In this document: positions 1 through 64,000 of the stretch, piece by piece | How positions within the stretch are numbered: position 1 is the stretch's first letter | How the letters are laid out: every line of letters begins with the position of its first letter | DNA from: Alphaproteobacteria bacterium | Lineage (GTDB): Bacteria > Pseudomonadota > Alphaproteobacteria > CAAHEQ01 > UBA3637 | Length of the DNA stretch: 64,000 bases | Reading direction: 5' to 3' | Assembly: GCA_017466695.1 (NCBI GenBank) | Contig: JAFTTR010000022.1 | Span: 1 to 64,000 of the forward strand | Notes under the pieces: generated by a model | Seen by the model: only the letters and a program-made list of their open reading frames with translations | The model's database searches: none | What the model was told of the DNA's origin: nothing | Program-made: the position numbers and the translations under genes

Positions 1-2
1 AA

Positions 3-266
3 TTAGCGTCAGAAGTTTTAAAAAAAGGGTATAGTGTTCGACAAACAGAAAAATTAGCTTCCAAAAAGACTTCTTCTAAGTCAAAACCCAAACAAGAAAA
101 AGATGGGGATATTTTAACATTAGAAGAAGAATTAAGCAGTGTGTTAAATACATCTGTTTCTATCAAATGGAATGGGTTAACAGGTTCTGTTGTTATTTCA
201 GGACTTGATCTTGATAAATTAGATTTAATTTTACAAAGGTTAAGTTTAGGAGGCCCAATTGATTAA
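3..266 (+). CDS. parB: ParB, C-terminal fragment (gene runs off the left edge)
   Basis: The first reading frame is open from the window edge and encodes 87 residues. It begins with a segment reading SVRQTEKLA, the linker that follows the helix-turn-helix of ParB/Spo0J proteins, and ends with a short acidic-hydrophobic domain matching the ParB C-terminal dimerisation region. ParB is the CTPase clamp that loads on parS and partitions the chromosome with ParA. The identification is strongly supported by parS palindromes immediately downstream. Upstream domains, presumably with parA before them, lie outside the window. An intrinsic terminator overlaps the stop codon. Confidence 0.9.
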   Translation, partial: LASEVLKKGYSVRQTEKLASKKTSSKSKPKQEKDGDILTLEEELSSVLNTSVSIKWNGLTGSVVISGLDLDKLDLILQRLSLGGPID

Positions 267-290
267 AAAGAGCGAGTAATCGCTCTTTTA
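266..290 (+). terminator. Intrinsic terminator of parB
   Basis: A 10-bp perfect stem (arms 266-275 and 280-289) with a GTAA loop and T-rich 3' arm starts at the parB stop codon. Confidence 0.85.
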
Positions 291-293
291 TTT

Positions 294-309
294 TGTTTCA
301 CGTGAAACA
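294..309. promoter_or_regulatory. parS site 1
   Basis: Exact 16-bp palindrome TGTTTCACGTGAAACA, the canonical chromosomal parS sequence bound by ParB. It lies 27 bp after parB in the 362-bp gene-free gap 267-628, which holds four parS sites and two terminators and no visible gene. Confidence 0.95.
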
Positions 310-328
310 AAATAAAAGAAAATAACAT

Positions 329-344
329 TGTTCCACGTGAAACA
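329..344. promoter_or_regulatory. parS site 2
   Basis: TGTTCCACGTGAAACA, one substitution from the canonical parS palindrome; 35 bp from site 1, measured start to start. Confidence 0.9.
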
Positions 345-373
345 TTTATCATATTTCTTAATAAAAAAAAGAA

Positions 374-389
374 TGTTTCACGTGGAACA
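374..389. promoter_or_regulatory. parS site 3 inside a longer hairpin
   Basis: TGTTTCACGTGGAACA, one substitution from canonical parS. The palindrome continues outward on both sides through GAA/TTC and A/T runs to about 363-398, so the DNA also reads as a terminator-like hairpin on both strands. Confidence 0.9.
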
Positions 390-541
390 TTCTTTTTTTA
401 CCCCTAAAATAACATTTATTTTATAAGAAGAGTGCTTTATTTGTACTTAAATTTATATTAAAAAAAACAAAAGTTTTTTGCTTGAAAAATATTTAGTTTA
501 ATAATAGATTGTTTATTAATATTTTTTGTTTTTGATATTAT

Positions 542-557
542 TGTTTCACGTGAAACA
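542..557. promoter_or_regulatory. parS site 4
   Basis: Exact TGTTTCACGTGAAACA palindrome, 72 bp before the end of gatB. Fourth parS within 265 bp. Confidence 0.95.
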
Positions 558-573
558 ATATTTTTTATAATAA

Positions 574-603
574 AAAACCCATCAACTAAATGATGGGTTT
601 TAA
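574..603. terminator. Bidirectional intrinsic terminator after gatB
   Basis: An 11-bp perfect stem (574-584 with 591-601), 6-nt loop, A-run on one side and T-run on the other. It ends gatB on the minus strand and could also stop rightward transcription. Confidence 0.8.
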
Positions 604-628
604 TGTTAAATAAAAAGCGTTTTAAAGC

Positions 629-2083
629 TTATTCAGCAAGTTTCTTATCTAAAAGTTGGTTAGCTAGTGCAGGGTTTACTTTCCCTTGTGAGGCTTTCAT
701 TATTTGTCCTACAAACCAGCCTTTTAATTTATCCTTTCCTGCTTTGATTTCAGCAACTTTATCTTGATTGTTTGATAAAATCTCTGCAATCATTGCTTCA
801 ATAGCTCCTGTATCAGAAACTTGTTTTAAACCTTTTTCTTCAACAATTATTGATGGTTCTTTTCCAGTTTCAATCATAATTTCAAAAACTTCTTTTGCAA
901 TTTTACCTGAAATAGTTCCATCGTTAATAAGCCCAACCAGAGCACCTAAGTTTTGAGCTGAAACAGGACTTTCTGTTATATTTTTATTTGTTTTATTTAA
1001 ATAACCAAATAAATCACCCATAATCCAGTTTGCAACTTTTTTAGGGTCTTGATTTTGACTAGCTGTTTCAAAATAAAGAGCTGTTTCTTTATCAGCAATT
1101 AAAACACTCGCGTCATAAGGTGTGAGTCCTAATTCTTCGATGTAACGTTTTTTCTTTGCTGCAGGCAGTTCTGGTAAATTGTTTTTAATGTTTTCAATAT
1201 ATTCATCTGTGAGAATGACTGGAAGCAAGTCAGGATCTGGGAAGTATCTGTAATCATTAGCATTTTCCTTAGAACGCATAGGTCTTGTTTCCATATTTAC
1301 TGAGTCAAAAAGCCTTGTTTCTTGTGTAAATGTTTGTCCTGCTTCATACAATTCAATTTGACGATTTGCTTCAATTTCAATTGCTTGCATGACAAAACGA
1401 ACAGAGTTTACGTTTTTAACTTCAACCCGTTGTCTGAGTTCAGTTGAGCCAACTGGACGAACAGAAATGTTAACATCGCAACGCATAGAACCTTCGTCCA
1501 TATTGCCATCACATGTTCCTAAGGCTCTCACAATCGCTCTTAATTGACGTAAATATTCACCAGCTTCTTCTGGAGAATGCATATCTGGTTTGGATACAAT
1601 TTCCATTAAACCAACACCAGCTCTATTCAAGTCAATAAATGATTTTGATGGATGCATATCGTGAATAGATTTACCAGCGTCTTGTTCAAGATGGAGTCGT
1701 TCTACACCAATTTTTCTCGTTCCTTCTGAGGTTGTAACTTCGATATAGCCCTCTCCAACAATTGGATGGTAAAGTTGACTGATTTGATATCCTTGAGGTA
1801 AATCTGCATAAAAATAGTTTTTACGGTCAAAACGAGAGTATTTGTTAATAACAGCATTTAATCCTAATCCTGTTTTAAAACATTGTTCAATACATTTTTC
1901 ATTCACAACAGGCAACATTCCAGGGAATGCAGCATCAATAAATGAAACATGTGTGTTTTGTTCGGCTCCAAAAGTTGCAGAAGCGCCTGAGAATACTTTT
2001 GAATTTGAAATAATTTGGCAGTGAACTTCTAAACCAATCACCAATTCCCAATCTGTTGTATTTCCTTTGATAATATAGGTCAT
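629..2083 (-). CDS. gatB: Asp/Glu-tRNA(Asn/Gln) amidotransferase subunit B
   Basis: GatB (484 aa) holds the kinase part of GatCAB. It phosphorylates Glu-tRNA(Gln) or Asp-tRNA(Asn) and transfers ammonia from GatA to make Gln-tRNA(Gln) or Asn-tRNA(Asn). Visible signatures are [10 protein letters not shown] near residue 12, [15 protein letters not shown] at 152-166 and [11 protein letters not shown] at 278-288, followed by a C-terminal tRNA-binding YqeY-like tail. Length matches the family. The ATG lies 4 bp after the gatA stop, so it is the last gene of a gatC-gatA-gatB operon read leftward. A terminator follows. Confidence 0.97.
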
Positions 2084-2087
2084 AATC

Positions 2088-3572
2088 TTATCCTTTCACA
2101 TGGTGTGGTTTTTTATCAAACCCAGCTAATGATTCTAAAACACCTGAAACTTTAAATACGGTGTTTTCATCAAAATGTTTGCCTATAACTTGCAACCCAA
2201 TTGGCAAGCCATTTTTAGCAATTGTAATTGGTAAGGCTAAAGATGGTACACCAGCTAATGAAGCAGGAGTTGTAAATACATCACCAAGATATGTATCCAC
2301 AGGGCTCATGTTTTGCATAGCTTCATATGAAAGTGCTGTTGAAGGAGCTGCTGGTGCTAGAATAGCATCAACAGATTCAAAAGCAGTGATAAAATCGTTA
2401 TAAATCAATCGTCTAACACGTTGAGCACGTGTATAATAGGCGTCGTAGAAGCCAGCTGATAACACAAAAGTGCCTAATAGTATTCGGCGAACGACCTCAG
2501 GGCCAAATCCATCTGTTCTTGTGTTTTCATACATTTCATCTAAAGAAGAGCCATCAACTCTTGTTGTGTAACGAACACCGTCATATCTAGCAAGATTTGA
2601 TGAAGCTTCAGCACAGGCAATAATGTAATAGACTGGTAAAGCATACTTTGTATGTGGAAGTGAAATTTCAACGATTTCAGCGCCAGCATTTTTAAGAAGC
2701 TCAATCCCTTTGTCCCATGCAGCTGCAATCTCTGGATTTAAGTCATTGGAACGATATTCTTTTGGAATACCAATCTTTTTGCCTTTAATATCACCTGTTA
2801 GTGCTGCTGTATAATCTGGAACGGGTGTATTAACAACAGTTGAATCTTTTGGATCATGTCCAGCCATTTCACGAAGGAGAAGCGCACAATCTTCAACAGA
2901 ACGAGCCATAGGACCTGCTTGGTCTAAAGAAGATGAGAATGCCACAATCCCATATCTTGAACAACGGCCATATGTTGGTTTAATCCCTGTGATACCACAA
3001 AATGAAGCAGGTTGACGAATGGAGCCACCTGTATCAGATCCTGTGGCCCCCATACAAAGGCCAGCACTAACTGCTGCAGCTGAACCTCCAGAAGATCCAC
3101 CAGGAACTAAGTTATATTCACCATTTTCATCTGTCCAAGGGTTTTTAGTTACACCAAAATAGCTGGTCATTGTTGAACCACCCATAGCAAATTGGTCAGT
3201 GTTGACTTTTCCAAGCATAACTGTACCGGCATCTTTTAAATTTTGTGTCACTGTTGATTCATATGGTGGTATAAAATTTGAAAGAATTTTTGAAGCTGCA
3301 GTTGTTTTAATTCCCTTTGTGCAATACAGGTCTTTATTTGCAATAGGAATACCTTCTAATCTGCCAATTTTTTCACCAGAAGCTCTTTTTTTATCACTTA
3401 ATTGAGCCTGTTCTAATGCAATTTCAGGTGTTTCAGTAATGTAAGCATTTAAAAAACGAGCTTTTTCCATTTCTGCTAAATGAGCTTTTGTTAATTCAAC
3501 AGAAGAAATCTCTTTTTTATCAAGAAGTTTTAACGCTTCACTGATATGTAAATCTACTAAATTTGTTGTCAT
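2088..3572 (-). CDS. gatA: Asp/Glu-tRNA(Asn/Gln) amidotransferase subunit A
   Basis: GatA (494 aa) is the glutaminase subunit of GatCAB and releases ammonia from glutamine. It has the amidase-signature fold. The Ser-cisSer-Lys triad is visible as Lys80 (in IPIANKD), Ser160 (in GGSSGGS) and Ser184 (in GSDTGGS), with the same 24-residue spacing between the serines seen in characterised GatA. The gene starts 5 bp after gatC and ends 4 bp before gatB, so the three subunits are probably co-translated. Presence of GatCAB implies that Gln-tRNA and/or Asn-tRNA are made by the indirect route here. Confidence 0.97.
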
Positions 3573-3577
3573 AAAAA

Positions 3578-3865
3578 TTACTCCACCATTTTAGGTACAA
3601 CATAAAAACCGTGAGCTGATTCTGGGGCATTTGCCATAAGCTCATTTTGTAATTCGCCAGTTGTAACTTCATCTTTTCTAAATTGAGGTTCTTGCATTGA
3701 AACACTTACAAGAGGTTCAATGTTATCAACATTAACTTCTTTTAATTCTTCGACCCAATTTAAAATACTGTTAATATCTTTTGTGAATTTTTCTTCTTGC
3801 TCAGCAGGAAAATGTAACCGAGCTAATTTTGAAATATTTTTGATTGTTGTTTCGTTAAAACTCAT
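3578..3865 (-). CDS. gatC: Asp/Glu-tRNA(Asn/Gln) amidotransferase subunit C
   Basis: GatC (95 aa) is the small subunit that wraps around and stabilises the GatA-GatB pair. Typical features are the N-terminal [14 protein letters not shown] helix, a [16 protein letters not shown] segment and a C-terminal FYVVPKMVE motif. It is the first gene of the gatCAB operon, preceded by an AAAGAGAG ribosome-binding site. The 205-bp gap to the divergent virB3-like gene must contain both promoters, but no strong consensus pair stands out. Confidence 0.95.
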
Positions 3866-4070
3866 TTTTAACTCTCTTTGTTATTAGTTAACTTTTTTAT
3901 GGTTTTTCAGGGGTTAAAATGCACTTTTTTTGCTTAAAAGTCAAGAAAAATATAAAAAACATACATTTAAAAAACGTTTTGATTCTTTTTATAAAATCTT
4001 TTTTGTTAATAGTTTTTTAATTTGTTGTATAATATAATAAAATAGAGTATATATTGTATAGGGGGTTGAT

Positions 4071-4361
4071 ATGAGAGAGCCGATTTTAAAAGCTGTTGCA
4101 ATGCCACCACGTGTCTTTTGGGCGCCAATGTATCCTGCTGTGGTTAATTTCTCTATCCAAATGGGTATAATGTGTGTGTGTACAGCAACGTTTAATATGA
4201 ATCCAATTTATTTTATTGGAACAATTGCTGTATCTCATGCAATAATAGCAGCTTATTCTGTTCGGGAACCTCATTTATCAAAGATGATGTTGACGTTTGG
4301 TCCTATGGCAACACCTTCAAAAAATGTATACAAAGATAAAGGAAACAAACTTGCTCCATAA
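4071..4361 (+). CDS. VirB3-like type IV secretion membrane protein
   Basis: A 96-residue protein with two hydrophobic segments (about residues 22-40 and 46-62) and a conserved-looking VREPHL segment after the second. Size, topology and position directly before a VirB4 ATPase match VirB3/TrbD-type inner-membrane proteins of type IV secretion systems, which partner VirB4. The start follows a strong AGGGGG ribosome-binding site. The virB4-like start is 12 bp downstream, so they form one operon. VirB3 families are poorly conserved, so the call rests on context as much as on sequence. Confidence 0.75.
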   Translation: MREPILKAVAMPPRVFWAPMYPAVVNFSIQMGIMCVCTATFNMNPIYFIGTIAVSHAIIAAYSVREPHLSKMMLTFGPMATPSKNVYKDKGNKLAP

Positions 4362-4373
4362 GGAAAATCAAAA

Positions 4374-6818
4374 ATGAATGATATCCATTTTGACATGAAT
4401 GTTTTTGACCTATTAGCTCAGGGGTCATCCTCTTTTTCAACATTAGTTGCTTTAATAGGTGTTTGTGCAGCTATGTTTATTATGTCTGTTTTTGTGACAA
4501 AATTAGGGGATATTATTTTACCAAAACCAAGAGAAACAAGGGTTTCTGATTTTTTGCCTTTTAGCAGATTAGATGCTGATGGGGCAACAATTCACTTAAA
4601 AAATGGCTCATTAGCACGTGTGTTTGAAGTGCGTGGTGCAGATACAACACTTTTAACGGGTCCGGAACGTTTAGCTTTGGCTCAAGCGAGAAAACAGTGG
4701 ATTGACTCTATGGCTTCTTTAGAAGTTGTTTCCAGAGTTATTACAATTCGTGAACGTATTTCCTTAAATGACATGGGAGAGCATCGAGATAGTAAATTAC
4801 TTAAAAGAGTGTCAAAAAAATGGATGGAAAATATGCAGCGTGTTTTTAGAAATAAACACTATATTGTTATTTCCATCAACGATCGAAAAAATGCAATGGA
4901 TGATTTGCAACAAGCTACTTTGGCATTAACCTCTATTTTAGATGTTTATGAACCGGTTTTAATTTCTGAAAAAACACCTCACAAACATAATGACAAAAGC
5001 CCTTTTTGGCTTTTTGCTCAATTAGCAAGTCCATTATCTGTACCCCAACCTCGTATTGGAGGAGAAGATGGTGATACGCTGAATGCATTATTAACTGCTG
5101 ATTACATTCATTTTACAAAAGATGATGGTATTATTAAATTTTTCTCAGGGGATATTGTAAAATATGGTATTTGTATCGGTATTCGCAAACCTGGGGATTT
5201 TATGGATGAACAAATGATTGCTGATATTATCAGTATTGATTGTGAAGTAACATTGTTGCACAACATTAAAGCAATCCCTATGATTAAAGCGAATATGCTT
5301 TTGATGCAACAACGAAGAATGGCATGGTTAACTACGTTTTCAACAAACGTTCAAGCTCAATATAATACAGCGCTCGAGTGGATGGATCAATCGGATGCTG
5401 ATGGTCAAACATTAAATGAATATGCAATGACAGTCTTTATCTTTGGTGAATCAAAAGAAGAATTAAAATTTGGACAAGAAGAGATTGAAAAAATCTGTCG
5501 TTTGCATAATGTAACACCTGTGCGTGAAGGATGGGCAGCTCAAGCAACATTTTTTGCTCAGTTCCCAACATATGAAATTTATCCCAGAACATTTTTGTAT
5601 TTGTCACGGGTTGTGGCATGCGCTGTTTGTATTGATAAAACAGCTGAAGGACGTAGAAAATCTGACTGGGGTCCAATGCCTTTATCCTATTTTAGAACGA
5701 TTACAGGAACAGCTTATGCGTTCCAATTCCACGTTTCTGAAGAACAATATGCTGTGGCCCATACGGCTTTAATTGGTCCAACAGGTCAAGGTAAAACAAC
5801 TTTATTCTCCTTCCTTGCTGGTCAATCTATGCGTATTCCTGATTTGAGAACGTACTTCTTTGATAGAAATAATGGTGCTAAGGTTTTTGCGTTGATGCAA
5901 GGGGCTCCTTATGTGCGTTTTGATGGAGGGGAGGAGTCTGTATCATTAAATCCTTTTGCTGTTCCAGATTCATCAGATACACGTGCCTTTTTAAGAACAT
6001 GGATGCGTGATATTACAGGTGGAACAGATGCTATTTCAGAGCAGGAAATTGCGCGTGCTGTGACAACTGCTTTTGAATATTTAAGACCAGATGAACGGTT
6101 ATTGAAAAATTTATATAAAAGTTGTTTTGCTCCAAATGGATATATGCGAAGAGAGTTATTTAGATGGGTTAATGACGATCAATACGGTCGTGTTTTTAAC
6201 TCTTTATCTGATAATTTGGATTTATCTAGCAGATATATGGCTTTTGATTTTACAACAATATTCCAAGATAGTGTTTTAGCACCAGCTGTTATTAGTTATG
6301 TCATGTATCGTATTCAAACACTTTCAACGGTTATGGGTACACCTAGTTTGATTATGATAGACGAAACAGCTCCAATGTTAGAGCATCCTATGTTTAAAGA
6401 TAGCTTTATTGTTGGTCTTCGTGAAGGCCGTAAAAAACGTCAAGCATATTTATGTGCTTTTCAACAGCCAAGATTTTTAGATGATAATGGGTTAGGGGAT
6501 GTTATTCGTGGTCAATGCCAAACAGTTATTTTCTTTAGAAACCCACAAGCAAATCCTTCGGACTATGCGACATGGAATTTAACGCCTAGAGAAATGAATT
6601 TTATTTTAGGAAAAGAATTTGCTGATAGAAAATATGCTATTTTAGTCTCACGTCCAGCTATTCATGAATCTGTTATTTTAGATGTTGATTTGAGTGGGCT
6701 AGGACCATTATTAAAAATACATTCTTCTGGGAATAAGAGTGTTATTTTAGCTGAAAGATTGGCTAAGCAAGTTCAAGATACGGATGCTTTGGTTCAAGCG
6801 TATTTGGAACAGGCATAA
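4374..6818 (+). CDS. VirB4-family type IV secretion ATPase
   Basis: An 814-residue protein of the VirB4/TrbE/CagE family, hexameric ATPases that power pilus assembly and substrate transfer at the inner membrane. There is a hydrophobic segment at about 23-45. The C-terminal motor domain has Walker A GPTGQGKTT at 468-476 and Walker B LIMIDE at 659-664, with a GQCQT arginine-finger-type region after it. Length is typical. Only a VirB3-like gene accompanies it; no virB6, B8, B9 or B10 follows. The gene ends in a long terminator hairpin and faces a DUF378 gene. Expressed from the virB3-like operon. Confidence 0.9.
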   Translation: MNDIHFDMNVFDLLAQGSSSFSTLVALIGVCAAMFIMSVFVTKLGDIILPKPRETRVSDFLPFSRLDADGATIHLKNGSLARVFEVRGADTTLLTGPERLALAQARKQWIDSMASLEVVSRVITIRERISLNDMGEHRDSKLLKRVSKKWMENMQRVFRNKHYIVISINDRKNAMDDLQQATLALTSILDVYEPVLISEKTPHKHNDKSPFWLFAQLASPLSVPQPRIGGEDGDTLNALLTADYIHFTKDDGIIKFFSGDIVKYGICIGIRKPGDFMDEQMIADIISIDCEVTLLHNIKAIPMIKANMLLMQQRRMAWLTTFSTNVQAQYNTALEWMDQSDADGQTLNEYAMTVFIFGESKEELKFGQEEIEKICRLHNVTPVREGWAAQATFFAQFPTYEIYPRTFLYLSRVVACAVCIDKTAEGRRKSDWGPMPLSYFRTITGTAYAFQFHVSEEQYAVAHTALIGPTGQGKTTLFSFLAGQSMRIPDLRTYFFDRNNGAKVFALMQGAPYVRFDGGEESVSLNPFAVPDSSDTRAFLRTWMRDITGGTDAISEQEIARAVTTAFEYLRPDERLLKNLYKSCFAPNGYMRRELFRWVNDDQYGRVFNSLSDNLDLSSRYMAFDFTTIFQDSVLAPAVISYVMYRIQTLSTVMGTPSLIMIDETAPMLEHPMFKDSFIVGLREGRKKRQAYLCAFQQPRFLDDNGLGDVIRGQCQTVIFFRNPQANPSDYATWNLTPREMNFILGKEFADRKYAILVSRPAIHESVILDVDLSGLGPLLKIHSSGNKSVILAERLAKQVQDTDALVQAYLEQA

Positions 6819-6821
6819 AAT

Positions 6822-6872
6822 AAAGCCTGATAAAATGATATCAATAAGTTTTGATATTGTTTATCAGGCTTT
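6822..6872. terminator. Bidirectional terminator between virB4-like and DUF378 genes
   Basis: Long hairpin with a 13-bp perfect outer stem (6822-6834 with 6860-6872) and an inner ATATCAA/TTGATAT pairing. It lies between two convergent genes. Confidence 0.8.
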
Positions 6873-6879
6873 AATATAT

Positions 6880-7086
6880 TTAATCTGCTAATTGTTTATA
6901 TTGTTTGATTGATAAAATAATAAGGGCAACACCACTTAATCCGACAAGTGCATAAATCAAACGAGAAACAATGCTCATGGGTCCAAAAATAGCAGCGATT
7001 AAGTCAAAACCAAAAAATCCAACTAATCCCCAGTTGAGTGCTCCAATTAAGCAGACAATGGCTAAAATTTTAATAAGTATTTGCAT
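6880..7086 (-). CDS. DUF378 family small membrane protein
   Basis: A 68-residue protein with two transmembrane segments. It carries the family hallmark IGALNWGLVGFFGFDLIAA followed by IFGPMS and a second hydrophobic helix, as in DUF378 proteins. Function is unknown for the family. A good ribosome-binding site (AGGAG, 8 bp before the ATG) supports the start. It is a single gene, convergent with the virB4-like gene. Confidence 0.85.
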   Translation of the reverse strand: MQILIKILAIVCLIGALNWGLVGFFGFDLIAAIFGPMSIVSRLIYALVGLSGVALIILSIKQYKQLAD

Positions 7087-7269
7087 GATTTTCTCCTTTT
7101 TCTAAGCAATAACCAAATAAGGCTTAGAATGTTTTTTTCAATATAAATATTTTTAATTTTTTTAAATATAAACGAAAGAATTGTTAAAAAGTGCAAAAAA
7201 TTTAAACTATAAGTTGTATTTTTTTATTAATAATGCTAAACATGTTTTATAAACAAGATGGGAGGTTTT

Positions 7270-7641
7270 ATGAATAATATAAATAAAATAGAATATGCTA
7301 TCCAAAATATGTATTTTTTTAAACAATTTCTTTCAAAAGAAGATTTTCAAGAGTTTTTAGAGGATTTTATTTTATTATATAAAAATAGAAATATATTTAA
7401 CGCTGAAAGCAATATTTATCGAGATATTATAACAGAAAAATATGAGGTTGAAATACAAGAAATTTATTTTGATAGTATTTATGAAACACCTAATTTTACC
7501 TTTAATAAAAGTGAAAAAAATGCCTCTTTTGAAGATGTTTATTTAGCATTTAAGCATCTTTATGGATTGATTCAGAAAAATCAATTTAAAGATGCTTTGG
7601 AGTTTTTTGATTTAATGCCAATCAGAGAATTTAAAAAATAA
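7270..7641 (+). CDS. Hypothetical protein, AT-rich gene
   Basis: The protein of 123 residues is not recognised. It is acidic and rich in Phe, Glu, Asn and Ile, with no signal peptide or membrane segment and no visible motif. I chose the ATG at 7270 because GGGAGG lies just before it; an in-frame ATG at 7258 would overlap that ribosome-binding site and add four residues. It stands alone after a 171-bp gap (7087-7257) with nothing else recognisable, and is convergent with the next gene, one base apart. Base composition is even more AT-rich than its neighbours. Confidence 0.6.
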   Translation: MNNINKIEYAIQNMYFFKQFLSKEDFQEFLEDFILLYKNRNIFNAESNIYRDIITEKYEVEIQEIYFDSIYETPNFTFNKSEKNASFEDVYLAFKHLYGLIQKNQFKDALEFFDLMPIREFKK

Positions 7642-7642
7642 T

Positions 7643-7918
7643 TTATTTTATTTCTGTGTAGTCAACATCGATAATATTATCTTCATTTTTTTGTGTTGAA
7701 GCTCTTTTTTTTGTGAAAATTTTTGGAGTAATTTTGATGTGGGCAAATCGAGAAATTTGTCCTGTCAAATATAAAATAAATAAAATCAAAATAACAGGTA
7801 TGGCAATATATGCTGCGATATAAATAAAAAAGATTAAAAAACCAAAAAAAAGAAGTAAAACAAATAAGTTAAAGCTTGAAAATAAAAGTGTAGCTATAAT
7901 TTGGTGAAATGGGATCAT
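7643..7918 (-). CDS. Small membrane protein downstream of mutS
   Basis: A 91-residue protein with two closely packed hydrophobic stretches (about residues 6-30 and 32-50) and a charged cytoplasmic tail ending in DVDYTEIK. No family recognised. Its ATG overlaps the mutS TGA stop (ATGA), so it is translationally coupled to mutS and shares its transcript. No functional link to mismatch repair can be read from the sequence. Confidence 0.7.
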
Positions 7919-10536
7919 TTTTCCTCCAACATACCTTTTAGTTTATACATATAATCTAAAGCATCTCGAGGTGATAAAGCATCAACATCTAATTTTTTCA
8001 ATGCTTCAAGCGCAGGAGATTCTTTTTCTTTTGATATTGTTTGTATATATTGTGAAAACAAGGGTAAATCATCAAATAAGGGTTTTTGATTTTGTTTTTT
8101 TTCTTCTAATTGTTGTAAAATTTCTTCAGCCCTTGTTAATACACACTGTGGTAAACCAGCTAATTTTCCAACATGGATTCCGTAAGATCTATCTGTTGCG
8201 CCTTGGCAAATTTCATGAAGAAATACAATATCTCCTTTCCATTCTTTGATTCGCATTGTGTATAAATCTATTTTATCCATACGGTTAGCTAAAGCAGTCA
8301 ATTCGTGGTAATGTGTTGCAAAAAGAGCTCTACACTTATTAACATCATGCAAATGTTCAATAACAGACCAGGCAATTGAAAGGCCATCGTACGTTGCTGT
8401 TCCTCGTCCAACCTCATCTAAAATAACAAGAGATTTTTCTGTTGCATTATTTAAAATAGCAGCAACTTCAACCATTTCAACCATAAATGTAGACCGGCCT
8501 CTTGCTAAGTCATCACTTGCACCAACACGAGAGTAAAGTTTGTCAATAACGCCAATTTTTGCATATTCAGCAGGGACAAAAGAACCCATTTGAGCTAAAA
8601 CAGCAATAACTGCATTTTGTCTTAAAAAAGTACTTTTACCTGCCATATTAGGGCCGGTAATAATCCAAAGTAAGTTTGAATCAAAAGACATAGAGCAGTT
8701 GTTTGGAATAAATGAAACTCCATTTTTTGCAAGGGATACTTCAACAACTGGGTGCCTTCCAGCTTTGATTTCAAAGGAATTGTCATTTGTTAGAATTGGT
8801 CGAACCCAATGATTGAGATCTGCGTAGTATGAAAGGGCTGTTGCAACATCAATATTGCTTAAAGCTATACATGTTTTAACAATAGCTTCATTTAGTGAAC
8901 GAATTTGTTCGACAAATTGATTGAAAATATCAATTTCCATTTCAATTGCTAATTCATTCGCATGGATAAGTTTGTGTTCAAGCTCAATCAATTCTTCTGT
9001 TGTAAAACGAACAACATTTAACATGGTTTGTTTGTGTATAAATCCTTTTGATTTATCAATTAAAAGAGAATCAGCTAATTTTGCTGGAACTTCAACATAA
9101 TAACCAACTAAATTATTGAATGAAATTTTTATATTGGGAATACCAGTTCTTTCGGCATATACCTTTTGAAGACCAAGAAGGGTATGTTTTGTGTTTTCTT
9201 TTAAGTTCATTAATTCATCTAATTGGGCAGAGTATCCCATATTAATAAATCCACCAGTTCTAACTAATTGATTTTTTGCTTCTGGATTTATTGCGCTTTT
9301 AATATCCTTTACAAGACCAGAATATTCTCCCATATATTGAAGATCTTTTTGAAGTGAATTAGGTATAAGTTCACCAGATACAATCTCACGTATAAGAGGT
9401 AATTTTTCTAAACCAATAGCTATGGCCAAAATATCTTTTGGATTTCCACATCCAACTAAAACACGGGAAATAGTTCTTTCAATATCTGGAATTGTTTTTA
9501 AAATTTCTCTTACTTTATCACGCATTAATGGATTTTGAGAAAAAAATTCAACTTTATCTAAACGATTATTGATTTCATTTATATCTAAAAGAGGGGTTGA
9601 GAGTTGGGTATATAATAATCTTGCCCCCATTGCTGTTTTTGTTTTATCAATTGTTTTTAAAACACTTGTTTCATTTTTATTATCAGCAAGAGCTATTGTT
9701 AATTCAAGGCTGCTACGTGTTGAAGCATCAATTTCCATAAATTTATTGGATAATGTTTTTATAGGAAATCTTAAAACAGGTGTTGTCTCTTTATGGGTGT
9801 GGAGAATATAAGATAACAAAGAACCACAAGCTGCTATTTCATGTCTGTCAAAAATATCAAATTTTTGATCTTTAAAAAAAGTTATTAATTCTTTTTCACA
9901 TTTTAAATATGAGAAATTTTCCATTTTCCAAAATGTATATCTCTCATCTTTTTCTTTGATAGCATGAGGATGTAAATCTATAAAATTTTCTGGTAATAAA
10001 ATTTCAGCAGGAGATATTCTTGTAATAACCGAAAGAATGTCTTCTTCCTGGCAAGTTTGAGTGAAAAATATTCCTGTTGAAACATCTGCCCATGCAATGG
10101 CAAAATCACTAAACCCAGGAACAATGGTAAGTAAAAAATTATTTTTTGTAGCTTCTAAAAGTTCATCCTCAAGCAAGGTTCCAGCTGTTACAATACGCAC
10201 AACTTCTCTGTTAACAATAGCTGTAGATCCTCTTTTTTTTGCTTCAGCAGGATCTTCAGTTTGTTCACAAATAGCAACCTTAAATCCTTCTTTAACAAGT
10301 CTTGTTAGATAGTTTTGGTATGCATGAAACGGAATGCCACACATAGGTATATTGGCAGTTCCTTCTGATTTACCTCGAGAGGTTAAGACAAGTCCAAGAA
10401 TTTGAGAAGCTATTTTTGCATCATCATAAAATAATTCATAAAAATCACCTAGACGGTAAAACAACAAACAATCTTGGTGTTGTTTTTTTATTTCCATATA
10501 TTGAGCCATCATAGGCGTTACTTTTGGTTCTTTCAT
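7915..10536 (-). CDS. mutS: DNA mismatch repair ATPase MutS
   Basis: MutS (873 aa, normal length) recognises base mismatches and small loops and recruits MutL. The N-terminal mismatch-binding domain carries the Phe-x-Glu type segment FYELF near residue 27. The ABC-type ATPase domain has Walker [10 protein letters not shown] (about 627-635), the DEVGRGT Walker B region (about 706-712) and an HYHELT segment. It is followed by an overlapping small membrane-protein gene and is divergent from a sensor kinase 42 bp away. No mutL lies in the window. Confidence 0.97.
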
Positions 10537-10578
10537 TTTATTCTTTCCTTTTCTTTGGTAATCTATTATAATAGATGT

Positions 10579-11979
10579 ATGATAAAAAGAAAAGTTAAAA
10601 AAACACCATTTTATTTGTTTCGTTTTTTAGCACGGATTTTTGTTTTAAATATCCCTATTATTATCGCATTGATTTGTCTATTGTTTTTAGGGAAAGTTAA
10701 TTTTTTAACAGCGCTGTGTTTTTTACTTGTTTTTTTTGTGTTAACAGTGTTTTGGACGATTTATGTTTTCCACGAACAAGAACAATTCATTTCGTATTTA
10801 AGAGATTTATCACAAGGACGTGATGTTGATTTGCCACACGTTCATAAAGGGATTTTTGGCTCTTTTCGTTTGGCAGACGCTTTTTTGTCTGTGAAACATC
10901 GGTGGTCGAATCAAACAATTTCAGCAGATCGTATTTTGGATAATTTGCCAGATCCTCTTTTTTTGATTAATGAACAAGGTATCTTGGTCTTTGTAAATAA
11001 GATGGCTCGTAATTTTTTTGGTGAATCAATTTTGCACCAAAATATGGTGGATGTATTCCAAGCACAAGATTTTAAAACAGCTTTTGATCAGTTAGAAAAA
11101 GGGAAAAGTAAACAAGAATGGTTTGAATGGGATTTTGAAGATGAGAGTTTTTATTCTTTTCAAGTTCGGCTAGAACGGTTGCCTGCTGTTTCAAAAAATG
11201 GGGGTGTTATGGTTATGGCTATGCATGATGTGACACAGTTAAAGTTATTCAAACAACAACAGTCAGATTTTTTTGCAAATGCAAGTCACGAATTAAAAAC
11301 ACCATTATCTGTTTTATCTGGTTTTATTGAAACGTTACAAGGAGCAGCAAAAGATGATGAAGTTGCTCGTGAAAAATTTTTAAATTTGATGGCAGAACAA
11401 ACATCTCGTATGACAAATTTAGTGCAAGATTTGCTCATGCTTTCTAAAGTTCAAATGTCACAAAAAGAAAAACGAACAGATATTATTCTTGTTGTCGATT
11501 TGTTACAAAGTGTGATTAACTCTTTAGAAAATAAAGCATTGAATTTTCATAAAAAAATAGAATTAAAATTAGTTCATGATATTCCTCGATTGATTGGAAA
11601 TAAGAATGATTTAGTGCATGTTTTTCAAAATTTGATTGATAATGCTATTAAGTATGGGGCTGAAGATTCTGTTATTACGGTTAAGGCTCAATTATGTTCA
11701 GGATTTCCTAAAAAATCGGATAAATATTTTAGTGATATTCGTCAAGTGGTTATGATTAGTATTCATAATATGGGAACACCTATTGCTCCTCAAAATATTT
11801 CTCGTTTATTTGAGCGTTTTTATCGTGTTGACAATTTAAAAAGCAGAGCTGTTGAGGGGACTGGTTTAGGGCTTGGTATCGCGCAACAAATTGTTAATGC
11901 GCATGAGGGGCTTATTGACGTACAGAGTTCTCTTAAAAAAGGAACAATCTTTAGCGTATATTTACCAATTGATTTTTAA
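10579..11979 (+). CDS. PhoR-like sensor histidine kinase
   Basis: A 466-residue membrane histidine kinase. Two transmembrane segments (roughly 15-35 and 40-60) are followed by a PAS-like domain (about 120-220), a HisKA domain with the phospho-acceptor in [10 protein letters not shown] (His237) and an HATPase_c domain with [10 protein letters not shown] (N box) and [13 protein letters not shown] (G box). The architecture resembles PhoR, the phosphate sensor, but no response regulator or pst gene is nearby, so the signal is unknown. I start at ATG 10579 because earlier in-frame codons lie inside mutS; the ribosome-binding site is weak. Its TAA overlaps the stop of the next convergent gene. Confidence 0.85.
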
Positions 11980-13589
11980 GAATCTTGCCTTTTTAATACA
12001 TCAGCAAGAACCATATAAAGGCGCCCAATATCTGAGCCAATTAAAATACTCATTAAAAGTTTATTTTCATCTTCTTTTTGAACAGCTTGAGTCATATCTT
12101 CAAATTCGCTCATATATCTGTTAATGGCTTGATTAAAATCGGTGTTTTCCATATATAATTCTTTAATTTGTTTGTGCTGCGTTTCTGAAATCATACGGGT
12201 GATATGGCGCATGAAAACTGTTTTATCGCCATCATAATATTTTTTCCACAATGTTGATTCAGATTTTGGGGTGAAAATATGTGCCATATCAATGGAAAAT
12301 GTTTGTAATTTATCCAAAATTGCAGATGCGTTTTGTAAAAAGTCAACAGGTTTTTTCACTTGTGTTTTGTTTAAATCGTTTTCTTGGTTTTTGAATAAAT
12401 CATCTGTTTGTATGGTTTCTTTGAAATTGTTATGAGCTGTTTTTAATTTTTCAATAGCTGTGTCAATTGCTACAGTTGTTTTTTCACAATTTTCAATCAA
12501 AGAAGCATCAATTTCTTTTATTTTTTGGATAGATGATGACAATGTCTTATCTAAAGTTTCTTGATGATTTTTAACATGAGTTTCAGCTTGCGTCAGAGCT
12601 GTGTTATGGCTTCTGATAGATGTTTGTGCTTTTAAAATAATATCTTCATGTTCTTTTAAAAATTTATCAGATTTTTCAAGAGCTTCGTTTTGAATATTTA
12701 AAACAGCTTTTGCTTGTTTTAATCTACTTTCAAGTAATTCTTCTTTTTTGCTTGAAGTTAACTCGTAAGAAGAAATAATATCCTTTATATTGTTGAGGTT
12801 TTCTTCAATTTTATGTGTTGAATTTTGTGTTCCAGCTAAAATATTTTTTGCTGTCAAATCGGATTCTTTGAGAGAGGTTTCAATCTTTTTTAAAGCTGTG
12901 GCAACAGTTTCTAATTCTGTTAAAATTGGATTAAATGAAACACTGGATTCGTTTGTTAATTTTTGTAATAAATTTAGTTTTTCATTGAATAATACAGCAC
13001 TTTGAGACACTTGTTTTCCAGCTTTGATAGAATGAGCATTTAATCTTTCGATTGTGTCTGAAAGTTCTTGAATGCTTGCTGTTGTATTCGCATTCAGTTG
13101 TTGTACGTGTTGAGAAAGCTCTTCAGACCATTGCTGTAGATGTGCGCCTAATTCTCTGCTTTGTCTAGCTGTATTTGTATATACTTTTTTAAATTCTTGT
13201 ACCTGTTCACGAAGGGCGTTTGTTATAGATCTTGTATAAGTTGCGCCACTGTTTGTTGGATAAACAAGCTCGCCTAAATAAGAGCGTAAAGATTGAGCTT
13301 CATAACTTAATTGATTGGCCCTATCAAAATACGAGCTAATTAAAACAGCAATCACAATAGGGATAAATAACCCACAAAGTCCCCCAATAAATTCTGCAGG
13401 AGAAAGTTCATGCCTGGTACCCCACCAGCCAGAAGAAAATAAATAATCCCAAATAAATGCAAGCCAAACAGCGCTAAAAATGGCTGCTGCTATGAATCCT
13501 TTTTTATCCCACCAAGGTTGTTTAATTGGCTTATCAATGTTTAAAATAATATCTTCTTGAGCAGATAAGTTGTTTTGAGATATAAACAT
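11976..13589 (-). CDS. Membrane-anchored coiled-coil protein, unknown function
   Basis: A 537-residue protein. After about 30 cytoplasmic residues come two transmembrane segments (about 32-50 and 66-84), then some 400 residues of predicted coiled coil rich in Glu, Gln, Lys, Asn, Thr and Ser (about 100-450), then a helical C-terminal region without clear motif. The layout recalls polar scaffold or chemoreceptor-like proteins, but there is no methyl-accepting signature. The start at 13589 is fixed by AAGGAG 6 bp upstream; a longer frame would add a poor 37-residue leader. Convergent with the kinase gene, sharing stop-codon bases TTAA. Function not recognised. Confidence 0.75.
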   Translation of the reverse strand: MFISQNNLSAQEDIILNIDKPIKQPWWDKKGFIAAAIFSAVWLAFIWDYLFSSGWWGTRHELSPAEFIGGLCGLFIPIVIAVLISSYFDRANQLSYEAQSLRSYLGELVYPTNSGATYTRSITNALREQVQEFKKVYTNTARQSRELGAHLQQWSEELSQHVQQLNANTTASIQELSDTIERLNAHSIKAGKQVSQSAVLFNEKLNLLQKLTNESSVSFNPILTELETVATALKKIETSLKESDLTAKNILAGTQNSTHKIEENLNNIKDIISSYELTSSKKEELLESRLKQAKAVLNIQNEALEKSDKFLKEHEDIILKAQTSIRSHNTALTQAETHVKNHQETLDKTLSSSIQKIKEIDASLIENCEKTTVAIDTAIEKLKTAHNNFKETIQTDDLFKNQENDLNKTQVKKPVDFLQNASAILDKLQTFSIDMAHIFTPKSESTLWKKYYDGDKTVFMRHITRMISETQHKQIKELYMENTDFNQAINRYMSEFEDMTQAVQKEDENKLLMSILIGSDIGRLYMVLADVLKRQDS

Positions 13590-13759
13590 GTGTTCTCCTT
13601 TAAAATAAATAGCCAATTTATAAGCAGTATAATATGCTTTTGAGCTAAAATCAAGAAAAATAAAAAACATTGAAAAGTTATGTTTTTTAAGTTTTTTCAA
13701 ATGTTAAAAACGATTCGTTTGTTTTAAAAGAAAAAATAGACTATGTTTAAAATATGGGT

Positions 13760-14611
13760 TTAAAAAAATGTTTTTAAAATAGTATTTATCTCCTGAGGGG
13801 TAAATAAAATTGCTTCGGGAAATTGGTTTTTAAACCAGGTAACTTGTCTTTTTGCGTAATGACGTGTTTCTTTTGTTGCTTGAATAATCATTTCTTCATT
13901 GGAAATTTGACCATCAAGCCATTGAGAGATTTGTTTAACCCCGATAGCTTTTGTGATACCACCTGTAGCTTTTATTTTTTTTAAATACTTAACTTCTTCA
14001 ACAGCTCCTTTTTGAAGCATTTGAATAAAGCGTTGATTGCAATGATCGTATAACCATGTGCGATCTGGATTTAAAAAATAGATTTGAAAAGGCTTGTCAA
14101 TTATTTTTATTTTTGGAAGTTCTTGAAAATATTGAAGAGGTTTTCCTGTGCTTAATTGAACTTCAAGAGCTCTTCTTAATCGTTGGGGATCTACAGCATT
14201 ACAGTTTATAACTTTGGATTGAACTTCTTCAATAGGCATTTGTCGTACACTTTCACGAATGTGAGGATCTATTTCTGGAATAGGAGAAATGCCTTGAGTT
14301 AGCGCTTTGATATACAGCCCTGTTCCCCCAACAAAAACTGGCTTTTCAATAGTATGAATAATTGCTTTAACATCTTCTAGCCAAGAGGCCACTGAGGGGG
14401 TTGTATAAGCATCTAAATATCCATACAGATGATGTGGGATGCCTTCTTGTTCTTCAATGGTTGGTCTAGCCGATAAAATTAAAATATCTTTATAAACTTG
14501 TAGTGAGTCTGCATTAATAATTTCCCCCTTTATTTGTTGGGCAACTCTTAATGAAAATGCTGATTTACCACTAGCTGTAGGTCCGACAATAACAGGAATG
14601 GATTTTTGCAT
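13760..14611 (-). CDS. miaA: tRNA dimethylallyltransferase MiaA
   Basis: MiaA (283 aa, slightly short) transfers a dimethylallyl group to adenine 37 of tRNAs reading UNN codons, stabilising codon pairing. Visible motifs are the P-loop GPTASGKS near residue 9, DSLQVYKD, GGTGLY (catalytic-core loop), and the C-terminal ETRHYAKRQVTWF segment that contacts tRNA. It is divergent from lptE and is not accompanied by hfq here. The 170 bp downstream (13590-13759) carry nothing else recognised. Confidence 0.95.
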   Translation of the reverse strand: MQKSIPVIVGPTASGKSAFSLRVAQQIKGEIINADSLQVYKDILILSARPTIEEQEGIPHHLYGYLDAYTTPSVASWLEDVKAIIHTIEKPVFVGGTGLYIKALTQGISPIPEIDPHIRESVRQMPIEEVQSKVINCNAVDPQRLRRALEVQLSTGKPLQYFQELPKIKIIDKPFQIYFLNPDRTWLYDHCNQRFIQMLQKGAVEEVKYLKKIKATGGITKAIGVKQISQWLDGQISNEEMIIQATKETRHYAKRQVTWFKNQFPEAILFTPQEINTILKTFF

Positions 14612-14725
14612 GTAAACTAAATGATTTTCCTTGTTTTTTTTGATAAAATTCGTTAAACTGATTGTACAATATTTTTAATAAAAAATCAATTGAAAAAGGA
14701 TTTAACTATTTTGAAACGAGGGAAA

Positions 14726-15247
14726 ATGGTGTTTAAAAAAATAATTTTAGGCTGTTTTTTTGTTCTTTCTGGATGTGGATTTTCTCCATTGTATTATTCC
14801 TCACAAGAAGGGGAGGTTCAAACAGAACAGGTTTTGGTTGCACCTATTGCTGATTACAATGGATATATGTTAAAACAACGTATTGAAAATACGTTAAATC
14901 CTAAAAGTGTTAGTGGACCTAAAAATTATATCTTAGAAGTACAGTTAGATAGTCCTTTGCTTTCGGATCAAAGTATTCAAGGTGATAATTTTGCCAGTCG
15001 AAAAAAAATATCTTTAACTGCGCATTATAAGTTGATTGACAAAAAAACAAGTAAAGTAGTGTTAACTTCCTCAACAACGGCATTGGGTGCATTTAACGTG
15101 TTTTATGAACCATACACAACATATCAGGCAGAAAAAAGTCAAACAGAAGATTTAGTTCAAATTGTTGCGAATAATATTTCATTACGTATTGCAGCTTATT
15201 TAAAGCAAAAAGAGGTAGAAAGTGAAAGCAAAACCAGCTCAAATTGA
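14726..15247 (+). CDS. lptE: LPS-assembly lipoprotein LptE
   Basis: A 173-residue lipoprotein: short basic N-terminus, hydrophobic stretch and lipobox LSGC with Cys17, followed by GFSPLY, the hallmark start of LptE in alphaproteobacteria. LptE plugs the LptD outer-membrane translocon that inserts lipopolysaccharide. I chose the ATG at 14726 behind GAGGG, because it gives a clean signal peptide; TTG codons upstream (14690, 14711) are alternatives. The end overlaps holA by 26 bp, a conserved pairing, so the genes are co-transcribed. Implies an LPS outer membrane. Confidence 0.88.
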   Translation: MVFKKIILGCFFVLSGCGFSPLYYSSQEGEVQTEQVLVAPIADYNGYMLKQRIENTLNPKSVSGPKNYILEVQLDSPLLSDQSIQGDNFASRKKISLTAHYKLIDKKTSKVVLTSSTTALGAFNVFYEPYTTYQAEKSQTEDLVQIVANNISLRIAAYLKQKEVESESKTSSN

Positions 15248-16250
15248 GTCTTTAGAGAAACAAATTTGTTCTATTTTTAAAGTTGCGCTTATACATGGTT
15301 CAGATTTTGGGATTGTAGAAGATTGTGCACAACGACTTATTAAAATAGTCGTTCCTCAGCGTGATGAATTTTCTTTAGTTAAATTAACAAAAGCGCATTT
15401 AAAGGAGACCCCAAGCCGTTTGTTAGATGAGGGGAATATGCCGTCTTTTTTAGGGGGGCGTAAGTTGATATGGTTAAAAGAAGCTGATAATACGCTTTTA
15501 GAGTTTGTTGAAAATTATTTTAAATTTATTCAAACAGATACATTTTTATTAATAACAAGTGATGCTTTGCAAAAAACATCTTCGTTAAGAAATTTGGTTG
15601 AAAATGCATCTGATGGGTTAGAGATTGCTTGTTATACAGATGATGAAAAAGACACAAGATTGTTGATTTCTTCTTATTTAAGAGATAGGGGATATATGCC
15701 GGATGCTGATGCAATGAATTTGCTTTCAGAATCATTGGTTGAAAATAGAATTATCACACAATCAGAACTTGATAAACTAATGACTTATTTGGGTGATAAA
15801 AAACAAATTTCAGTGACTGATGTCCAGGCAGTTATCCCTAAAACAGAAGTTGCATCATTTGATGAATTGTGCCATTCGGTGGCACTTGGAAAGCAACAAC
15901 AAGCTGATAAAATTTGTCGTAACTTGTTAACAAATGGGGAAACGCCTGTTTCTATTGTTCGAATTTTAATGGCTCATTTTAATAAGTTATTGTTGGCTGT
16001 AGATATGTCTGAAAATGGTATTTCTCGAGATGAAATATTAAAGAAAATATTAAGAGCGAATCAGTTTAAACAAAAAGAAATAATGTCAACACAAATATAT
16101 TTGTGGAAAAAATCTTTTATTTTAAAAGTATTACAACTTCTGTTAGAAACGGAAAAACAAACAAAAACAACAGAACTTCCTGCAGAAGTTGTACTTGAAA
16201 GAACAATTACATCTATTGCAGGAATTCCTAAAAAGATAAAGCGTCTTTAA
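15222..16250 (+). CDS. holA: DNA polymerase III delta subunit
   Basis: HolA (342 aa) is the clamp-loader subunit that opens the beta sliding clamp. Matching features are the N-terminal ALIHGSDFG segment, PSFLGGRKLIWL (beta-clamp contact region), and the C-terminal helical collar. It starts at a GTG at 15222 behind AGAGG and overlaps lptE by 26 bp, as in many alphaproteobacteria. The gene converges on radC with a gap of only 6 bp. Confidence 0.92.
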   Translation: MKAKPAQIESLEKQICSIFKVALIHGSDFGIVEDCAQRLIKIVVPQRDEFSLVKLTKAHLKETPSRLLDEGNMPSFLGGRKLIWLKEADNTLLEFVENYFKFIQTDTFLLITSDALQKTSSLRNLVENASDGLEIACYTDDEKDTRLLISSYLRDRGYMPDADAMNLLSESLVENRIITQSELDKLMTYLGDKKQISVTDVQAVIPKTEVASFDELCHSVALGKQQQADKICRNLLTNGETPVSIVRILMAHFNKLLLAVDMSENGISRDEILKKILRANQFKQKEIMSTQIYLWKKSFILKVLQLLLETEKQTKTTELPAEVVLERTITSIAGIPKKIKRL

Positions 16251-16256
16251 TTAAGG

Positions 16257-16958
16257 TTATTTAACAATTCCTCTATTTTTAATTGAATAGACGGTATTGT
16301 TCCCAACAATTAAATGGTCGATTAATTCAATTTCAAGAGTGGCTAATTGGTCCGTTAAAAAGAGTGTGTTTTTAATATCTGAATCAGATGGTGTTGGTCT
16401 TCCAGAAGGATGGTTGTGAATTAAAATAATGGCAGCTGCTTTTGCTGAAACACATTTACTGACAATATCGGACGGAATAATTTGAATATTTGCTCGAGCA
16501 GTGGTATCTGAAATACTTGTTGTTATAACTTTTTTCTTTCTATTTAAATAAATGACCATTAAACATTCTTTATCTTTGTGAGATAAATTTAATCGAATAA
16601 AATCCAAAATGGAATCCCAATCATCTAAATAAGTTTCTTTTTGAATTTTAGGAGCCAACATCTGCAAACAGGCAGCTTCAACTGTTTTGAATAAGCAAAT
16701 CGTTGTTTCTTTTACCCCTTTTACATCAGCCAATAATCCAGGATCTGCATTTAAGACGTTTCTAAGGGTAACAAATTTTCTAAGTAATTGTTTTGCAATT
16801 GGTTTCACATCTTTTCTAGGGATAGAATACATGAGCAAAACTTCTAATAATTCAATTTCTGTTAAAGATGTTCCACCTTTATCTAGGACTTTATTTTTCA
16901 TTCTTGAACGATGACCAATGTAATCTGGTACGGTTGGTGTAGTGTTTGTTTCAGTCAA
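16257..16958 (-). CDS. radC: RadC/JAB-domain protein
   Basis: A 233-residue member of the RadC family: an N-terminal helix-hairpin-helix region (about residues 40-95) and a C-terminal JAB1/MPN metalloprotease-like domain with HNHPSG and the downstream Asp (about 177-190). The name comes from an old radiation phenotype that was later withdrawn; the cellular role is unknown. It starts 11 bp after the map stop, so map-radC is one transcription unit, an order that recurs in alphaproteobacteria. Confidence 0.93.
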   Translation of the reverse strand: MTETNTTPTVPDYIGHRSRMKNKVLDKGGTSLTEIELLEVLLMYSIPRKDVKPIAKQLLRKFVTLRNVLNADPGLLADVKGVKETTICLFKTVEAACLQMLAPKIQKETYLDDWDSILDFIRLNLSHKDKECLMVIYLNRKKKVITTSISDTTARANIQIIPSDIVSKCVSAKAAAIILIHNHPSGRPTPSDSDIKNTLFLTDQLATLEIELIDHLIVGNNTVYSIKNRGIVK

Positions 16959-16969
16959 TGGAATATCCT

Positions 16970-17758
16970 TTATTTATAGGGTGGAAAAGTATATCCTTTA
17001 GGTGAAAGAGTGAAAATTTCATAGCCGTTTTCTGTAATTCCTAAAGAATGTTCAAATTGGGCAGATAAAGATCTATCTTTTGTAACAGCTGTCCAACCAT
17101 CTGATAAGATAGTGGCTTGATGTGTTCCAATATTAACCATTGGTTCAACTGTAAAAATCATTCCTGGGACAAGTTTTGTCCCTGTCCCTGGAACACCATA
17201 ATTTAAAATGTTTGGTTGACCGTGAAAAACACGACCAATTCCATGACCACAAAAATCAAGCACAACAGAATAGTTTTCGCTTGAGGCTAGTTTTTGCATG
17301 GCGTGCCCAATATCGCCTGTTGTATTACCAGGGATGCATTGTTCAATACCAGCCATCATGGTTGCATAGGTTGTTTCAACCAATCGGCGCGCTTTTATAG
17401 AGGGTTTCCCAACATAGTACATGCGAGATGTATCCCCATACCAACCATTAAGAATAACAGTGATATCAATGTTAATGATATCTCCATCTTGCAGAATTTT
17501 CTTTTCAGAAGGGATCCCGTGACAAATAACGTGATTTGGAGAAATACAACTTGCTTTAGGGTACCCATTATAACCAATGCAAGCAGGGATACCACCATTT
17601 TGTCGCATAAAAGCTTCTAATAAATCGTCAAGGTAACCCGTTGAAACACCTGATTTTACAAATGGGGTAATGTAATCAAGTGTTTCAGCGGCAAGACGGC
17701 CTGCTTTTCGCATGCCATCAAACTCTTCAATAGGATAAATTGTAACGTTTTTTATCAT
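16970..17758 (-). CDS. map: Methionine aminopeptidase, type I
   Basis: A 262-residue enzyme that removes the initiator methionine from nascent proteins. The pita-bread fold residues align one-for-one with E. coli: His80, and metal ligands Asp98, Asp109, His172, Glu205 and Glu236, in the contexts NIDIT, YGDTSR, CGHGIG, TVEPM and FEHS. First gene of a map-radC unit. Essential housekeeping enzyme that acts at the ribosome exit. Confidence 0.97.
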   Translation of the reverse strand: MIKNVTIYPIEEFDGMRKAGRLAAETLDYITPFVKSGVSTGYLDDLLEAFMRQNGGIPACIGYNGYPKASCISPNHVICHGIPSEKKILQDGDIINIDITVILNGWYGDTSRMYYVGKPSIKARRLVETTYATMMAGIEQCIPGNTTGDIGHAMQKLASSENYSVVLDFCGHGIGRVFHGQPNILNYGVPGTGTKLVPGMIFTVEPMVNIGTHQATILSDGWTAVTKDRSLSAQFEHSLGITENGYEIFTLSPKGYTFPPYK

Positions 17759-17883
17759 GACTAATCCGTTTTTATTTTTCTTAGATATAAGGTAGCTTTT
17801 TTTTTTGTTTTTATCAAGAAAAATATTGTTGAAATAAATTTTAATGCTATACTTTATTCAAGATTAAAAAAAGAGGTTTAAAA

Positions 17884-17973
17884 ATGTTTTCATTACAAAA
17901 GTGTATAACAGCAGGAATTATTGTTTTTTTTATACTTTACTATATGCTTAAAAATTCTCCATTGGCAAATTAA
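17884..17973 (+). CDS. Possible 29-residue single-span membrane protein
   Basis: A short frame starting at an ATG 8 bp after AGAGG. It encodes a Lys-containing N-terminus, one hydrophobic span (about residues 9-23) and a short LKNSPLAN tail. Too short to assign by homology. The ribosome-binding site, the topology and its position in an otherwise empty 380-bp gap between map and rpoH argue that it may be real, but AT-rich DNA easily yields such frames. Confidence 0.4.
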   Translation: MFSLQKCITAGIIVFFILYYMLKNSPLAN

Positions 17974-18031
17974 GGTATAAATTTATATGTCTAATCATTT
18001 TAAAAACATCTTATTTTAAATAAATATTTAG

Positions 18032-18060
18032 TTGACAATCTTTTGGGCATTTGGTATATT
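18032..18060 (+). promoter_or_regulatory. Sigma70-type promoter of rpoH
   Basis: TTGACA (18032-18037), 17-bp spacer, TATATT (18055-18060). Start of transcription would be near 18067, giving a leader of about 72 nt. Confidence 0.8.
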
Positions 18061-18083
18061 CAGTCTACCTAAGAAGGGGTGGG

Positions 18084-18109
18084 TCTTGTCTCTAGTAGAG
18101 AGACTCAAG
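18084..18109 (+). promoter_or_regulatory. Hairpin in the rpoH leader
   Basis: Within the rpoH 5' leader, GTCTCT (18088-18093) pairs with AGAGAC (18099-18104), with CTTG/CAAG flanks close by. It has no T-run, so it is not a terminator. It ends about 16 nt before the AAAGGA ribosome-binding site and could take part in translational control of the heat-shock sigma factor. Confidence 0.5.
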
Positions 18110-18138
18110 TTATATTGCTTTTTGAAAGGATATAAAAA

Positions 18139-19020
18139 ATGACGAAGTCAAGTTCAAACGTATTATCACTTTTATATACAAGAAATTCTTTATCTCTCTA
18201 TTTAGCTGAAGTTAATAAGTTTCCAATGTTAAATGCTGACCAAGAGTACATGTTAGCAAAAAGGTTCCATGAAGATAATGATATTGATGCAGCACACCAA
18301 TTAACAACTTCTCATTTGCGATTGGCTGCAAAGGTTGCCATTTCATTTCGCCATTATGGTTTGTCTTTAGCTGACTTAATTTCTGAAGCAAATATTGGAT
18401 TAATGCAAGCTATTAAACGATTCGACCCGGATAAAGGCTTTCGTTTGGCAACATATGCTATTTGGTGGATTAAAGCCTCAATTTCAGAATTTATTTTAAA
18501 ATCATGGTCATTGGTGAAAATAGGAACTGTGGCTACCCAAAAGAGACTTTTTTATAATTTACACAAAATTAAATCTCGTTTAGGTCTTTATGATGAAACA
18601 AGTTTAAATGATGAAACTGCAGAACAAATTTCAAAAATGCTTGGTGTTACAAAAAAAGATGTTATTGAAATGGAACAAAGATTAAGTGGTGATTCATCTT
18701 TAAATGCCACTTTGTCTTCTGATACAGGGACAAATCATCAAGATATGTTAGCAGATTCTGCTATTTCTATTGAAGAAGATTTAGGAAATAGAGAAGATAT
18801 GGCTGTTAAAAAAAGACTCCTGTTGCAAGCTATTGAAACGCTTTCTGATAGAGAAAAAACTATTATTTCAAAACGATTTTTAACAGATGATCCTGTGACA
18901 TTGGAAGATTTGGGAAATCAATTTAAAATTAGTCGAGAACGAATCCGTCAGATTGAAAATAAAGCATTTGAAAAAATTTCAAAATATGTAAAATCTGAGG
19001 CTGCTCTTTTAACAATTTAG
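18139..19020 (+). CDS. rpoH: Heat-shock sigma factor RpoH (sigma32)
   Basis: A 293-residue sigma70-family factor of the RpoH group. Region 2 has DLISEANIGLMQAIKRFDP and the TYAIWWIKASI helix that binds the -10 element; the diagnostic RpoH box appears as QKRLFYNLHKIK near residue 134; region 4 ends with ISRERIRQIE. It directs RNA polymerase to chaperone and protease genes. It has its own sigma70-type promoter and a structured leader, starts 8 bp after AAAGGA, and is followed by a strong terminator. Confidence 0.95.
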   Translation: MTKSSSNVLSLLYTRNSLSLYLAEVNKFPMLNADQEYMLAKRFHEDNDIDAAHQLTTSHLRLAAKVAISFRHYGLSLADLISEANIGLMQAIKRFDPDKGFRLATYAIWWIKASISEFILKSWSLVKIGTVATQKRLFYNLHKIKSRLGLYDETSLNDETAEQISKMLGVTKKDVIEMEQRLSGDSSLNATLSSDTGTNHQDMLADSAISIEEDLGNREDMAVKKRLLLQAIETLSDREKTIISKRFLTDDPVTLEDLGNQFKISRERIRQIENKAFEKISKYVKSEAALLTI

Positions 19021-19036
19021 TTTTTGGGTTAGAAAA

Positions 19037-19070
19037 TAAAAAAAGGCAACAAATTGTTGCCTTTTTTCTT
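19037..19070. terminator. Bidirectional terminator between rpoH and serS
   Basis: A-run, GGCAACAA stem, short loop, TTGTTGCC and T-run, between two convergent genes. Confidence 0.85.
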
Positions 19071-19081
19071 TTGGTTAAATT

Positions 19082-20359
19082 TTATTTTTTTCCACCAATT
19101 TTTGTTTTTCCTCCCATATAAGGTTGAAGCGCTTTTGGGATTCGTACAGAGCCATCAGCTTGTTGGTGATTTTCAATAAAGGCAACCAGTACACGAGGTG
19201 TTGCAAGTCCTGTGTTGTTTAATGTATAGGCGAATTTTACTTTTCCTGATTCATCTTCACGATAACGAATATTTGTGCGACGTGCTTGCCAATCTAATAA
19301 TGAGGAACAACTGTGTGTTTCTCTGTATTGATTTTGTCCTGGACACCAAGCTTCAATATCATTCATCCGATATTTGCCAGCTCCCATATCCCCTGTACAG
19401 TTTGCAATGATTTGATATGGAATTTCCATTTCTTGCATCACTTCTTCAGAATTTTGTAAAATGAATTGATGCATTTTGTCTGATTCTGCGATTTCTGCTT
19501 TGCAAATAATGTATTGTTCAACTTTGCTGAATTGATGGACACGAATAAGACCTCTTGTGTCTTTCCCTGCAGCACCAGCTTCACGTCTGAAACAAGGAGA
19601 GAATCCGGCATACATGATTGGTAAGTCTGATTCTTTTAAAATATCTCCAGCATGAATACTGTTTAGAATAACTTCGGCAGTACCAGCAAGATAAAGATTG
19701 TCTTTTGGCATAGAATAAACAGAATCGTAATCAAAAGGGAAGTGGCCTGTGTGGTAGAAGGCGTTTTCAAAAGAAAGTGAAGGTACACTCATAACCGTAA
19801 ACCCTTTTTCAATCAATTTATTAACTGTAAATTGCCATAACGCCATTTCCAGTTGAAGAAGTTCCCCTTTGATGCCAACAGTTCTACTCCCACAAATTTG
19901 AGAAATTTTCTTAAATTCTCCCCAGTTATTCATATCCATCAATTCAACATGATCTTTCATTTCAAAATCAAATGTTGGTTTTTCTCCAACTTGACGGATT
20001 ACAACGTTTTCTTCTTCACTTGTTCCACGTGGAACATCAGGGGCAGGGATGGTTGGAGTCATTCCCATCATAGATTTAAATTGCTCTTCTAAAGGTTTTA
20101 ATTCTTCAGCATAAGCAGCAGCTTGTTGACCTGATTTTTTAGAAAGTTCTTTAATTTCTTCTTTTCTTTCAGGTGATGCTTTTGGCATCTCTTTGCTCAG
20201 AGCATTTCTTTTTTGTAATTCAGCTTCCATTAATTGTTTGATTTGAATGATTTTTTTATCAATAGATAGAAGTTCATCAACATCTAAAGTTAAACATTTT
20301 TCTGACAATGTTTTTTTAACAATATCAGGGTTTTCACGAATAAATTTGATATCAAGCAT
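19082..20359 (-). CDS. serS: Seryl-tRNA synthetase
   Basis: A 425-residue class II synthetase that charges tRNA-Ser. An N-terminal coiled-coil arm (about 30-110) grips the tRNA variable loop. Motif 2 is FSPCFRREAGAAGKDTRG and motif 3 is GLATPRVLVAFIENHQ, both typical. It starts 16 bp after the stop of a uracil-glycosylase-like gene and is probably in its operon. Oddity: a perfect parS palindrome lies inside the coding sequence at 20021-20036, over the codons for VPRGT. Confidence 0.96.
   Translation of the reverse strand: MLDIKFIRENPDIVKKTLSEKCLTLDVDELLSIDKKIIQIKQLMEAELQKRNALSKEMPKASPERKEEIKELSKKSGQQAAAYAEELKPLEEQFKSMMGMTPTIPAPDVPRGTSEEENVVIRQVGEKPTFDFEMKDHVELMDMNNWGEFKKISQICGSRTVGIKGELLQLEMALWQFTVNKLIEKGFTVMSVPSLSFENAFYHTGHFPFDYDSVYSMPKDNLYLAGTAEVILNSIHAGDILKESDLPIMYAGFSPCFRREAGAAGKDTRGLIRVHQFSKVEQYIICKAEIAESDKMHQFILQNSEEVMQEMEIPYQIIANCTGDMGAGKYRMNDIEAWCPGQNQYRETHSCSSLLDWQARRTNIRYREDESGKVKFAYTLNNTGLATPRVLVAFIENHQQADGSVRIPKALQPYMGGKTKIGGKK
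20021..20036. promoter_or_regulatory. parS-like site inside serS
   Basis: TGTTCCACGTGGAACA is a perfect 16-bp palindrome. Each half matches a half used in parS sites 2 and 3 of the left-edge cluster. It is about 20 kb from parB. Confidence 0.75.
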
Positions 20360-20375
20360 TTTTAATTTCCTTTTG

Positions 20376-21164
20376 TTAGTTTGATATTTTTTCTTGTATT
20401 AATTGAGCGAGTTTTTTTAAATCATCCCAAGCATTTTTTCTAGAAGTCTGAGATGTGGAAACCAAATCAGGACCAAATGTTGCAATAACAGGAATGAGTT
20501 TATTATTAAGTTGATAGGTTAAATTTTGTTGGCGTGCTTTAGATATGCTTTCAATTCCCAATAAAACACGTGTAGGCATAGCTCCAAACACAAGAATAAA
20601 ATCAGGATTTGTAAGTTCAATTTGTTTTTTAATAAATGGTGCACAAATGCATTCTTCTGTTTGTGTTGGCTTTCTATCACCTGGTAAGCGCCAAGGAACA
20701 AGAGGTGCAATAAATGAATTTTGAGGAGAAAGCTGAATAGAAGAAAGCATTTTTTTTAACAATGTTCCACTTGGTCCATCAAATAAATCGCCAGATTTTT
20801 CTGCTTGGGTTTTAGGTGCATCAAATAAACAAAAAACAGTTGGGTTTTCTTCCTTTCCCACGCCGATAAAAGTGTTTAAAGCTGTTTTTTTCAACGAGCA
20901 TGAATCAAAAGAGTCAATTGATTGTTTTAATTCGGTGAGTGAATTGCTCGCTCGTGCGATTTCTTCTGCTTTTGTAACAAAAGAGAGATTTTTATCTATA
21001 ATTGGATCTTTTTTATTTTCTTGTTGTAAAATGAGGGGGGATGGTGTTGCACGTGTTTGGTCTTGGTTTTTTTTGAACAACTCAAAACGGTCAATGGCAA
21101 GCTCGCCAATGACTTCTGATATGTTTGAAAGTTGGTACCATTTTAAAATCGCATAGCTGTTCAT
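20376..21164 (-). CDS. Uracil-DNA glycosylase superfamily protein, probably inactive or altered
   Basis: A 262-residue protein with the family 4 uracil-DNA glycosylase layout found in alphaproteobacteria: a CSLKKTALNTF segment, a region corresponding to motif A, a VPWRLPGDRKPT loop, and an FIKKQIEL...LVFGA strand-helix. However, motif A reads FDAPKTQAEKSG where active enzymes have GEAPG-x2-ED, and the catalytic His-Pro of motif B is Gly231-Pro232 (TFGPD). Only one of the first two iron-sulfur cysteines is evident. It may therefore bind DNA or another target without excising uracil. Precedes serS by 16 bp. Confidence 0.7.
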   Translation of the reverse strand: MNSYAILKWYQLSNISEVIGELAIDRFELFKKNQDQTRATPSPLILQQENKKDPIIDKNLSFVTKAEEIARASNSLTELKQSIDSFDSCSLKKTALNTFIGVGKEENPTVFCLFDAPKTQAEKSGDLFDGPSGTLLKKMLSSIQLSPQNSFIAPLVPWRLPGDRKPTQTEECICAPFIKKQIELTNPDFILVFGAMPTRVLLGIESISKARQQNLTYQLNNKLIPVIATFGPDLVSTSQTSRKNAWDDLKKLAQLIQEKISN

Positions 21165-21244
21165 TTTTTACTTCTTTTTTTTATAAAATGATGATAGCAT
21201 AAAATGACATAAAAAGTAAAGTTTTTTCTAAATGGAAGTGTAAT

Positions 21245-22984
21245 ATGAAGAAGATTCTCTATAGTTTGGTTGTTTGTGGTGTTTTGTCGAGTGCTTTTTT
21301 TTATAAGCCTGTTTCTTCAATAATGAATCGTTGGTTCGATAATGTTTTGTATTTTTCACAAAAGAAAGTACAAGAAGTTGAAGAAAAGAAAATTCAATCG
21401 TTTTTTAAAACAAAAAGAGATATTCCAGAAACAATTAATTTGGGAGCTTTTTGGGCTGGAATAACAGCAAAAGGGGATGGTAATTTTGATAAAAGTTCTT
21501 TTTATTTAAGGAAAGTACATGAATTAGATCCAGAAAATGATATTATTACAAAACAGTTGTATTTTTTAGAAGGTATTTCTGGTAAAATAGACCAGTTAAC
21601 TGCTTTTTTTACCAATGATTTAAAAAAAGACAATGAATTCTTTTTTGCGCCATATGTAAAAATTGTGCATGCAATTAAAAATAAAAACTACCAACAAGCA
21701 AAAGCATTATTATTGTTAGATTCAGAAAAAACAGATAAGGTGTACACATATCCATTGTTAGCATGGGTATATGCTGGGTTGGGTGATAAAGAAAATGCAC
21801 TTTTAACTTTAAATAAAATGGAAGAAGATGCTTTTTCTAAACATACTCGTTTATATCATACAGCATTAATTTTGGATTATTTTGGAGAATATTCTTTAGC
21901 TGAGAAAAGTTATAATGAAATTGCTTCATTGCCCAATATAGCTTCATGGACAGCGCTTGTTTCTGGTAAAGAGTTTTTTGAAAGGCGTAAGAAATGGAAT
22001 TTTGTTAATGGGTATTTGTTGAAATATACAAAAATATTAAATGAAACACCTTTGTTGAAAGATATTATTGAACAGGTTGGTATGTCTCCAATTAAAACAC
22101 CTCAAGAAGGTGCTTCTGAGATTTTTTATTCTTGGGGTGTGAATACGGCTGGACAACATGAAGCAGCTGCTTTTATTGTGAATTTGTCTTTGTTCCTAAA
22201 TAATAAACATAGTTTGGCTAAAATTTGGTTGGCTGAAAGTTATGAACGCTTAGAATATTTTTCAGCTGCGCATAAAATTTATGATGAGTTGTGGGAGGCT
22301 TCGAATCGTTCAGATATTATCTTGTACAAAAAGGGAAATCTTTATTTGAAAGAGAAAAAAATTAAAGAGGCATTAGCTGTTTTTAATGAGTTAGAAAAAC
22401 GCAATAAAAATAATTTTGTTTTATCAACCTTGATTGCCAACTCGTATAAAGAAATTGGAGATTGTAAATCTGCATTACCTTTTTATGAAAAAACAATTTA
22501 TTTATTAGAAAAAATGGGTGTAAGCAATTTTAAAGATGTTTATTTTGACTCTGGCACTTGTTACTTACAAGAAAACAAGTTTGATTCTTTTGAAAAGAAT
22601 ATGAGAACTTGTTTAAAATTAGATCCAAATGATGCAAATGTTTTAAATTATTTGGCTTATGCTTGGCTTGAAAAAGATATCAATATTGATGAAGCTGTTA
22701 TTTTTTTAGAAAAGGCAAATGAATTATTGCCAAATTCACCTGAAATAATGGATTCGCTTGCTTTGGCCTATTATAAAAAGGCGCGCTATGAAGATGCTTT
22801 GGTTTTTGCAGAAAAAGCAGTTGATGGTATGGGGGCGAGCTCTGTGGCTAATATGCATTTAGGGGATATTTATAAAGCATTAGGTCGATATAGAGAATCT
22901 ATATCTCAATATGAAAAAGCTCTTGCATTGAAGTTTGATTTAACGCCTGAGCTTGAAAAAGAACTTCTCGAACGGCTTAAATAA
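21245..22984 (+). CDS. TPR-repeat protein with N-terminal membrane anchor
   Basis: A 579-residue protein. Residues 4-22 form a signal or anchor helix. The rest is alpha-helical with many tetratricopeptide repeats, clearest in the C-terminal third where units such as LDPNDANVLNYLAYAWLEK and YEDALVFAEKAVDG recur at about 34-residue spacing. TPR arrays are protein-binding scaffolds, here probably facing the periplasm. Start supported by GGAAG 6 bp upstream. Single gene; the specific partner cannot be told from the sequence. Confidence 0.8.
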   Translation: MKKILYSLVVCGVLSSAFFYKPVSSIMNRWFDNVLYFSQKKVQEVEEKKIQSFFKTKRDIPETINLGAFWAGITAKGDGNFDKSSFYLRKVHELDPENDIITKQLYFLEGISGKIDQLTAFFTNDLKKDNEFFFAPYVKIVHAIKNKNYQQAKALLLLDSEKTDKVYTYPLLAWVYAGLGDKENALLTLNKMEEDAFSKHTRLYHTALILDYFGEYSLAEKSYNEIASLPNIASWTALVSGKEFFERRKKWNFVNGYLLKYTKILNETPLLKDIIEQVGMSPIKTPQEGASEIFYSWGVNTAGQHEAAAFIVNLSLFLNNKHSLAKIWLAESYERLEYFSAAHKIYDELWEASNRSDIILYKKGNLYLKEKKIKEALAVFNELEKRNKNNFVLSTLIANSYKEIGDCKSALPFYEKTIYLLEKMGVSNFKDVYFDSGTCYLQENKFDSFEKNMRTCLKLDPNDANVLNYLAYAWLEKDINIDEAVIFLEKANELLPNSPEIMDSLALAYYKKARYEDALVFAEKAVDGMGASSVANMHLGDIYKALGRYRESISQYEKALALKFDLTPELEKELLERLK

Positions 22985-23044
22985 GATTTTTGTTTTGTTT
23001 TTTTCTATAAAATTGAAAGAGTTATTAATTTTTTAAAAAAGTTC

Positions 23045-23073
23045 TTGACAAGAGCTTAATTTAAAGGCATAAT
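23045..23073 (+). promoter_or_regulatory. Promoter of the tRNA-Tyr/tRNA-Gly/tuf unit
   Basis: TTGACA (23045-23050), 17-bp spacer, CATAAT (23068-23073), about 45 bp before tRNA-Tyr. Confidence 0.8.
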
Positions 23074-23118
23074 ACCCCTACTTGCACAAAGGTTGGTGTA
23101 AGTTGTCCGTCCAAAGAT

Positions 23119-23204
23119 GGAAGGGTGGCCGAGTGGTTAATGGCAGCAGACTGTAAATCTGCCGACTTATGTCTACGAAAGTTCGAATCTTTCCCCTTCC
23201 ACCA
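23119..23204 (+). tRNA. tRNA-Tyr (anticodon GTA), CCA encoded
   Basis: Acceptor stem GGAAGGG pairs with CCCTTCC (23194-23200). The anticodon loop reads CTGTAAA, with a long class II variable arm and GTTCGAATC T-loop. The 3' CCA is encoded at 23202-23204. Confidence 0.97.
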
Positions 23205-23224
23205 AGGACGAACCCGACTGATGT

Positions 23225-23298
23225 GCGGGTGTAGCTTAATGGTAAAGCTCCAGCCTTCCAAGCTGACTACGAGGGTTCGATTCCCTTCACCCGCTCCA
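23225..23298 (+). tRNA. tRNA-Gly (anticodon TCC), CCA encoded
   Basis: Acceptor stem GCGGGTG pairs perfectly with CACCCGC (23288-23294). D-loop TTAATGGTAA, anticodon loop CTTCCAA, GGTTCGATT T-loop, encoded CCA. It lies 20 bp after tRNA-Tyr and 62 bp before tuf, the same order as the tyrU-glyT-tufB region of E. coli. Confidence 0.97.
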
Positions 23299-23360
23299 TT
23301 TAACGAAATCCCATCGTGGGATTTTCATTTTTTAACACTGATCAGTTAAGGAAAATAATA

Positions 23361-24551
<1,191 letters not shown>

Positions 24552-24570
24552 TCAAAGCCGCAAATTAAGA

Positions 24571-24600
24571 AAAAGCCTCTGCTTGTCAGGGGCTTTTTTA
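24571..24600 (+). terminator. Intrinsic terminator of tuf
   Basis: 10-bp stem (24571-24580 with 24588-24597, one G-T pair), 7-nt loop, T-run. The 208-bp gap 24552-24759 otherwise holds only the next terminator. Confidence 0.9.
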
Positions 24601-24709
24601 TTGCGATAAAATAGCATAAAAAGAGTATGTTTTGTGATTATTAAGAAATATATTTGAAGAGTTTTAATGTTTATTTTAAGTCTTTTAGTAATTAATTATA
24701 GTGTATAAA

Positions 24710-24735
24710 AAAAAGAGCTCAAATGAGCTCTTTTT
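24710..24735. terminator. Terminator after the secretion-ATPase gene
   Basis: Perfect 11-bp stem AAAAAGAGCTC/GAGCTCTTTTT with AAAT loop, usable in both directions; it follows the minus-strand ATPase gene. Confidence 0.85.
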
Positions 24736-24759
24736 AATAGATATTTGTGATAGAGATAA

Positions 24760-25992
24760 TCACTTAATTTCTCTAAAAAGTGGTCGTCCTTGGAACATTC
24801 TGGTATTTTGTGCTTCCATAAATGTGGCAAGAGCGATTTTTCCTTCTCGAATACTCATACGCATTTGGCAAGCAACCAAAGGATTTGGATTTGCAAAAGC
24901 TGTATGAATGACTGGTCTTAAAACAGTCGTTCCTTCCAATTGTTGGTGAATAACACCTAAAATACCACGTGCCAAAAGATCGCATACGAGTTTTTCATCC
25001 AATCCAGCACCAGATGCATATTTAATCATGGAATTTAAAGCATCTTCAACGCTGTTTGCGTGAATGGTAGATAACACAAGGTGACCAGATGTTGCAGCCC
25101 TTAAAGCTTGAGATGCTACTTCTGGAGTTCTAATTTCGCCAACAAGAATGTAACGAGGGCGTGAACGAAGAGCAGATTTTAATCCGTCTTCCCATCTTTC
25201 ATTTTCAACAGGACTTTGTTTACATAAACCTAATCCCCCATTTTTTGCATGATAGAGGCCATCTAATGGCATTTCAGGTGGATCTTCAATTGTATACATA
25301 AAACCACCATGTGTTTCTAAAAACTCACGCAATAAAGCAGAAGCTGATGTTGTTTTACCCATACCAGTTGGACCAGCAAATAAAATTAAACCAGATTCAG
25401 TTGCAAGTGTCGTCATGTACTTAACAACTGGTTCAGGGAGACCTAAATTGTAAATGCTTGGTGTTGAGGTGGGCATTTTTCTGCAGTTAAATTGAACACC
25501 GGTTGTCGTGGTAACACGCTCTACACGATAAGCTTCGTTCTTAAAACGGATGGCGTAGCTAGAAGAACCTTGAAACCCTTGAGCAAGAGCTCTTGAAAAC
25601 TCCTCCATATCTTCCGTTTCAAATGGAATTAAAGCAAATTTTGTTGATTTGTCTCGAATGTATGAAACTTTTTCAGGTGTTAACCAAATATCTGAAAAAT
25701 CAACATCACAAATGGAAATGGCTTTAAAAACTTTTCTCCCGTTTGCATCAATTTCTTCATGTGGTTGAGTGTTTGTTACCTCGATATGCTCATCTTCTGG
25801 CATTTGCAAGGACTGAGGTGTATCGGAAGGTTTTTCAAAAACAGGTTCTTTTTTAGAAGCAAGCATGGGGGCTTGTGGAATAGAAGCTGGGCCTGAAAAA
25901 GCAGGTGCTTGAGGCATTGGATTTGTAGCTAAAGGTGTTTCCTTTTCTTCCAAATCTGGTGCTGGTTGAGGTGTTTTTTTTGTAAATAGCAT
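24760..25992 (-). CDS. PilT/DotB-type secretion ATPase
   Basis: A 410-residue member of the GspE/PilT/VirB11 secretion ATPase superfamily. A proline-rich, probably disordered N-terminus (1-80) precedes a small N-domain and the motor: Walker A GPTGMGKTT at 207-215, the Asp box TIEDPPE near 234-240, Walker B ILVGE at 282-286 and the His box TSGHLVLSTIHANS at 301-314. Size and layout are nearest to DotB/TraJ ATPases of type IVB secretion or to PilT. It is monocistronic; no pilus or other secretion genes adjoin it. It may work with the VirB4-like protein encoded at 4.4 kb, but that is inference. Confidence 0.85.
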   Translation of the reverse strand: MLFTKKTPQPAPDLEEKETPLATNPMPQAPAFSGPASIPQAPMLASKKEPVFEKPSDTPQSLQMPEDEHIEVTNTQPHEEIDANGRKVFKAISICDVDFSDIWLTPEKVSYIRDKSTKFALIPFETEDMEEFSRALAQGFQGSSSYAIRFKNEAYRVERVTTTTGVQFNCRKMPTSTPSIYNLGLPEPVVKYMTTLATESGLILFAGPTGMGKTTSASALLREFLETHGGFMYTIEDPPEMPLDGLYHAKNGGLGLCKQSPVENERWEDGLKSALRSRPRYILVGEIRTPEVASQALRAATSGHLVLSTIHANSVEDALNSMIKYASGAGLDEKLVCDLLARGILGVIHQQLEGTTVLRPVIHTAFANPNPLVACQMRMSIREGKIALATFMEAQNTRMFQGRPLFREIK

Positions 25993-26090
25993 TTTATCCC
26001 CTTTTTTAGTTTATTTTTCTTATATTTAACAAATTTTTTCGTGTTTTTGCAAGTTTTTTTCTAAAAGATATCTTTTTTTTGTAAAAACAC

Positions 26091-26118
26091 TTGTTTTTTT
26101 GTGAAAAATATGTATAAT
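26091..26118 (+). promoter_or_regulatory. Probable promoter of the rimP-nusA-infB operon
   Basis: TTGTTT (26091-26096), 16-bp spacer, perfect TATAAT (26113-26118), giving a leader of about 60 nt before rimP. Confidence 0.65.
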
Positions 26119-26146
26119 GTACCTATATTCTCAATAATTTTGTGAG

Positions 26147-26172
26147 GGTGAGCTGGTTAGCTCGCCTTTTTT
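26147..26172 (+). terminator. Terminator-like hairpin in the rimP leader (attenuator candidate)
   Basis: 8-bp GC-rich stem GGTGAGCT/AGCTCGCC with GGTT loop followed directly by TTTTTT, lying between the promoter and the rimP start at 26188. As an intrinsic terminator it would stop most transcripts before the operon, so it is a candidate for regulated read-through. Confidence 0.7.
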
Positions 26173-26187
26173 AGTAAAGGAAAACCA

Positions 26188-26676
26188 ATGGAATTATCAA
26201 ATCAATTAACCAAAATGTTATCCCCTTCATTGTTGGATATGGGATATGAGATTGTGAGAATCTCTTTGCTAGGTGGTGATGTTAAAACAGTTCAAATTAT
26301 GGCTGAACGTTTGGATAGAGCTGCAATGACACTTGCTGATTGTGAAAAAATTAGTCGTACTGCTTCAGCGCTTTTGGATGTTGAAGATATTTTTCCAAAC
26401 AAATACATGTTAGAAATTTCTTCTCCAGGGGTTGATAGACCTTTGGTTCGTGAAGCTGATTATTCTCGTTTTGCAGGCTCTGATGCAAAAATTGAAACAC
26501 TTCATGATATCAATGGCAGAAAACGCTTTAAAGGAAAGATTTTAAAATATGATGAGGTTACTCACACGGTTCATTTTGCTTTTGAGGATCAAGAACTTCA
26601 AATCGCTTTTTCTGAAATTTCTAAAGCAAAACTTTTGTTAACTGATACGTTTATGCAAAAACAACCAAAAAAATAA
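26188..26676 (+). CDS. rimP: Ribosome maturation factor RimP
   Basis: RimP (162 aa) assists 30S subunit maturation. The N-terminal alpha-beta domain includes LDVEDIFPNKYMLEISSPGVDRPLV, the family signature, and the C-terminal SH3-like barrel follows. First gene of the conserved rimP-nusA-ylxR-infB-rbfA-truB-rpsO-pnp operon. Expression may depend on read-through of a hairpin in its leader. Ribosome-binding site AAAGGA before the ATG. Confidence 0.95.
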   Translation: MELSNQLTKMLSPSLLDMGYEIVRISLLGGDVKTVQIMAERLDRAAMTLADCEKISRTASALLDVEDIFPNKYMLEISSPGVDRPLVREADYSRFAGSDAKIETLHDINGRKRFKGKILKYDEVTHTVHFAFEDQELQIAFSEISKAKLLLTDTFMQKQPKK

Positions 26677-26694
26677 TCAAAGAAAGGTATAAAA

Positions 26695-28194
26695 ATGCAA
26701 ATCGCAACACTCCCAAGACCAGAACTTATTCAAATGGCTGATTTATTAGCTCGTGAAAAAAATATTTCTAAAAAAGATGTTTTAGAAGCAATGGAACAAG
26801 GTATTTCAAAAGCTGGTCGTTCAAAATATGGTCCTGAATACGATATTCGAACAAAAATTGATCCAACAACAGGTGCTATTGAAATGGCAAGATATGTTAC
26901 TGTTGTTGAAACACCAGAAGATGAATTTACAGAAATTTCTTTGGTTAATGCACAAAAGAAAGATAAATCTTTAAAATTAGGGGATGTTATTGTTGATCCT
27001 TTACCACCAATGGATTTTGGTCGTATTGCAGCTCAAACAGCTAAACAAGTTATCACTCAAAAAGTTCGTGAAGCTGAAAGAATGTGTCAATATAACGAAA
27101 TGAAAAGCCGTAAGGGTGAAATCGTTAGTGGTATTGTTAAACGTGTTGAAGGTGGCAATTTAATTGTTGAAGTTGCTCATGTTGAAGCATTACTCCGTCG
27201 TGATGAACTTATTCCAAGAGAAACTTATCGTGTTGGGGATAGATTACGTGCTTATGTTTTAGATGTTCGGGCAGAAATTAAAGGGCCACAAGTCTTTTTA
27301 AGTCGTTCACATCCTCAATTTTTGGCAAAATTATTTGCAGCTGAAGTCCCAGAAATTTATGATGGTACAATTGAAGTTAAGTCAGTTGCTCGTGATCCTG
27401 GTTCTCGTGCAAAAATTGCTGTTTGGTCAAAAGACAATACGTTGGATGCTCGTGGGGCATGTATTGGTATGCGTGGTGTTCGTGTTCAAGCAATTGTTCA
27501 AGAATTACAAGGTGAAAAAATTGATGTTGTCCATTGGTCATCTGATCCAGCAACATTTATCATTAATGCTTTGGCACCAAGTGAGGTATTAAAAATTGTT
27601 ATTGATGAAGAATCAAAAAATGTTGAAGTTGTTTTAAGTGAAGAACAACTTTCATTGGCAATTGGTCGCCGTGGTCAAAATATTCGTTTGATTAGTCAAT
27701 TAACAGGTTGGCATATTGATATGATGAATGAAGCACAAGAATCAGAACACCGTATCAATGAAACAAAAGAACGTGTTGAATTGTTCATGCAAGCTTTGGA
27801 TATTGACGACATGATGGCACACCTTTTGATTCAAGAAGGATTTTCAAAAGTTGAAGATATCGCATTTATTTCAATGAGCGAATTAGCTGGTATTGAAGGT
27901 TTTGATGATGCTTTGGCAGAAGAATTGCAAAATCGTGCAAAAGCATATTTAATCCTTAAACAAGATACAATGGAGAAAAAGTTAACAGAACTTGATTTGG
28001 ATGAAGCATTGAAATCTCTTGAAGGTTTGACATTGGATGTGCTTGTTAAATTAGGTGAAAACAACATCAAAACATTAGATGATTTTGCTGATTTAGCAAC
28101 GGATGAATTGATCGAAATTGTTGGCAAAAATGCAATGAGTGAAGATCAAGCAAACAAACTTATTATGAAAGCACGGGAACACTGGTTTGAATAA
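26695..28194 (+). CDS. nusA: Transcription termination/antitermination factor NusA
   Basis: NusA (499 aa) binds RNA polymerase and nascent RNA and modulates pausing, termination and antitermination. The N-terminal polymerase-binding domain (1-130) is followed by S1 (about 135-200), two KH domains (CIGMRGVRVQ near 257 and IGRRGQNIRLI near 323) and two C-terminal acidic helix-hairpin repeats (about 365-495) as in proteobacterial NusA. In E. coli this operon is autoregulated by NusA, which fits the terminator-like hairpin in the rimP leader. Confidence 0.97.
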   Translation: MQIATLPRPELIQMADLLAREKNISKKDVLEAMEQGISKAGRSKYGPEYDIRTKIDPTTGAIEMARYVTVVETPEDEFTEISLVNAQKKDKSLKLGDVIVDPLPPMDFGRIAAQTAKQVITQKVREAERMCQYNEMKSRKGEIVSGIVKRVEGGNLIVEVAHVEALLRRDELIPRETYRVGDRLRAYVLDVRAEIKGPQVFLSRSHPQFLAKLFAAEVPEIYDGTIEVKSVARDPGSRAKIAVWSKDNTLDARGACIGMRGVRVQAIVQELQGEKIDVVHWSSDPATFIINALAPSEVLKIVIDEESKNVEVVLSEEQLSLAIGRRGQNIRLISQLTGWHIDMMNEAQESEHRINETKERVELFMQALDIDDMMAHLLIQEGFSKVEDIAFISMSELAGIEGFDDALAEELQNRAKAYLILKQDTMEKKLTELDLDEALKSLEGLTLDVLVKLGENNIKTLDDFADLATDELIEIVGKNAMSEDQANKLIMKAREHWFE

Positions 28195-28789
28195 GATTAA
28201 TAAACATCAACACAAGCGAGCAGCTGATACTGGTTTGAAAAGTTGCTTTGTTACAAAAAATTTCTATCCACGGGAAGAGATGATTCGTTTTGTCATCTCT
28301 CCTAATCGGGAAGTTGTGTTTGATGTGAATGAAAAATTACCAGGCGCAGGAATATGGCTTTATCCAACAAAAGAATCGTTGGATAAAGCTATTGAAAAAA
28401 GAATATTTTATAAAGCTGCAAAAGGAACTGTTAAAATTCCTGAGAATTTAAGAGATATGGTTTTAATGGCTTTAAAAACAAAAGTGCTTAATTTGATTTC
28501 TTTTGCTCGAAAATCAGGGTGTTTGATTTTTGGTTTTGAAGGGGTTAAAAAGGCTATAGCAGCACAAAATGTGTTTATTGCTTTTGAAGCGCAAGATGCA
28601 GCAAAAAATGGACATGAAAAGTTATATCGGTCAACGGATACATTCCCTATTTATAATTGTTTTTCAAGACAAGAATTGGGAAGTATTACAGGACAAGAAG
28701 AACAAGTTCATTTGGTTGTAACAGATGAAAAAATGGCTCGTGTTTTAGTGCAATTGATTAAAAAAGTAAACCTTTTACAAGGATATTAG
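28187..28789 (+). CDS. YlxR (DUF448) fused to an L7Ae-like RNA-binding domain
   Basis: A 200-residue protein. Residues 10-85 form a YlxR/DUF448 domain (CFVTKNFYPREEMIRFV and the GAGIWLYP motif); residues 100-190 resemble the L7Ae/L30e kink-turn fold (LISFARKSGCLIFGFEGV, then VFIAFEAQDAA). This two-domain form is usual in alphaproteobacteria between nusA and infB. It starts at a TTG at 28187, overlapping the nusA end by 8 bp, so it is translationally coupled. Likely nucleic-acid binding; the exact role is not established. Confidence 0.88.
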   Translation: MNKINKHQHKRAADTGLKSCFVTKNFYPREEMIRFVISPNREVVFDVNEKLPGAGIWLYPTKESLDKAIEKRIFYKAAKGTVKIPENLRDMVLMALKTKVLNLISFARKSGCLIFGFEGVKKAIAAQNVFIAFEAQDAAKNGHEKLYRSTDTFPIYNCFSRQELGSITGQEEQVHLVVTDEKMARVLVQLIKKVNLLQGY

Positions 28790-28804
28790 AGGAAAGGATA
28801 GAGT

Positions 28805-31234
28805 ATGGCAGAAGAAAAGAAACAACTTACGTTAAGTGGAAAGACGTTAGAATTGAAAAAGAAAACACTTTCTTTGAATACGCAGGTTCGTCAAAATACA
28901 GGCGCTGGAAAATCAAACATGGTGCAAGTTGAAGTTCGCAAAAAACGTGTTATTACAACGGAGCAACAGCCAAACATCCTTTCAACAGAGGCTTCTCAAA
29001 AATTAAAATTGATTCAAGAAGCACAACAACGTGCTGCCGAAAAGGCTCGTGTTGAAGCTGAGCAAAAACAAAAAGAAGAACAAGAAAAATTGGCTGCCAA
29101 GTCAGTTGTGGAAGAAAAAGAGATTAAGGTAGTTGAGGAACCTATTATTGAAGAAGTTTCTTCTATAGATATTATGGAGCCTCGTTCTGAAAAAAAACAC
29201 GAGAAAAAACCGGTTGAAAATACAAATTTCTCTCGTAAAAAAGAAAGAGAATCTGAAACGGAAGATCGTGGTAGAACACGTGGATATCATGAAGAAAAGC
29301 GTTCTTCAAAAATGAACATGAATGCTTATAAAAATATGAGTATGAGTGATTCTGATAGTGATGATATGGAAGATGGTGTTCGTCGTCAACGCCGTTCTAT
29401 GGCTTCTATTAAACGCTCACGTGAAAAAGAACGTTTAAAACATATGGAACCAAAAGTTCAAGAAAAAGTTATTCGTGAAGTCATTGTCCCTGAAACAATT
29501 ACGGTTCAAGAATTGGCAAACCGTATGAGTGAAAAGGGTGCAACAGTTGTTAAAGTTTTGATGAAACTTGGCATGATGGTTACAATTACACAAACAATTG
29601 ACGCTGATACAGCTGAATTAGTTGTGGAAGAATTGGGTCATAAAATTAAGCGTGTGGCAGAATCTGATGTTGAAGATATTTTGAAAAGAGAAGAAGATAA
29701 TCCTGAAGATTTAGAACCTCGTTCACCTGTTGTAACTGTTATGGGACACGTTGACCATGGTAAAACCTCTTTGTTAGATGCTTTACGTTCTTCTAATGTT
29801 GCTGGTGGGGAATCTGGTGGTATTACACAACATATTGGCGCTTATCAAGTAAGTTTATCAGAAGGGCAAAAAGTTACATTTATTGATACACCAGGACATG
29901 AGGCTTTTACAGCTATGCGTGCCCGTGGGGCAAAAGTAACAGACCTTGTTGTTTTGGTTGTTGCTGCAAATGATAGTGTTATGCCTCAAACAATTGAAGC
30001 GATTCATCATGCAAAAGCTGCCGGTGTTCCAATTGTTGTAGCTATTAACAAAATTGATGTCCCAGGGGCTAATCCACAAAAAGTTCGTATGGATTTGTTG
30101 CAACATGATGTTGTGGTTGAATCAATGGGTGGTGACGTTTTGGATGTGGAAGTTTCTGCTAAAAAACGTATCAATTTAGATAAACTTATTGAAACAATTT
30201 TGTTGCAAGCTGAAGTTCTTGATTTAAAAGCTTCTTCAAAACGGATGGCTGAAGGTGTTGTTGTTGAAGCACGTATGGATAAAGGGCGTGGTTCTGTTGC
30301 AACTGTTTTGGTTCAAAAAGGAACATTAAATGTGGGTGACATCTTTATTTCTGGTCAAGAATGGGGTCGTGTTCGTTCACTCTTTAATGACAAAGGTCAA
30401 CGTGTTGATAAAGCATTACCATCTCAACCTGTTGAGGTTATTGGATTGCAAGGAACACCATCAGCTGGGGATGATTTTATTGAGGTTGATACAGAAGCAA
30501 GAGCAAGAGAAATTTCTGCTTATCGTCAAAGAAAAGCAAGAGAGCAATTGCAAGTTAAAACAATGAGCAGTGCTGAGCATTTGTTGGCAAAAATTAAAGC
30601 TGGTGAAATTAAAGAATTACCTGTTTTAATTAAAGGGGACGTACAAGGTTCTGTTGAAGCTTTGAATGGTATTCTTTCTCGTATTGCTAACAATGAAGTT
30701 AAAGTTCATGTGTTACATAGTGCAGTGGGCGCTATTAATGAATCGGACGTCACATTGGCTCGTGCATCTAAAGCAATTATTATTGGATTTAATGTACGTG
30801 CAAATCCAACAGCTCGTGAAATGGCAAAACGAGATGGTGTAGATATTCGTTATTATTCAATTGTTTATGATGTTGCTGATGATATGAAACAAGCTGTAGC
30901 TGGCTTGCTTGAACCAGAATTGAAAGAAAAGATTTTGGGTTATGCTGAAATTCGTCAAGTCATTTCAATTTCAAAAGTTGGCAAGATTGCTGGTTGTATG
31001 GTTAAAGAAGGTATTGTCAAACGTGGCGCAAAGGTTCGTTTGTTAAGAGATTCTGTTGTAATTTATACAGGGGCACTCAGTCAATTAAAACGTTTCAAAG
31101 ATGATGTAAAAGAAGTTCGTGAAAGCTATGAATGTGGTATGAGTTTCGAAAATTATGATGACTTAAAAGTTGGAGATGTCATTGAATGTTTTGAAATGGA
31201 AGAAATTGCTGTTAAATTAAATTTTGATGTATAG
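28805..31234 (+). CDS. infB: Translation initiation factor IF-2
   Basis: IF-2 (809 aa) positions fMet-tRNA on the 30S subunit. A long charged, low-complexity N-terminus (about 1-230, with Lys/Glu-rich and Arg-rich runs) precedes the IF2_N domain (about 225-280), the GTPase domain with [16 protein letters not shown] and NKID, and C-terminal beta-barrel and initiator-tRNA binding domains ending in [13 protein letters not shown]. Start supported by GGAAAGGA. Central gene of the operon. Confidence 0.98.
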
Positions 31235-31239
31235 GTGAT

Positions 31240-31662
31240 ATGATGAAAAATACTGAAAAAGGAAAATCAAAAGCACCTTCACAACGTCAATTAAGGGTGG
31301 CTGAAGAAATTAGACACGTTCTTGCAAAAATGCTTTCGCAAGATGAGGTTTTTATTGATGGTTTAAAGCCTTCGTTTGTTATGATTACACAGGTAACAAT
31401 TTCTCCAGATTTATCTTATGCAACAGCTTTTGTTGAAACAATTGGTGAGATGGTTAATTTAGATGAACAAATTGCTTTGCTTAATCGTCATAAAGGTGTG
31501 TTCCGTTATAAAGTTGGGAAGAGTATTCGTTTAAGAATTGTCCCTGATATTATTTTTAAATCAGACAATCGATTTGCAGCATCAAAATATATCAATGATC
31601 TTTTAAATTCCCCACAAGTTCGTGCTGATGTGGAAAAAGAAATTGAGGAAGAAGAATTTTAA
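31240..31662 (+). CDS. rbfA: 30S ribosome-binding factor A
   Basis: RbfA (140 aa) is a KH-fold protein needed for late 16S rRNA 5'-end maturation and cold adaptation. The N-terminal RVAEEIRHVLAKML segment and the central VTISPDLSYATAFV strand match the family. The gene begins 5 bp after infB, with an AGGTGA ribosome-binding site, and abuts truB directly. A second in-frame ATG at 31243 is equally possible. Confidence 0.94.
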   Translation: MMKNTEKGKSKAPSQRQLRVAEEIRHVLAKMLSQDEVFIDGLKPSFVMITQVTISPDLSYATAFVETIGEMVNLDEQIALLNRHKGVFRYKVGKSIRLRIVPDIIFKSDNRFAASKYINDLLNSPQVRADVEKEIEEEEF

Positions 31663-31665
31663 TTG

Positions 31666-32577
31666 ATGGTAAAAATTATCAATCAAATTAATGGTTGGCT
31701 TGTTATTGATAAACCTTATGAAATGGGGTCAACAACAGTTGTTAACCGTCTTAAAAGATATTTACATCCATCAAAAATTGGGCATGCAGGAACGCTTGAT
31801 CCTTTGGCAACGGGGGTTTTACCAATTGCTTTAGGACAAGCTACAAAAACAATTCCATATGTTATGGATGGAGATAAGGTTTATCAATTTGAAGTTGCTT
31901 GGGGAAAAGAAACGTCTACAGATGATTTAGAAGGGGATGTTTTGTATGAAAGCGAAAAGCGCCCCTCTTTAGAAGAAATAGAAGCTATTTTACCTTTGTT
32001 TAAAGGAGAAATTTTACAAACACCTCCTTTATATTCTGCCATCAAAGTGAATGGAAAACGAGCTTATGAATTGGCAAGAAAAGGGATTGATGTTGAATTA
32101 AAACCCCGTCCTGTTTTGATAAAGGATTTAAAAATTGTTTCTTATAATAAGGATAAAACCTTATTTGAAGTACACTGTGGAAAGGGAACTTATGTTCGTT
32201 CTTTAGGACATGATATGGGTCGAAAATTAGGCTGTTATGGCCATGTTACTGTTTTAAGAAGAACAAAATGTGGTCCTTTTTCACTTAACCATTCGATTTT
32301 ACTTGAAAATTTAGAAAAAAAAGAGTATAATCCAAAAGATTTGTCTATTATCTCCGTTTTAACCGCACTGGACGACATCTTGGTGCTGGCTGTAGATGGG
32401 GAAGGGGCAAAGGCGTTGAGGCAAGGAAAAGCGTTAAAAGCCAACGATGTTTTGAAAGGGCAAAACATTTCAGAACAAACGGTTATAGCGCTTCACTTGA
32501 ATCAACAAGTTGTTGCTTTGGTTCGATATGAAAAGGGCTTGTTAAAACCTTTTCGTGTCTTTCCAGAGGAAGTTTAA
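31666..32577 (+). CDS. truB: tRNA pseudouridine-55 synthase TruB
   Basis: TruB (303 aa from this start) makes pseudouridine 55 in the tRNA T-loop. The N-terminal GWLVIDKP and the catalytic GHAGTLDPLATGVLP (Asp45) are intact, and the C-terminal PUA-like region is present. The TAA of rbfA is followed by TTG then ATG; I use the ATG, and the TTG three bases earlier is an alternative. Same operon as infB. Confidence 0.96.
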   Translation: MVKIINQINGWLVIDKPYEMGSTTVVNRLKRYLHPSKIGHAGTLDPLATGVLPIALGQATKTIPYVMDGDKVYQFEVAWGKETSTDDLEGDVLYESEKRPSLEEIEAILPLFKGEILQTPPLYSAIKVNGKRAYELARKGIDVELKPRPVLIKDLKIVSYNKDKTLFEVHCGKGTYVRSLGHDMGRKLGCYGHVTVLRRTKCGPFSLNHSILLENLEKKEYNPKDLSIISVLTALDDILVLAVDGEGAKALRQGKALKANDVLKGQNISEQTVIALHLNQQVVALVRYEKGLLKPFRVFPEEV

Positions 32578-32602
32578 TTTAATTTAAGAAAGGAAAATTA
32601 CG

Positions 32603-32872
32603 ATGTCGCTTTCAAAAGAAATGAAAAAGCAAATTATTACAGATTACGCAACAAAAGAAGGTGATACAGGTTCACCAGAAGTTCAAGTTGCAGTTTTGAC
32701 AGCAAAAATTAATTACTTGTCAGAACATATGAAATCAAATGCTCAAGATCATCACTCAAGACGTGGTCTTTTGAAAATGGTTTCAAATCGTCGTCGTTTG
32801 CTCAAATACTTGAAGAAAGATGATGAAGGTCGTTACAACGAACTCATCAAACGTTTAGGTTTACGTAAATAA
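32603..32872 (+). CDS. rpsO: 30S ribosomal protein S15
   Basis: S15 (89 aa) binds the central domain of 16S rRNA early in 30S assembly. The sequence contains [10 protein letters not shown], the DHHSRRGLL signature and [10 protein letters not shown]. Good AAGGAAAA ribosome-binding site. It precedes pnp, separated by two tandem hairpins, as in the well-studied rpsO-pnp unit of E. coli. Confidence 0.98.
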
Positions 32873-32883
32873 CCACGATTTTC

Positions 32884-32940
32884 AAGGGGAGCATCAAGGG
32901 ATGTTCCCCTTTCAAGACTTAGAAATGGGTTTTAAGTCTT
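32884..32940 (+). promoter_or_regulatory. Two tandem hairpins between rpsO and pnp
   Basis: Hairpin 1 is a 12-bp stem (32884-32895 with 32900-32911, one G-T pair). Hairpin 2 pairs AAGACTTA (32914-32921) with TAAGTCTT (32933-32940). Neither has a long T-run. The position matches the processing and autoregulatory region ahead of pnp in enterobacteria. Confidence 0.65.
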
Positions 32941-32966
32941 AGTTTGTATGTATGAAGGAAAAGAAA

Positions 32967-35141
32967 ATGACTATTTTTAAAACATTTAAAAAAGAAATGA
33001 TGTGGGGGGGAAAACCTCTTTCAATCGAAACAGGTAAAATCTCACGCCAAGCTGATGGTGCTGTGATTGTACGTTATGGGGACACAATGGTGCATGCTGC
33101 TGTTTGTGCAAGTAAAAAAGCACCAGATACATTTGAGGATTTTATTCCATTAACAGTTAATTATATTGAAAAAAGTTATGCTGCTGGGCGTATTCCTGGT
33201 GGGTTTTTCAAACGTGAAGGAAAACCATCAGAGGCAGAAATTTTGACATCTCGTTTAATTGACAGACCAATTCGTCCATTGTTTGTTAAAGGATTTAACA
33301 ATGATACACAAGTGACAGTTACATTGTTAAGTCATGATTTAAAAACGCAACCTGATATTATTTCAATGATTGGTGCTTCTGCCGCATTAACATTATCAGG
33401 TATTCCATTTTTAGGACCAATTGCCGGTGCTCGTGTTGGATACATTGATGGGGAATATGTTTTAAACCCAGATTTAGATGTCATCAAAAACAGTCAATTA
33501 GACTTAGTTGTTGCTGGGACATCTGAAGGTGTTTTAATGGTTGAATCAGAAGCTCAAGAACTTTCTGAAGAAACAATGTTAGGAGCTGTTGCATTCGGTC
33601 ATGACAGTTTAAAACCTGTTATTGATATGATTATTTCTTTAGCTGAAGAATGTGCAAAAGATCCTTGGGATGTTAAAGAAGAACCAGCTGAATATGCAAC
33701 TGTTCGTGCTGAAATTTTGGAAAATCTTGGTGAAGAATTAAAAGAAGCTTATCATATTCACAACAAACTTGAAAGATTAAATCAAGTTGCTGTTATTAGA
33801 GAAAAAGCTCATGCTTTGTTTGCTGATAGAGAAGCTGAAGATGCAATTTGTGATCAAGTTTTCCATGAGTTGGAAGCAAGAACTGTTCGTGACATGGTTT
33901 TATCTACTGGGCTTCGTATTGATGGCCGTGACACAAAAACAATTCGTGTGATTGAAACAGAAGTGAATGTATTGCCAAAAACACATGGTTCTGCCTTGTT
34001 TACACGTGGGGAAACACAAGCTCTTGTTACAGCTACATTAGGGACTGGTGAAGATGAGCAAATTATTGATGCATTACAAGGTGAATATAAAGAACACTTT
34101 ATGTTGCATTATAATTTCCCTCCATACTCAGTTGGTGAAGTTGGCCGAATGGGTTCTCCAGGACGTAGAGAAATTGGTCATGGTAAATTAGCATGGCGTG
34201 CTATTCACCCAATGTTACCATCAAAAGAGGATTTCCCATACACACTTCGTGTTGTATCTGAAATTATGGAATCAAATGGGTCATCTTCTATGGCAACAGT
34301 TTGTGGTTCAACGTTGGCATTGATGGATGCTGGTGTCCCAATGAAAAAGCCTGTTGCTGGTATTGCCATGGGTTTAATTAAAGAAAAAGACTCTTTTGTT
34401 GTCTTGTCAGATATTTTAGGTGACGAAGACCATTTAGGGGATATGGATTTTAAAGTAGCTGGTACAAAAGATGGTGTTACAGCACTTCAAATGGATATTA
34501 AAATCACTTCTATCACAAAAGAAATTATGGCAATTGCATTAGAACAAGCTCATGAAGGCCGTATCTTTATTTTAAATAAAATGGCTGAATCATTAGCTGC
34601 ACCTCGTGCAGAAATCAGTCCAAATGCCCCACGTATTATTTCTTATAAAATTGATAAAGAAAAGATTCGTGATGTGATTGGTACAGGTGGAAAAGTTATT
34701 CGTGAAATTGTCGAAAAAACAGGTGCTAAAATTGATATTGATGATGATGGTTTAATCCATATTGCTTCTGTTGAAGGTCCTTCAGGTGAAGCTGCTTTGA
34801 ATTGGATTAAAGGCATTGTTTGTGAACCTGAAGTTGGTCAAATTTACGAAGGAACAGTCGTTAAATTAATGGACTTTGGTGCTTTTGTGAACTTTATGGG
34901 AACAAGAGATGGTTTAGTCCACGTTTCAGAAATTGCACCTTACCGTGTTGAAAAGGTTGCAGATGTTCTTAAAGAAGGGGATAAAGTCAAGGTTGTTTGT
35001 ATGGGTATTGACAATCGTGGCAAAATCAAACTTTCAATGAAACGTGTTGATCAAGCAACAGGCGAACCTGTTCAGTTGGAAGATAAACCAGCGAAGAAAA
35101 AACATCACAAAGAAGAAGCAGAAGAAATTGTTTCTGAATAG
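32967..35141 (+). CDS. pnp: Polyribonucleotide nucleotidyltransferase (PNPase)
   Basis: PNPase (724 aa) degrades RNA phosphorolytically from the 3' end and is a degradosome component. Two RNase PH-like domains are followed by KH ([17 protein letters not shown]) and S1 ([15 protein letters not shown]) domains, and a Lys/Glu-rich tail. I start at ATG 32967, 6 bp after AAGGAA; an ATG at 32952 would include that site in the coding region. Last gene of the rimP-pnp operon; a terminator follows. Confidence 0.97.
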
Positions 35142-35153
35142 TTTTTGAACATT

Positions 35154-35197
35154 AAAAACACTCTTGCAAATTAAGTTTTGTGAGGGTGTTTTTTTGC
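35154..35197 (+). terminator. Intrinsic terminator of pnp
   Basis: Stem 35154-35170 with 35177-35193, including two G-T pairs, ended by a T-run. Confidence 0.75.
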
Positions 35198-35210
35198 AAA
35201 AATCGAAATT

Positions 35211-35241
35211 AAAAAAGCTACCTTTTAGGTAGCCTTTTTAT
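35211..35241 (-). terminator. Intrinsic terminator of accA
   Basis: GCTACC/GGTAGC stem with 5-nt loop and A/T runs on either side, just beyond the accA stop. Confidence 0.85.
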
Positions 35242-35261
35242 CATTATAAAAAGACGTTGTC

Positions 35262-36215
35262 TTATTCTTCTCCTAAACGTGTCATAGCAAAAAACTTATC
35301 ATGACGCATTGCTTTTAACTCATCAGGGGTATGTTGTTTGAGTGTATCTAGGTGTTTTTTTATCGCTGTTGCAAGTGCTCCCATAGTTTCTTTTGGATAG
35401 CGATGAGCGCCTCCTAAAGGTTCTGGAATAACTTCGTCAATAATCCCTAAACGGAGTAGGTCGGCAGCTGTTAAGTTTAAAATTTCAGCAGCTTTTGGCG
35501 CCATTTTAGCATCTTTCCATAAAATAGAAGCGCATCCTTCTGGGGAAATAACAGAGTAGATAGAATTTTCTAACATTAAAACTTTGTTCCCTGAAGCTAA
35601 AGCAATTGCGCCACCAGAACCACCTTCACCAATAATGCAACAAATAAGTGGTACTTTTAAATCCAAACAAGCCTCGGTTGAAGCAGCAATGGCTTGACCT
35701 TGACCTCTTTCTTCCCCTTCCATCCCAGGGAAAGCACCAGCCGTATCCACAAGCGTAATAACAGGAACATTGAATTGTTCTGCAAGTTTCATCAAACGAA
35801 TGGCTTTTCTGTACCCTTCAGGTTTTGCCATCCCAAAATTGTGGGCAAGGCGACTTTCTGTATCGTGTCCTTTTTCATGACCGATGACCATAACAGTTTG
35901 GCCTTCAAAATCAGCAAATCCACCAATGATAGCTTTGTCATCAGCAAAAGCTCTGTCACCAGAAAGAATAGAAAAATTTTGAAAAATGCTATTGATGTAA
36001 TCAGATGTATGAGGTCTACTTTCATGACGAGCAACAGCTGATTTTTGCCAAGGTGTCAAGTTTGAATAAAGGCTTTCGAGAGCTTTTTCTCTTTTTTTAT
36101 TCAATCGCTCAGTTTCTTGTTTTTTTTCATCAGCAGTGCGTGTAACGTCAGCATTCACATCTGCTAGTCTTGTATCGATTTCAAGTATTTGTTGTTCAAA
36201 ATCTAAATATTGCAT
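35262..36215 (-). CDS. accA: Acetyl-CoA carboxylase carboxyltransferase subunit alpha
   Basis: AccA (317 aa) forms, with AccD, the carboxyltransferase that makes malonyl-CoA, the committed step of fatty-acid synthesis. Typical segments are the N-terminal LDFEQQILEIDTRL coiled helix, DRAFADDKAIIGG, GMAKPEGYRKA, DTAGAFPGMEGEERGQ and GEGGSGGAIALA (oxyanion region). Length is normal. It is monocistronic here, without accD, and ends in an intrinsic terminator facing the pnp terminator. Confidence 0.97.
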   Translation of the reverse strand: MQYLDFEQQILEIDTRLADVNADVTRTADEKKQETERLNKKREKALESLYSNLTPWQKSAVARHESRPHTSDYINSIFQNFSILSGDRAFADDKAIIGGFADFEGQTVMVIGHEKGHDTESRLAHNFGMAKPEGYRKAIRLMKLAEQFNVPVITLVDTAGAFPGMEGEERGQGQAIAASTEACLDLKVPLICCIIGEGGSGGAIALASGNKVLMLENSIYSVISPEGCASILWKDAKMAPKAAEILNLTAADLLRLGIIDEVIPEPLGGAHRYPKETMGALATAIKKHLDTLKQHTPDELKAMRHDKFFAMTRLGEE

Positions 36216-36338
36216 TTTTCTGTCCTTTAATAATTTGATTTTTTTTATTATACGAGTTATACTTCGAAAAGTCTAGTATTTTATCTGTTTTTAACAAAAA
36301 CGAAACATTTGTATATCTTGATAAAAAGGATTTGAAAC

Positions 36339-38123
36339 TTGTTGTCTGTGATTAAACTATTCGTACTTTTAGGTTTTATTTTCATGTCTTCTTTTGCGTG
36401 TGGAAAAGATTATAATTTTAAACCGGCTGTTTCAATGTATGGGGAGCCTAAATATAAAGAAGGTTTTGTCTCGTTTGATTATGTGAATGTTTCAGCTCCA
36501 AACGGGGGAACGTTGAAACAAGCTTCTTTTGGGTCATTTGATTCGTTTAATCCTTTTTCAATTAATGGTGTTTCTCCTGCTGGAATAGGGTTAACACATG
36601 ATTCATTGATGAAACAAAGCGCTGATGAGGCTTTTTCTTTATATGGACTAATCGCAGATGGCGTTTATATTTTACCTGACAAAAAGGGCGTTGTTTTTCA
36701 TATTAATCCCAAAGCAACGTTTAATGATGGTTCAAAAATAACAGCAAATGATGTTTTATTTTCTTTTGAGATATTGAAAGAAAAAGGTTCTCCAACTTAT
36801 CGATATTATTATCGTGATGTTGAAAAAGTTGAAGTTGAAGACGATCAAACAATTGTTTTTTATTTTTATAAGGATACTGAAAACAGGGAATTACCCTTTA
36901 TTTTGGGTGAATTGGCAGTGTTATCTGCCACTTGGTGGAAAGAGCGTGATTTTGATAAAACATCTTTAGATATTCCAGTTTCAAGTGGGGCTTATGTGAT
37001 TGAGAATTTCACTCCAGGACGTTCTATTACATATCAAAAAAATAAAAATTATTGGGCAAAAGATTTAAACGTAAATAAAGGATTCTATCATTTTGATAAG
37101 TTTCATTTTGATTATTATCGTGATACAACCGTTGCATTAGAAGCTTTTAAGGCTGGTGAATTTGATGTTCGACTTGAAAATGAAGCAAAAAAATGGGCTA
37201 ATTTTCAGCAAGAAAAAAATGTCTTAAATGGCCGGATAAAATTAAGAAGTTTTGATTATCATTTGCCAAGTGGTATGCAAGGATATGTTTTTAATTTAAG
37301 AAAACCACTGTTTCAAGATAAAAATGTAAGAAAAGCTCTTTCATTGGCATTTGATTTTGATTGGATGAATTATAATCTTTTTCATGGTTTATATTCTAGA
37401 ACAACAAGTTTTTTTGATAATTCATATTTAAAAGCACCCTCTTTACCAGATACGGCTGAATTAAAATTGTTGGAACCTTTTGAAAATCAATTGGATTCAT
37501 CTGTTTTTGAGCCTTTGTATCAAAAAGATTCAACCAATATAAGGGAGCGTCTTTATCAAGCAATGGATTTGTTAAAATCATCTGGGTGGGCTATTAATGA
37601 AAAAGGTTTTTTAGAAAAAGATGGAAAAGAGTTTGAATTTGAAATTTTAATTGATACAGCTTCAGCTGCTGCTTGGGAGCGTATTACATTACCTTTTGTG
37701 GGAAAATTGTTGCGTTTAGGAATTAAAGCGCATATTCGAACAGTGGATTTATTGCAATATAAAAATAGATTAGATTCATTTGAATATGATATGATTGTAA
37801 GTGTTTGGGGACAATCGCTTTCTCCTGGAAATGAACAACGATATTTTTGGACTTCTTCAGCAGCAGACAGCAAAGGTTCTATGAATTATAGTGGGTTGAA
37901 AAGCCCTGTTGTGGATGCTTTAGTTGAAGAGATTATTCAAGCCTCATCCCAAGAAGAATTAGTTACGGCAGTTCATGCGCTTGACCGTGTTTTGTTGCAT
38001 GAGCATATTGTTATTCCTCATTGGTATACGCCTTCACACAGATACATGTTTCAAAATACCATTGGGATGCCTACAAGCGTTCCGTTAAAAGGGGCTGATA
38101 TTCTAACCTGGTGGAAAATTTAA
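36339..38123 (+). CDS. ABC peptide-binding protein, SBP family 5 (YejA-like)
   Basis: A 594-residue periplasmic solute-binding protein of family 5 (oligopeptide and related ligands). A signal peptide covers about residues 1-22. The mature part has the family features ALYGEPKY-like start (here VSMYGEPKYKEGF), FNPFSINGVSPAGIG, VLFSFEILK, and a C-terminal region ending in IPHWYTPSHRYMFQN, closest in layout to YejA. The start is a TTG at 36339, 8 bp after AAAAAGGA. No permease or ATPase gene adjoins it, so the cognate transporter lies elsewhere. Confidence 0.88.
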   Translation: MLSVIKLFVLLGFIFMSSFACGKDYNFKPAVSMYGEPKYKEGFVSFDYVNVSAPNGGTLKQASFGSFDSFNPFSINGVSPAGIGLTHDSLMKQSADEAFSLYGLIADGVYILPDKKGVVFHINPKATFNDGSKITANDVLFSFEILKEKGSPTYRYYYRDVEKVEVEDDQTIVFYFYKDTENRELPFILGELAVLSATWWKERDFDKTSLDIPVSSGAYVIENFTPGRSITYQKNKNYWAKDLNVNKGFYHFDKFHFDYYRDTTVALEAFKAGEFDVRLENEAKKWANFQQEKNVLNGRIKLRSFDYHLPSGMQGYVFNLRKPLFQDKNVRKALSLAFDFDWMNYNLFHGLYSRTTSFFDNSYLKAPSLPDTAELKLLEPFENQLDSSVFEPLYQKDSTNIRERLYQAMDLLKSSGWAINEKGFLEKDGKEFEFEILIDTASAAAWERITLPFVGKLLRLGIKAHIRTVDLLQYKNRLDSFEYDMIVSVWGQSLSPGNEQRYFWTSSAADSKGSMNYSGLKSPVVDALVEEIIQASSQEELVTAVHALDRVLLHEHIVIPHWYTPSHRYMFQNTIGMPTSVPLKGADILTWWKI

Positions 38124-38223
38124 GAAAAACAGATGCTTTTTTGTTTAAAATATATTTTTAGCTTGCTATATCTTAAAAAAAAAATTATCCTTTATTTAGC
38201 TACTTTTTAAAAAAGGATGTCAA

Positions 38224-38910
38224 ATGAAACTTGCAAAATTAACTTTTTTGGTGTTGTGTTTATCAATTTCTTTGAATTTAAAAGCACAAACGGCTTTTTG
38301 GTCCTTTGATGCAAATGATGGGCAATTAGATATTCCTTTACAATGTGATGGACAATTTGATGAAACCCGTGGGGGTGTTTTCTTACCAACACCAGATGAG
38401 TTATATGATTATGGCGAATCCTTTTTATTGGAAAAGGGAAAGGAAAAAAATAACGCAGCCTATTGCTTTTTGTCAGCTGCTTTGCAAGGACATGTAGATG
38501 CGCAATACCGTTTAGCTCAAATGTATAATAAGGGAATTGTTTTCCCTCAAGATGATTTGGCAGCCTATAAATGGGCATTTTTAGCAGCTTTGCATGGCCA
38601 TAAAAAAGCCGAACAAATGGCTTTAACATTAGAGCAGCTTTTGTCAACAACAGATATTGATATGGCAACACAATCTATTCAAGCCATTTTACCTAGTTTA
38701 ACGCAGAAAAAAACAGACAGTTTAATGCTTTTAACGCAAGAGTTGGATAGTAAAAAAGCTGAGCTTGAAAAAATAAATAAAGAAATTGACGATATGCTTG
38801 GGATTAAGTTTGTTCCTCCTGAAATTAAAATGCCAGAATCTGAGCCTGTGAGTTCTAAATCCTCAATAGGGGTTTCTCATTTTTCTGAAGATGATCGGAT
38901 GTCGTTTTAA
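38224..38910 (+). CDS. Exported Sel1-like repeat protein
   Basis: A 228-residue protein with a signal peptide (about 1-22, ending KAQ). Two Sel1-like helical repeats occupy about 78-145 (AAYCFLSAALQGHVDAQYRLA and AAYKWAFLAALHGHKKAE), then a coiled-coil stretch (about 160-195) and a Ser-rich tail. Sel1 repeats mediate protein contacts; the role here is unknown. Its stop overlaps the next start (TAATG), so the two genes are translationally coupled. Confidence 0.8.
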   Translation: MKLAKLTFLVLCLSISLNLKAQTAFWSFDANDGQLDIPLQCDGQFDETRGGVFLPTPDELYDYGESFLLEKGKEKNNAAYCFLSAALQGHVDAQYRLAQMYNKGIVFPQDDLAAYKWAFLAALHGHKKAEQMALTLEQLLSTTDIDMATQSIQAILPSLTQKKTDSLMLLTQELDSKKAELEKINKEIDDMLGIKFVPPEIKMPESEPVSSKSSIGVSHFSEDDRMSF

Positions 38911-39278
38911 TGAAGATGTATAAAAAATTTTTATTCTTACTTGTTTGCTTGTTTTTAACAGCAACAGGGTATGCTACAGATTCTTTTTTAACAAAAACAA
39001 GTGATGTTCCTTTGATGGATGGATTGATTGTACGTTCAACCAATCAAATGGATTTTGACACCCCAACGGGCCAAGTTCTTTCTCTAGAAGCTATTTCAAA
39101 GAATAAAACAGGGGATGATGTGATAAAGTTTTATGAATCTGTTTTACCACAAATGGGGTGGAAAATTGAAGAAAAAGGCTCTTTTTCAAGACAAAGTGAT
39201 ACGTTAAATATTGTTATTTTGAAGAATAAAAAACCATCAAAAATGAGGTTTGATATTTTTTTGACAAATGGTCAATAA
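38910..39278 (+). CDS. Small exported protein, unknown function
   Basis: A 122-residue protein with a signal peptide (about 1-20, ATGYAT). The mature part includes GQVLSLEAISKNKTGDDVIKFYESVLPQMGWKI, reminiscent of small periplasmic domains in which a helix precedes a strand ending in GW. No family assigned. It overlaps the Sel1-repeat gene by one base and precedes rpsT, which has its own promoter. Confidence 0.7.
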   Translation: MKMYKKFLFLLVCLFLTATGYATDSFLTKTSDVPLMDGLIVRSTNQMDFDTPTGQVLSLEAISKNKTGDDVIKFYESVLPQMGWKIEEKGSFSRQSDTLNIVILKNKKPSKMRFDIFLTNGQ

Positions 39279-39318
39279 GTCTGGTATACCTTTTTGAGGT
39301 AAAAGTTGATAAAACAGC

Positions 39319-39347
39319 TTGACTTTTCGTTTTATTTGGTGTATAAA
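39319..39347 (+). promoter_or_regulatory. Promoter of rpsT
   Basis: TTGACT (39319-39324), 17-bp spacer, TATAAA (39342-39347). Confidence 0.75.
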
Positions 39348-39388
39348 ATAACCCTAATTTTAAAATTTTTCAATTGAGGAATATAAAT

Positions 39389-39649
39389 ATGGCCAATATC
39401 AAATCGGCAAAAACACGTGTAAGACGTAACACTAAAAAAGAAAGAGTTAATGCTGATCGTTTAAACTCAGTTAGAACAGCAACAAAAAAAGTTCGTGCTG
39501 CTATCTTAGCTGGGGATAAAGAAGCTGCTCAAGCAGCTTTCAAATTAGCTGAATCAGCTTGGGCTCGTGCTGGTGTTAGAAATACAGTTCACAAAAAAAC
39601 AGCTTCTCGTAAAATTTCACGTTTAGCTGCAGCTGTAAAAGGTATGTAA
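39389..39649 (+). CDS. rpsT: 30S ribosomal protein S20
   Basis: S20 (86 aa), a primary 16S rRNA-binding protein. It begins MANIKSAKTRVR and ends with the conserved VHKKTASRKISRLAA. The start at 39389 is preferred over an upstream in-frame ATG because GAGGAA lies 8 bp before it. Own promoter and strong terminator. In alphaproteobacteria rpsT often lies beside dnaA; here dnaA is 9 kb away. Confidence 0.97.
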   Translation: MANIKSAKTRVRRNTKKERVNADRLNSVRTATKKVRAAILAGDKEAAQAAFKLAESAWARAGVRNTVHKKTASRKISRLAAAVKGM

Positions 39650-39676
39650 GTTTTTACATGTTTGCCACACAGAATT

Positions 39677-39703
39677 AAAAGCACTTAATAAGTGCTTTTT
39701 TTT
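39677..39703 (+). terminator. Intrinsic terminator of rpsT
   Basis: 10-bp stem AAAAGCACTT/AAGTGCTTTT followed by T-run. Confidence 0.9.
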
Positions 39704-39710
39704 TGTAGCT

Positions 39711-39741
39711 AAACACCACTGGAGAACGAGTGGTGTTTTTG
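39711..39741. terminator. Terminator of the HAD phosphatase operon
   Basis: AAACACCACT and AGTGGTGTTT arms with an 8-nt loop, facing the minus-strand HAD genes and usable in both directions. Confidence 0.8.
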
Positions 39742-39772
39742 TGTTAAATGAAATTTACAACTTATTCAGATA

Positions 39773-40534
39773 TTAGGCACGTGTATGTGCTTTATTTTGT
39801 TGAGTTGTATTTTCACTTTCAATTTTTTTTAACAAAACGGGATAAAGTTGTTCAAATTCGGCTCTGAGTGTTTGTAAAGCTGTTTTTTCTTTTTTAGGTT
39901 CAATAATTTTGATGTCGGCACCCCAAGAATTTGCAAATGCTGTATCGTTTTTAAGATTGTCACCAATGTACAATACGTCCTTTGTTTTATCAGAAATATT
40001 TAAACCTTGAACAGCCTTGTCAAAAGCACCTTTGTTTGGTTTATCTGTATTAGGGTTTCCTGTATTGCCTAAAACCAAGTCAAATAAACCACCAAATCCT
40101 GTTTGAAAAACTTCTTTTTTGAGTAAATCTTCACTTTTTGCGCCTAATAAAACAATTCTTGTTTGGGGGAGTCGGTTTTTAAGAGTTGAAATAACTTCTT
40201 TTGCTCCTTTGTAAACAGTTAATGGTTTTAAAGTTTTTCCAGTGATTTGTTCAAATCGCGCTGTTAGCTCTTTGTCTTGATTTTGCAGGCGTGGATAGAT
40301 TTGATAAAAAATTTCTTGTGCTTGCTGACCTTTTTCTCCCCAAATGGATGGGTTGGAAAAAATTTCAGCACGTGCCTTTCCATTTTGTGCATGTGTATCA
40401 TTTTCTTGCCATATTTTTGCTTTTTTATCACCGAGTTTATCTAAGGTTAAAACATAGGTTGCATGGACCAATTGTTCACATCCGACCAATGTACCATCCC
40501 AGTCGAAAATAATGCATTTAGGTGGTGTTTTCAT
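39773..40534 (-). CDS. HAD-family hydrolase (phosphatase-like)
   Basis: A 253-residue haloacid-dehalogenase superfamily protein. Motif I is IFDWDGTLVG with nucleophile Asp14 and Asp16; motif II LLGAKSED; motif III Lys in KPNKGAF; motif IV IGDNLKND. The cap helices are between motifs I and II, as in phosphoglycolate-phosphatase-like enzymes. Substrate cannot be read from sequence. It starts 9 bp after a second HAD gene with which it forms an operon. Confidence 0.88.
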   Translation of the reverse strand: MKTPPKCIIFDWDGTLVGCEQLVHATYVLTLDKLGDKKAKIWQENDTHAQNGKARAEIFSNPSIWGEKGQQAQEIFYQIYPRLQNQDKELTARFEQITGKTLKPLTVYKGAKEVISTLKNRLPQTRIVLLGAKSEDLLKKEVFQTGFGGLFDLVLGNTGNPNTDKPNKGAFDKAVQGLNISDKTKDVLYIGDNLKNDTAFANSWGADIKIIEPKKEKTALQTLRAEFEQLYPVLLKKIESENTTQQNKAHTRA

Positions 40535-40543
40535 GTGTTTCTC

Positions 40544-41176
40544 CTATGCTTTTTTTAAAAGCTCAATAACATGCGTTAATGTTTGCGCTGTGTAATCTGG
40601 TTTAATTTCATTAAATTCCCCACTATCAGGGTTTGTCCAAACCAAAACACCAATTCCGTTTGGATAGTTATGAGCCATTTGAATATCAGCTTTTCCATCC
40701 CCAATGCTAATGATTTTTTCAACATCAAAACCCAAAAGAGCTGCATCTGTAAAATCTTTTGATGGTTTGTCATTAGGGGTATCTTCTGCACCGATTAACC
40801 TGTCAAAGTAATCAGAAATCCCCATAGCAGAAACTTCATTTCGCAAAATTGGACCAGCTTTATTACTGGCTAAAATATTGATAAAACCGAGTTCTTTTGC
40901 TGTTTTTAAAACTTCTTTAGCGCCTTCTTTTAATTCCAAGGCATCAGCATGTTTGGCATATCTTGTTAAGAAATAAGATCTAACTTCGGCTGCTTTTTCT
41001 TCTCCAAAAACATCTTTAATCAAATTTCTACCAGATGTGTTCATGGCAGCTTTGCTTTCTTCTTTTGTCCAAGGGGTTAAACCATATTGAACACGAGCAT
41101 CATTTTGAGCTGCAAAAATAGCTCCAAATGTATCAGCCAATGTATTATCCCAATCCCATAAAATAACTTTTGCCAT
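40544..41176 (-). CDS. HAD-family hydrolase (phosphatase-like), tandem paralogue
   Basis: A 210-residue HAD protein with motif I LWDWDNTLAD, motif II LASNKAG, motif III KPSKDF and motif IV SIGDGKADIQMA. Start at 41176 fixed by AAAGGAG 6 bp upstream; a longer frame lacks a ribosome-binding site. It shares the WDWD/FDWD motif I style and gene order with its downstream neighbour, suggesting an old tandem duplication. Substrate unknown. Confidence 0.88.
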   Translation of the reverse strand: MAKVILWDWDNTLADTFGAIFAAQNDARVQYGLTPWTKEESKAAMNTSGRNLIKDVFGEEKAAEVRSYFLTRYAKHADALELKEGAKEVLKTAKELGFINILASNKAGPILRNEVSAMGISDYFDRLIGAEDTPNDKPSKDFTDAALLGFDVEKIISIGDGKADIQMAHNYPNGIGVLVWTNPDSGEFNEIKPDYTAQTLTHVIELLKKA

Positions 41177-41353
41177 ATGAAACTCCTTTATCTTTAAATT
41201 TAGGCTTAGTATATCACATTTTAGAGGGTGGAGCAAGGACAAAGTTTAAGGTTATAAAATTATTCAAAACACCTTAAATTTCTAAGGGAAAGGGTTTGTT
41301 TACACTTGACTTTATGCCTCTTTTTGGGGATGATAAATTCAAAGGAGAAAAAC

Positions 41354-42028
41354 ATGCATCATCATGAACATCAAATAGCAAATGGGAATGAAAAAAAGAC
41401 TTTAATTGTCATTGTATTTACGCTTATAGCAATGGTTGTAGAGATTGCTTATGGGTATTTAACAAACTCAATGGCTTTGCTTGCTGATGGGTATCATATG
41501 GGGACTCATGTTTTAGCACTTGGATTGACTTTTGTGGCGTATTTATTGATAAGGTCTTTTGCGCATTCTCCTTTGTTCCCAAATGGTCCACATAAAATTG
41601 GTGTGTTAGCAGCTTACACAAGTTCTTTGTTTTTGGGTTTAACAGGGATTTGGATACTTATTGAATCTATAGAGCGTGTTTTTAATCCACTTTCAATTCA
41701 ATTTAATGAAGCAATTTTAATTGCCGTCATTGGCTTGGTTGTTAATGCTGGTTGTATTTTGATTATGGGAGATGGACATTCCCATGCGCATGGGAATAAA
41801 AAATCTTGTTGTCAAAAAGAAGATTATAATTTTAAAGCAGCTTATTACCATATTTTGGCAGATGCATTAACCTCTATTTTAGCAATTATTGCTTTGTATG
41901 TGGGTAAGTATTTTAATGTGATTTATTTGGATTCGTTCGTTGGTTTTTTAGGGGGTATTTTAATTTTAAAATGGGCCGTAGGTTTGCTTAAACAAACAAT
42001 ATGTGAACTTGTGGATATGAAAAAATAA
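41354..42028 (+). CDS. Cation-diffusion-facilitator transporter, DmeF-like
   Basis: A 224-residue CDF family exporter, with a His-rich start (MHHHEHQ) and six hydrophobic segments. Metal-site helices are NSMALLADGYHMGTHVLALG and YHILADALTS; a His/Cys-rich loop (DGHSHAHGNKKSCC, about 137-150) lies between TM4 and TM5. The HMGTH pattern instead of H-x3-D is characteristic of the DmeF branch, linked to cobalt/nickel/zinc efflux. No C-terminal cytoplasmic domain. AAAGGAG precedes the ATG at 41354. Confidence 0.88.
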   Translation: MHHHEHQIANGNEKKTLIVIVFTLIAMVVEIAYGYLTNSMALLADGYHMGTHVLALGLTFVAYLLIRSFAHSPLFPNGPHKIGVLAAYTSSLFLGLTGIWILIESIERVFNPLSIQFNEAILIAVIGLVVNAGCILIMGDGHSHAHGNKKSCCQKEDYNFKAAYYHILADALTSILAIIALYVGKYFNVIYLDSFVGFLGGILILKWAVGLLKQTICELVDMKK

Positions 42029-42054
42029 AAAAGGGAGCTGTTGCTCCCTTTTTT
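42027..42054. terminator. Bidirectional terminator between dmeF-like and OMP genes
   Basis: Perfect 12-bp stem AAAAAAGGGAGC/GCTCCCTTTTTT, TGTT loop. It overlaps the stop codons of two convergent genes. Confidence 0.9.
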
Positions 42055-42820
42055 AAAATGAGACTCGAGCTCCTGTGTAAATTTCATTGGTTATTGTATC
42101 TATTTCTATGCCATTTTTCTTGAAGCTACCATAATCAATAAATCTATATCCTGTATCGATGCTAAAGTGATCTGTAAAGTCTATAGAAATGCCGAATCCA
42201 CCTTGATAGGCAAAAGTTGTTTTTTTGATATCTCCAGTTAGTTCATCAAAAGTTGATTTTATAGAGCCTTTAATTCTAGCTAAACCTAATCCTGCGCTGA
42301 TATAAGGTGAAAAAATGGTTTTTGTTGGGAAATGATAGTACCCGTTTATCAATAGTGCTTGTGATTCTATTTTTAATTTTTCTTTTAAATCGTTAAAAAG
42401 AAGTTGAACATCTCTTTCTGCTGCGCTATTTTTGTTATATTCAATTTCTGCTCTAAGTGTTCCTATAGGTGTCTTGCTGGTTGTACCTAAAGCTATGCTA
42501 CCTCCAAAAGAAGCATCATCGATACTTTTAATATTAAGAGCATCATGCACTTCATCAATTTTAACGTCAGCATTGGTATTATTATATTTTACTTTTCCAC
42601 TGATATAAACTTTTGTATCATATTTTTTAGTAAAATCTGATTGAATAGGTTTATATTTTACTGGGTTAGTATATGTTTGAACATACTGTGTTTGTGGTAT
42701 TTGTGTTGGTTGATAAAAATAAATAGGTTGTTGATTTTGTGATGGATAATAATAGAGTTCTTGAGCGAATGCACTGAATGAACAGACTGTTATCGTCCCC
42801 AATAATAAAAGTTTTTTCAT
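42053..42820 (-). CDS. Outer-membrane beta-barrel protein
   Basis: A 255-residue exported protein. Signal peptide about 1-19 (AFAQ cleavage); then a Tyr/Gln/Pro-rich stretch (20-60) and an eight-stranded-barrel-like region with alternating hydrophobic strands, including YISAGLGLARIKG and FAYQGGFGISIDF, and a C-terminal strand ending in Phe (TGARVSF), the usual barrel-assembly signal. It resembles the OmpA/opacity-type small porin fold. Ribosome-binding site AAAGGAAGG. Upstream lies a structured untranslated RNA ending in a terminator, so expression is probably controlled after initiation. Confidence 0.82.
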   Translation of the reverse strand: MKKLLLLGTITVCSFSAFAQELYYYPSQNQQPIYFYQPTQIPQTQYVQTYTNPVKYKPIQSDFTKKYDTKVYISGKVKYNNTNADVKIDEVHDALNIKSIDDASFGGSIALGTTSKTPIGTLRAEIEYNKNSAAERDVQLLFNDLKEKLKIESQALLINGYYHFPTKTIFSPYISAGLGLARIKGSIKSTFDELTGDIKKTTFAYQGGFGISIDFTDHFSIDTGYRFIDYGSFKKNGIEIDTITNEIYTGARVSF

Positions 42821-42842
42821 TTTATACCTTCCTTTCAGATAG

Positions 42843-43030
42843 AATAAAATCGCCTGATGAAGGCGACTGGAAGTTGGAAACTACTTAACAGAATAGTGCG
42901 ATATATTTGTGTGTATACACTTATTTTACCGCCTTCCAGTCGTACTGGAAAGCGTGCAAAATTTTACGTCATTACACCCTGACGCTGTTAAAGAGGTTTC
43001 CACACCTCAGGCAAGACATCACCTTGCCAT
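42843..43030 (-). ncRNA. Structured RNA or leader with intrinsic terminator, upstream of the OMP gene
   Basis: A region of about 190 nt, richer in G+C than its surroundings, without an open frame. Read on the minus strand it has a promoter (43065-43037), a first hairpin (GGCAAG/CTTGCC, 43026-43008), a long-range stem (43001-42985 with 42891-42876), two internal hairpins (CGTCA/TGACG, and an 11-bp stem 42954-42944/42940-42930), and a terminator TCGCCT/AGGCGA plus TTTTATT (42866-42843). Then come 22 bp to the OMP start. Alternative pairings exist: CTTCCAGTCG (42873-42864) with 42942-42933, and TTGCCTGA with TCAGGCGA over the terminator arm. No Rfam family recognised; could be a riboswitch-like leader or a separate small RNA. 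Confidence 0.65.
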
Positions 43031-43036
43031 ACTTTA

Positions 43037-43065
43037 ATTTTATATCTAAATATGAAAAATGTAAA
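43037..43065 (-). promoter_or_regulatory. Promoter of the structured RNA/OMP gene
   Basis: On the minus strand TTTACA (43065-43060), 17-bp spacer, TAAAAT (43042-43037). The 150 bp to its right (43066-43221) hold nothing recognised. Confidence 0.6.
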
Positions 43066-43221
43066 GTCTAAAAATCAATCTGTCTTTTGGTATGTAAGTA
43101 TCTGGGTTATTTTAGTTATGTAAAAAAGATGATTTTAAATGAAAAGGCGAGGGAGTTGGTATTCTTTTGGCGTTAGGATAAATTTCTTTTAAAATTCTTT
43201 TGATTTTTTCTTTTTGTAGAT

Positions 43222-43275
43222 ATAAAAAAACCGACCAAAAGGTCGGTGGTTTTTTATTGGAGCGGGTGAAGGGAT
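43222..43275 (-). repeat. Direct repeat copy A: tRNA-Gly 3' end plus terminator
   Basis: 54 bp almost identical to 43393-43447 (one extra A in copy B). On the minus strand it contains the last 18 nt of tRNA-Gly(GCC), ending CCCGCTCCA, followed by a terminator hairpin ACCGACC/GGTCGGT. The rest of a tRNA is missing. Confidence 0.9.
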
Positions 43276-43392
43276 AGCTCGTGGGAAAACCCACTCGTTC
43301 TCGCTGGTTGCTCGAACCGTTCTTCGAACGTCTACTTCGCTTTCGCTTCGTGAACGAACCCTCTGCTTGGGTTCTTACCCCTTGCCACGCTC
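43276..43392. other. 117-bp structured insert between the tRNA-Gly direct repeats
   Basis: About half G+C, unlike the surrounding DNA, and dense in inverted repeats: GTGGG/CCCAC, GAACCC/GGGTTC, and overlapping CGAAC/GTTCG pairs. Its right end ACCCCTTGCCACGCTC (43377-43392) is complementary in two blocks (5 and 7 bp) to the tRNA-derived end of copy A, so insert plus copy A can fold into one closed RNA. No gene seen. Confidence 0.6.
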
Positions 43393-43447
43393 ATAAAAAA
43401 AACCGACCAAAAGGTCGGTGGTTTTTTATTGGAGCGGGTGAAGGGAT
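43393..43447 (-). repeat. Direct repeat copy B: 3' end and terminator of the intact tRNA-Gly
   Basis: The genuine 3' end of tRNA-Gly(GCC) and its intrinsic terminator (stem ACCGACC/GGTCGGT with T-run on the minus strand). Duplicated as copy A 171 bp further left. Confidence 0.9.
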
Positions 43448-43504
43448 TCGAACCCTCGACATCAACCTTGGCAAGGTTGCGCTCTACCCCTGAGCTACGC
43501 CCGC
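43430..43504 (-). tRNA. tRNA-Gly (anticodon GCC), CCA encoded
   Basis: Minus-strand cloverleaf: acceptor GCGGGCG, D-loop GGGGTA region, anticodon loop TTGCCAA, T-loop GGTTCGAATC and encoded CCA. The acceptor 3' strand reads CACCCGC, so pair 6:67 is a C-A mismatch; the same 3' strand pairs perfectly in the tRNA-Gly(TCC) at 23.2 kb. Terminator follows directly. Confidence 0.95.
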
Positions 43505-43520
43505 ATTTGCGATAGGTGTA

Positions 43521-43549
43521 TTTATCGCATATTTTTTTGTAAAAATCAA
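43521..43549 (-). promoter_or_regulatory. Promoter of tRNA-Gly(GCC)
   Basis: TTGATT (43549-43544), 17-bp spacer, GATAAA (43526-43521), 16 bp before the tRNA. The -10 region overlaps an inverted repeat TGCGATA/TATCGCA (43508-43529). Confidence 0.55.
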
Positions 43550-43605
43550 TAGTTTTTTTATTGAAAATGAAAAAAAATGATAATTTGTTGATTATTTTGC
43601 TCTTT

Positions 43606-44097
43606 TTATCGTTGATGAGTGGTATTTTGCTTCCAAGGTATTTTAAAATAACGAAAAAAAGGGGTGTTTTTTCTTATGACACGTGGTTTTGCATGATTCT
43701 TTTGATGATTCGTATAACAAACGCCTAATAAATACCCTTGTTTAAAACCATTTAGTAATGCCGATTCTATGTTTTTATGTTTTGACTCTATATTCTTTAA
43801 GAGTGGTTGTTTTGAAATGAAGCTATTTAAAAATAATAAATCATGAATTGATGAGTCTGTATTTTGCGCGATAAATGCTTTATTTTTTTTATCCCATTCA
43901 GAGGCGATACAAAACCCAAGGAGTCGCCCTTGATCAAACGTTCCTCTTAAACTTTTTACTTTTTTTAATGATAAAGTGCAGGCTAAATCATATAAATTAT
44001 GACGCCCCTTTCTGGTTAAAAAGGTGTATTTATCTGGATATTTGTTGATTTGAACTAAAATGTCAAATGCTATCATTGTTTCATCAAAAAGACTCAT
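43606..44097 (-). CDS. Hypothetical protein
   Basis: About 163 residues from the ATG at 44097 (beginning MSLFDETMIAFDILVQ); the frame stays open further upstream to 44190, but that part is Phe/Lys-rich low-complexity sequence without a ribosome-binding site. Mostly alpha-helical, basic near the C-terminus, with two repeated G-x-LLG-x-C segments (GRLLGFC and GYLLGVC). No family recognised and no membrane segment. Divergent from recA. Confidence 0.55.
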   Translation of the reverse strand: MSLFDETMIAFDILVQINKYPDKYTFLTRKGRHNLYDLACTLSLKKVKSLRGTFDQGRLLGFCIASEWDKKNKAFIAQNTDSSIHDLLFLNSFISKQPLLKNIESKHKNIESALLNGFKQGYLLGVCYTNHQKNHAKPRVIRKNTPFFRYFKIPWKQNTTHQR

Positions 44098-44236
44098 TTT
44101 TATTAAAATCCTTAAAAAATATTTGGGGAATCTATTCTTTTTTTGAAGAAAAATCAACAAAAAAGACATAAAATAATAAATATTTTTCAATTTTATGAGT
44201 AAGTTATAAAAAAAATAAAAAGAATGATAAAAAAGA

Positions 44237-44265
44237 TTGTTTTTTTATTTTAAATTGGTTACAAT
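44237..44265 (+). promoter_or_regulatory. Promoter of recA
   Basis: TTGTTT (44237-44242), 17-bp spacer, TACAAT (44260-44265); immediately followed by the GAAC array. Confidence 0.65.
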
Positions 44266-44271
44266 GAATCA

Positions 44272-44297
44272 GAACAAGAATAGAACACAAGGAGAAC
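44272..44297 (+). promoter_or_regulatory. LexA-type SOS operator array (three GAAC half-sites)
   Basis: GAAC at 44272, 44283 and 44294, each separated by exactly 7 bp. GAAC-N7-GAAC read on the other strand is GTTC-N7-GTTC, the alphaproteobacterial LexA box. The third half-site overlaps the recA ribosome-binding site AAGGAG. Bound repressor would sit on the transcription start. Confidence 0.8.
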
Positions 44298-44301
44298 CGT
44301 G

Positions 44302-45333
44302 ATGGAAAAAGATAAAGCGTTAGAAGCTGCCCTCAGTCAAATTGAACGTGCTTTTGGTAAAGGGTCAATTATGCGTTTGGGGCAAAAAGACAATGCAGTT
44401 GAAATTCCAGCAATTTCAACTGGGTCATTGGGTTTGGACTTAGCTCTTGGTATTGGTGGTTTACCAAAAGGGCGTATTATTGAAGTGTATGGACCAGAAA
44501 GCTCTGGTAAAACAACTTTGGCTTTGCACGTTGTGGCAGAAGCTCAAAAAAATGGTGGAACATGCGCCTATATTGATGCTGAACACGCTATGGATCCAAT
44601 TTATGCAGGGAAATTAGGTGTTAATATCAATGAATTGTTAATTTCTCAACCAGATACTGGTGAGCAAGCATTGGAAATTGCTGATACATTGGTTCGTTCG
44701 GGAACAATTGATGTGTTGGTTGTTGACTCTGTTGCAGCATTGGTTCCAAAAGCTGAGCTTGAAGGTGAAATGGGCGATTCTCATATGGGTCTACAAGCTC
44801 GTTTGATGAGCCAAGCATTAAGAAAGATTACAGCATCTGTTTCAAGAGCAAATACACTTGTTATCTTTATCAACCAAATTCGTATGAAAATTGGTGTTAT
44901 GTTTGGCAATCCTGAAACAACAACAGGGGGCAATGCTTTGAAATTCTATGCCTCTGTTCGTTTGGATATTCGCCGGATTGGGGCTGTTAAAGATAAAGAA
45001 AATACAGTTGGTAACCAAACACGTGTTAAAATTGTTAAAAATAAAGTTGCTCCTCCATTTAAAACAGTTGATTTTGACATTCTTTATGGTGAAGGAATTT
45101 CAAAAACAGGTGAACTTTTAGATTTAGGTGTCAAAGCTGGTATTATTGAAAAAGCAGGGTCTTGGTTCTCTTGCAAAGGAGAAAGAATCGGTCAAGGACG
45201 TGAATCTGCTCGTACATACTTGAAGGCACACCCTGAAATTGCAGAAGAAATTGAAAAAACGATTCGTTCAAATGCCACAGATTTGTCCCGACAAATGATG
45301 ATGGCTGATGGGGAAGATTCTTCAACTGATTAA
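44302..45333 (+). CDS. recA: Recombinase RecA
   Basis: RecA (343 aa) forms filaments on single-stranded DNA, pairs homologous strands and triggers LexA self-cleavage. Walker [10 protein letters not shown] (about 64-72), Walker [10 protein letters not shown], and the L2-loop region [16 protein letters not shown] are intact; the C-terminus is acidic. ATG at 44302 is 7 bp after AAGGAG (a GTG lies three bases earlier). The SOS-type operator array before it indicates damage induction. A terminator follows. Confidence 0.98.
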
Positions 45334-45354
45334 ATCTTGTTTATATGTGAAACG

Positions 45355-45388
45355 AAAAAAGAGCCAGCTTAAGAGTTGGTTCTTTTTT
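45355..45388. terminator. Bidirectional terminator between recA and rnr
   Basis: GAGCCAGCT/AGTTGGTTC stem (two G-T pairs) with A- and T-runs outside. Confidence 0.8.
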
Positions 45389-45415
45389 TAGGTAAAAGGA
45401 TTTTGTGTTTTAAAA

Positions 45416-47542
45416 TTATTTGGGTTTGAATAAAAGGCCTCCAGTGATAGGAGAAACCTCTTTTAAAACAGCAAAAATTGTTTCGCCAACTTGGAATTTT
45501 TTCCCAGTTGATCTGCCTTCTAAAACTTGAGCTTGTTCATTGTAATCATAGTAATCACCGCCCAAATATCTCATAGGAATGAATCCATCTGCCCCAAATG
45601 ATTCAAGGCGTACAAAAAGTCCAAAATTTGTGATGGAAGAAATGCGTACTTTGAACGTTTTATTCTCTTTATTTTTTAAATAGGAGGCAATGTATCTATC
45701 AACAGCGTCTTGTTCTGCAGCAGCTGATTGTCTTTCTGTTTGAGAAATGTGTTTGGCTGTATTATCAAAATGAGAAATACTTTCGTTGCTTAGACCACCA
45801 TCTCCTAATTTTAAGGCATCAACTAAGGCTCTATGAACCATAAGGTCAGAATATCTTCTAATAGGGGAGGTAAAGTGCGCATATTTTAAAAGAGCTAGTC
45901 CGAAGTGCCCAATGTTTTGGGAACTATAACAGGCCTGCGATTGACTTCTTAAAACAAATTCGTTGATGGCAAAACATTTTTCACTTGTGCGTGCTTTTTC
46001 TAAAACAAGATTAAAATCTTTTGGTTCTGCTTGTTCGGTGAATGGTTTTTTGATTGCCTTAATAGATTTTAAAAAGTTATTTAAAGTCTTTAATTTTTCT
46101 TCAGATGGTCTATCATGTACACGATACATGGTAGGCATGTGTTTTTCTTCCAAAGTTTCAGCAGCAGATACATTTGCGAGAATCATTAATTCTTCAATTA
46201 AATGCATGCTTGACAACATTTGTCTTGGATGAATGGATTTTATTTTTCCCTCTTTTGTCAGTTCTACTTGTTGTTCTGGGACGTCAATTTCAATAACTCC
46301 TCTTTTTTTGCGTTGTTTTTTGAGGAGTAAATAAACATTTTTAAGTGTTTCAATTTCTTCTTCTAGTCCTACAATAGGAGTTCTTCCTTGAATAGCTTCT
46401 TCAACCTCTGGATAGGTTAATCTTCTTTCTGAGCGTATAAGCGCACGGACAAATTTGTGTTTTGTTTTAATACCTGATTTGTTAATCCATATTTCACATA
46501 CAAGGGCAGCTCTATCCTCATGGGGTTTGAGAGAGCAGACGCCATTTGAAAGTTCAAAAGGAAGCATAGGTAAAACTCTGTCTGGAAAATAAGTAGAGTT
46601 TCCTCTTAGTTTTGCATCACTGTCTACGGCTGTTTCACAGCGAACGTACCAACTTACATCAGCGATTGCGACCATAATGTGGTATCCACCAGCATTTTCT
46701 TTCGAATTATCTTTTTCTGCCCACACAGCGTCATCAAAATCTTTTGCATCAGCCCCATCAATGGTAACAAATGGGATTTTTCTTAAATCAATTCTGTTTT
46801 TATCTATAGAAGGAACGGTTAAATTTTGAACTTCTTTTTCTGTTTGTTTGAAAAACATAACAGGCAGGTGATGCATATAAATGGCAATAAGTGTCGCTGC
46901 GAAAGGATCAAGGGATGACCCAATTTTTTGAATGAATTTTGCCACAGGTTCACGGGAGCGTATCATGGGTATTTCAACCAAGATAATATCTTTATTTTGA
47001 ACGTTTTTAGGAACATCAATCAAATGAAATGCTTGTTTTAATCTTCTATCAACAGAATAAACTTTATTGTTTTCATAGACGCCAACCATTTGATTCCCAT
47101 GGGAGGTGATTCGTCTGATAATTTCGCCTTCATAAATTAATTTTTTAATGCATTTTAATCGTGCCTGAACAACATCACCAACGCCGGCAGGAGGATTAAT
47201 TTTATTTTTTGTGATAATAATTTGGGGGATTTGTTGTCTAGATTTCCAATCTAAGGGTCGTGCAATTAAATCACCCATTGAATCAATGCCGGTAATTTCG
47301 ATTTGTTCATATTCACTGAGTTTTCCTGCTATATGAAGACGATTTTTTTTACCTCCTTCTTTTTGTTCAATGATACCAGAACTTTTCAATTCTCTGAGCA
47401 TATTTTTGAGCTCTTTTCTATCATCTCCTTTGATTTTAAATCTTTTGGCTATTGTTTTTTTATCAACAGCACTACTTTGTTGATTAAGATAATCAATCAA
47501 ATCTTGCATGGACGGCATTTTTTGAGATGTTTTTTTGTTCAT
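45416..47542 (-). CDS. rnr: Ribonuclease R
   Basis: RNase R (708 aa) is a 3'-to-5' exonuclease of the RNB family that degrades structured RNA and takes part in rRNA quality control and trans-translation. Order: N-terminal winged-helix region (1-70), cold-shock-like domains (about 75-220), RNB catalytic domain with the metal-binding DGADAKDFDDAVW (about 260-273), and a C-terminal S1 domain (VRISSITNFGLFVRL). Ends shortly after the S1 domain, so it lacks the long basic tail of some homologues. Confidence 0.96.
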   Translation of the reverse strand: MNKKTSQKMPSMQDLIDYLNQQSSAVDKKTIAKRFKIKGDDRKELKNMLRELKSSGIIEQKEGGKKNRLHIAGKLSEYEQIEITGIDSMGDLIARPLDWKSRQQIPQIIITKNKINPPAGVGDVVQARLKCIKKLIYEGEIIRRITSHGNQMVGVYENNKVYSVDRRLKQAFHLIDVPKNVQNKDIILVEIPMIRSREPVAKFIQKIGSSLDPFAATLIAIYMHHLPVMFFKQTEKEVQNLTVPSIDKNRIDLRKIPFVTIDGADAKDFDDAVWAEKDNSKENAGGYHIMVAIADVSWYVRCETAVDSDAKLRGNSTYFPDRVLPMLPFELSNGVCSLKPHEDRAALVCEIWINKSGIKTKHKFVRALIRSERRLTYPEVEEAIQGRTPIVGLEEEIETLKNVYLLLKKQRKKRGVIEIDVPEQQVELTKEGKIKSIHPRQMLSSMHLIEELMILANVSAAETLEEKHMPTMYRVHDRPSEEKLKTLNNFLKSIKAIKKPFTEQAEPKDFNLVLEKARTSEKCFAINEFVLRSQSQACYSSQNIGHFGLALLKYAHFTSPIRRYSDLMVHRALVDALKLGDGGLSNESISHFDNTAKHISQTERQSAAAEQDAVDRYIASYLKNKENKTFKVRISSITNFGLFVRLESFGADGFIPMRYLGGDYYDYNEQAQVLEGRSTGKKFQVGETIFAVLKEVSPITGGLLFKPK

Positions 47543-47614
47543 TTGGTACCCTCCTTATACTTTTAGGGTACCATAATTTGCTTTTTTAAGCAAGAATCTA
47601 ATGAAAATGGGTAA

Positions 47615-47670
47615 CAAAAAACTCCCACACAAATTGCGTATATAATACTTAATTTTTTGTGGGAGTTTTG
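47615..47670 (-). terminator. Intrinsic terminator of the cold-shock gene
   Basis: Long stem AAAACTCCCACA/TGTGGGAGTTTT extended by AAATT/AATTT, loop of about 15 nt, T-run on the minus strand. Confidence 0.8.
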
Positions 47671-47676
47671 TTTAGA

Positions 47677-47880
47677 TTAACCTAAAACAAGATTTGTGGC
47701 GCAGATTTTGCCATTTTCTTCTTTTAAATCATATGAAATTGGTTGATTGTCTTCTAAAACACGCAATTTAGAAGCGTGCAAGGCAGTGATATGAACAAAA
47801 ACGTCCTTTTCCCCCTCGTCAGGTGTGATAAACCCATAACCTTTTTTGTAATTAAACCATTTTACTTTGCCTGTTTGCAT
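47677..47880 (-). CDS. Cold-shock-domain protein
   Basis: A 67-residue CspA-family RNA chaperone with RNP1 KGYGFI and RNP2 VFVHI in a five-stranded barrel. Such proteins melt RNA secondary structure; not all are cold-induced. It has its own sigma70-type promoter and a long leader (about 105 nt), as in cold-regulated csp genes. Ribosome-binding site GGAG, 7 bp before the ATG. Confidence 0.95.
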   Translation of the reverse strand: MQTGKVKWFNYKKGYGFITPDEGEKDVFVHITALHASKLRVLEDNQPISYDLKEENGKICATNLVLG

Positions 47881-47991
47881 TTTTTTACTCCATATTTTTT
47901 TAAATTACATCATCTATTTCAATACCTTAACAATCTTTGGAGAACTTATGTTTCGTTCATTCCTTTGATGAAGACTTTTGATGACCTAATG

Positions 47992-48020
47992 AGTATAGGG
48001 AGATTAATTTTCTTTTTCAA
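47992..48020 (-). promoter_or_regulatory. Promoter of the cold-shock gene
   Basis: Minus strand TTGAAA (48020-48015), 17-bp spacer, TATACT (47997-47992). Transcription would start near 47985. Confidence 0.7.
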
Positions 48021-48037
48021 GAGAGAAAAAATATTTT

Positions 48038-48268
48038 TTAATGAACACTCAATCCAATAAATTGATTTTGGCTAACAATGGCAAAAGCAACTTCACGTGA
48101 AGCAGCATATCCCATCTTTTCACCTTGTTCATTATAGATGGACCAAACCATGTCGTTATTAAGAGATTCTTGCTTGATATAAGCTTTTTCTAATGTAAAA
48201 GGAACCATATTTAATAAAGATAGAGCTTCATCATTTATATCAATGTTAATTTCTTTACTCATCCTCAT
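48038..48268 (-). CDS. DUF1150 family protein
   Basis: A 76-residue protein matching the DUF1150 family, a small alphaproteobacterial family usually found next to Hsp20 genes. The C-terminal half reads MVWSIYNEQGEKMGYAASREVAFAIV, typical of it. The start lies 14 bp inside the hsp20 gene, so it is translationally coupled. Function unknown, probably linked to stress. The coding sequence includes a 12-bp CTTCACGTGAAG palindrome. Confidence 0.82.
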   Translation of the reverse strand: MRMSKEINIDINDEALSLLNMVPFTLEKAYIKQESLNNDMVWSIYNEQGEKMGYAASREVAFAIVSQNQFIGLSVH

Positions 48269-48707
48269 CTCCTTTTGTTGATAAAACCAACTGGCTGGAT
48301 TGTTGTGTTTTAATGGTTATTTTTTGAATGTTTTTTTGTTTTATTTTTCTTTTAAAATCAATTTTTAATAATCCATCTTCTAATATAGCTCCTTTAATTT
48401 CAAGCCCATCAGCTAAAACAAAGGATTTTATAAATGAGCGAGAAGAAATCCCTTTATGGATAAAGTGCCGATTCGGATCATTAAATTGTTTTCCTCGAAT
48501 GGTGAGTTGGTTTTCTTCCATTGAAACTTCTAAGTCTTGTTCTTTGTATCCAGCAACGGCTAAAGTTAACCTTAAATATTCCTCATTTAATTGCTCAATA
48601 TTATAAGGAGGAAAATTTTCTGAACCTTTGGATATTTGAAGGAGCATATTTTCAAATTCTTCAAATCCCAACATAAACGGGTTATTGAAAGAATTAATAT
48701 TGGACAT
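48255..48707 (-). CDS. Small heat-shock protein Hsp20 (IbpA-like)
   Basis: A 150-residue alpha-crystallin-domain chaperone that holds unfolded proteins for refolding. The N-terminus has the IbpA-type GFEEFENML segment and FPPYNIEQ; the crystallin core includes LAVAGYKEQDLEV and GISSRSF. It overlaps dnaA by 14 bp upstream and DUF1150 by 14 bp downstream, so it is expressed at least partly from the dnaA transcript. No separate heat-shock promoter is obvious. Confidence 0.93.
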   Translation of the reverse strand: MSNINSFNNPFMLGFEEFENMLLQISKGSENFPPYNIEQLNEEYLRLTLAVAGYKEQDLEVSMEENQLTIRGKQFNDPNRHFIHKGISSRSFIKSFVLADGLEIKGAILEDGLLKIDFKRKIKQKNIQKITIKTQQSSQLVLSTKGDEDE

Positions 48708-50181
48708 AGCTTCCTTCTTTCAAACTCATAGTGATTTTTTGCATATCTTTTTGTAATTGGTTGTCTCTTTGCAACAATCCTTCAATGGTCTTGATTGCAT
48801 GTAAAATTGTTGTGTGATCCCGTTCAAAGTGCGAACCAATGTCTGGCAAAGACAGTGGTGTTAACATTTTTGATAAATACATGGCTAATTGACGAGGACG
48901 TGCGATTCGTCTGTCTCTTCTTGTTGATTTTAAATCAGCCATTTTTAAGGTGTAATAATTTGCCGTACTTTGCAAAATATCAGCAACTGAAATTTGTTTT
49001 TCATAAATTTGCAAAATATCTCTTAAAATTTCGTGAGTTGTTTCTACATTAATTGGGGTTCCAATGAGCTCAGCTTTTGCAACGACTCGTTTTAATGCGC
49101 CTTCTAACTCTCGAACACTTGCTGTGATGTTTTTAGCTAAAAATTCTAACACATCAAGTGGAACAACAGTTTTTAATGCTTTTGTTTTTTCTTGCAAAAT
49201 GCCTAGTCTTAATTCAAAGGAAGTGGGTTGAATGTTAACAACAAGTCCTTGAGCGATTCTGGTTTTTAAGCGATCTTCAATTCCTTGTAAATCTAAAGGA
49301 TTCGAATCGGCAGAAAGAATTACCTTTTTCCCACGGGCGATTAAGGTGTTAAATGTGTGGAAAAATTCTTCTTGTGTGGCCTTTTTTCCAAAAATGAATT
49401 GAATATCATCAATCATTAAAACATCAACATTTCTAAACAAGTTGTGGAAGGATTCGGTACTATTGTATCTTAAGGCTTTTACAAATTGTTGAAAGAATTG
49501 TTCTGAAGATAAATATAAAACTGTTTTTTCAGGATATAATTCCTTAATTCTCCATGCTGTTGCATGCATGAGGTGTGTTTTTCCAAGACCTGCTGGCGCA
49601 TGGATATAAAGCGGATTAAATGAAATCGAATCATCTTCAGCGACTCGGCGTGCTGCCGCATAGGCAAATTCATTAGATTTTCCAACAACAAAGGTATCAA
49701 AAGTGTGACTTGCATCTAAATAACAAGGAACTTGAACCTCATCAGCTTGTGGTGAAAGCTCAGTGTCTAAATGCTTACTTTCTGTTGGCTCAATGATAAT
49801 TTGTTTGCTTTTTGCTTGTTCATCAGCGAAAAAGGAGGGTTGTTCCGGCATTGATTGAATAGGTGTTTCAATCGGTTTAACAGATGTCTTGGGTGTTGGA
49901 GCAATAAAGGCTGATGGTTGTGATTCAAGTTTAAATTTTAACCCGTTAACAAGAGGATTTTCCTGTTTCCACAAAGATAAAAGTTGATCGGCGTAGTTTT
50001 GTTTAATAAAATCATGAATACAGGTGGTTGGAACACTTAAATAAACTTCATTTTCCACCATACCATTGGGAACAACACGTTTTAATAAACGTGTCGCAAG
50101 TTTATTTCCTTGATCTTTCTCTAAACAAGCGCATATTTTCTGCCATTCACAGTTTAGAGTATTTGCTAATTGTTCAACCAT
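48694..50181 (-). CDS. dnaA: Chromosomal replication initiator DnaA
   Basis: DnaA (495 aa) binds DnaA boxes and unwinds oriC. Domain I (1-80) starts MVEQLANTLNCEWQ; domain II is a variable Pro/Glu/Ser-rich linker (about 85-165); domain III is the AAA+ ATPase with Walker A APAGLGKTHLMHA and Walker B VLMIDDIQF; domain IV carries RRDRRIARPRQLAMYL and DIGSHFERDHTTILHA for DNA binding. The start at 50181 gives the standard N-terminus; the frame remains open upstream to 50253. First gene of an unusual dnaA-hsp20-DUF1150 overlapping set. Confidence 0.96.
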   Translation of the reverse strand: MVEQLANTLNCEWQKICACLEKDQGNKLATRLLKRVVPNGMVENEVYLSVPTTCIHDFIKQNYADQLLSLWKQENPLVNGLKFKLESQPSAFIAPTPKTSVKPIETPIQSMPEQPSFFADEQAKSKQIIIEPTESKHLDTELSPQADEVQVPCYLDASHTFDTFVVGKSNEFAYAAARRVAEDDSISFNPLYIHAPAGLGKTHLMHATAWRIKELYPEKTVLYLSSEQFFQQFVKALRYNSTESFHNLFRNVDVLMIDDIQFIFGKKATQEEFFHTFNTLIARGKKVILSADSNPLDLQGIEDRLKTRIAQGLVVNIQPTSFELRLGILQEKTKALKTVVPLDVLEFLAKNITASVRELEGALKRVVAKAELIGTPINVETTHEILRDILQIYEKQISVADILQSTANYYTLKMADLKSTRRDRRIARPRQLAMYLSKMLTPLSLPDIGSHFERDHTTILHAIKTIEGLLQRDNQLQKDMQKITMSLKEGSYVQY

Positions 50182-50384
50182 TTTTTTTGTCTTCCTTAGT
50201 CTTTGTGTCTTGTCTCTTGACTCATATCTTAAAAAAATATTTTTAAATAGCAATTAACTTTTTGTTAATTTTTATAAATAAATTTCTTGACGCAATATAT
50301 TGATTCTAAATACCGATATATTGTGTTTGACTTCTTGCTTTTTGTACACATTTTTGATATTTGAAGTTTTTTGTACAATGCATA

Positions 50385-50413
50385 TGTATATATTTTTATA
50401 CGAATCGAGTCAA
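50385..50413 (-). promoter_or_regulatory. Promoter of dnaA
   Basis: Minus strand TTGACT (50413-50408), 17-bp spacer, TATACA (50390-50385), leaving a leader of about 200 nt. Within it the octamer CAATATAT occurs twice (near 50323 and 50302), one copy in a CAATATATTG palindrome. No clear consensus DnaA box was seen. Confidence 0.65.
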
Positions 50414-50432
50414 GTCTGATTCTTAAAAAATA

Positions 50433-51014
50433 TTAATCCAGCTCTTTTACTCTATCATTAAATTCTTTATCAAAAGCAGATTGATCTAAAAAGAAGGCTG
50501 CTTCATCATCTAACAACAAACAGGCATCTTTTAAGTTTAGTTTCTTTTCAAGTTCATCTGTCCATTCGATTTTTTCAACAGAGATTTTTTGTTGATGTGC
50601 CAAAATATATTTAGCTGTTAATCGTTCGATATCAATTAATTCTTTTTTAATATCATGCGCAATTGTGGGATATATTTTTTTATCAAAATGTATTAAAATA
50701 TCTTCAAGATTTTTTCCATCAGCTTCCCAAGCATCATTTATTTTTTGAATAGATGTTTTATATTTTTGAGCAAAATATTCTGGGTATTTTTTTAAAGGGT
50801 ATCCTGCTTCTTTACATACTAAATCGTATCCAGCTAAATGGCGATAGACCATTCCAGATAAAATACGGAGTTGTAAATTTTTAGCACTTTGAACATTAAC
50901 TTCTTTTGTTGAAGGAGTGGTTGTTTCTTTTCCTTTTGAAAAATAAAAAGCTGTAAATCCAATAGCTGTAATAATTGCGATACTGATAAGAAAAAGTTTT
51001 AATTTTTTATTCAT
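50433..51014 (-). CDS. Membrane-anchored hypothetical protein
   Basis: About 193 residues from ATG 51014: basic start, one hydrophobic helix (about 5-27), then a Thr/Ser-rich linker and a helical soluble domain, presumably periplasmic, with two well-separated Cys-containing segments (LVCKEAGY and KDACLLL). No family recognised. The frame is open 22 codons further upstream, but the shorter start gives a clean anchor. Confidence 0.6.
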   Translation of the reverse strand: MNKKLKLFLISIAIITAIGFTAFYFSKGKETTTPSTKEVNVQSAKNLQLRILSGMVYRHLAGYDLVCKEAGYPLKKYPEYFAQKYKTSIQKINDAWEADGKNLEDILIHFDKKIYPTIAHDIKKELIDIERLTAKYILAHQQKISVEKIEWTDELEKKLNLKDACLLLDDEAAFFLDQSAFDKEFNDRVKELD

Positions 51015-51169
51015 TTTTTTGATACCTATTTTTATATATAACCCTTTTGGAACATAGCATACGTATTTATTCAAAATCAAGTTAAAAGAGTAAAATTATC
51101 TCAATTTTGATAATCGGTTGACAATTTTTGTGAATTTTCTATACTGAAAGAAATTTTTATGAGGTTTAT

Positions 51170-52306
51170 ATGATAAAAAAAATAGCTCTTTTTTTGATTT
51201 TTAGTGTTCTTGTTTTTGTATTGGGTTCATATTTGGGGATTGAAAAAGAACACATAAAACGGACGTATTTTTCAAATGGGAAATTACAATCTGAAATTGT
51301 GTATTTAGGGGATAAAAAAAATGGAGTTGCTAAATATTATTATGATAATGGGCAACTTCGTATGGAAATTTCATATCTCAATGATCAAATACATGGAATG
51401 TTCAAACAATATTATTCAAATGGCAATTTAATGCTTTCTTATGTCCATATGAATGATAAAACAGAAGGGTTATTACAAGAGTATTATGAAACAGGTCAAG
51501 TAAAATATGAAGAACATTATGAAAATGATTTATTAACAGGTGTTGTTAAGGAGTTCTATCCCTCGGGTATTGTAAAACAAGAAACAATGTATGATAAAGG
51601 GATGCAAAATGGACCTGATAAACTTTATTATGATAATGGGCAATTAAAAGAATCTTCTTTATATAAAAATGACAGATTGGATGGGATTCGATCTGTTTAT
51701 TCGAAAACAGGTGTTTTAAAAATGCAGGTGCCGTTTAAAAATGATGTTGTTGATGGGATGGTTTATATGTTCTATGACAACAAGCAAAAACAAGCTGAGT
51801 TTCCATATAAAAATGGAATCTTGGAAGGTGAAGGGGCTGAGTTTGATGTTGAAGGGAATAAAATAGCTTTATATTTATTCAAAAATAATGAGCGAGAGGG
51901 CGTTTCGAAAGTTTTTGAAAAAACAGGGGAGCTCCTTTTTGAAATGACATATAAAAATGGTCGACTGGAAGGTGTTTCAAAAGAATATTATAAAACAGGA
52001 CAAGTTCACAGTGAAATCTTTTATAGCAATAATAAGAAAAATGGAGAAGCAAAAGTTTATTTTGAAGATGGAAAAATAGCTAAAACAATTTCTTTTAAAG
52101 ACAATCAATTTCACGGTGTAACAAAAAGTTATTCAAGAGAGGGCGATTTGGTTTTAGAAGTTGTTTTTGAAAAAGGAGAACCGGTCACTGGCTTTTCATA
52201 TAAAAACAAGACTAAAACACAATTAACAACTGTAGAGTTGGAAAAGTTGAAAGCATTGAAGACGATTTTGTTTTATGAATCTGAAGAAAAATCTCTTCCC
52301 AAGTAA
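51170..52306 (+). CDS. MORN-like (YwqK-type) repeat protein with membrane anchor
   Basis: A 378-residue protein with an N-terminal hydrophobic anchor (about 4-22), then about 13 tandem units of 24 residues of the pattern YY-x-NGQL-x3-Y-x-ND-x3-G (first near residue 34, last near 335), and a short helical tail. This beta-hairpin repeat is the one named YwqK antitoxin or MORN-variant in databases; in other bacteria such proteins occur near secretion or toxin genes, but the label antitoxin is not evidence of a toxin here. No toxin gene adjoins it. Mla genes follow 55 bp downstream. Confidence 0.8.
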   Translation: MIKKIALFLIFSVLVFVLGSYLGIEKEHIKRTYFSNGKLQSEIVYLGDKKNGVAKYYYDNGQLRMEISYLNDQIHGMFKQYYSNGNLMLSYVHMNDKTEGLLQEYYETGQVKYEEHYENDLLTGVVKEFYPSGIVKQETMYDKGMQNGPDKLYYDNGQLKESSLYKNDRLDGIRSVYSKTGVLKMQVPFKNDVVDGMVYMFYDNKQKQAEFPYKNGILEGEGAEFDVEGNKIALYLFKNNEREGVSKVFEKTGELLFEMTYKNGRLEGVSKEYYKTGQVHSEIFYSNNKKNGEAKVYFEDGKIAKTISFKDNQFHGVTKSYSREGDLVLEVVFEKGEPVTGFSYKNKTKTQLTTVELEKLKALKTILFYESEEKSLPK

Positions 52307-52361
52307 TATTTTAGATTTAAAAATGCTTGAGATAATGTTTATTTTGTACTAATTTAGACAC

Positions 52362-53492
52362 ATGAATAAAGATATTTCAGATTTGTTTAATTATCAGGAA
52401 AAGGATGGTGTTTTAACACTTTACCTTTCTGGGAGTTTTGAATTTTTTGATGAGTATAAAGAAAAAACAGATTTTTTTCTTTTTGTTCAAAAAACAACAG
52501 CGAAAAAAATTGTTTTTAAAGGGGAGGGATTAATTTCTTGGGATAGTGCTTTCTCTTCTTATCTGTACAAAGTTATTAAATTTTCACAAGAAAAGGGATT
52601 AATTGTTTCCTATGAAAAATTGCCAACAAGTTTAAAAAGTTTACTAGATTTAGCTTTGGCAGTGGATCGAAAACCTGAAAAAACACAAGCCGTCAAACGG
52701 GGAATTTTGGAAGATATTGGTGAAAAAACGATTTCTTTTTATCAAATTTTTGCAAAAGGAATGGCATTTTGTGGGATGATTTGTCGCTCGTTTGGAAATT
52801 TTTTTAGAGGGCGTGCCGTTGTCCGAGGGGTTGATTTTGTTTCAGCCCTGGATGAGTGTGGTCCTAAAGCCCTTTTAATTGTTTCATTAATTAGTTTTAT
52901 GGTTGGTGTGATTTTAGCTTTTGTTGGTTCTATTCAGCTCAAAACATTTGGTGCTCAAATTTATGTGGCTAGTTTAGTTACAATTGGTATGATTCGAATT
53001 ATGGGTGCGATTATGGTGGGTGTTATTATGGCTGGTAGGACGGGGGCGTCTTATGCTGCTACTATTGGAACAATGCAGGTGAATGAAGAATTGGATGCTT
53101 TAAAAACAATGGGTATTCCTTCAGTGGATTTTTTAGTTCTTCCTAGAATTTTCTCACTCTTAATTTCAATGCCAATTTTGGTTATGATTGCTGATTTTAT
53201 GGGAATGGCTGGTGGCGCATTTGTTGGTACATTTTTATTGGAAATTTCTCCAGAAGAATATTGGAAATATGCATGGAGTGCTTTTGGATTAACCAATTTT
53301 CTTGTTGGTATTTTTCATGGGATTGTATTTGGAATAATCATCTCTATTTGTGGATGCTATTATGGTGTTTATTGTGGTCGAAACGCTGATAGTGTTGGTA
53401 AAGCGACAACAAAAGCTGTTGTTTCATCTATCGTATGGATGATTGTTTTAACAGGTGTTATTACCTGGATGTGTGAGGTGTTAAATATATGA
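52362..53492 (+). CDS. MlaE-family lipid ABC permease with STAS-like N-terminus
   Basis: A 376-residue permease of the MlaE group, which moves phospholipids between inner and outer membranes to keep outer-membrane asymmetry. Residues 1-105 form a STAS-like domain (MlaB equivalent, fused). The permease part has six or so hydrophobic segments and the signature AGRTGASYAATIGTMQVNEELDAL. First gene of a four-gene operon; its end overlaps mlaF by 4 bp (ATGA). Confidence 0.93.
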   Translation: MNKDISDLFNYQEKDGVLTLYLSGSFEFFDEYKEKTDFFLFVQKTTAKKIVFKGEGLISWDSAFSSYLYKVIKFSQEKGLIVSYEKLPTSLKSLLDLALAVDRKPEKTQAVKRGILEDIGEKTISFYQIFAKGMAFCGMICRSFGNFFRGRAVVRGVDFVSALDECGPKALLIVSLISFMVGVILAFVGSIQLKTFGAQIYVASLVTIGMIRIMGAIMVGVIMAGRTGASYAATIGTMQVNEELDALKTMGIPSVDFLVLPRIFSLLISMPILVMIADFMGMAGGAFVGTFLLEISPEEYWKYAWSAFGLTNFLVGIFHGIVFGIIISICGCYYGVYCGRNADSVGKATTKAVVSSIVWMIVLTGVITWMCEVLNI

Positions 53493-54271
53493 AAACATCT
53501 GTAAAAGAAGTAACTACGAACTCTAAAATCCAAGTTAAGAATTTAACCATGGGATATGGGGATTTTATTTTGCAAAAAGATATGTCTTTTGAGGTAAATC
53601 CCAAAGATATTTTTATTATTATGGGGGGCAGTGGCTGTGGGAAAAGTTCACTTTTAAGAGTGCTAACAGGTTTGATGCCCCCTCTTAAAGGGTCTGTTTA
53701 TATTGATGGGAAAAATTTTACTTCTGCTTCAACTGAGTTGCAAAAAGAGGTGATGAAAAAGTGTGGTATTTTGTATCAAAGTGGTGGTTTGTTTAGCTCA
53801 ATGACATTGGCTGAAAATATTATGCTTCCACTTGAACAATATACATCTTATTCACTTCAAACAAGAAAGGAAATTGCCTCTTTAAAATTAGCGTTAGTTG
53901 GTTTGGCAGGCTTTGAAGATTTTTATCCATCACAGATTAGTGGTGGAATGAAAAAACGGGCTGGTTTAGCACGTGCATTGGCACTGGACCCAGATATTTT
54001 ATATTTTGATGAGCCATCTGCTGGATTAGATCCAATTAGTTCAAAGCTTTTGGATGATTTGATTTTGAATATCAATCAAAGTTTGGGGACGACAATGGTT
54101 ATTGTAACGCATGAATTAAGTTCTATTTTTGCAATTGGAACAAATTCGATTTTCTTAGATGCTGAAACAAAAAAAGTTATTGCTCAAGGAAATCCAAAAG
54201 AGCTTTTGAAAAATCCTCCAAATGATGCTGTTTATAATTTTTTAACGAGAGGAAAAACGGAATATGTCTAA
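53489..54271 (+). CDS. MlaF-like ABC ATPase
   Basis: A 260-residue ABC ATPase that energises the Mla permease. Walker A GGSGCGKSS (near 47-55), Q-loop YQSGGLFSSM, signature SGGMKKRAGLARAL and Walker B DILYFDEPSAGLDP are intact; the SSM after the Q-loop is typical of MlaF. It overlaps the permease gene by 4 bp and mlaD by 8 bp. Confidence 0.94.
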   Translation: MKTSVKEVTTNSKIQVKNLTMGYGDFILQKDMSFEVNPKDIFIIMGGSGCGKSSLLRVLTGLMPPLKGSVYIDGKNFTSASTELQKEVMKKCGILYQSGGLFSSMTLAENIMLPLEQYTSYSLQTRKEIASLKLALVGLAGFEDFYPSQISGGMKKRAGLARALALDPDILYFDEPSAGLDPISSKLLDDLILNINQSLGTTMVIVTHELSSIFAIGTNSIFLDAETKKVIAQGNPKELLKNPPNDAVYNFLTRGKTEYV

Positions 54272-55079
54272 AAAAACAAATGTCAAAATGGTTGGTTTGT
54301 TTGTTTTGGTGGGGTTTGCTTGCCTGCTAGGTATTGTTGGGAAATTTATGTTTGAGCGTATAACCTCATCTCATCAGAATATTGTTGTTATGTATTTTCA
54401 AGAATCTGTAAAAGGACTGTCTGTTGGTTCTCCCGTTGTATTAGAAGGGGTTGAGGTTGGTAAAGTTGTTCAAATTGAATTGGTAACAACAGGGAAAACT
54501 TTTGATTTTAGTATTCCTGTCTATGTGAAATTCCAAAAAATGCGAGATGTGAATGATTCCTCTTTTTTAAATATGGCTGATAAGCGTGCAAAATTAAATG
54601 AGTTAATTCAGCATGGATTAAGAGCTCGTCTTGCTACTCAAAGTTATTTAACCGGACAACTTATGATAGAGCTTGTTTTTCAGCCAGATTCGCCAGTTGT
54701 CTTAAAAAGAAAATCACAAACAGATGTGCTTGAAATTCCAACAATGCTTTCAACTATTAAGGAACTTTCTCAAGGTATTCAACGGTTACCATTAAAAGAT
54801 ATGGTGGATCGTGCCGACCGAGTTTTAGGAACGTTGGAAGAAAATTTGCCCATCATACTGCCTCAATTTGCTGAATTGTTAAATAGCATGACGAAATTAA
54901 CAAATCAGATTAATCAGTTAACGCCTTCAACAAAAGAAGCGCTTGTGAAAACAAATAAAACACTGAATAATATGAATACAACATTATCAGATATATCTGC
55001 AGCTTCACGCTCGATTAAAAATTTAACAGATTATTTGGAACGACATCCTGAAGCTATTTTAAAAGGAAAGGAAAAATAA
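54264..55079 (+). CDS. MlaD/MCE-domain protein
   Basis: A 271-residue inner-membrane protein with one N-terminal membrane span (about 8-28) and an MCE domain (about 40-130, including VKGLSVGSPVVLEGVEVGKV), which forms a hexameric lipid tunnel. The C-terminal third is a helical coil that in some homologues lengthens the tunnel. It overlaps mlaF by 8 bp and the following lipoprotein gene by one base. Confidence 0.93.
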   Translation: MSKKTNVKMVGLFVLVGFACLLGIVGKFMFERITSSHQNIVVMYFQESVKGLSVGSPVVLEGVEVGKVVQIELVTTGKTFDFSIPVYVKFQKMRDVNDSSFLNMADKRAKLNELIQHGLRARLATQSYLTGQLMIELVFQPDSPVVLKRKSQTDVLEIPTMLSTIKELSQGIQRLPLKDMVDRADRVLGTLEENLPIILPQFAELLNSMTKLTNQINQLTPSTKEALVKTNKTLNNMNTTLSDISAASRSIKNLTDYLERHPEAILKGKEK

Positions 55080-55651
55080 TGAGAAAATTTATTTTACTTT
55101 GTATGAGTTCAATTTTATTAACAGGATGTTTTTCTGGTAGAAGTCCAGATTCTAAATTCTTTTTGTTAGAAAGTATTCAGACAAAAGAGGTTGTTTCTTT
55201 GAATAAAACTTCTATTTTGGTAGAACCAATTACAATTCCTGATTTGATTTATAAACCACAAATTGTTTTAAAGGAAAAAGATTCACCTGAAATTGTGATT
55301 TCAGAATTTAATCGTTGGGGGGAACCTTTGCCAGACATTCTCAGACAAACACTTGTGGATGATTTGCAAGCATACTTACCAAATGCTTATATTAAACCAG
55401 AGTTATACACAACAAATACATCAGGGTATAATTACCGATTGAATGTAGAGGTCAACCATTTCATTGGTGTATTTGATGATATGGCTGTTTTAGATGTTTG
55501 GTGGACTCTGAAAAATAAAAATGGCAAAACCATTTTGAGAGAAAAATCGAGATTTGAAACGAAAATGGAAGATTCTTATCAAAATTATGTGAGTTCACAA
55601 AGCAAGATGATGTCTGATTTGGCAAAAACAATTGCTTTGAGGATTAAATAA
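55079..55651 (+). CDS. ABC-type transport auxiliary lipoprotein (PqiC-like)
   Basis: A 190-residue lipoprotein with lipobox LTGC (Cys17). The mature part contains FFLLESI and ILVEPITIPDLIYKPQIV, matching the auxiliary lipoprotein family (PqiC/DUF330) often encoded with MCE transporters, where it receives or relays lipid at the outer membrane. No MlaC or MlaA gene is present in the window. Starts in the mlaD stop (TAATG). Confidence 0.86.
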   Translation: MRKFILLCMSSILLTGCFSGRSPDSKFFLLESIQTKEVVSLNKTSILVEPITIPDLIYKPQIVLKEKDSPEIVISEFNRWGEPLPDILRQTLVDDLQAYLPNAYIKPELYTTNTSGYNYRLNVEVNHFIGVFDDMAVLDVWWTLKNKNGKTILREKSRFETKMEDSYQNYVSSQSKMMSDLAKTIALRIK

Positions 55652-55680
55652 CATACTTTGTTGAAAGTTAATCTGAGATT

Positions 55681-55708
55681 AAAAGCCCTCTGTTTTTGAG
55701 GGCTTTTA
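55681..55708. terminator. Bidirectional terminator between the Mla and MscS genes
   Basis: Perfect 10-bp stem AAAAGCCCTC/GAGGGCTTTT with a 7-nt loop. On the minus strand it directly follows the stop at 55712, not that at 55850. Confidence 0.88.
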
Positions 55709-55711
55709 ATG

Positions 55712-55849
55712 TTATTTTTTTAATTTAATATCTTTTGCTACTTCAGTTAAGTCGCTAATTAATTTTAAATTAATGTCTTTCATTAAAGGTTCAAAATCAC
55801 CAGCAACATCTAAATTATAATATAACCCGTTGTAAGCTTTTTTATGAGC
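55712..55849 (-). pseudogene. 45-codon open stretch in frame beyond the MscS stop codon
   Basis: Directly after the TAA of the mechanosensitive-channel gene, the same frame runs on for 45 sense codons to a second TAA at 55712. The translation looks protein-like (AHKKAYNGLYYNLDVAGDF, then a charged helix ending KDIKLKK), has no ATG near its start and no ribosome-binding site, and the terminator lies just past the second stop. It may be a C-terminal extension cut off by a nonsense change, or a remnant of another gene. Confidence 0.5.
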
Positions 55850-58252
55850 TTAATCAACAAAATTTAAATTTTTTACATCTTCATCTTTTTGAACATGTAT
55901 GACTCTTTGAGGGAATGGAATATTAATGTTGCGTTCTCTAAATTTTTCGACAATAAGAGAATAAACAGCTGTTTGCATTGAAAGTCTGTTCCCTACATCC
56001 GAGATGTAAAAGCTCAATCTAAAATTTAAACTGTTATCAACCAATTCCATAACAGCAACATAGGGGGCTGGAACTTGTAGAACTCCCTTTGTTTCTTTTG
56101 CGCACTCAAGGAGCGTATTTGTCACCTCATTAATATCACTTGTGTAATCAACTCCAACATGTAAATCAACACGAGATTGTTTGTTTTTATATGTCATATT
56201 GATTAAGCTATTGGAAAGCAAAGTTGCGTTTGGAATAATAACATTTGATTTGTTAAATGTTTCAATTTGTGTTGAGCGCATGTTGATCTGTTTGACAATC
56301 CCTTCATATTGGTCAATTAAAATCCAATCGCCAATTTTAAATGGACGTTCAAATAATAAAATAATTCCAGAAACGAAGTTATTTACCACATTTTGTAATC
56401 CAAGACCTGCTCCTAAAGAAAGAGCGCCGGCTGCAATGGCAAGGCCTTTTAAACTACCACCCATAACGCTTAAAGCAACAATGAATGCTAAAATTGTTCC
56501 AAAAAAGCCAACAAGCGCAGCGATGGATGTTCTTACCCCAATATCTAAATCAAAAGCCTGTGAGAGTTTTCCTTCAGCTAAGCTGTTTTTAATGGTTTTA
56601 AAAAGTGTGTTTGTAATAAGAAAAGCAGCAATGCCCATGAAAATAGAGGTGAGGGAAACATGCATTCCACCGATATCAAATCCAACAAGTACTTTTTTTA
56701 AATTTTGAATCATAATATCAACAGAAACGCCCCAAACTCCCAGTATACAAAGTGTGATAAATGCGCCAATAATGGGAACAGTGAATAAATTGAATAAAAA
56801 TTCAATACGAGTCACTTTTTGTTTTGTTAGACGTAAATTTTTGCCCCAAAATTTTTTGTTCATTAATTGGTGGAAAAGTACAAAGATAAATTTTTGAAAA
56901 ATATATCCAACACCGATAAATGCAATGCTTACAAAAAATCGGTTGTATACATATTCTGCAAGTTTAACATAACCAATAAGTGAAAAAGAAAGAACTATAG
57001 CTGAGGCTAATATAATCAAAATACTTAAACGAGAAGAAAAAGACAATCCTTGAACTTCTTCTGTACTCGCCATTTCTTCATCAGTTAATGAGGCGCTGTT
57101 ATATAAAAGGCCATGAGCTAAAAACATAATACAAATGCCTTTGATACAGTTATTTATCATTTTAATGGCATATACGGTTTCTTCTCCTACGCCCAGTTTA
57201 CTAGCCGCCACATGTAAAAATGAAAAGAAGCACAAAAAGATAATAGAGTAGCAGAGCGTTTTTGTTATTTTGCAAGCACGCTCATTATTAACTTCAATCA
57301 ATCGCCATTGTGTCTTTTTGGGGGTAAATAATACGCTTGAGATACCTACAAACAAAAACAAGTAGATTAAGTAATGAGCAAAAATGTCTACAAGAATTCC
57401 AAATTGTCCAGTTAAAAAATCTGGGTTTTGATTCCGCCAAGTTAAAAATGCGACAGGAATTGCAGCAGGAATAATAGCTCTTGCTAAAATCATAAAAAAG
57501 CCGGCTTGTACTTTTTGGGAGTAGTTTGGTTTTTCAATGGGTTGATCATAGCCTAATTTTTTTCGAATAAAAATGTTAATTATAATTGCAAATCCTAAAG
57601 CTGAAAATGCCCAAAAAAGTAAGGAAAACAATCTGTTAATTGTGATTTTTTTTATTTCAATAGGTTGTTCTTGATACCAAGCAAAAGGATATTGTAAAAG
57701 TTGATAAATAAAACCAGAAAAATTAATCAAAGTGTTTGCAAACTCTTTGATGTTTAAAATAGAATTTCGTTTAATGGTTAATGTATCAAAAAGACTTTGT
57801 GCTCTAATATTTGCTACGCGTTTGTTTAGATTATCAATTTGAGCTATTGCCAAATCAATTTTTGAAATTTGAGTTTTAACTGATTCAATTTCTTTTGAAA
57901 ATTGAGTTCTTTTATTTGCAATCTCTTTGGATTCTTTTGAGCCTTCTTCTAAAGTACCTAAAGCTGTTATCTGCTTTTGAAGTTCATCTAATTTTGCTTG
58001 TTCAGTGTTTCGTTTTATTTGGGCAGATGTGTAAAATTCATTAAGTTTTTTAACAAGTTCAATGGATTGATTTTTTGTTGGAGGTGTTTTTGAAATACTC
58101 TTTTCAATTTTTTGAATGTCTTCAGAAATTGAAGAAATATTGATTTCTTTTTTTTCAAAAGAATTGATGTTTTCATTTTGTGCATAAGTTGGTGAAATGA
58201 TAAACAATGAAAAACAAATAGCAGTACATATGAAACGAATAAATTTGAACAT
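55850..58252 (-). CDS. MscS-family mechanosensitive channel, large form
   Basis: An 800-residue protein. Signal peptide about 1-24; periplasmic coiled coil (about 30-170); then about ten hydrophobic segments, of which the last three form the MscS core: a Gly/Ala-rich pore helix (AIAAGALSLGAGLGLQNVVNNF), then the FERPFKIGDWILIDQYEGIVKQINMRSTQIET beta domain and the cytoplasmic C-domain ending near FPQRVIHVQ. The layout matches MscK/KefA-like and YbdG-type channels that release solutes on osmotic downshift. An extra 45 codons stay open after the stop. Confidence 0.9.
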   Translation of the reverse strand: MFKFIRFICTAICFSLFIISPTYAQNENINSFEKKEINISSISEDIQKIEKSISKTPPTKNQSIELVKKLNEFYTSAQIKRNTEQAKLDELQKQITALGTLEEGSKESKEIANKRTQFSKEIESVKTQISKIDLAIAQIDNLNKRVANIRAQSLFDTLTIKRNSILNIKEFANTLINFSGFIYQLLQYPFAWYQEQPIEIKKITINRLFSLLFWAFSALGFAIIINIFIRKKLGYDQPIEKPNYSQKVQAGFFMILARAIIPAAIPVAFLTWRNQNPDFLTGQFGILVDIFAHYLIYLFLFVGISSVLFTPKKTQWRLIEVNNERACKITKTLCYSIIFLCFFSFLHVAASKLGVGEETVYAIKMINNCIKGICIMFLAHGLLYNSASLTDEEMASTEEVQGLSFSSRLSILIILASAIVLSFSLIGYVKLAEYVYNRFFVSIAFIGVGYIFQKFIFVLFHQLMNKKFWGKNLRLTKQKVTRIEFLFNLFTVPIIGAFITLCILGVWGVSVDIMIQNLKKVLVGFDIGGMHVSLTSIFMGIAAFLITNTLFKTIKNSLAEGKLSQAFDLDIGVRTSIAALVGFFGTILAFIVALSVMGGSLKGLAIAAGALSLGAGLGLQNVVNNFVSGIILLFERPFKIGDWILIDQYEGIVKQINMRSTQIETFNKSNVIIPNATLLSNSLINMTYKNKQSRVDLHVGVDYTSDINEVTNTLLECAKETKGVLQVPAPYVAVMELVDNSLNFRLSFYISDVGNRLSMQTAVYSLIVEKFRERNINIPFPQRVIHVQKDEDVKNLNFVD

Positions 58253-58397
58253 CTCTAACCTCTTACTATAATGTATTGATTATAATATTTTTTATATATA
58301 AAAAGCAAAGGTGTCAAGCGTAATCCTTTTTTATCTCTCTGAAGGGAGAAGTAAAAAAAGATTGAAATGTAACTTTTTTAATGATATTTTGATTTTT

Positions 58398-58841
58398 ATG
58401 GAACAAATAAACTTGAAATGTCTTAAATGTGGCTCTTTAAATTTTGTAAAAAATGGATGGGTTTTTGGGGCGCAAAGATATAGGTGTCAGTCTTGTGGTT
58501 ATCAATTTACCAAAAATACCCCTGCTGGAAAGTCTATATTTATCAAATTGATAGCTCATACACTTTATCTTTCTGGGTTGTCAATGAGGGAGGTGGCTCC
58601 AATTGTAGGGGTAACGGTTCAAACTGTTTCAAGATGGATAAGAAAATGGCATTTGGCCTACATGTCAGATGTTGGAAATAAAAGTAAAATTTGTAAAACA
58701 ACTGTTGAAGATTTGACTGGACATTTAAAATTATCTGATACAGATGAATTGATGGTTATGACAACAAAGCTACCGTCAGGAGCGATTTGTCATTCAATTA
58801 TACAAATCCCCTCTAATCAAAATTTATCATTAAAAGAGTGA
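58398..58841 (+). CDS. IS1 InsA-like zinc-ribbon/HTH protein, probably not a mobile transposase
   Basis: A 147-residue protein. Residues 5-36 form a zinc ribbon CLKC-x19-CQSC followed by GYQFTKNTP, as in IS1 InsA; residues 50-85 form a helix-turn-helix (LYLSGLSMREVAPIVGVTVQTVSRW). InsA of IS1 ends near 91 residues; here some 60 further residues follow, with no InsB catalytic domain, no inverted repeats and no target duplication visible. It may be a co-opted regulator, and it sits 88 bp before an RND efflux operon. The upstream frame is open to 58311 but has no better start. Confidence 0.7.
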   Translation: MEQINLKCLKCGSLNFVKNGWVFGAQRYRCQSCGYQFTKNTPAGKSIFIKLIAHTLYLSGLSMREVAPIVGVTVQTVSRWIRKWHLAYMSDVGNKSKICKTTVEDLTGHLKLSDTDELMVMTTKLPSGAICHSIIQIPSNQNLSLKE

Positions 58842-58929
58842 CAATCTTTTTTTTATTCTTGAAATTTTTTTATTTTTCGAATACGTTCGGCTATATTTTG
58901 TTCTTTTTTTAGTATATGAAGGTATTTTT

Positions 58930-60033
58930 ATGAAAGTAAAAAAAATTAAAAGCTCAAAAATTTTATCTAAAGTTTTATATGGTTGTATTTGTTGTGCATT
59001 TGGTTGGTATTTGCATGGAAAAATGATGCCATCACAACCAACTTCTTATGGAATGGGTGATCCTTATGTTCTTGTACAGAATTTGCAAGAAAAAAATGTT
59101 TCAAATCAAAAAAAATATATTGCTCAAATTGAATCTGTAAACAGTGTTGATATTATACCACAAGTATCTGGATATTTGGAAGAAATTCTTTTTAAAGATG
59201 GGTCTTATGTTAATGTAGGAGATAAAATTTTTGTCATTGAACAACGAAAATACAAGGCTGATTTAAAGTCGGCAGAAGCTAAGTTGTGGCAGCTTCAAAA
59301 AGAACATGATCGTATGGAAAAATTGCATAAAAGTGGGGATGTAACCGATAAGCAATTTGATGCAGCCAAAAGTGCTTTAAGGCAAGCAGAGGCTGCTCTT
59401 GATTTGGCAAAATTAAATTTAGAACATTCTGAAATTATTGCCCCTATTTCAGGGTATATTGGCAAGACCCTTGTAACTAAAGGCAATTTAGTAAGCCCAA
59501 ATACTCAAAAATTGGCACGTATTGTACAAATGAATCCGGTTCGTGTAGCTTTTTCTGTGACAGATAAAGAAAGGTTTCGTTTTTTAGAAAAAACAAAACA
59601 AAGCAAAGATGCTTTTGTTGATATTGTTTTACCAAGTGGCGATGTTAAAACGGTCAATGCAAAAGAATTGTTTACTGGGAATGAGATTAATGCACAAACA
59701 GCTACTATTCCAGTGTATGTTGATGTTGAAAACGAAGATCATTTAATGGTCCCAGGTAATTATGTGGATATTTTTATTCGCTTTGACATGGGGAAAAAGT
59801 CGTTACTTGTCCCTCAAGTAGCTTTATCAGCTGACGTTCATGGGACATATGTGATGACTGTTGATGATAATAATATCGTTCATCAAAAATATATTAAACT
59901 AGGTGCTGTTTTTGAAGATAAGCAAGTTGTTTTATCTGGGTTAGAACCAACTGATAAGGTGATTGTTCAAGGTCTTCAAAAGGTTAGAAATGGTATAAAA
60001 GTCCAGCCTACACTTGTTGAACAAGATAGATAA
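58930..60033 (+). CDS. RND efflux periplasmic adaptor (AcrA-like)
   Basis: A 367-residue membrane-fusion protein. N-terminal membrane anchor (about 14-34); biotinyl-lipoyl domain halves [22 protein letters not shown] and [14 protein letters not shown] around a coiled-coil hairpin (about 115-160); then beta-barrel and membrane-proximal domains. It links the RND pump to an outer-membrane channel. No lipobox. It ends 13 bp before the pump gene, in one operon. No TolC-like gene follows in the window. Confidence 0.93.
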
Positions 60034-60046
60034 GGAGGGGTTTGAT

Positions 60047-63000
60047 ATGTTTGCTGGATTTTTTATTCAAAGACCTCGGTTTTCTTTTGTTATTTCAATT
60101 GTAATTGTTTTAGTTGGTTTAATTGCTCTTTTTAAACTCCCTATTGCATTATATCCTGAAGTAACACCACCTCAAATCTCTGTTCGGGCAAATTATCCGG
60201 GTGCGAGTGCTGACGTTATTGCAAAAATGGTCGGTGTTCCGTTGGAAGATGAAATTAACGGTGTTGAAGATATGCTTTATATGAGCTCTACTTCTGAAGA
60301 TGGCGCATATAATTTGAGTGTAACTTTTAAGACTGGTATTGATCCAGATATTGCTCAGGTAAAAGTCCAAAACAGAATTCAACAGGCATCTTCTAAATTA
60401 CCACAAGAGGTTGTAAGACAGGGGATTTCTGTTAAAAGAGAATCTTCGAATATTTTAGGTTTTATCGTCTTTATGTCAAAAGATGGTCAAATGTCCGAAC
60501 AGGAGATAAGCAATTATTTATATAATAATATTGAGCGTGTTTTAGCTAAAGTACATGGTGTTGGTAATCTAACAGTGTATGGTTCAAAATTAAGCATGCG
60601 TGTATGGTTAAATTCTGACAAAATGGCAGCTCTTCATTTAACAGCTCAAGATGTTTATGGAGCTATTTCTGTTCAAAATTATCAACCTTCTTTAGGGAAG
60701 GTTGGGGCAGCCCCAACGGACGCTTCAAACCCAATGGTATATACACTGCAGACACAAGGGCGTTTACAAACAGCTGAAGAGTTTAATCAAATTATTGTTA
60801 GAACGGCAGAGCAAGGTGGTCTTGTTCGTTTAAAAGATATTGCTCGTGTGGAAATAGGGAAAGAAAATTACGGTATATCTGGTCTCTATAATGGACAACC
60901 ATCTATTACAATGGCGGCAGCTTTATCCTCTGGTTCTAATGCTCTTGAAACGATGGAGAATTTAAAATCAACATTAAAAGAGCTTTCAAAATCTTTTCCA
61001 GAAGGATTAGAATATAAATTGGGGTATGATTCAACAAAATATATTGATGCTTCAGTTGAAGAAGTTGTTTTTACTTTGTTGTTTACGCTTATTTTGGTTA
61101 TTGCTGTTTGTTATTTCTTTTTGCAAGATTTTTATTCAACACTTATTCCATCTTTGACAATTCCAGTTTCTATTTTAGGGACATTTGCTGTTATTCTTGC
61201 TTTGGGATATAGCATCAATATGTTCACACTTTTTGCCTTGTTGTTAGCGATTGGATTGGTTGTTGATGACGCTATTGTTGTTGTGGAGCGAGTTGTTCAC
61301 TTAATGCAACACACAAATATGACAGCAAGAGAAGCAACTTGGCAGGCGATGACAGAAATCTCAGGCGCTTTGGTGGCTATGAGTTTTGTGTTGTTGGCAA
61401 TTTTTGTACCGGTTGGATTTTTAGATGGTATTGTTGGTGAAATTTACAAACAATTTTCTGTTACAATTACAGTTGCAATTTTATTTTCACTTTTAAATGC
61501 ATTAACACTTTCTCCAGCTTTATGTTCTTTATTGCTAAAAAAAATTAAGCCAAGAAAAAAAGGTTTCTTTGCAAATGTGAATAAAAAAATTGCAAAAATT
61601 ATTCGATTTTATGCGCTTTGTGTTTCATTGGTGGCAAAAAAAATACCAGTTATTATAACAATTTTCGCTTTATTAATTGGGTTGGGGTGGGTGTTGTTTT
61701 CAACAGCAAAAACATCATTCATTCCAAATGAAGACCAAGGTGTTATTGCTATGAGTTTGCAGTTGCCTGAAGGGGCTTCGAAAAAAAGAACACGTGAATT
61801 GGTTGATAAAGTGAATGAAATTATTAAATCAGAAAAAAGTGTTGAGGGTATCTCAAGTGTTGTTGGTTTTAGTTTACTTTCAGGGCGTGGTGAAAATGTG
61901 GCAATGGCATTTATTGTATTAAAGCCTTGGGATGAAAGACCTGAAGCTTCCGAATATTCAACAGCTATTTTAAATAGACTAAGATCGAAAACTGCTATTT
62001 TCCCAGAAGCTGATTTTCAATTTTTTGAAATGCCTGCAATTCCAGGTTTAGGAACAGCAGGAGGTATGGATATCCGTTTGCAATCAAAACAAACGATGGA
62101 TTATCAACAATTAGATGCTTCTTTACAAGGCTTTTTGGCAAAGATTAATCAATCGCCAACAATTGCTTATGCTTATTCAACTTTTAATGCGAAAACGCCA
62201 AATATCTTTTTAGATATTGATAGAGTAAAAGCTGAAAGTATGAAGGTCCCAATTGGTAATATCTTTTCTACGTTGGAAAGTTATTTAGGTTCTGCTTATG
62301 TTAATGATATTAACCTTGGAACACAAGTAAATAAGGTTATGCTCCAATCTGATTGGATGTATCGAACGGATATTGATAGCATTAATAATTTATACGTTAT
62401 GAATTTAAATGGAGAGCCAGTTCCTATGCGTGGATTGGTTAATTTGAGAAAGGTTTTGGCTCCTCGTGTAGTCAATCGTTATAATCAGTATCCATCAGCT
62501 TCTATTATGGCTGTTCAAAAACCAGGGAGTAGTACAGGATATTCAATGGCTGAACTTGAGTCTTTAGCTAAGCAATTACCTGCAGGATATGGTATTGAAT
62601 GGTCTGGTATGAGTTTTCAAGAAAAGAACTCTAGTGGGCAAATTGGATACTTGTTGGCTTTAGCGATTATTTTTGCGTATTTATTTTTGGTTGCACAGTA
62701 TGAAAGTTTTATTGTGCCAATTTCTGTTTTGCTTTCATTGATTGTTGCAATTAATGGTGCTATGCTTGGATTATTCTTTTCGGGAATGCCGTTAAGTATT
62801 TATGCGCAACTGGGTTTGATTTTATTAATCGGTTTAGCAAGTAAAAATGCGATTTTAATTGTTGAGTTTGCAAAAGAAGAACGCTTAAAAGGAGCTACCA
62901 TTGTCAATGCAGCTCTTAAAGGATTACGTGAACGGTTTAGAGCTGTTTTAATGACTGCATTTTCTTTTATTTTAGGGGTGTGGCCAATGGTTGTAGCAAC

Positions 63001-63160
63001 AGGGGCTGCTGCTGCAAGTAGAAGAGCTATTGGAGTTCCTGTTTTTTGGGGAATGCTTTTTGCAACAATTTTTGGGTTATTTATTATTCCTCTTCTTTAT
63101 GTTCTTGTTCAAACGTGTTTTGAAACATTTCAAAAACGATATATGAAACGTAAAAGATAA
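60047..63160 (+). CDS. RND efflux transporter (AcrB/MexB-like)
   Basis: A 1037-residue inner-membrane pump of the HAE-1 family that exports hydrophobic compounds using proton flow. Starts [15 protein letters not shown] behind a very strong AAGGAGGGG site; the 60014 frame start upstream is unlikely. Proton-relay residues are visible as the Asp pair in [13 protein letters not shown] (TM4) and the Lys in [16 protein letters not shown] (TM10). Two large periplasmic loops and twelve hydrophobic segments are in the expected order. An intrinsic terminator follows. Confidence 0.96.
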
Positions 63161-63186
63161 TAAAAACAACACTCTAAAAATTAATT

Positions 63187-63217
63187 AAACGGTTCTTTTA
63201 AAGAGCCGTTTTTTTGT
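63187..63217 (+). terminator. Intrinsic terminator of the RND operon
   Basis: AACGGTTCTTT/AAAGAGCCGTT stem followed by a T-run. Confidence 0.85.
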
Positions 63218-63270
63218 CTTGCTTTTTTTAAAAAAAGATGTTTAACTAGACCAAAAATGATGGAGGATGA

Positions 63271-63993
63271 ATGGCTATATTAAGTAAAGCAGATTTAAAT
63301 TTTCAAAATGCGCTTGCTGTTATTCCTGCAACGCAAAGTTTTCTTTTGCCTATACCAGCTTTTGAAAAAGAGGACAATACAATTTTTCAAGAACCTCAAA
63401 AAGGGGGCGTTAAATCAGGGGATAATAAAGGGGTTGTTTTTTTAAATTCAAAAGATAAATCATGGCAACAAGTTCGCTCAGATGGTCAAGGTGTTGTGGT
63501 GATAAATGAGGTTTCACCGATACAAAGCAAGGCTCTTTTGAAAAAAGTAATGCAATTGTCTAATAATCAGCCTGAAAATTTAGATAGAGATAAAATTAAA
63601 TTGTTTTTAAAATTTACACACGCACTTGGCTTGAAAGATGTGTTTCAAGCAGATAAAAAATTTGTTGAAACAAAAATGAATATGATTGAGGTGTGGGATT
63701 CAGGTGTTGAAAATTTAGGTTTTCATAAATATCAAGATAAAAAAGAAGTTTTAGCAGTTCGTTTTTCTGGAAATGTTTCTTTTGACGATCCTTCTTTTTC
63801 AAAACAAACATATGAAAACGGGTGTGTCGTTGTTAAAAATGAAGATGATAAAATTTTAGTTGTTAAACCAGATGTATTTTTAAAATCTTATACGAAACCA
63901 AACGGTTCGCCAGTTACCTTGTTTGATATCCCAATGAAATTAACTTCTGCTCAATATAAAGGAATGATGGCAGGGCGTGAAAGTATTGCTTAA
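63271..63993 (+). CDS. Hypothetical protein, 240 residues
   Basis: Not recognised. A soluble, charged protein without signal peptide or membrane segment. The first 40 residues are Pro/Ala/Leu-rich, and the C-terminal part reads ENGCVVVKNEDDKILVVKP followed by DVFLKSYT. That pattern (a strand, a turn, then V-K-P-D-x-F) recalls the small PGDYG-type domain, but the similarity is from memory and weak. GGAGG 5 bp before the ATG supports the start. Ends just before the window edge, so neighbours on the right are unknown. Confidence 0.65.
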   Translation: MAILSKADLNFQNALAVIPATQSFLLPIPAFEKEDNTIFQEPQKGGVKSGDNKGVVFLNSKDKSWQQVRSDGQGVVVINEVSPIQSKALLKKVMQLSNNQPENLDRDKIKLFLKFTHALGLKDVFQADKKFVETKMNMIEVWDSGVENLGFHKYQDKKEVLAVRFSGNVSFDDPSFSKQTYENGCVVVKNEDDKILVVKPDVFLKSYTKPNGSPVTLFDIPMKLTSAQYKGMMAGRESIA

Positions 63994-64000
63994 AAAAAGG

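Follow-up and report, generated by a model that had tools for sequence, protein, structure and literature searches.

The stretch of DNA analysed here (the window, 64,000 nucleotides) carries on its minus strand a leader RNA of 185-190 nt that contains no reading frame, has its own promoter and intrinsic terminator, and ends 22 bp from the start of an outer-membrane protein (OMP) gene. The promoter is sigma-70-like (43037..43065; -35 TTTACA, 17 nt, -10 TAAAAT), and the terminator is formed by the hairpin P8 with its U-rich tail (42846..42867, the stem at 42868-42848), which a gap of 22 nt separates from the ATG of the gene at 42820. The gene itself (42053..42820, also on the minus strand) encodes a 255-aa outer-membrane beta-barrel protein (Pfam OMP_b-brl, 3.1e-15) with weak similarity, under the cut-off, to the NCBIfam adhesin Adr. 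A sequence-only reading of this DNA had described a promoter with 17-bp spacing, about 190 nt without a frame and a terminator 22 bp before the OMP gene, and all of these were found in the window sequence. Its claim of a structured leader RNA is likewise borne out, both by the minimum free energy (MFE) of the window leader, -70.3 kcal/mol compared with -42.4 +/- 3.8 for shuffled sequences (z = -7.35), and by strong compensatory changes across an alignment of homologues, the covariation check which that reading had proposed. In searches of the window against Rfam, tRNAs were the sole matches at the gathering threshold, and permissive thresholds (E<=10) yielded nothing convincing over the window copy, the models RF01695 (C4 antisense RNA) and RF02221 (sRNA-Xcc1) included. 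The window also contains an exact 52-bp direct repeat (43224-43275 and 43396-43447, 172 bp apart) with the same terminator hairpin in each copy, the second of which runs into the 3' end of tRNA-Gly(GCC), 43430-43504.

Conserved fold and competing pairings

A structure with two pseudoknots was named on an alignment of 40 full-length homologues obtained by a DNA search of relatives. In this alignment 92.5% of cells are paired, compared with 30-45% for slid-partner controls, and 31 of the 43 base pairs, the two pseudoknots included, show changes on both sides; P7 and the extended P8 are likewise upheld by covariation. Read along the minus strand (helix numbers are those of the covariation counts), the RNA starts with the P1 hairpin GGCAAGG/UCUUGCC (43010..43028; helices 1-3), whose loop GAUG kisses the terminator (P8) loop CAUC in a first pseudoknot, PK1, that also shows compensatory changes (helices 2-3). 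It is followed by the P2 hairpin GAGG/CCUC (42993..43008; helices 4 and 5), which presents in its loop a short word, address a1 (UGGAAAC, 43002-42996), and by a second word, address b1 (UUAACAG, 42985..42991). The remainder forms a core closed by the helix P4 (42933..42941 with 42865..42873; helix 6), paired in 99.7% of cells with compensatory changes. Within it lie P5 (GCGGUA/UAUCGC), capped by P6 (together 42898..42932; helices 7-8), and the P7 hairpin CUAU/GUAG (42881..42896), paired in 97.5% of cells. The P7 loop holds address b' (CUGUUAA, 42891-42885), which b1 matches in cis, and address a' (GUUUCCA, 42875..42881) is located between P7 and the 3' strand of P4. The second pseudoknot, PK2, is the pairing of a1 with a' (helix 5), with 97.1% of cells paired and double changes in five of its six pairs. 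Unpaired bases of the core (AAAUA...AAUA, CRCUAU, UAG) are conserved as well.

The competing pairings noted in the sequence-only reading fared differently among the homologues. Its long-range stem (43001-42985 with 42891-42876) is present and covaries, and corresponds to the pairing of a1b1 with a'b' known from C4 antisense RNA; in the window family, the 5' and 3' words of the same copy match in 54 of 64 copies at a level that is reached by 5% of mismatched pairs. The 10-mer pairing 42873-42864 with 42942-42933, which had been proposed as a competitor, is the closing helix of C4, that is, P4. The inner hairpin that excludes it, Ploc (CUUUCCAGU/ACUGGAAG, 42933..42952), is found in the window family above the level of both shuffled and permuted controls, while the same test gave no Ploc in members of sRNA-Xcc1. 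The unpseudoknotted MFE fold of the leader combines Ploc with a1.a' and b1.b', and the core alone folds with P4. Both sides of the mutually exclusive choice claimed by that reading, Ploc and P4, are supported. The pairing it had suggested between TTGCCTGA and the terminator arm TCAGGCGA is, however, unconserved: the 5' hairpin strand varies, covarying with its own partner, and the terminator arm is constant, so that this complementarity is a chance match. The overlap of P4 with P8 is confined to the two lowest pairs of P8, which share bases with P4, and no antiterminator that would rule out P8 completely could be found among the conserved pairings. A candidate antiterminator, AGGCGGU/GUCGCCU, is present in the window, but P5 of the relatives covaries away from it and it was rejected.

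Distribution and kinship with sRNA-Xcc1 and C4 antisense RNA

A covariance model, R1, whose E-values are rough, detected three copies in the genome of origin (the window copy included). It also matched 39 of the 43 genomes from the same family, with up to 42 copies per genome and, of 289 genomes sampled across the class Alphaproteobacteria, 26 that are spread over many families. A strict pattern of the core matched 104 stretches in named records, mostly metagenome-assembled genomes of gut and rumen Alphaproteobacteria, and was unmatched in viral contigs. Among 189 copies, a promoter-like site (at least 9 of 12 positions) occurs at the expected place in 56%, compared with 11% in shuffles, and a U-run (at least 6 of 8) occurs at the end in 93%. 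The homologues come mostly from metagenome-assembled genomes, and the gene calls are mechanical open reading frames (ORFs). Where such an ORF follows the RNA (143 copies), it starts at most 40 nt behind it in 106 cases, and most copies lie 15-40 nt before genes for OMPs, lipoproteins, prepilin-like proteins or glycosyltransferases. Thirteen of 86 downstream proteins are OMP beta-barrels, and the rest include glycosyltransferases, lipoproteins, prepilin-like proteins and helix-turn-helix (HTH) regulators, with no single family shared by all. At two loci (L117 and L166) an ORF for an Xre-type HTH regulator lies 30 and 102 nt behind the RNA, respectively; at two others (L097 and L158) RNA copies stand in tandem, about 300 nt or less apart; and a contig binned as Gastranaerophilales (L157) carries an alphaproteobacterial type of both RNA and gene and is probably misbinned. 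One copy in the genome of origin (L053, C4:80036-80218) is without a clear a1b1.

The sequence-only reading had recognised no known family. That holds for the window copy when it is searched against Rfam, but the family as a whole is connected by intermediates to sRNA-Xcc1 and C4 antisense RNA. The RF02221 model, which has a cut-off of 53 bits, assigns 51.7, 44.1 and 40.7 bits to three distant R1 homologues over the same core (L104, L107 and L111), and RF01695 assigns 27.4 bits to the last of these, relative to a gathering threshold of 45. A phylum-wide search with RF02221 and the search with R1 independently matched the same place in the genome of origin (C30:170,1xx; 33.4 bits with RF02221), and copies in another genome, G110, were likewise matched by both models. 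The window copy, the own-genome copy and L104 all stay under the RF02221 gathering threshold, and the sole own-genome match to RF01695 (20.8 bits, also under threshold) lies elsewhere than the window copy; it is through the intermediates (in the genome of origin, G110, L104, L107 and L111) that the core can be aligned as homologous to that of RF02221. The own-genome copy (L054, C30:170102-170299) lies before the gene of a small exported protein. Because GTGTACAA at the start codon complements its own P7 loop, this copy resembles the sRNA-Xcc1 type that has a target at the ribosome-binding site (RBS).

The architecture of the window family includes the fold of the C4 core, in which a closing helix surrounds inner hairpins, one of them exposing b' in its loop, and a' occupies the stretch from this hairpin to the closing helix, as well as the a1b1 copy upstream of the core. 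The annotation of the phage P1 record gives the order a1, b1, C4, a2, b2. Copies of the target (a2b2) at the downstream RBS could not be recognised in the window family: three multi-copy genomes gave as many matches as the permuted null, and a wider set of window type came close to the null (9.83 matched, 9.36 null). By contrast, among 30 genuine sRNA-Xcc1 loci, an a1b1 module lies about 100 nt upstream in 25, above the 95% point of the null, and the address words recur in 14 at the RBS of the gene that follows. At these loci (L220-L249) the Rfam definition of sRNA-Xcc1 appears truncated, the upstream a1b1 and often the a2b2 at the RBS belonging to the locus. Taken together, the alignments and the shared architecture make it very probable that this leader RNA, encoded on the chromosome, belongs to the C4 antisense/sRNA-Xcc1 superfamily. 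By comparison of the sequences, two changes mark the branch to which the window copy belongs, namely the conversion of P8 into an intrinsic terminator and the loss of the target copy at the RBS.

This branch resembles C4 of phages P1 and P7 in the order of a1b1, a core with a' and b', and then the gene, in the positions of the addresses within the fold and in being the leader of a regulated operon. It differs in being chromosomal, multi-copy and associated with surface genes, whereas C4 acts on icd/ant, and in having the P8 terminator and a P1 hairpin that kisses the terminator loop but no a2b2 at the RBS. With sRNA-Xcc1 it shares the core fold and the upstream a1b1 module; sRNA-Xcc1 loci, however, lack the U-run terminator at P8 and in many cases carry the addresses a second time at the RBS, and the RNA has been published, unlike the window leader, as an integron-borne trans-acting sRNA. 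The c4-a1b1 motif was listed for gammaproteobacteria and phages by Weinberg et al. (PMC2864571). A group of 21 C4-like sRNAs, Group 1 of Acinetobacter baumannii (PMC5320573), is similar as a large C4-derived chromosomal family with a variable a' loop; it is gammaproteobacterial, though, and described as phage-derived sRNAs, and neither cis-matched addresses nor a role as gene leaders is part of that description. In the literature searched, a single paper mentions both C4 antisense RNA and sRNA-Xcc1; the passages retrieved from it give the two as separate annotations and do not link their architectures.

Copy-specific addresses and a candidate mechanism

The relationship between the addresses of different copies was explored in genomes with many copies by comparing exact complementary words within a copy with mismatched pairs, a test that controls for composition but not for all relatedness. 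Under this test, a copy's own a'b' is matched at least as well as that of any other copy in 24 of 24 copies of one genome (G026), 7 of 7 of a second (G010) and 26 of 29 of a third (G004); own pairs have on average 14-15 matched nucleotides and off-diagonal pairs 7.7-8.3 in these three genomes, with exact duplicate copies producing ties. Cis-matched, copy-specific addresses are also present in a genome with nine copies of sRNA-Xcc1. In G004, the identity between copies is 0.97-1.00 for P1, P2, P4 and P8 and 0.83-1.00 for helices overall, but falls to 0.66 in a' and 0.54 in b', the downstream spacer being near-identical. In G026, b' alone stands out (0.35), the variability of a' not exceeding that of P5 or P8. 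Hypervariability is thus clear for b', and for both addresses in G004 only. This pattern of variation is indicative of selection in favour of differing addresses, with the clearest signal for b. Many members of a G004 gene family whose products have a prepilin-like N-terminus (GRSMVEMLG) have their own RNA about 210 nt upstream (L254-L282), and the address words at these loci recur in differing combinations, as if shuffled. Three of the loci (L257, L280 and L281) have 5' and 3' addresses that mismatch; two of them lie close to the beginning of a contig and are perhaps chimeric assemblies.

The sequence-only reading took the leader for a riboswitch or attenuator, or else for a free-standing small RNA. 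Of this, the structured and conserved leader is supported, and like a riboswitch it combines such a 5' leader with an expression platform. A metabolite or second-messenger riboswitch, with the conserved core as the ligand pocket, pseudoknots holding the core and the terminator as expression platform, would agree with the conserved unpaired core bases, with a terminator that adjoins the gene and with many copies per genome before functionally related surface genes. It is nevertheless not the best reading and we regard it as improbable, because the family has homologues among antisense RNAs whose RNA targets are known and the variable words behave like specificity codes: they differ in almost every copy per genome yet match in cis, which would be needless for a structural pseudoknot, and the other helices hardly vary in G004. 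That last contrast, between addresses and near-identical P1, P2, P4, P8 and spacer, also speaks against neutral drift of ordinary helices in old paralogues, with no specificity role for the addresses; P5, P6 and P8 do differ much between G026 copies, but drift as the whole account seems about as improbable as a riboswitch.

A stand-alone trans-acting sRNA, of about 185 nt or a processed core of about 95 nt, that represses distant mRNAs and has only an incidental neighbour in the adjacent gene is somewhat less improbable, though still unlikely. In part this alternative is right: the leader has its own promoter and terminator, and the terminator should give an RNA of about 185 nt; sRNA-Xcc1 was cloned as a discrete RNA of about 88 nt (PMC2996969), and the C4-like RNAs of A. 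baumannii are abundant and processed (PMC5320573). But the spacing to the co-directional gene is tight and consistent, and the gene start follows so closely behind the terminator that read-through must express the gene. Elsewhere in its own genome, moreover, the window address pair is no more frequent than a reversed control, and the near-contiguous match that was inspected as a distant target (C14:126604) has no obvious RBS and was dropped. Least probable is that promoter and RNA merely happen to sit on an insertion repeat or mobile element: up to 42 copies per genome and relatives in integron cassettes (PMC12444791) would suit it, but no terminal repeats or recombinase were seen at the inspected loci, and the exact placement before the start codons of diverse genes, the old compensatory changes and the lack of matches to the strict core pattern in viral contigs all argue otherwise.

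The explanation that we favour as a whole, and to which we give about an even chance, is a leader of C4/sRNA-Xcc1 type acting as a private attenuation loop. Most transcripts would end at P8 and yield the RNA of about 185 nt, whereas read-through past P8 would allow the surface protein to be made. The addresses a'b' might pair with a1b1 in the same transcript or, if the core is released, with a1b1 of transcripts newly made at that locus; the 5' end of phage P1 C4 is made by RNase P, according to work cited in a passage of PMC5320573. Whether the RNA adopts the Ploc fold or the C4 fold (P4) would depend on this pairing, which would thereby set the strength of the terminator; the two base pairs common to P4 and P8 may help to tune it. 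Such locus-specific antisense attenuation, with its Ploc/P4 choice, is a tentative proposal and, on the sequence comparisons, falls a little short of an even chance. Its logic would be that of pT181-type antisense transcriptional attenuators, where RNA-RNA pairing in the nascent leader through short specificity sequences sets termination; those are not homologous, and here the antisense part would belong to the same strand and the same transcript. Each gene would then have its own antisense-style attenuation loop and, because the addresses differ between copies, dozens of copies could work in one cell without cross-talk. More speculative, and in our estimate rather doubtful, is the extension that these loci form a natural library of orthogonal, address-coded attenuators, in which dozens of surface genes of a single small genome are each under private feedback by a core cut from the gene's own terminated leader, with selection keeping the addresses distinct so that cross-talk is avoided.

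Implications for C4-type RNAs

If the private addresses are functional, they would amount to naturally occurring orthogonal RNA regulators, a kind that has been built artificially in synthetic biology (PMC3753616). The analysis also suggests a different view of sRNA-Xcc1, so far described as an sRNA that acts in trans and for which hundreds of targets have been predicted: it may form the antisense portion of a leader that works in cis and often has its target at the RBS of the following gene. The branch that includes the window copy is a large and previously unrecognised one of the C4 antisense RNA kind, with tens of copies placed before surface genes of gut and rumen bacteria. These observations suggest that a widespread chromosomal control system in Alphaproteobacteria is formed by C4-type RNAs, which are familiar chiefly from phage immunity.
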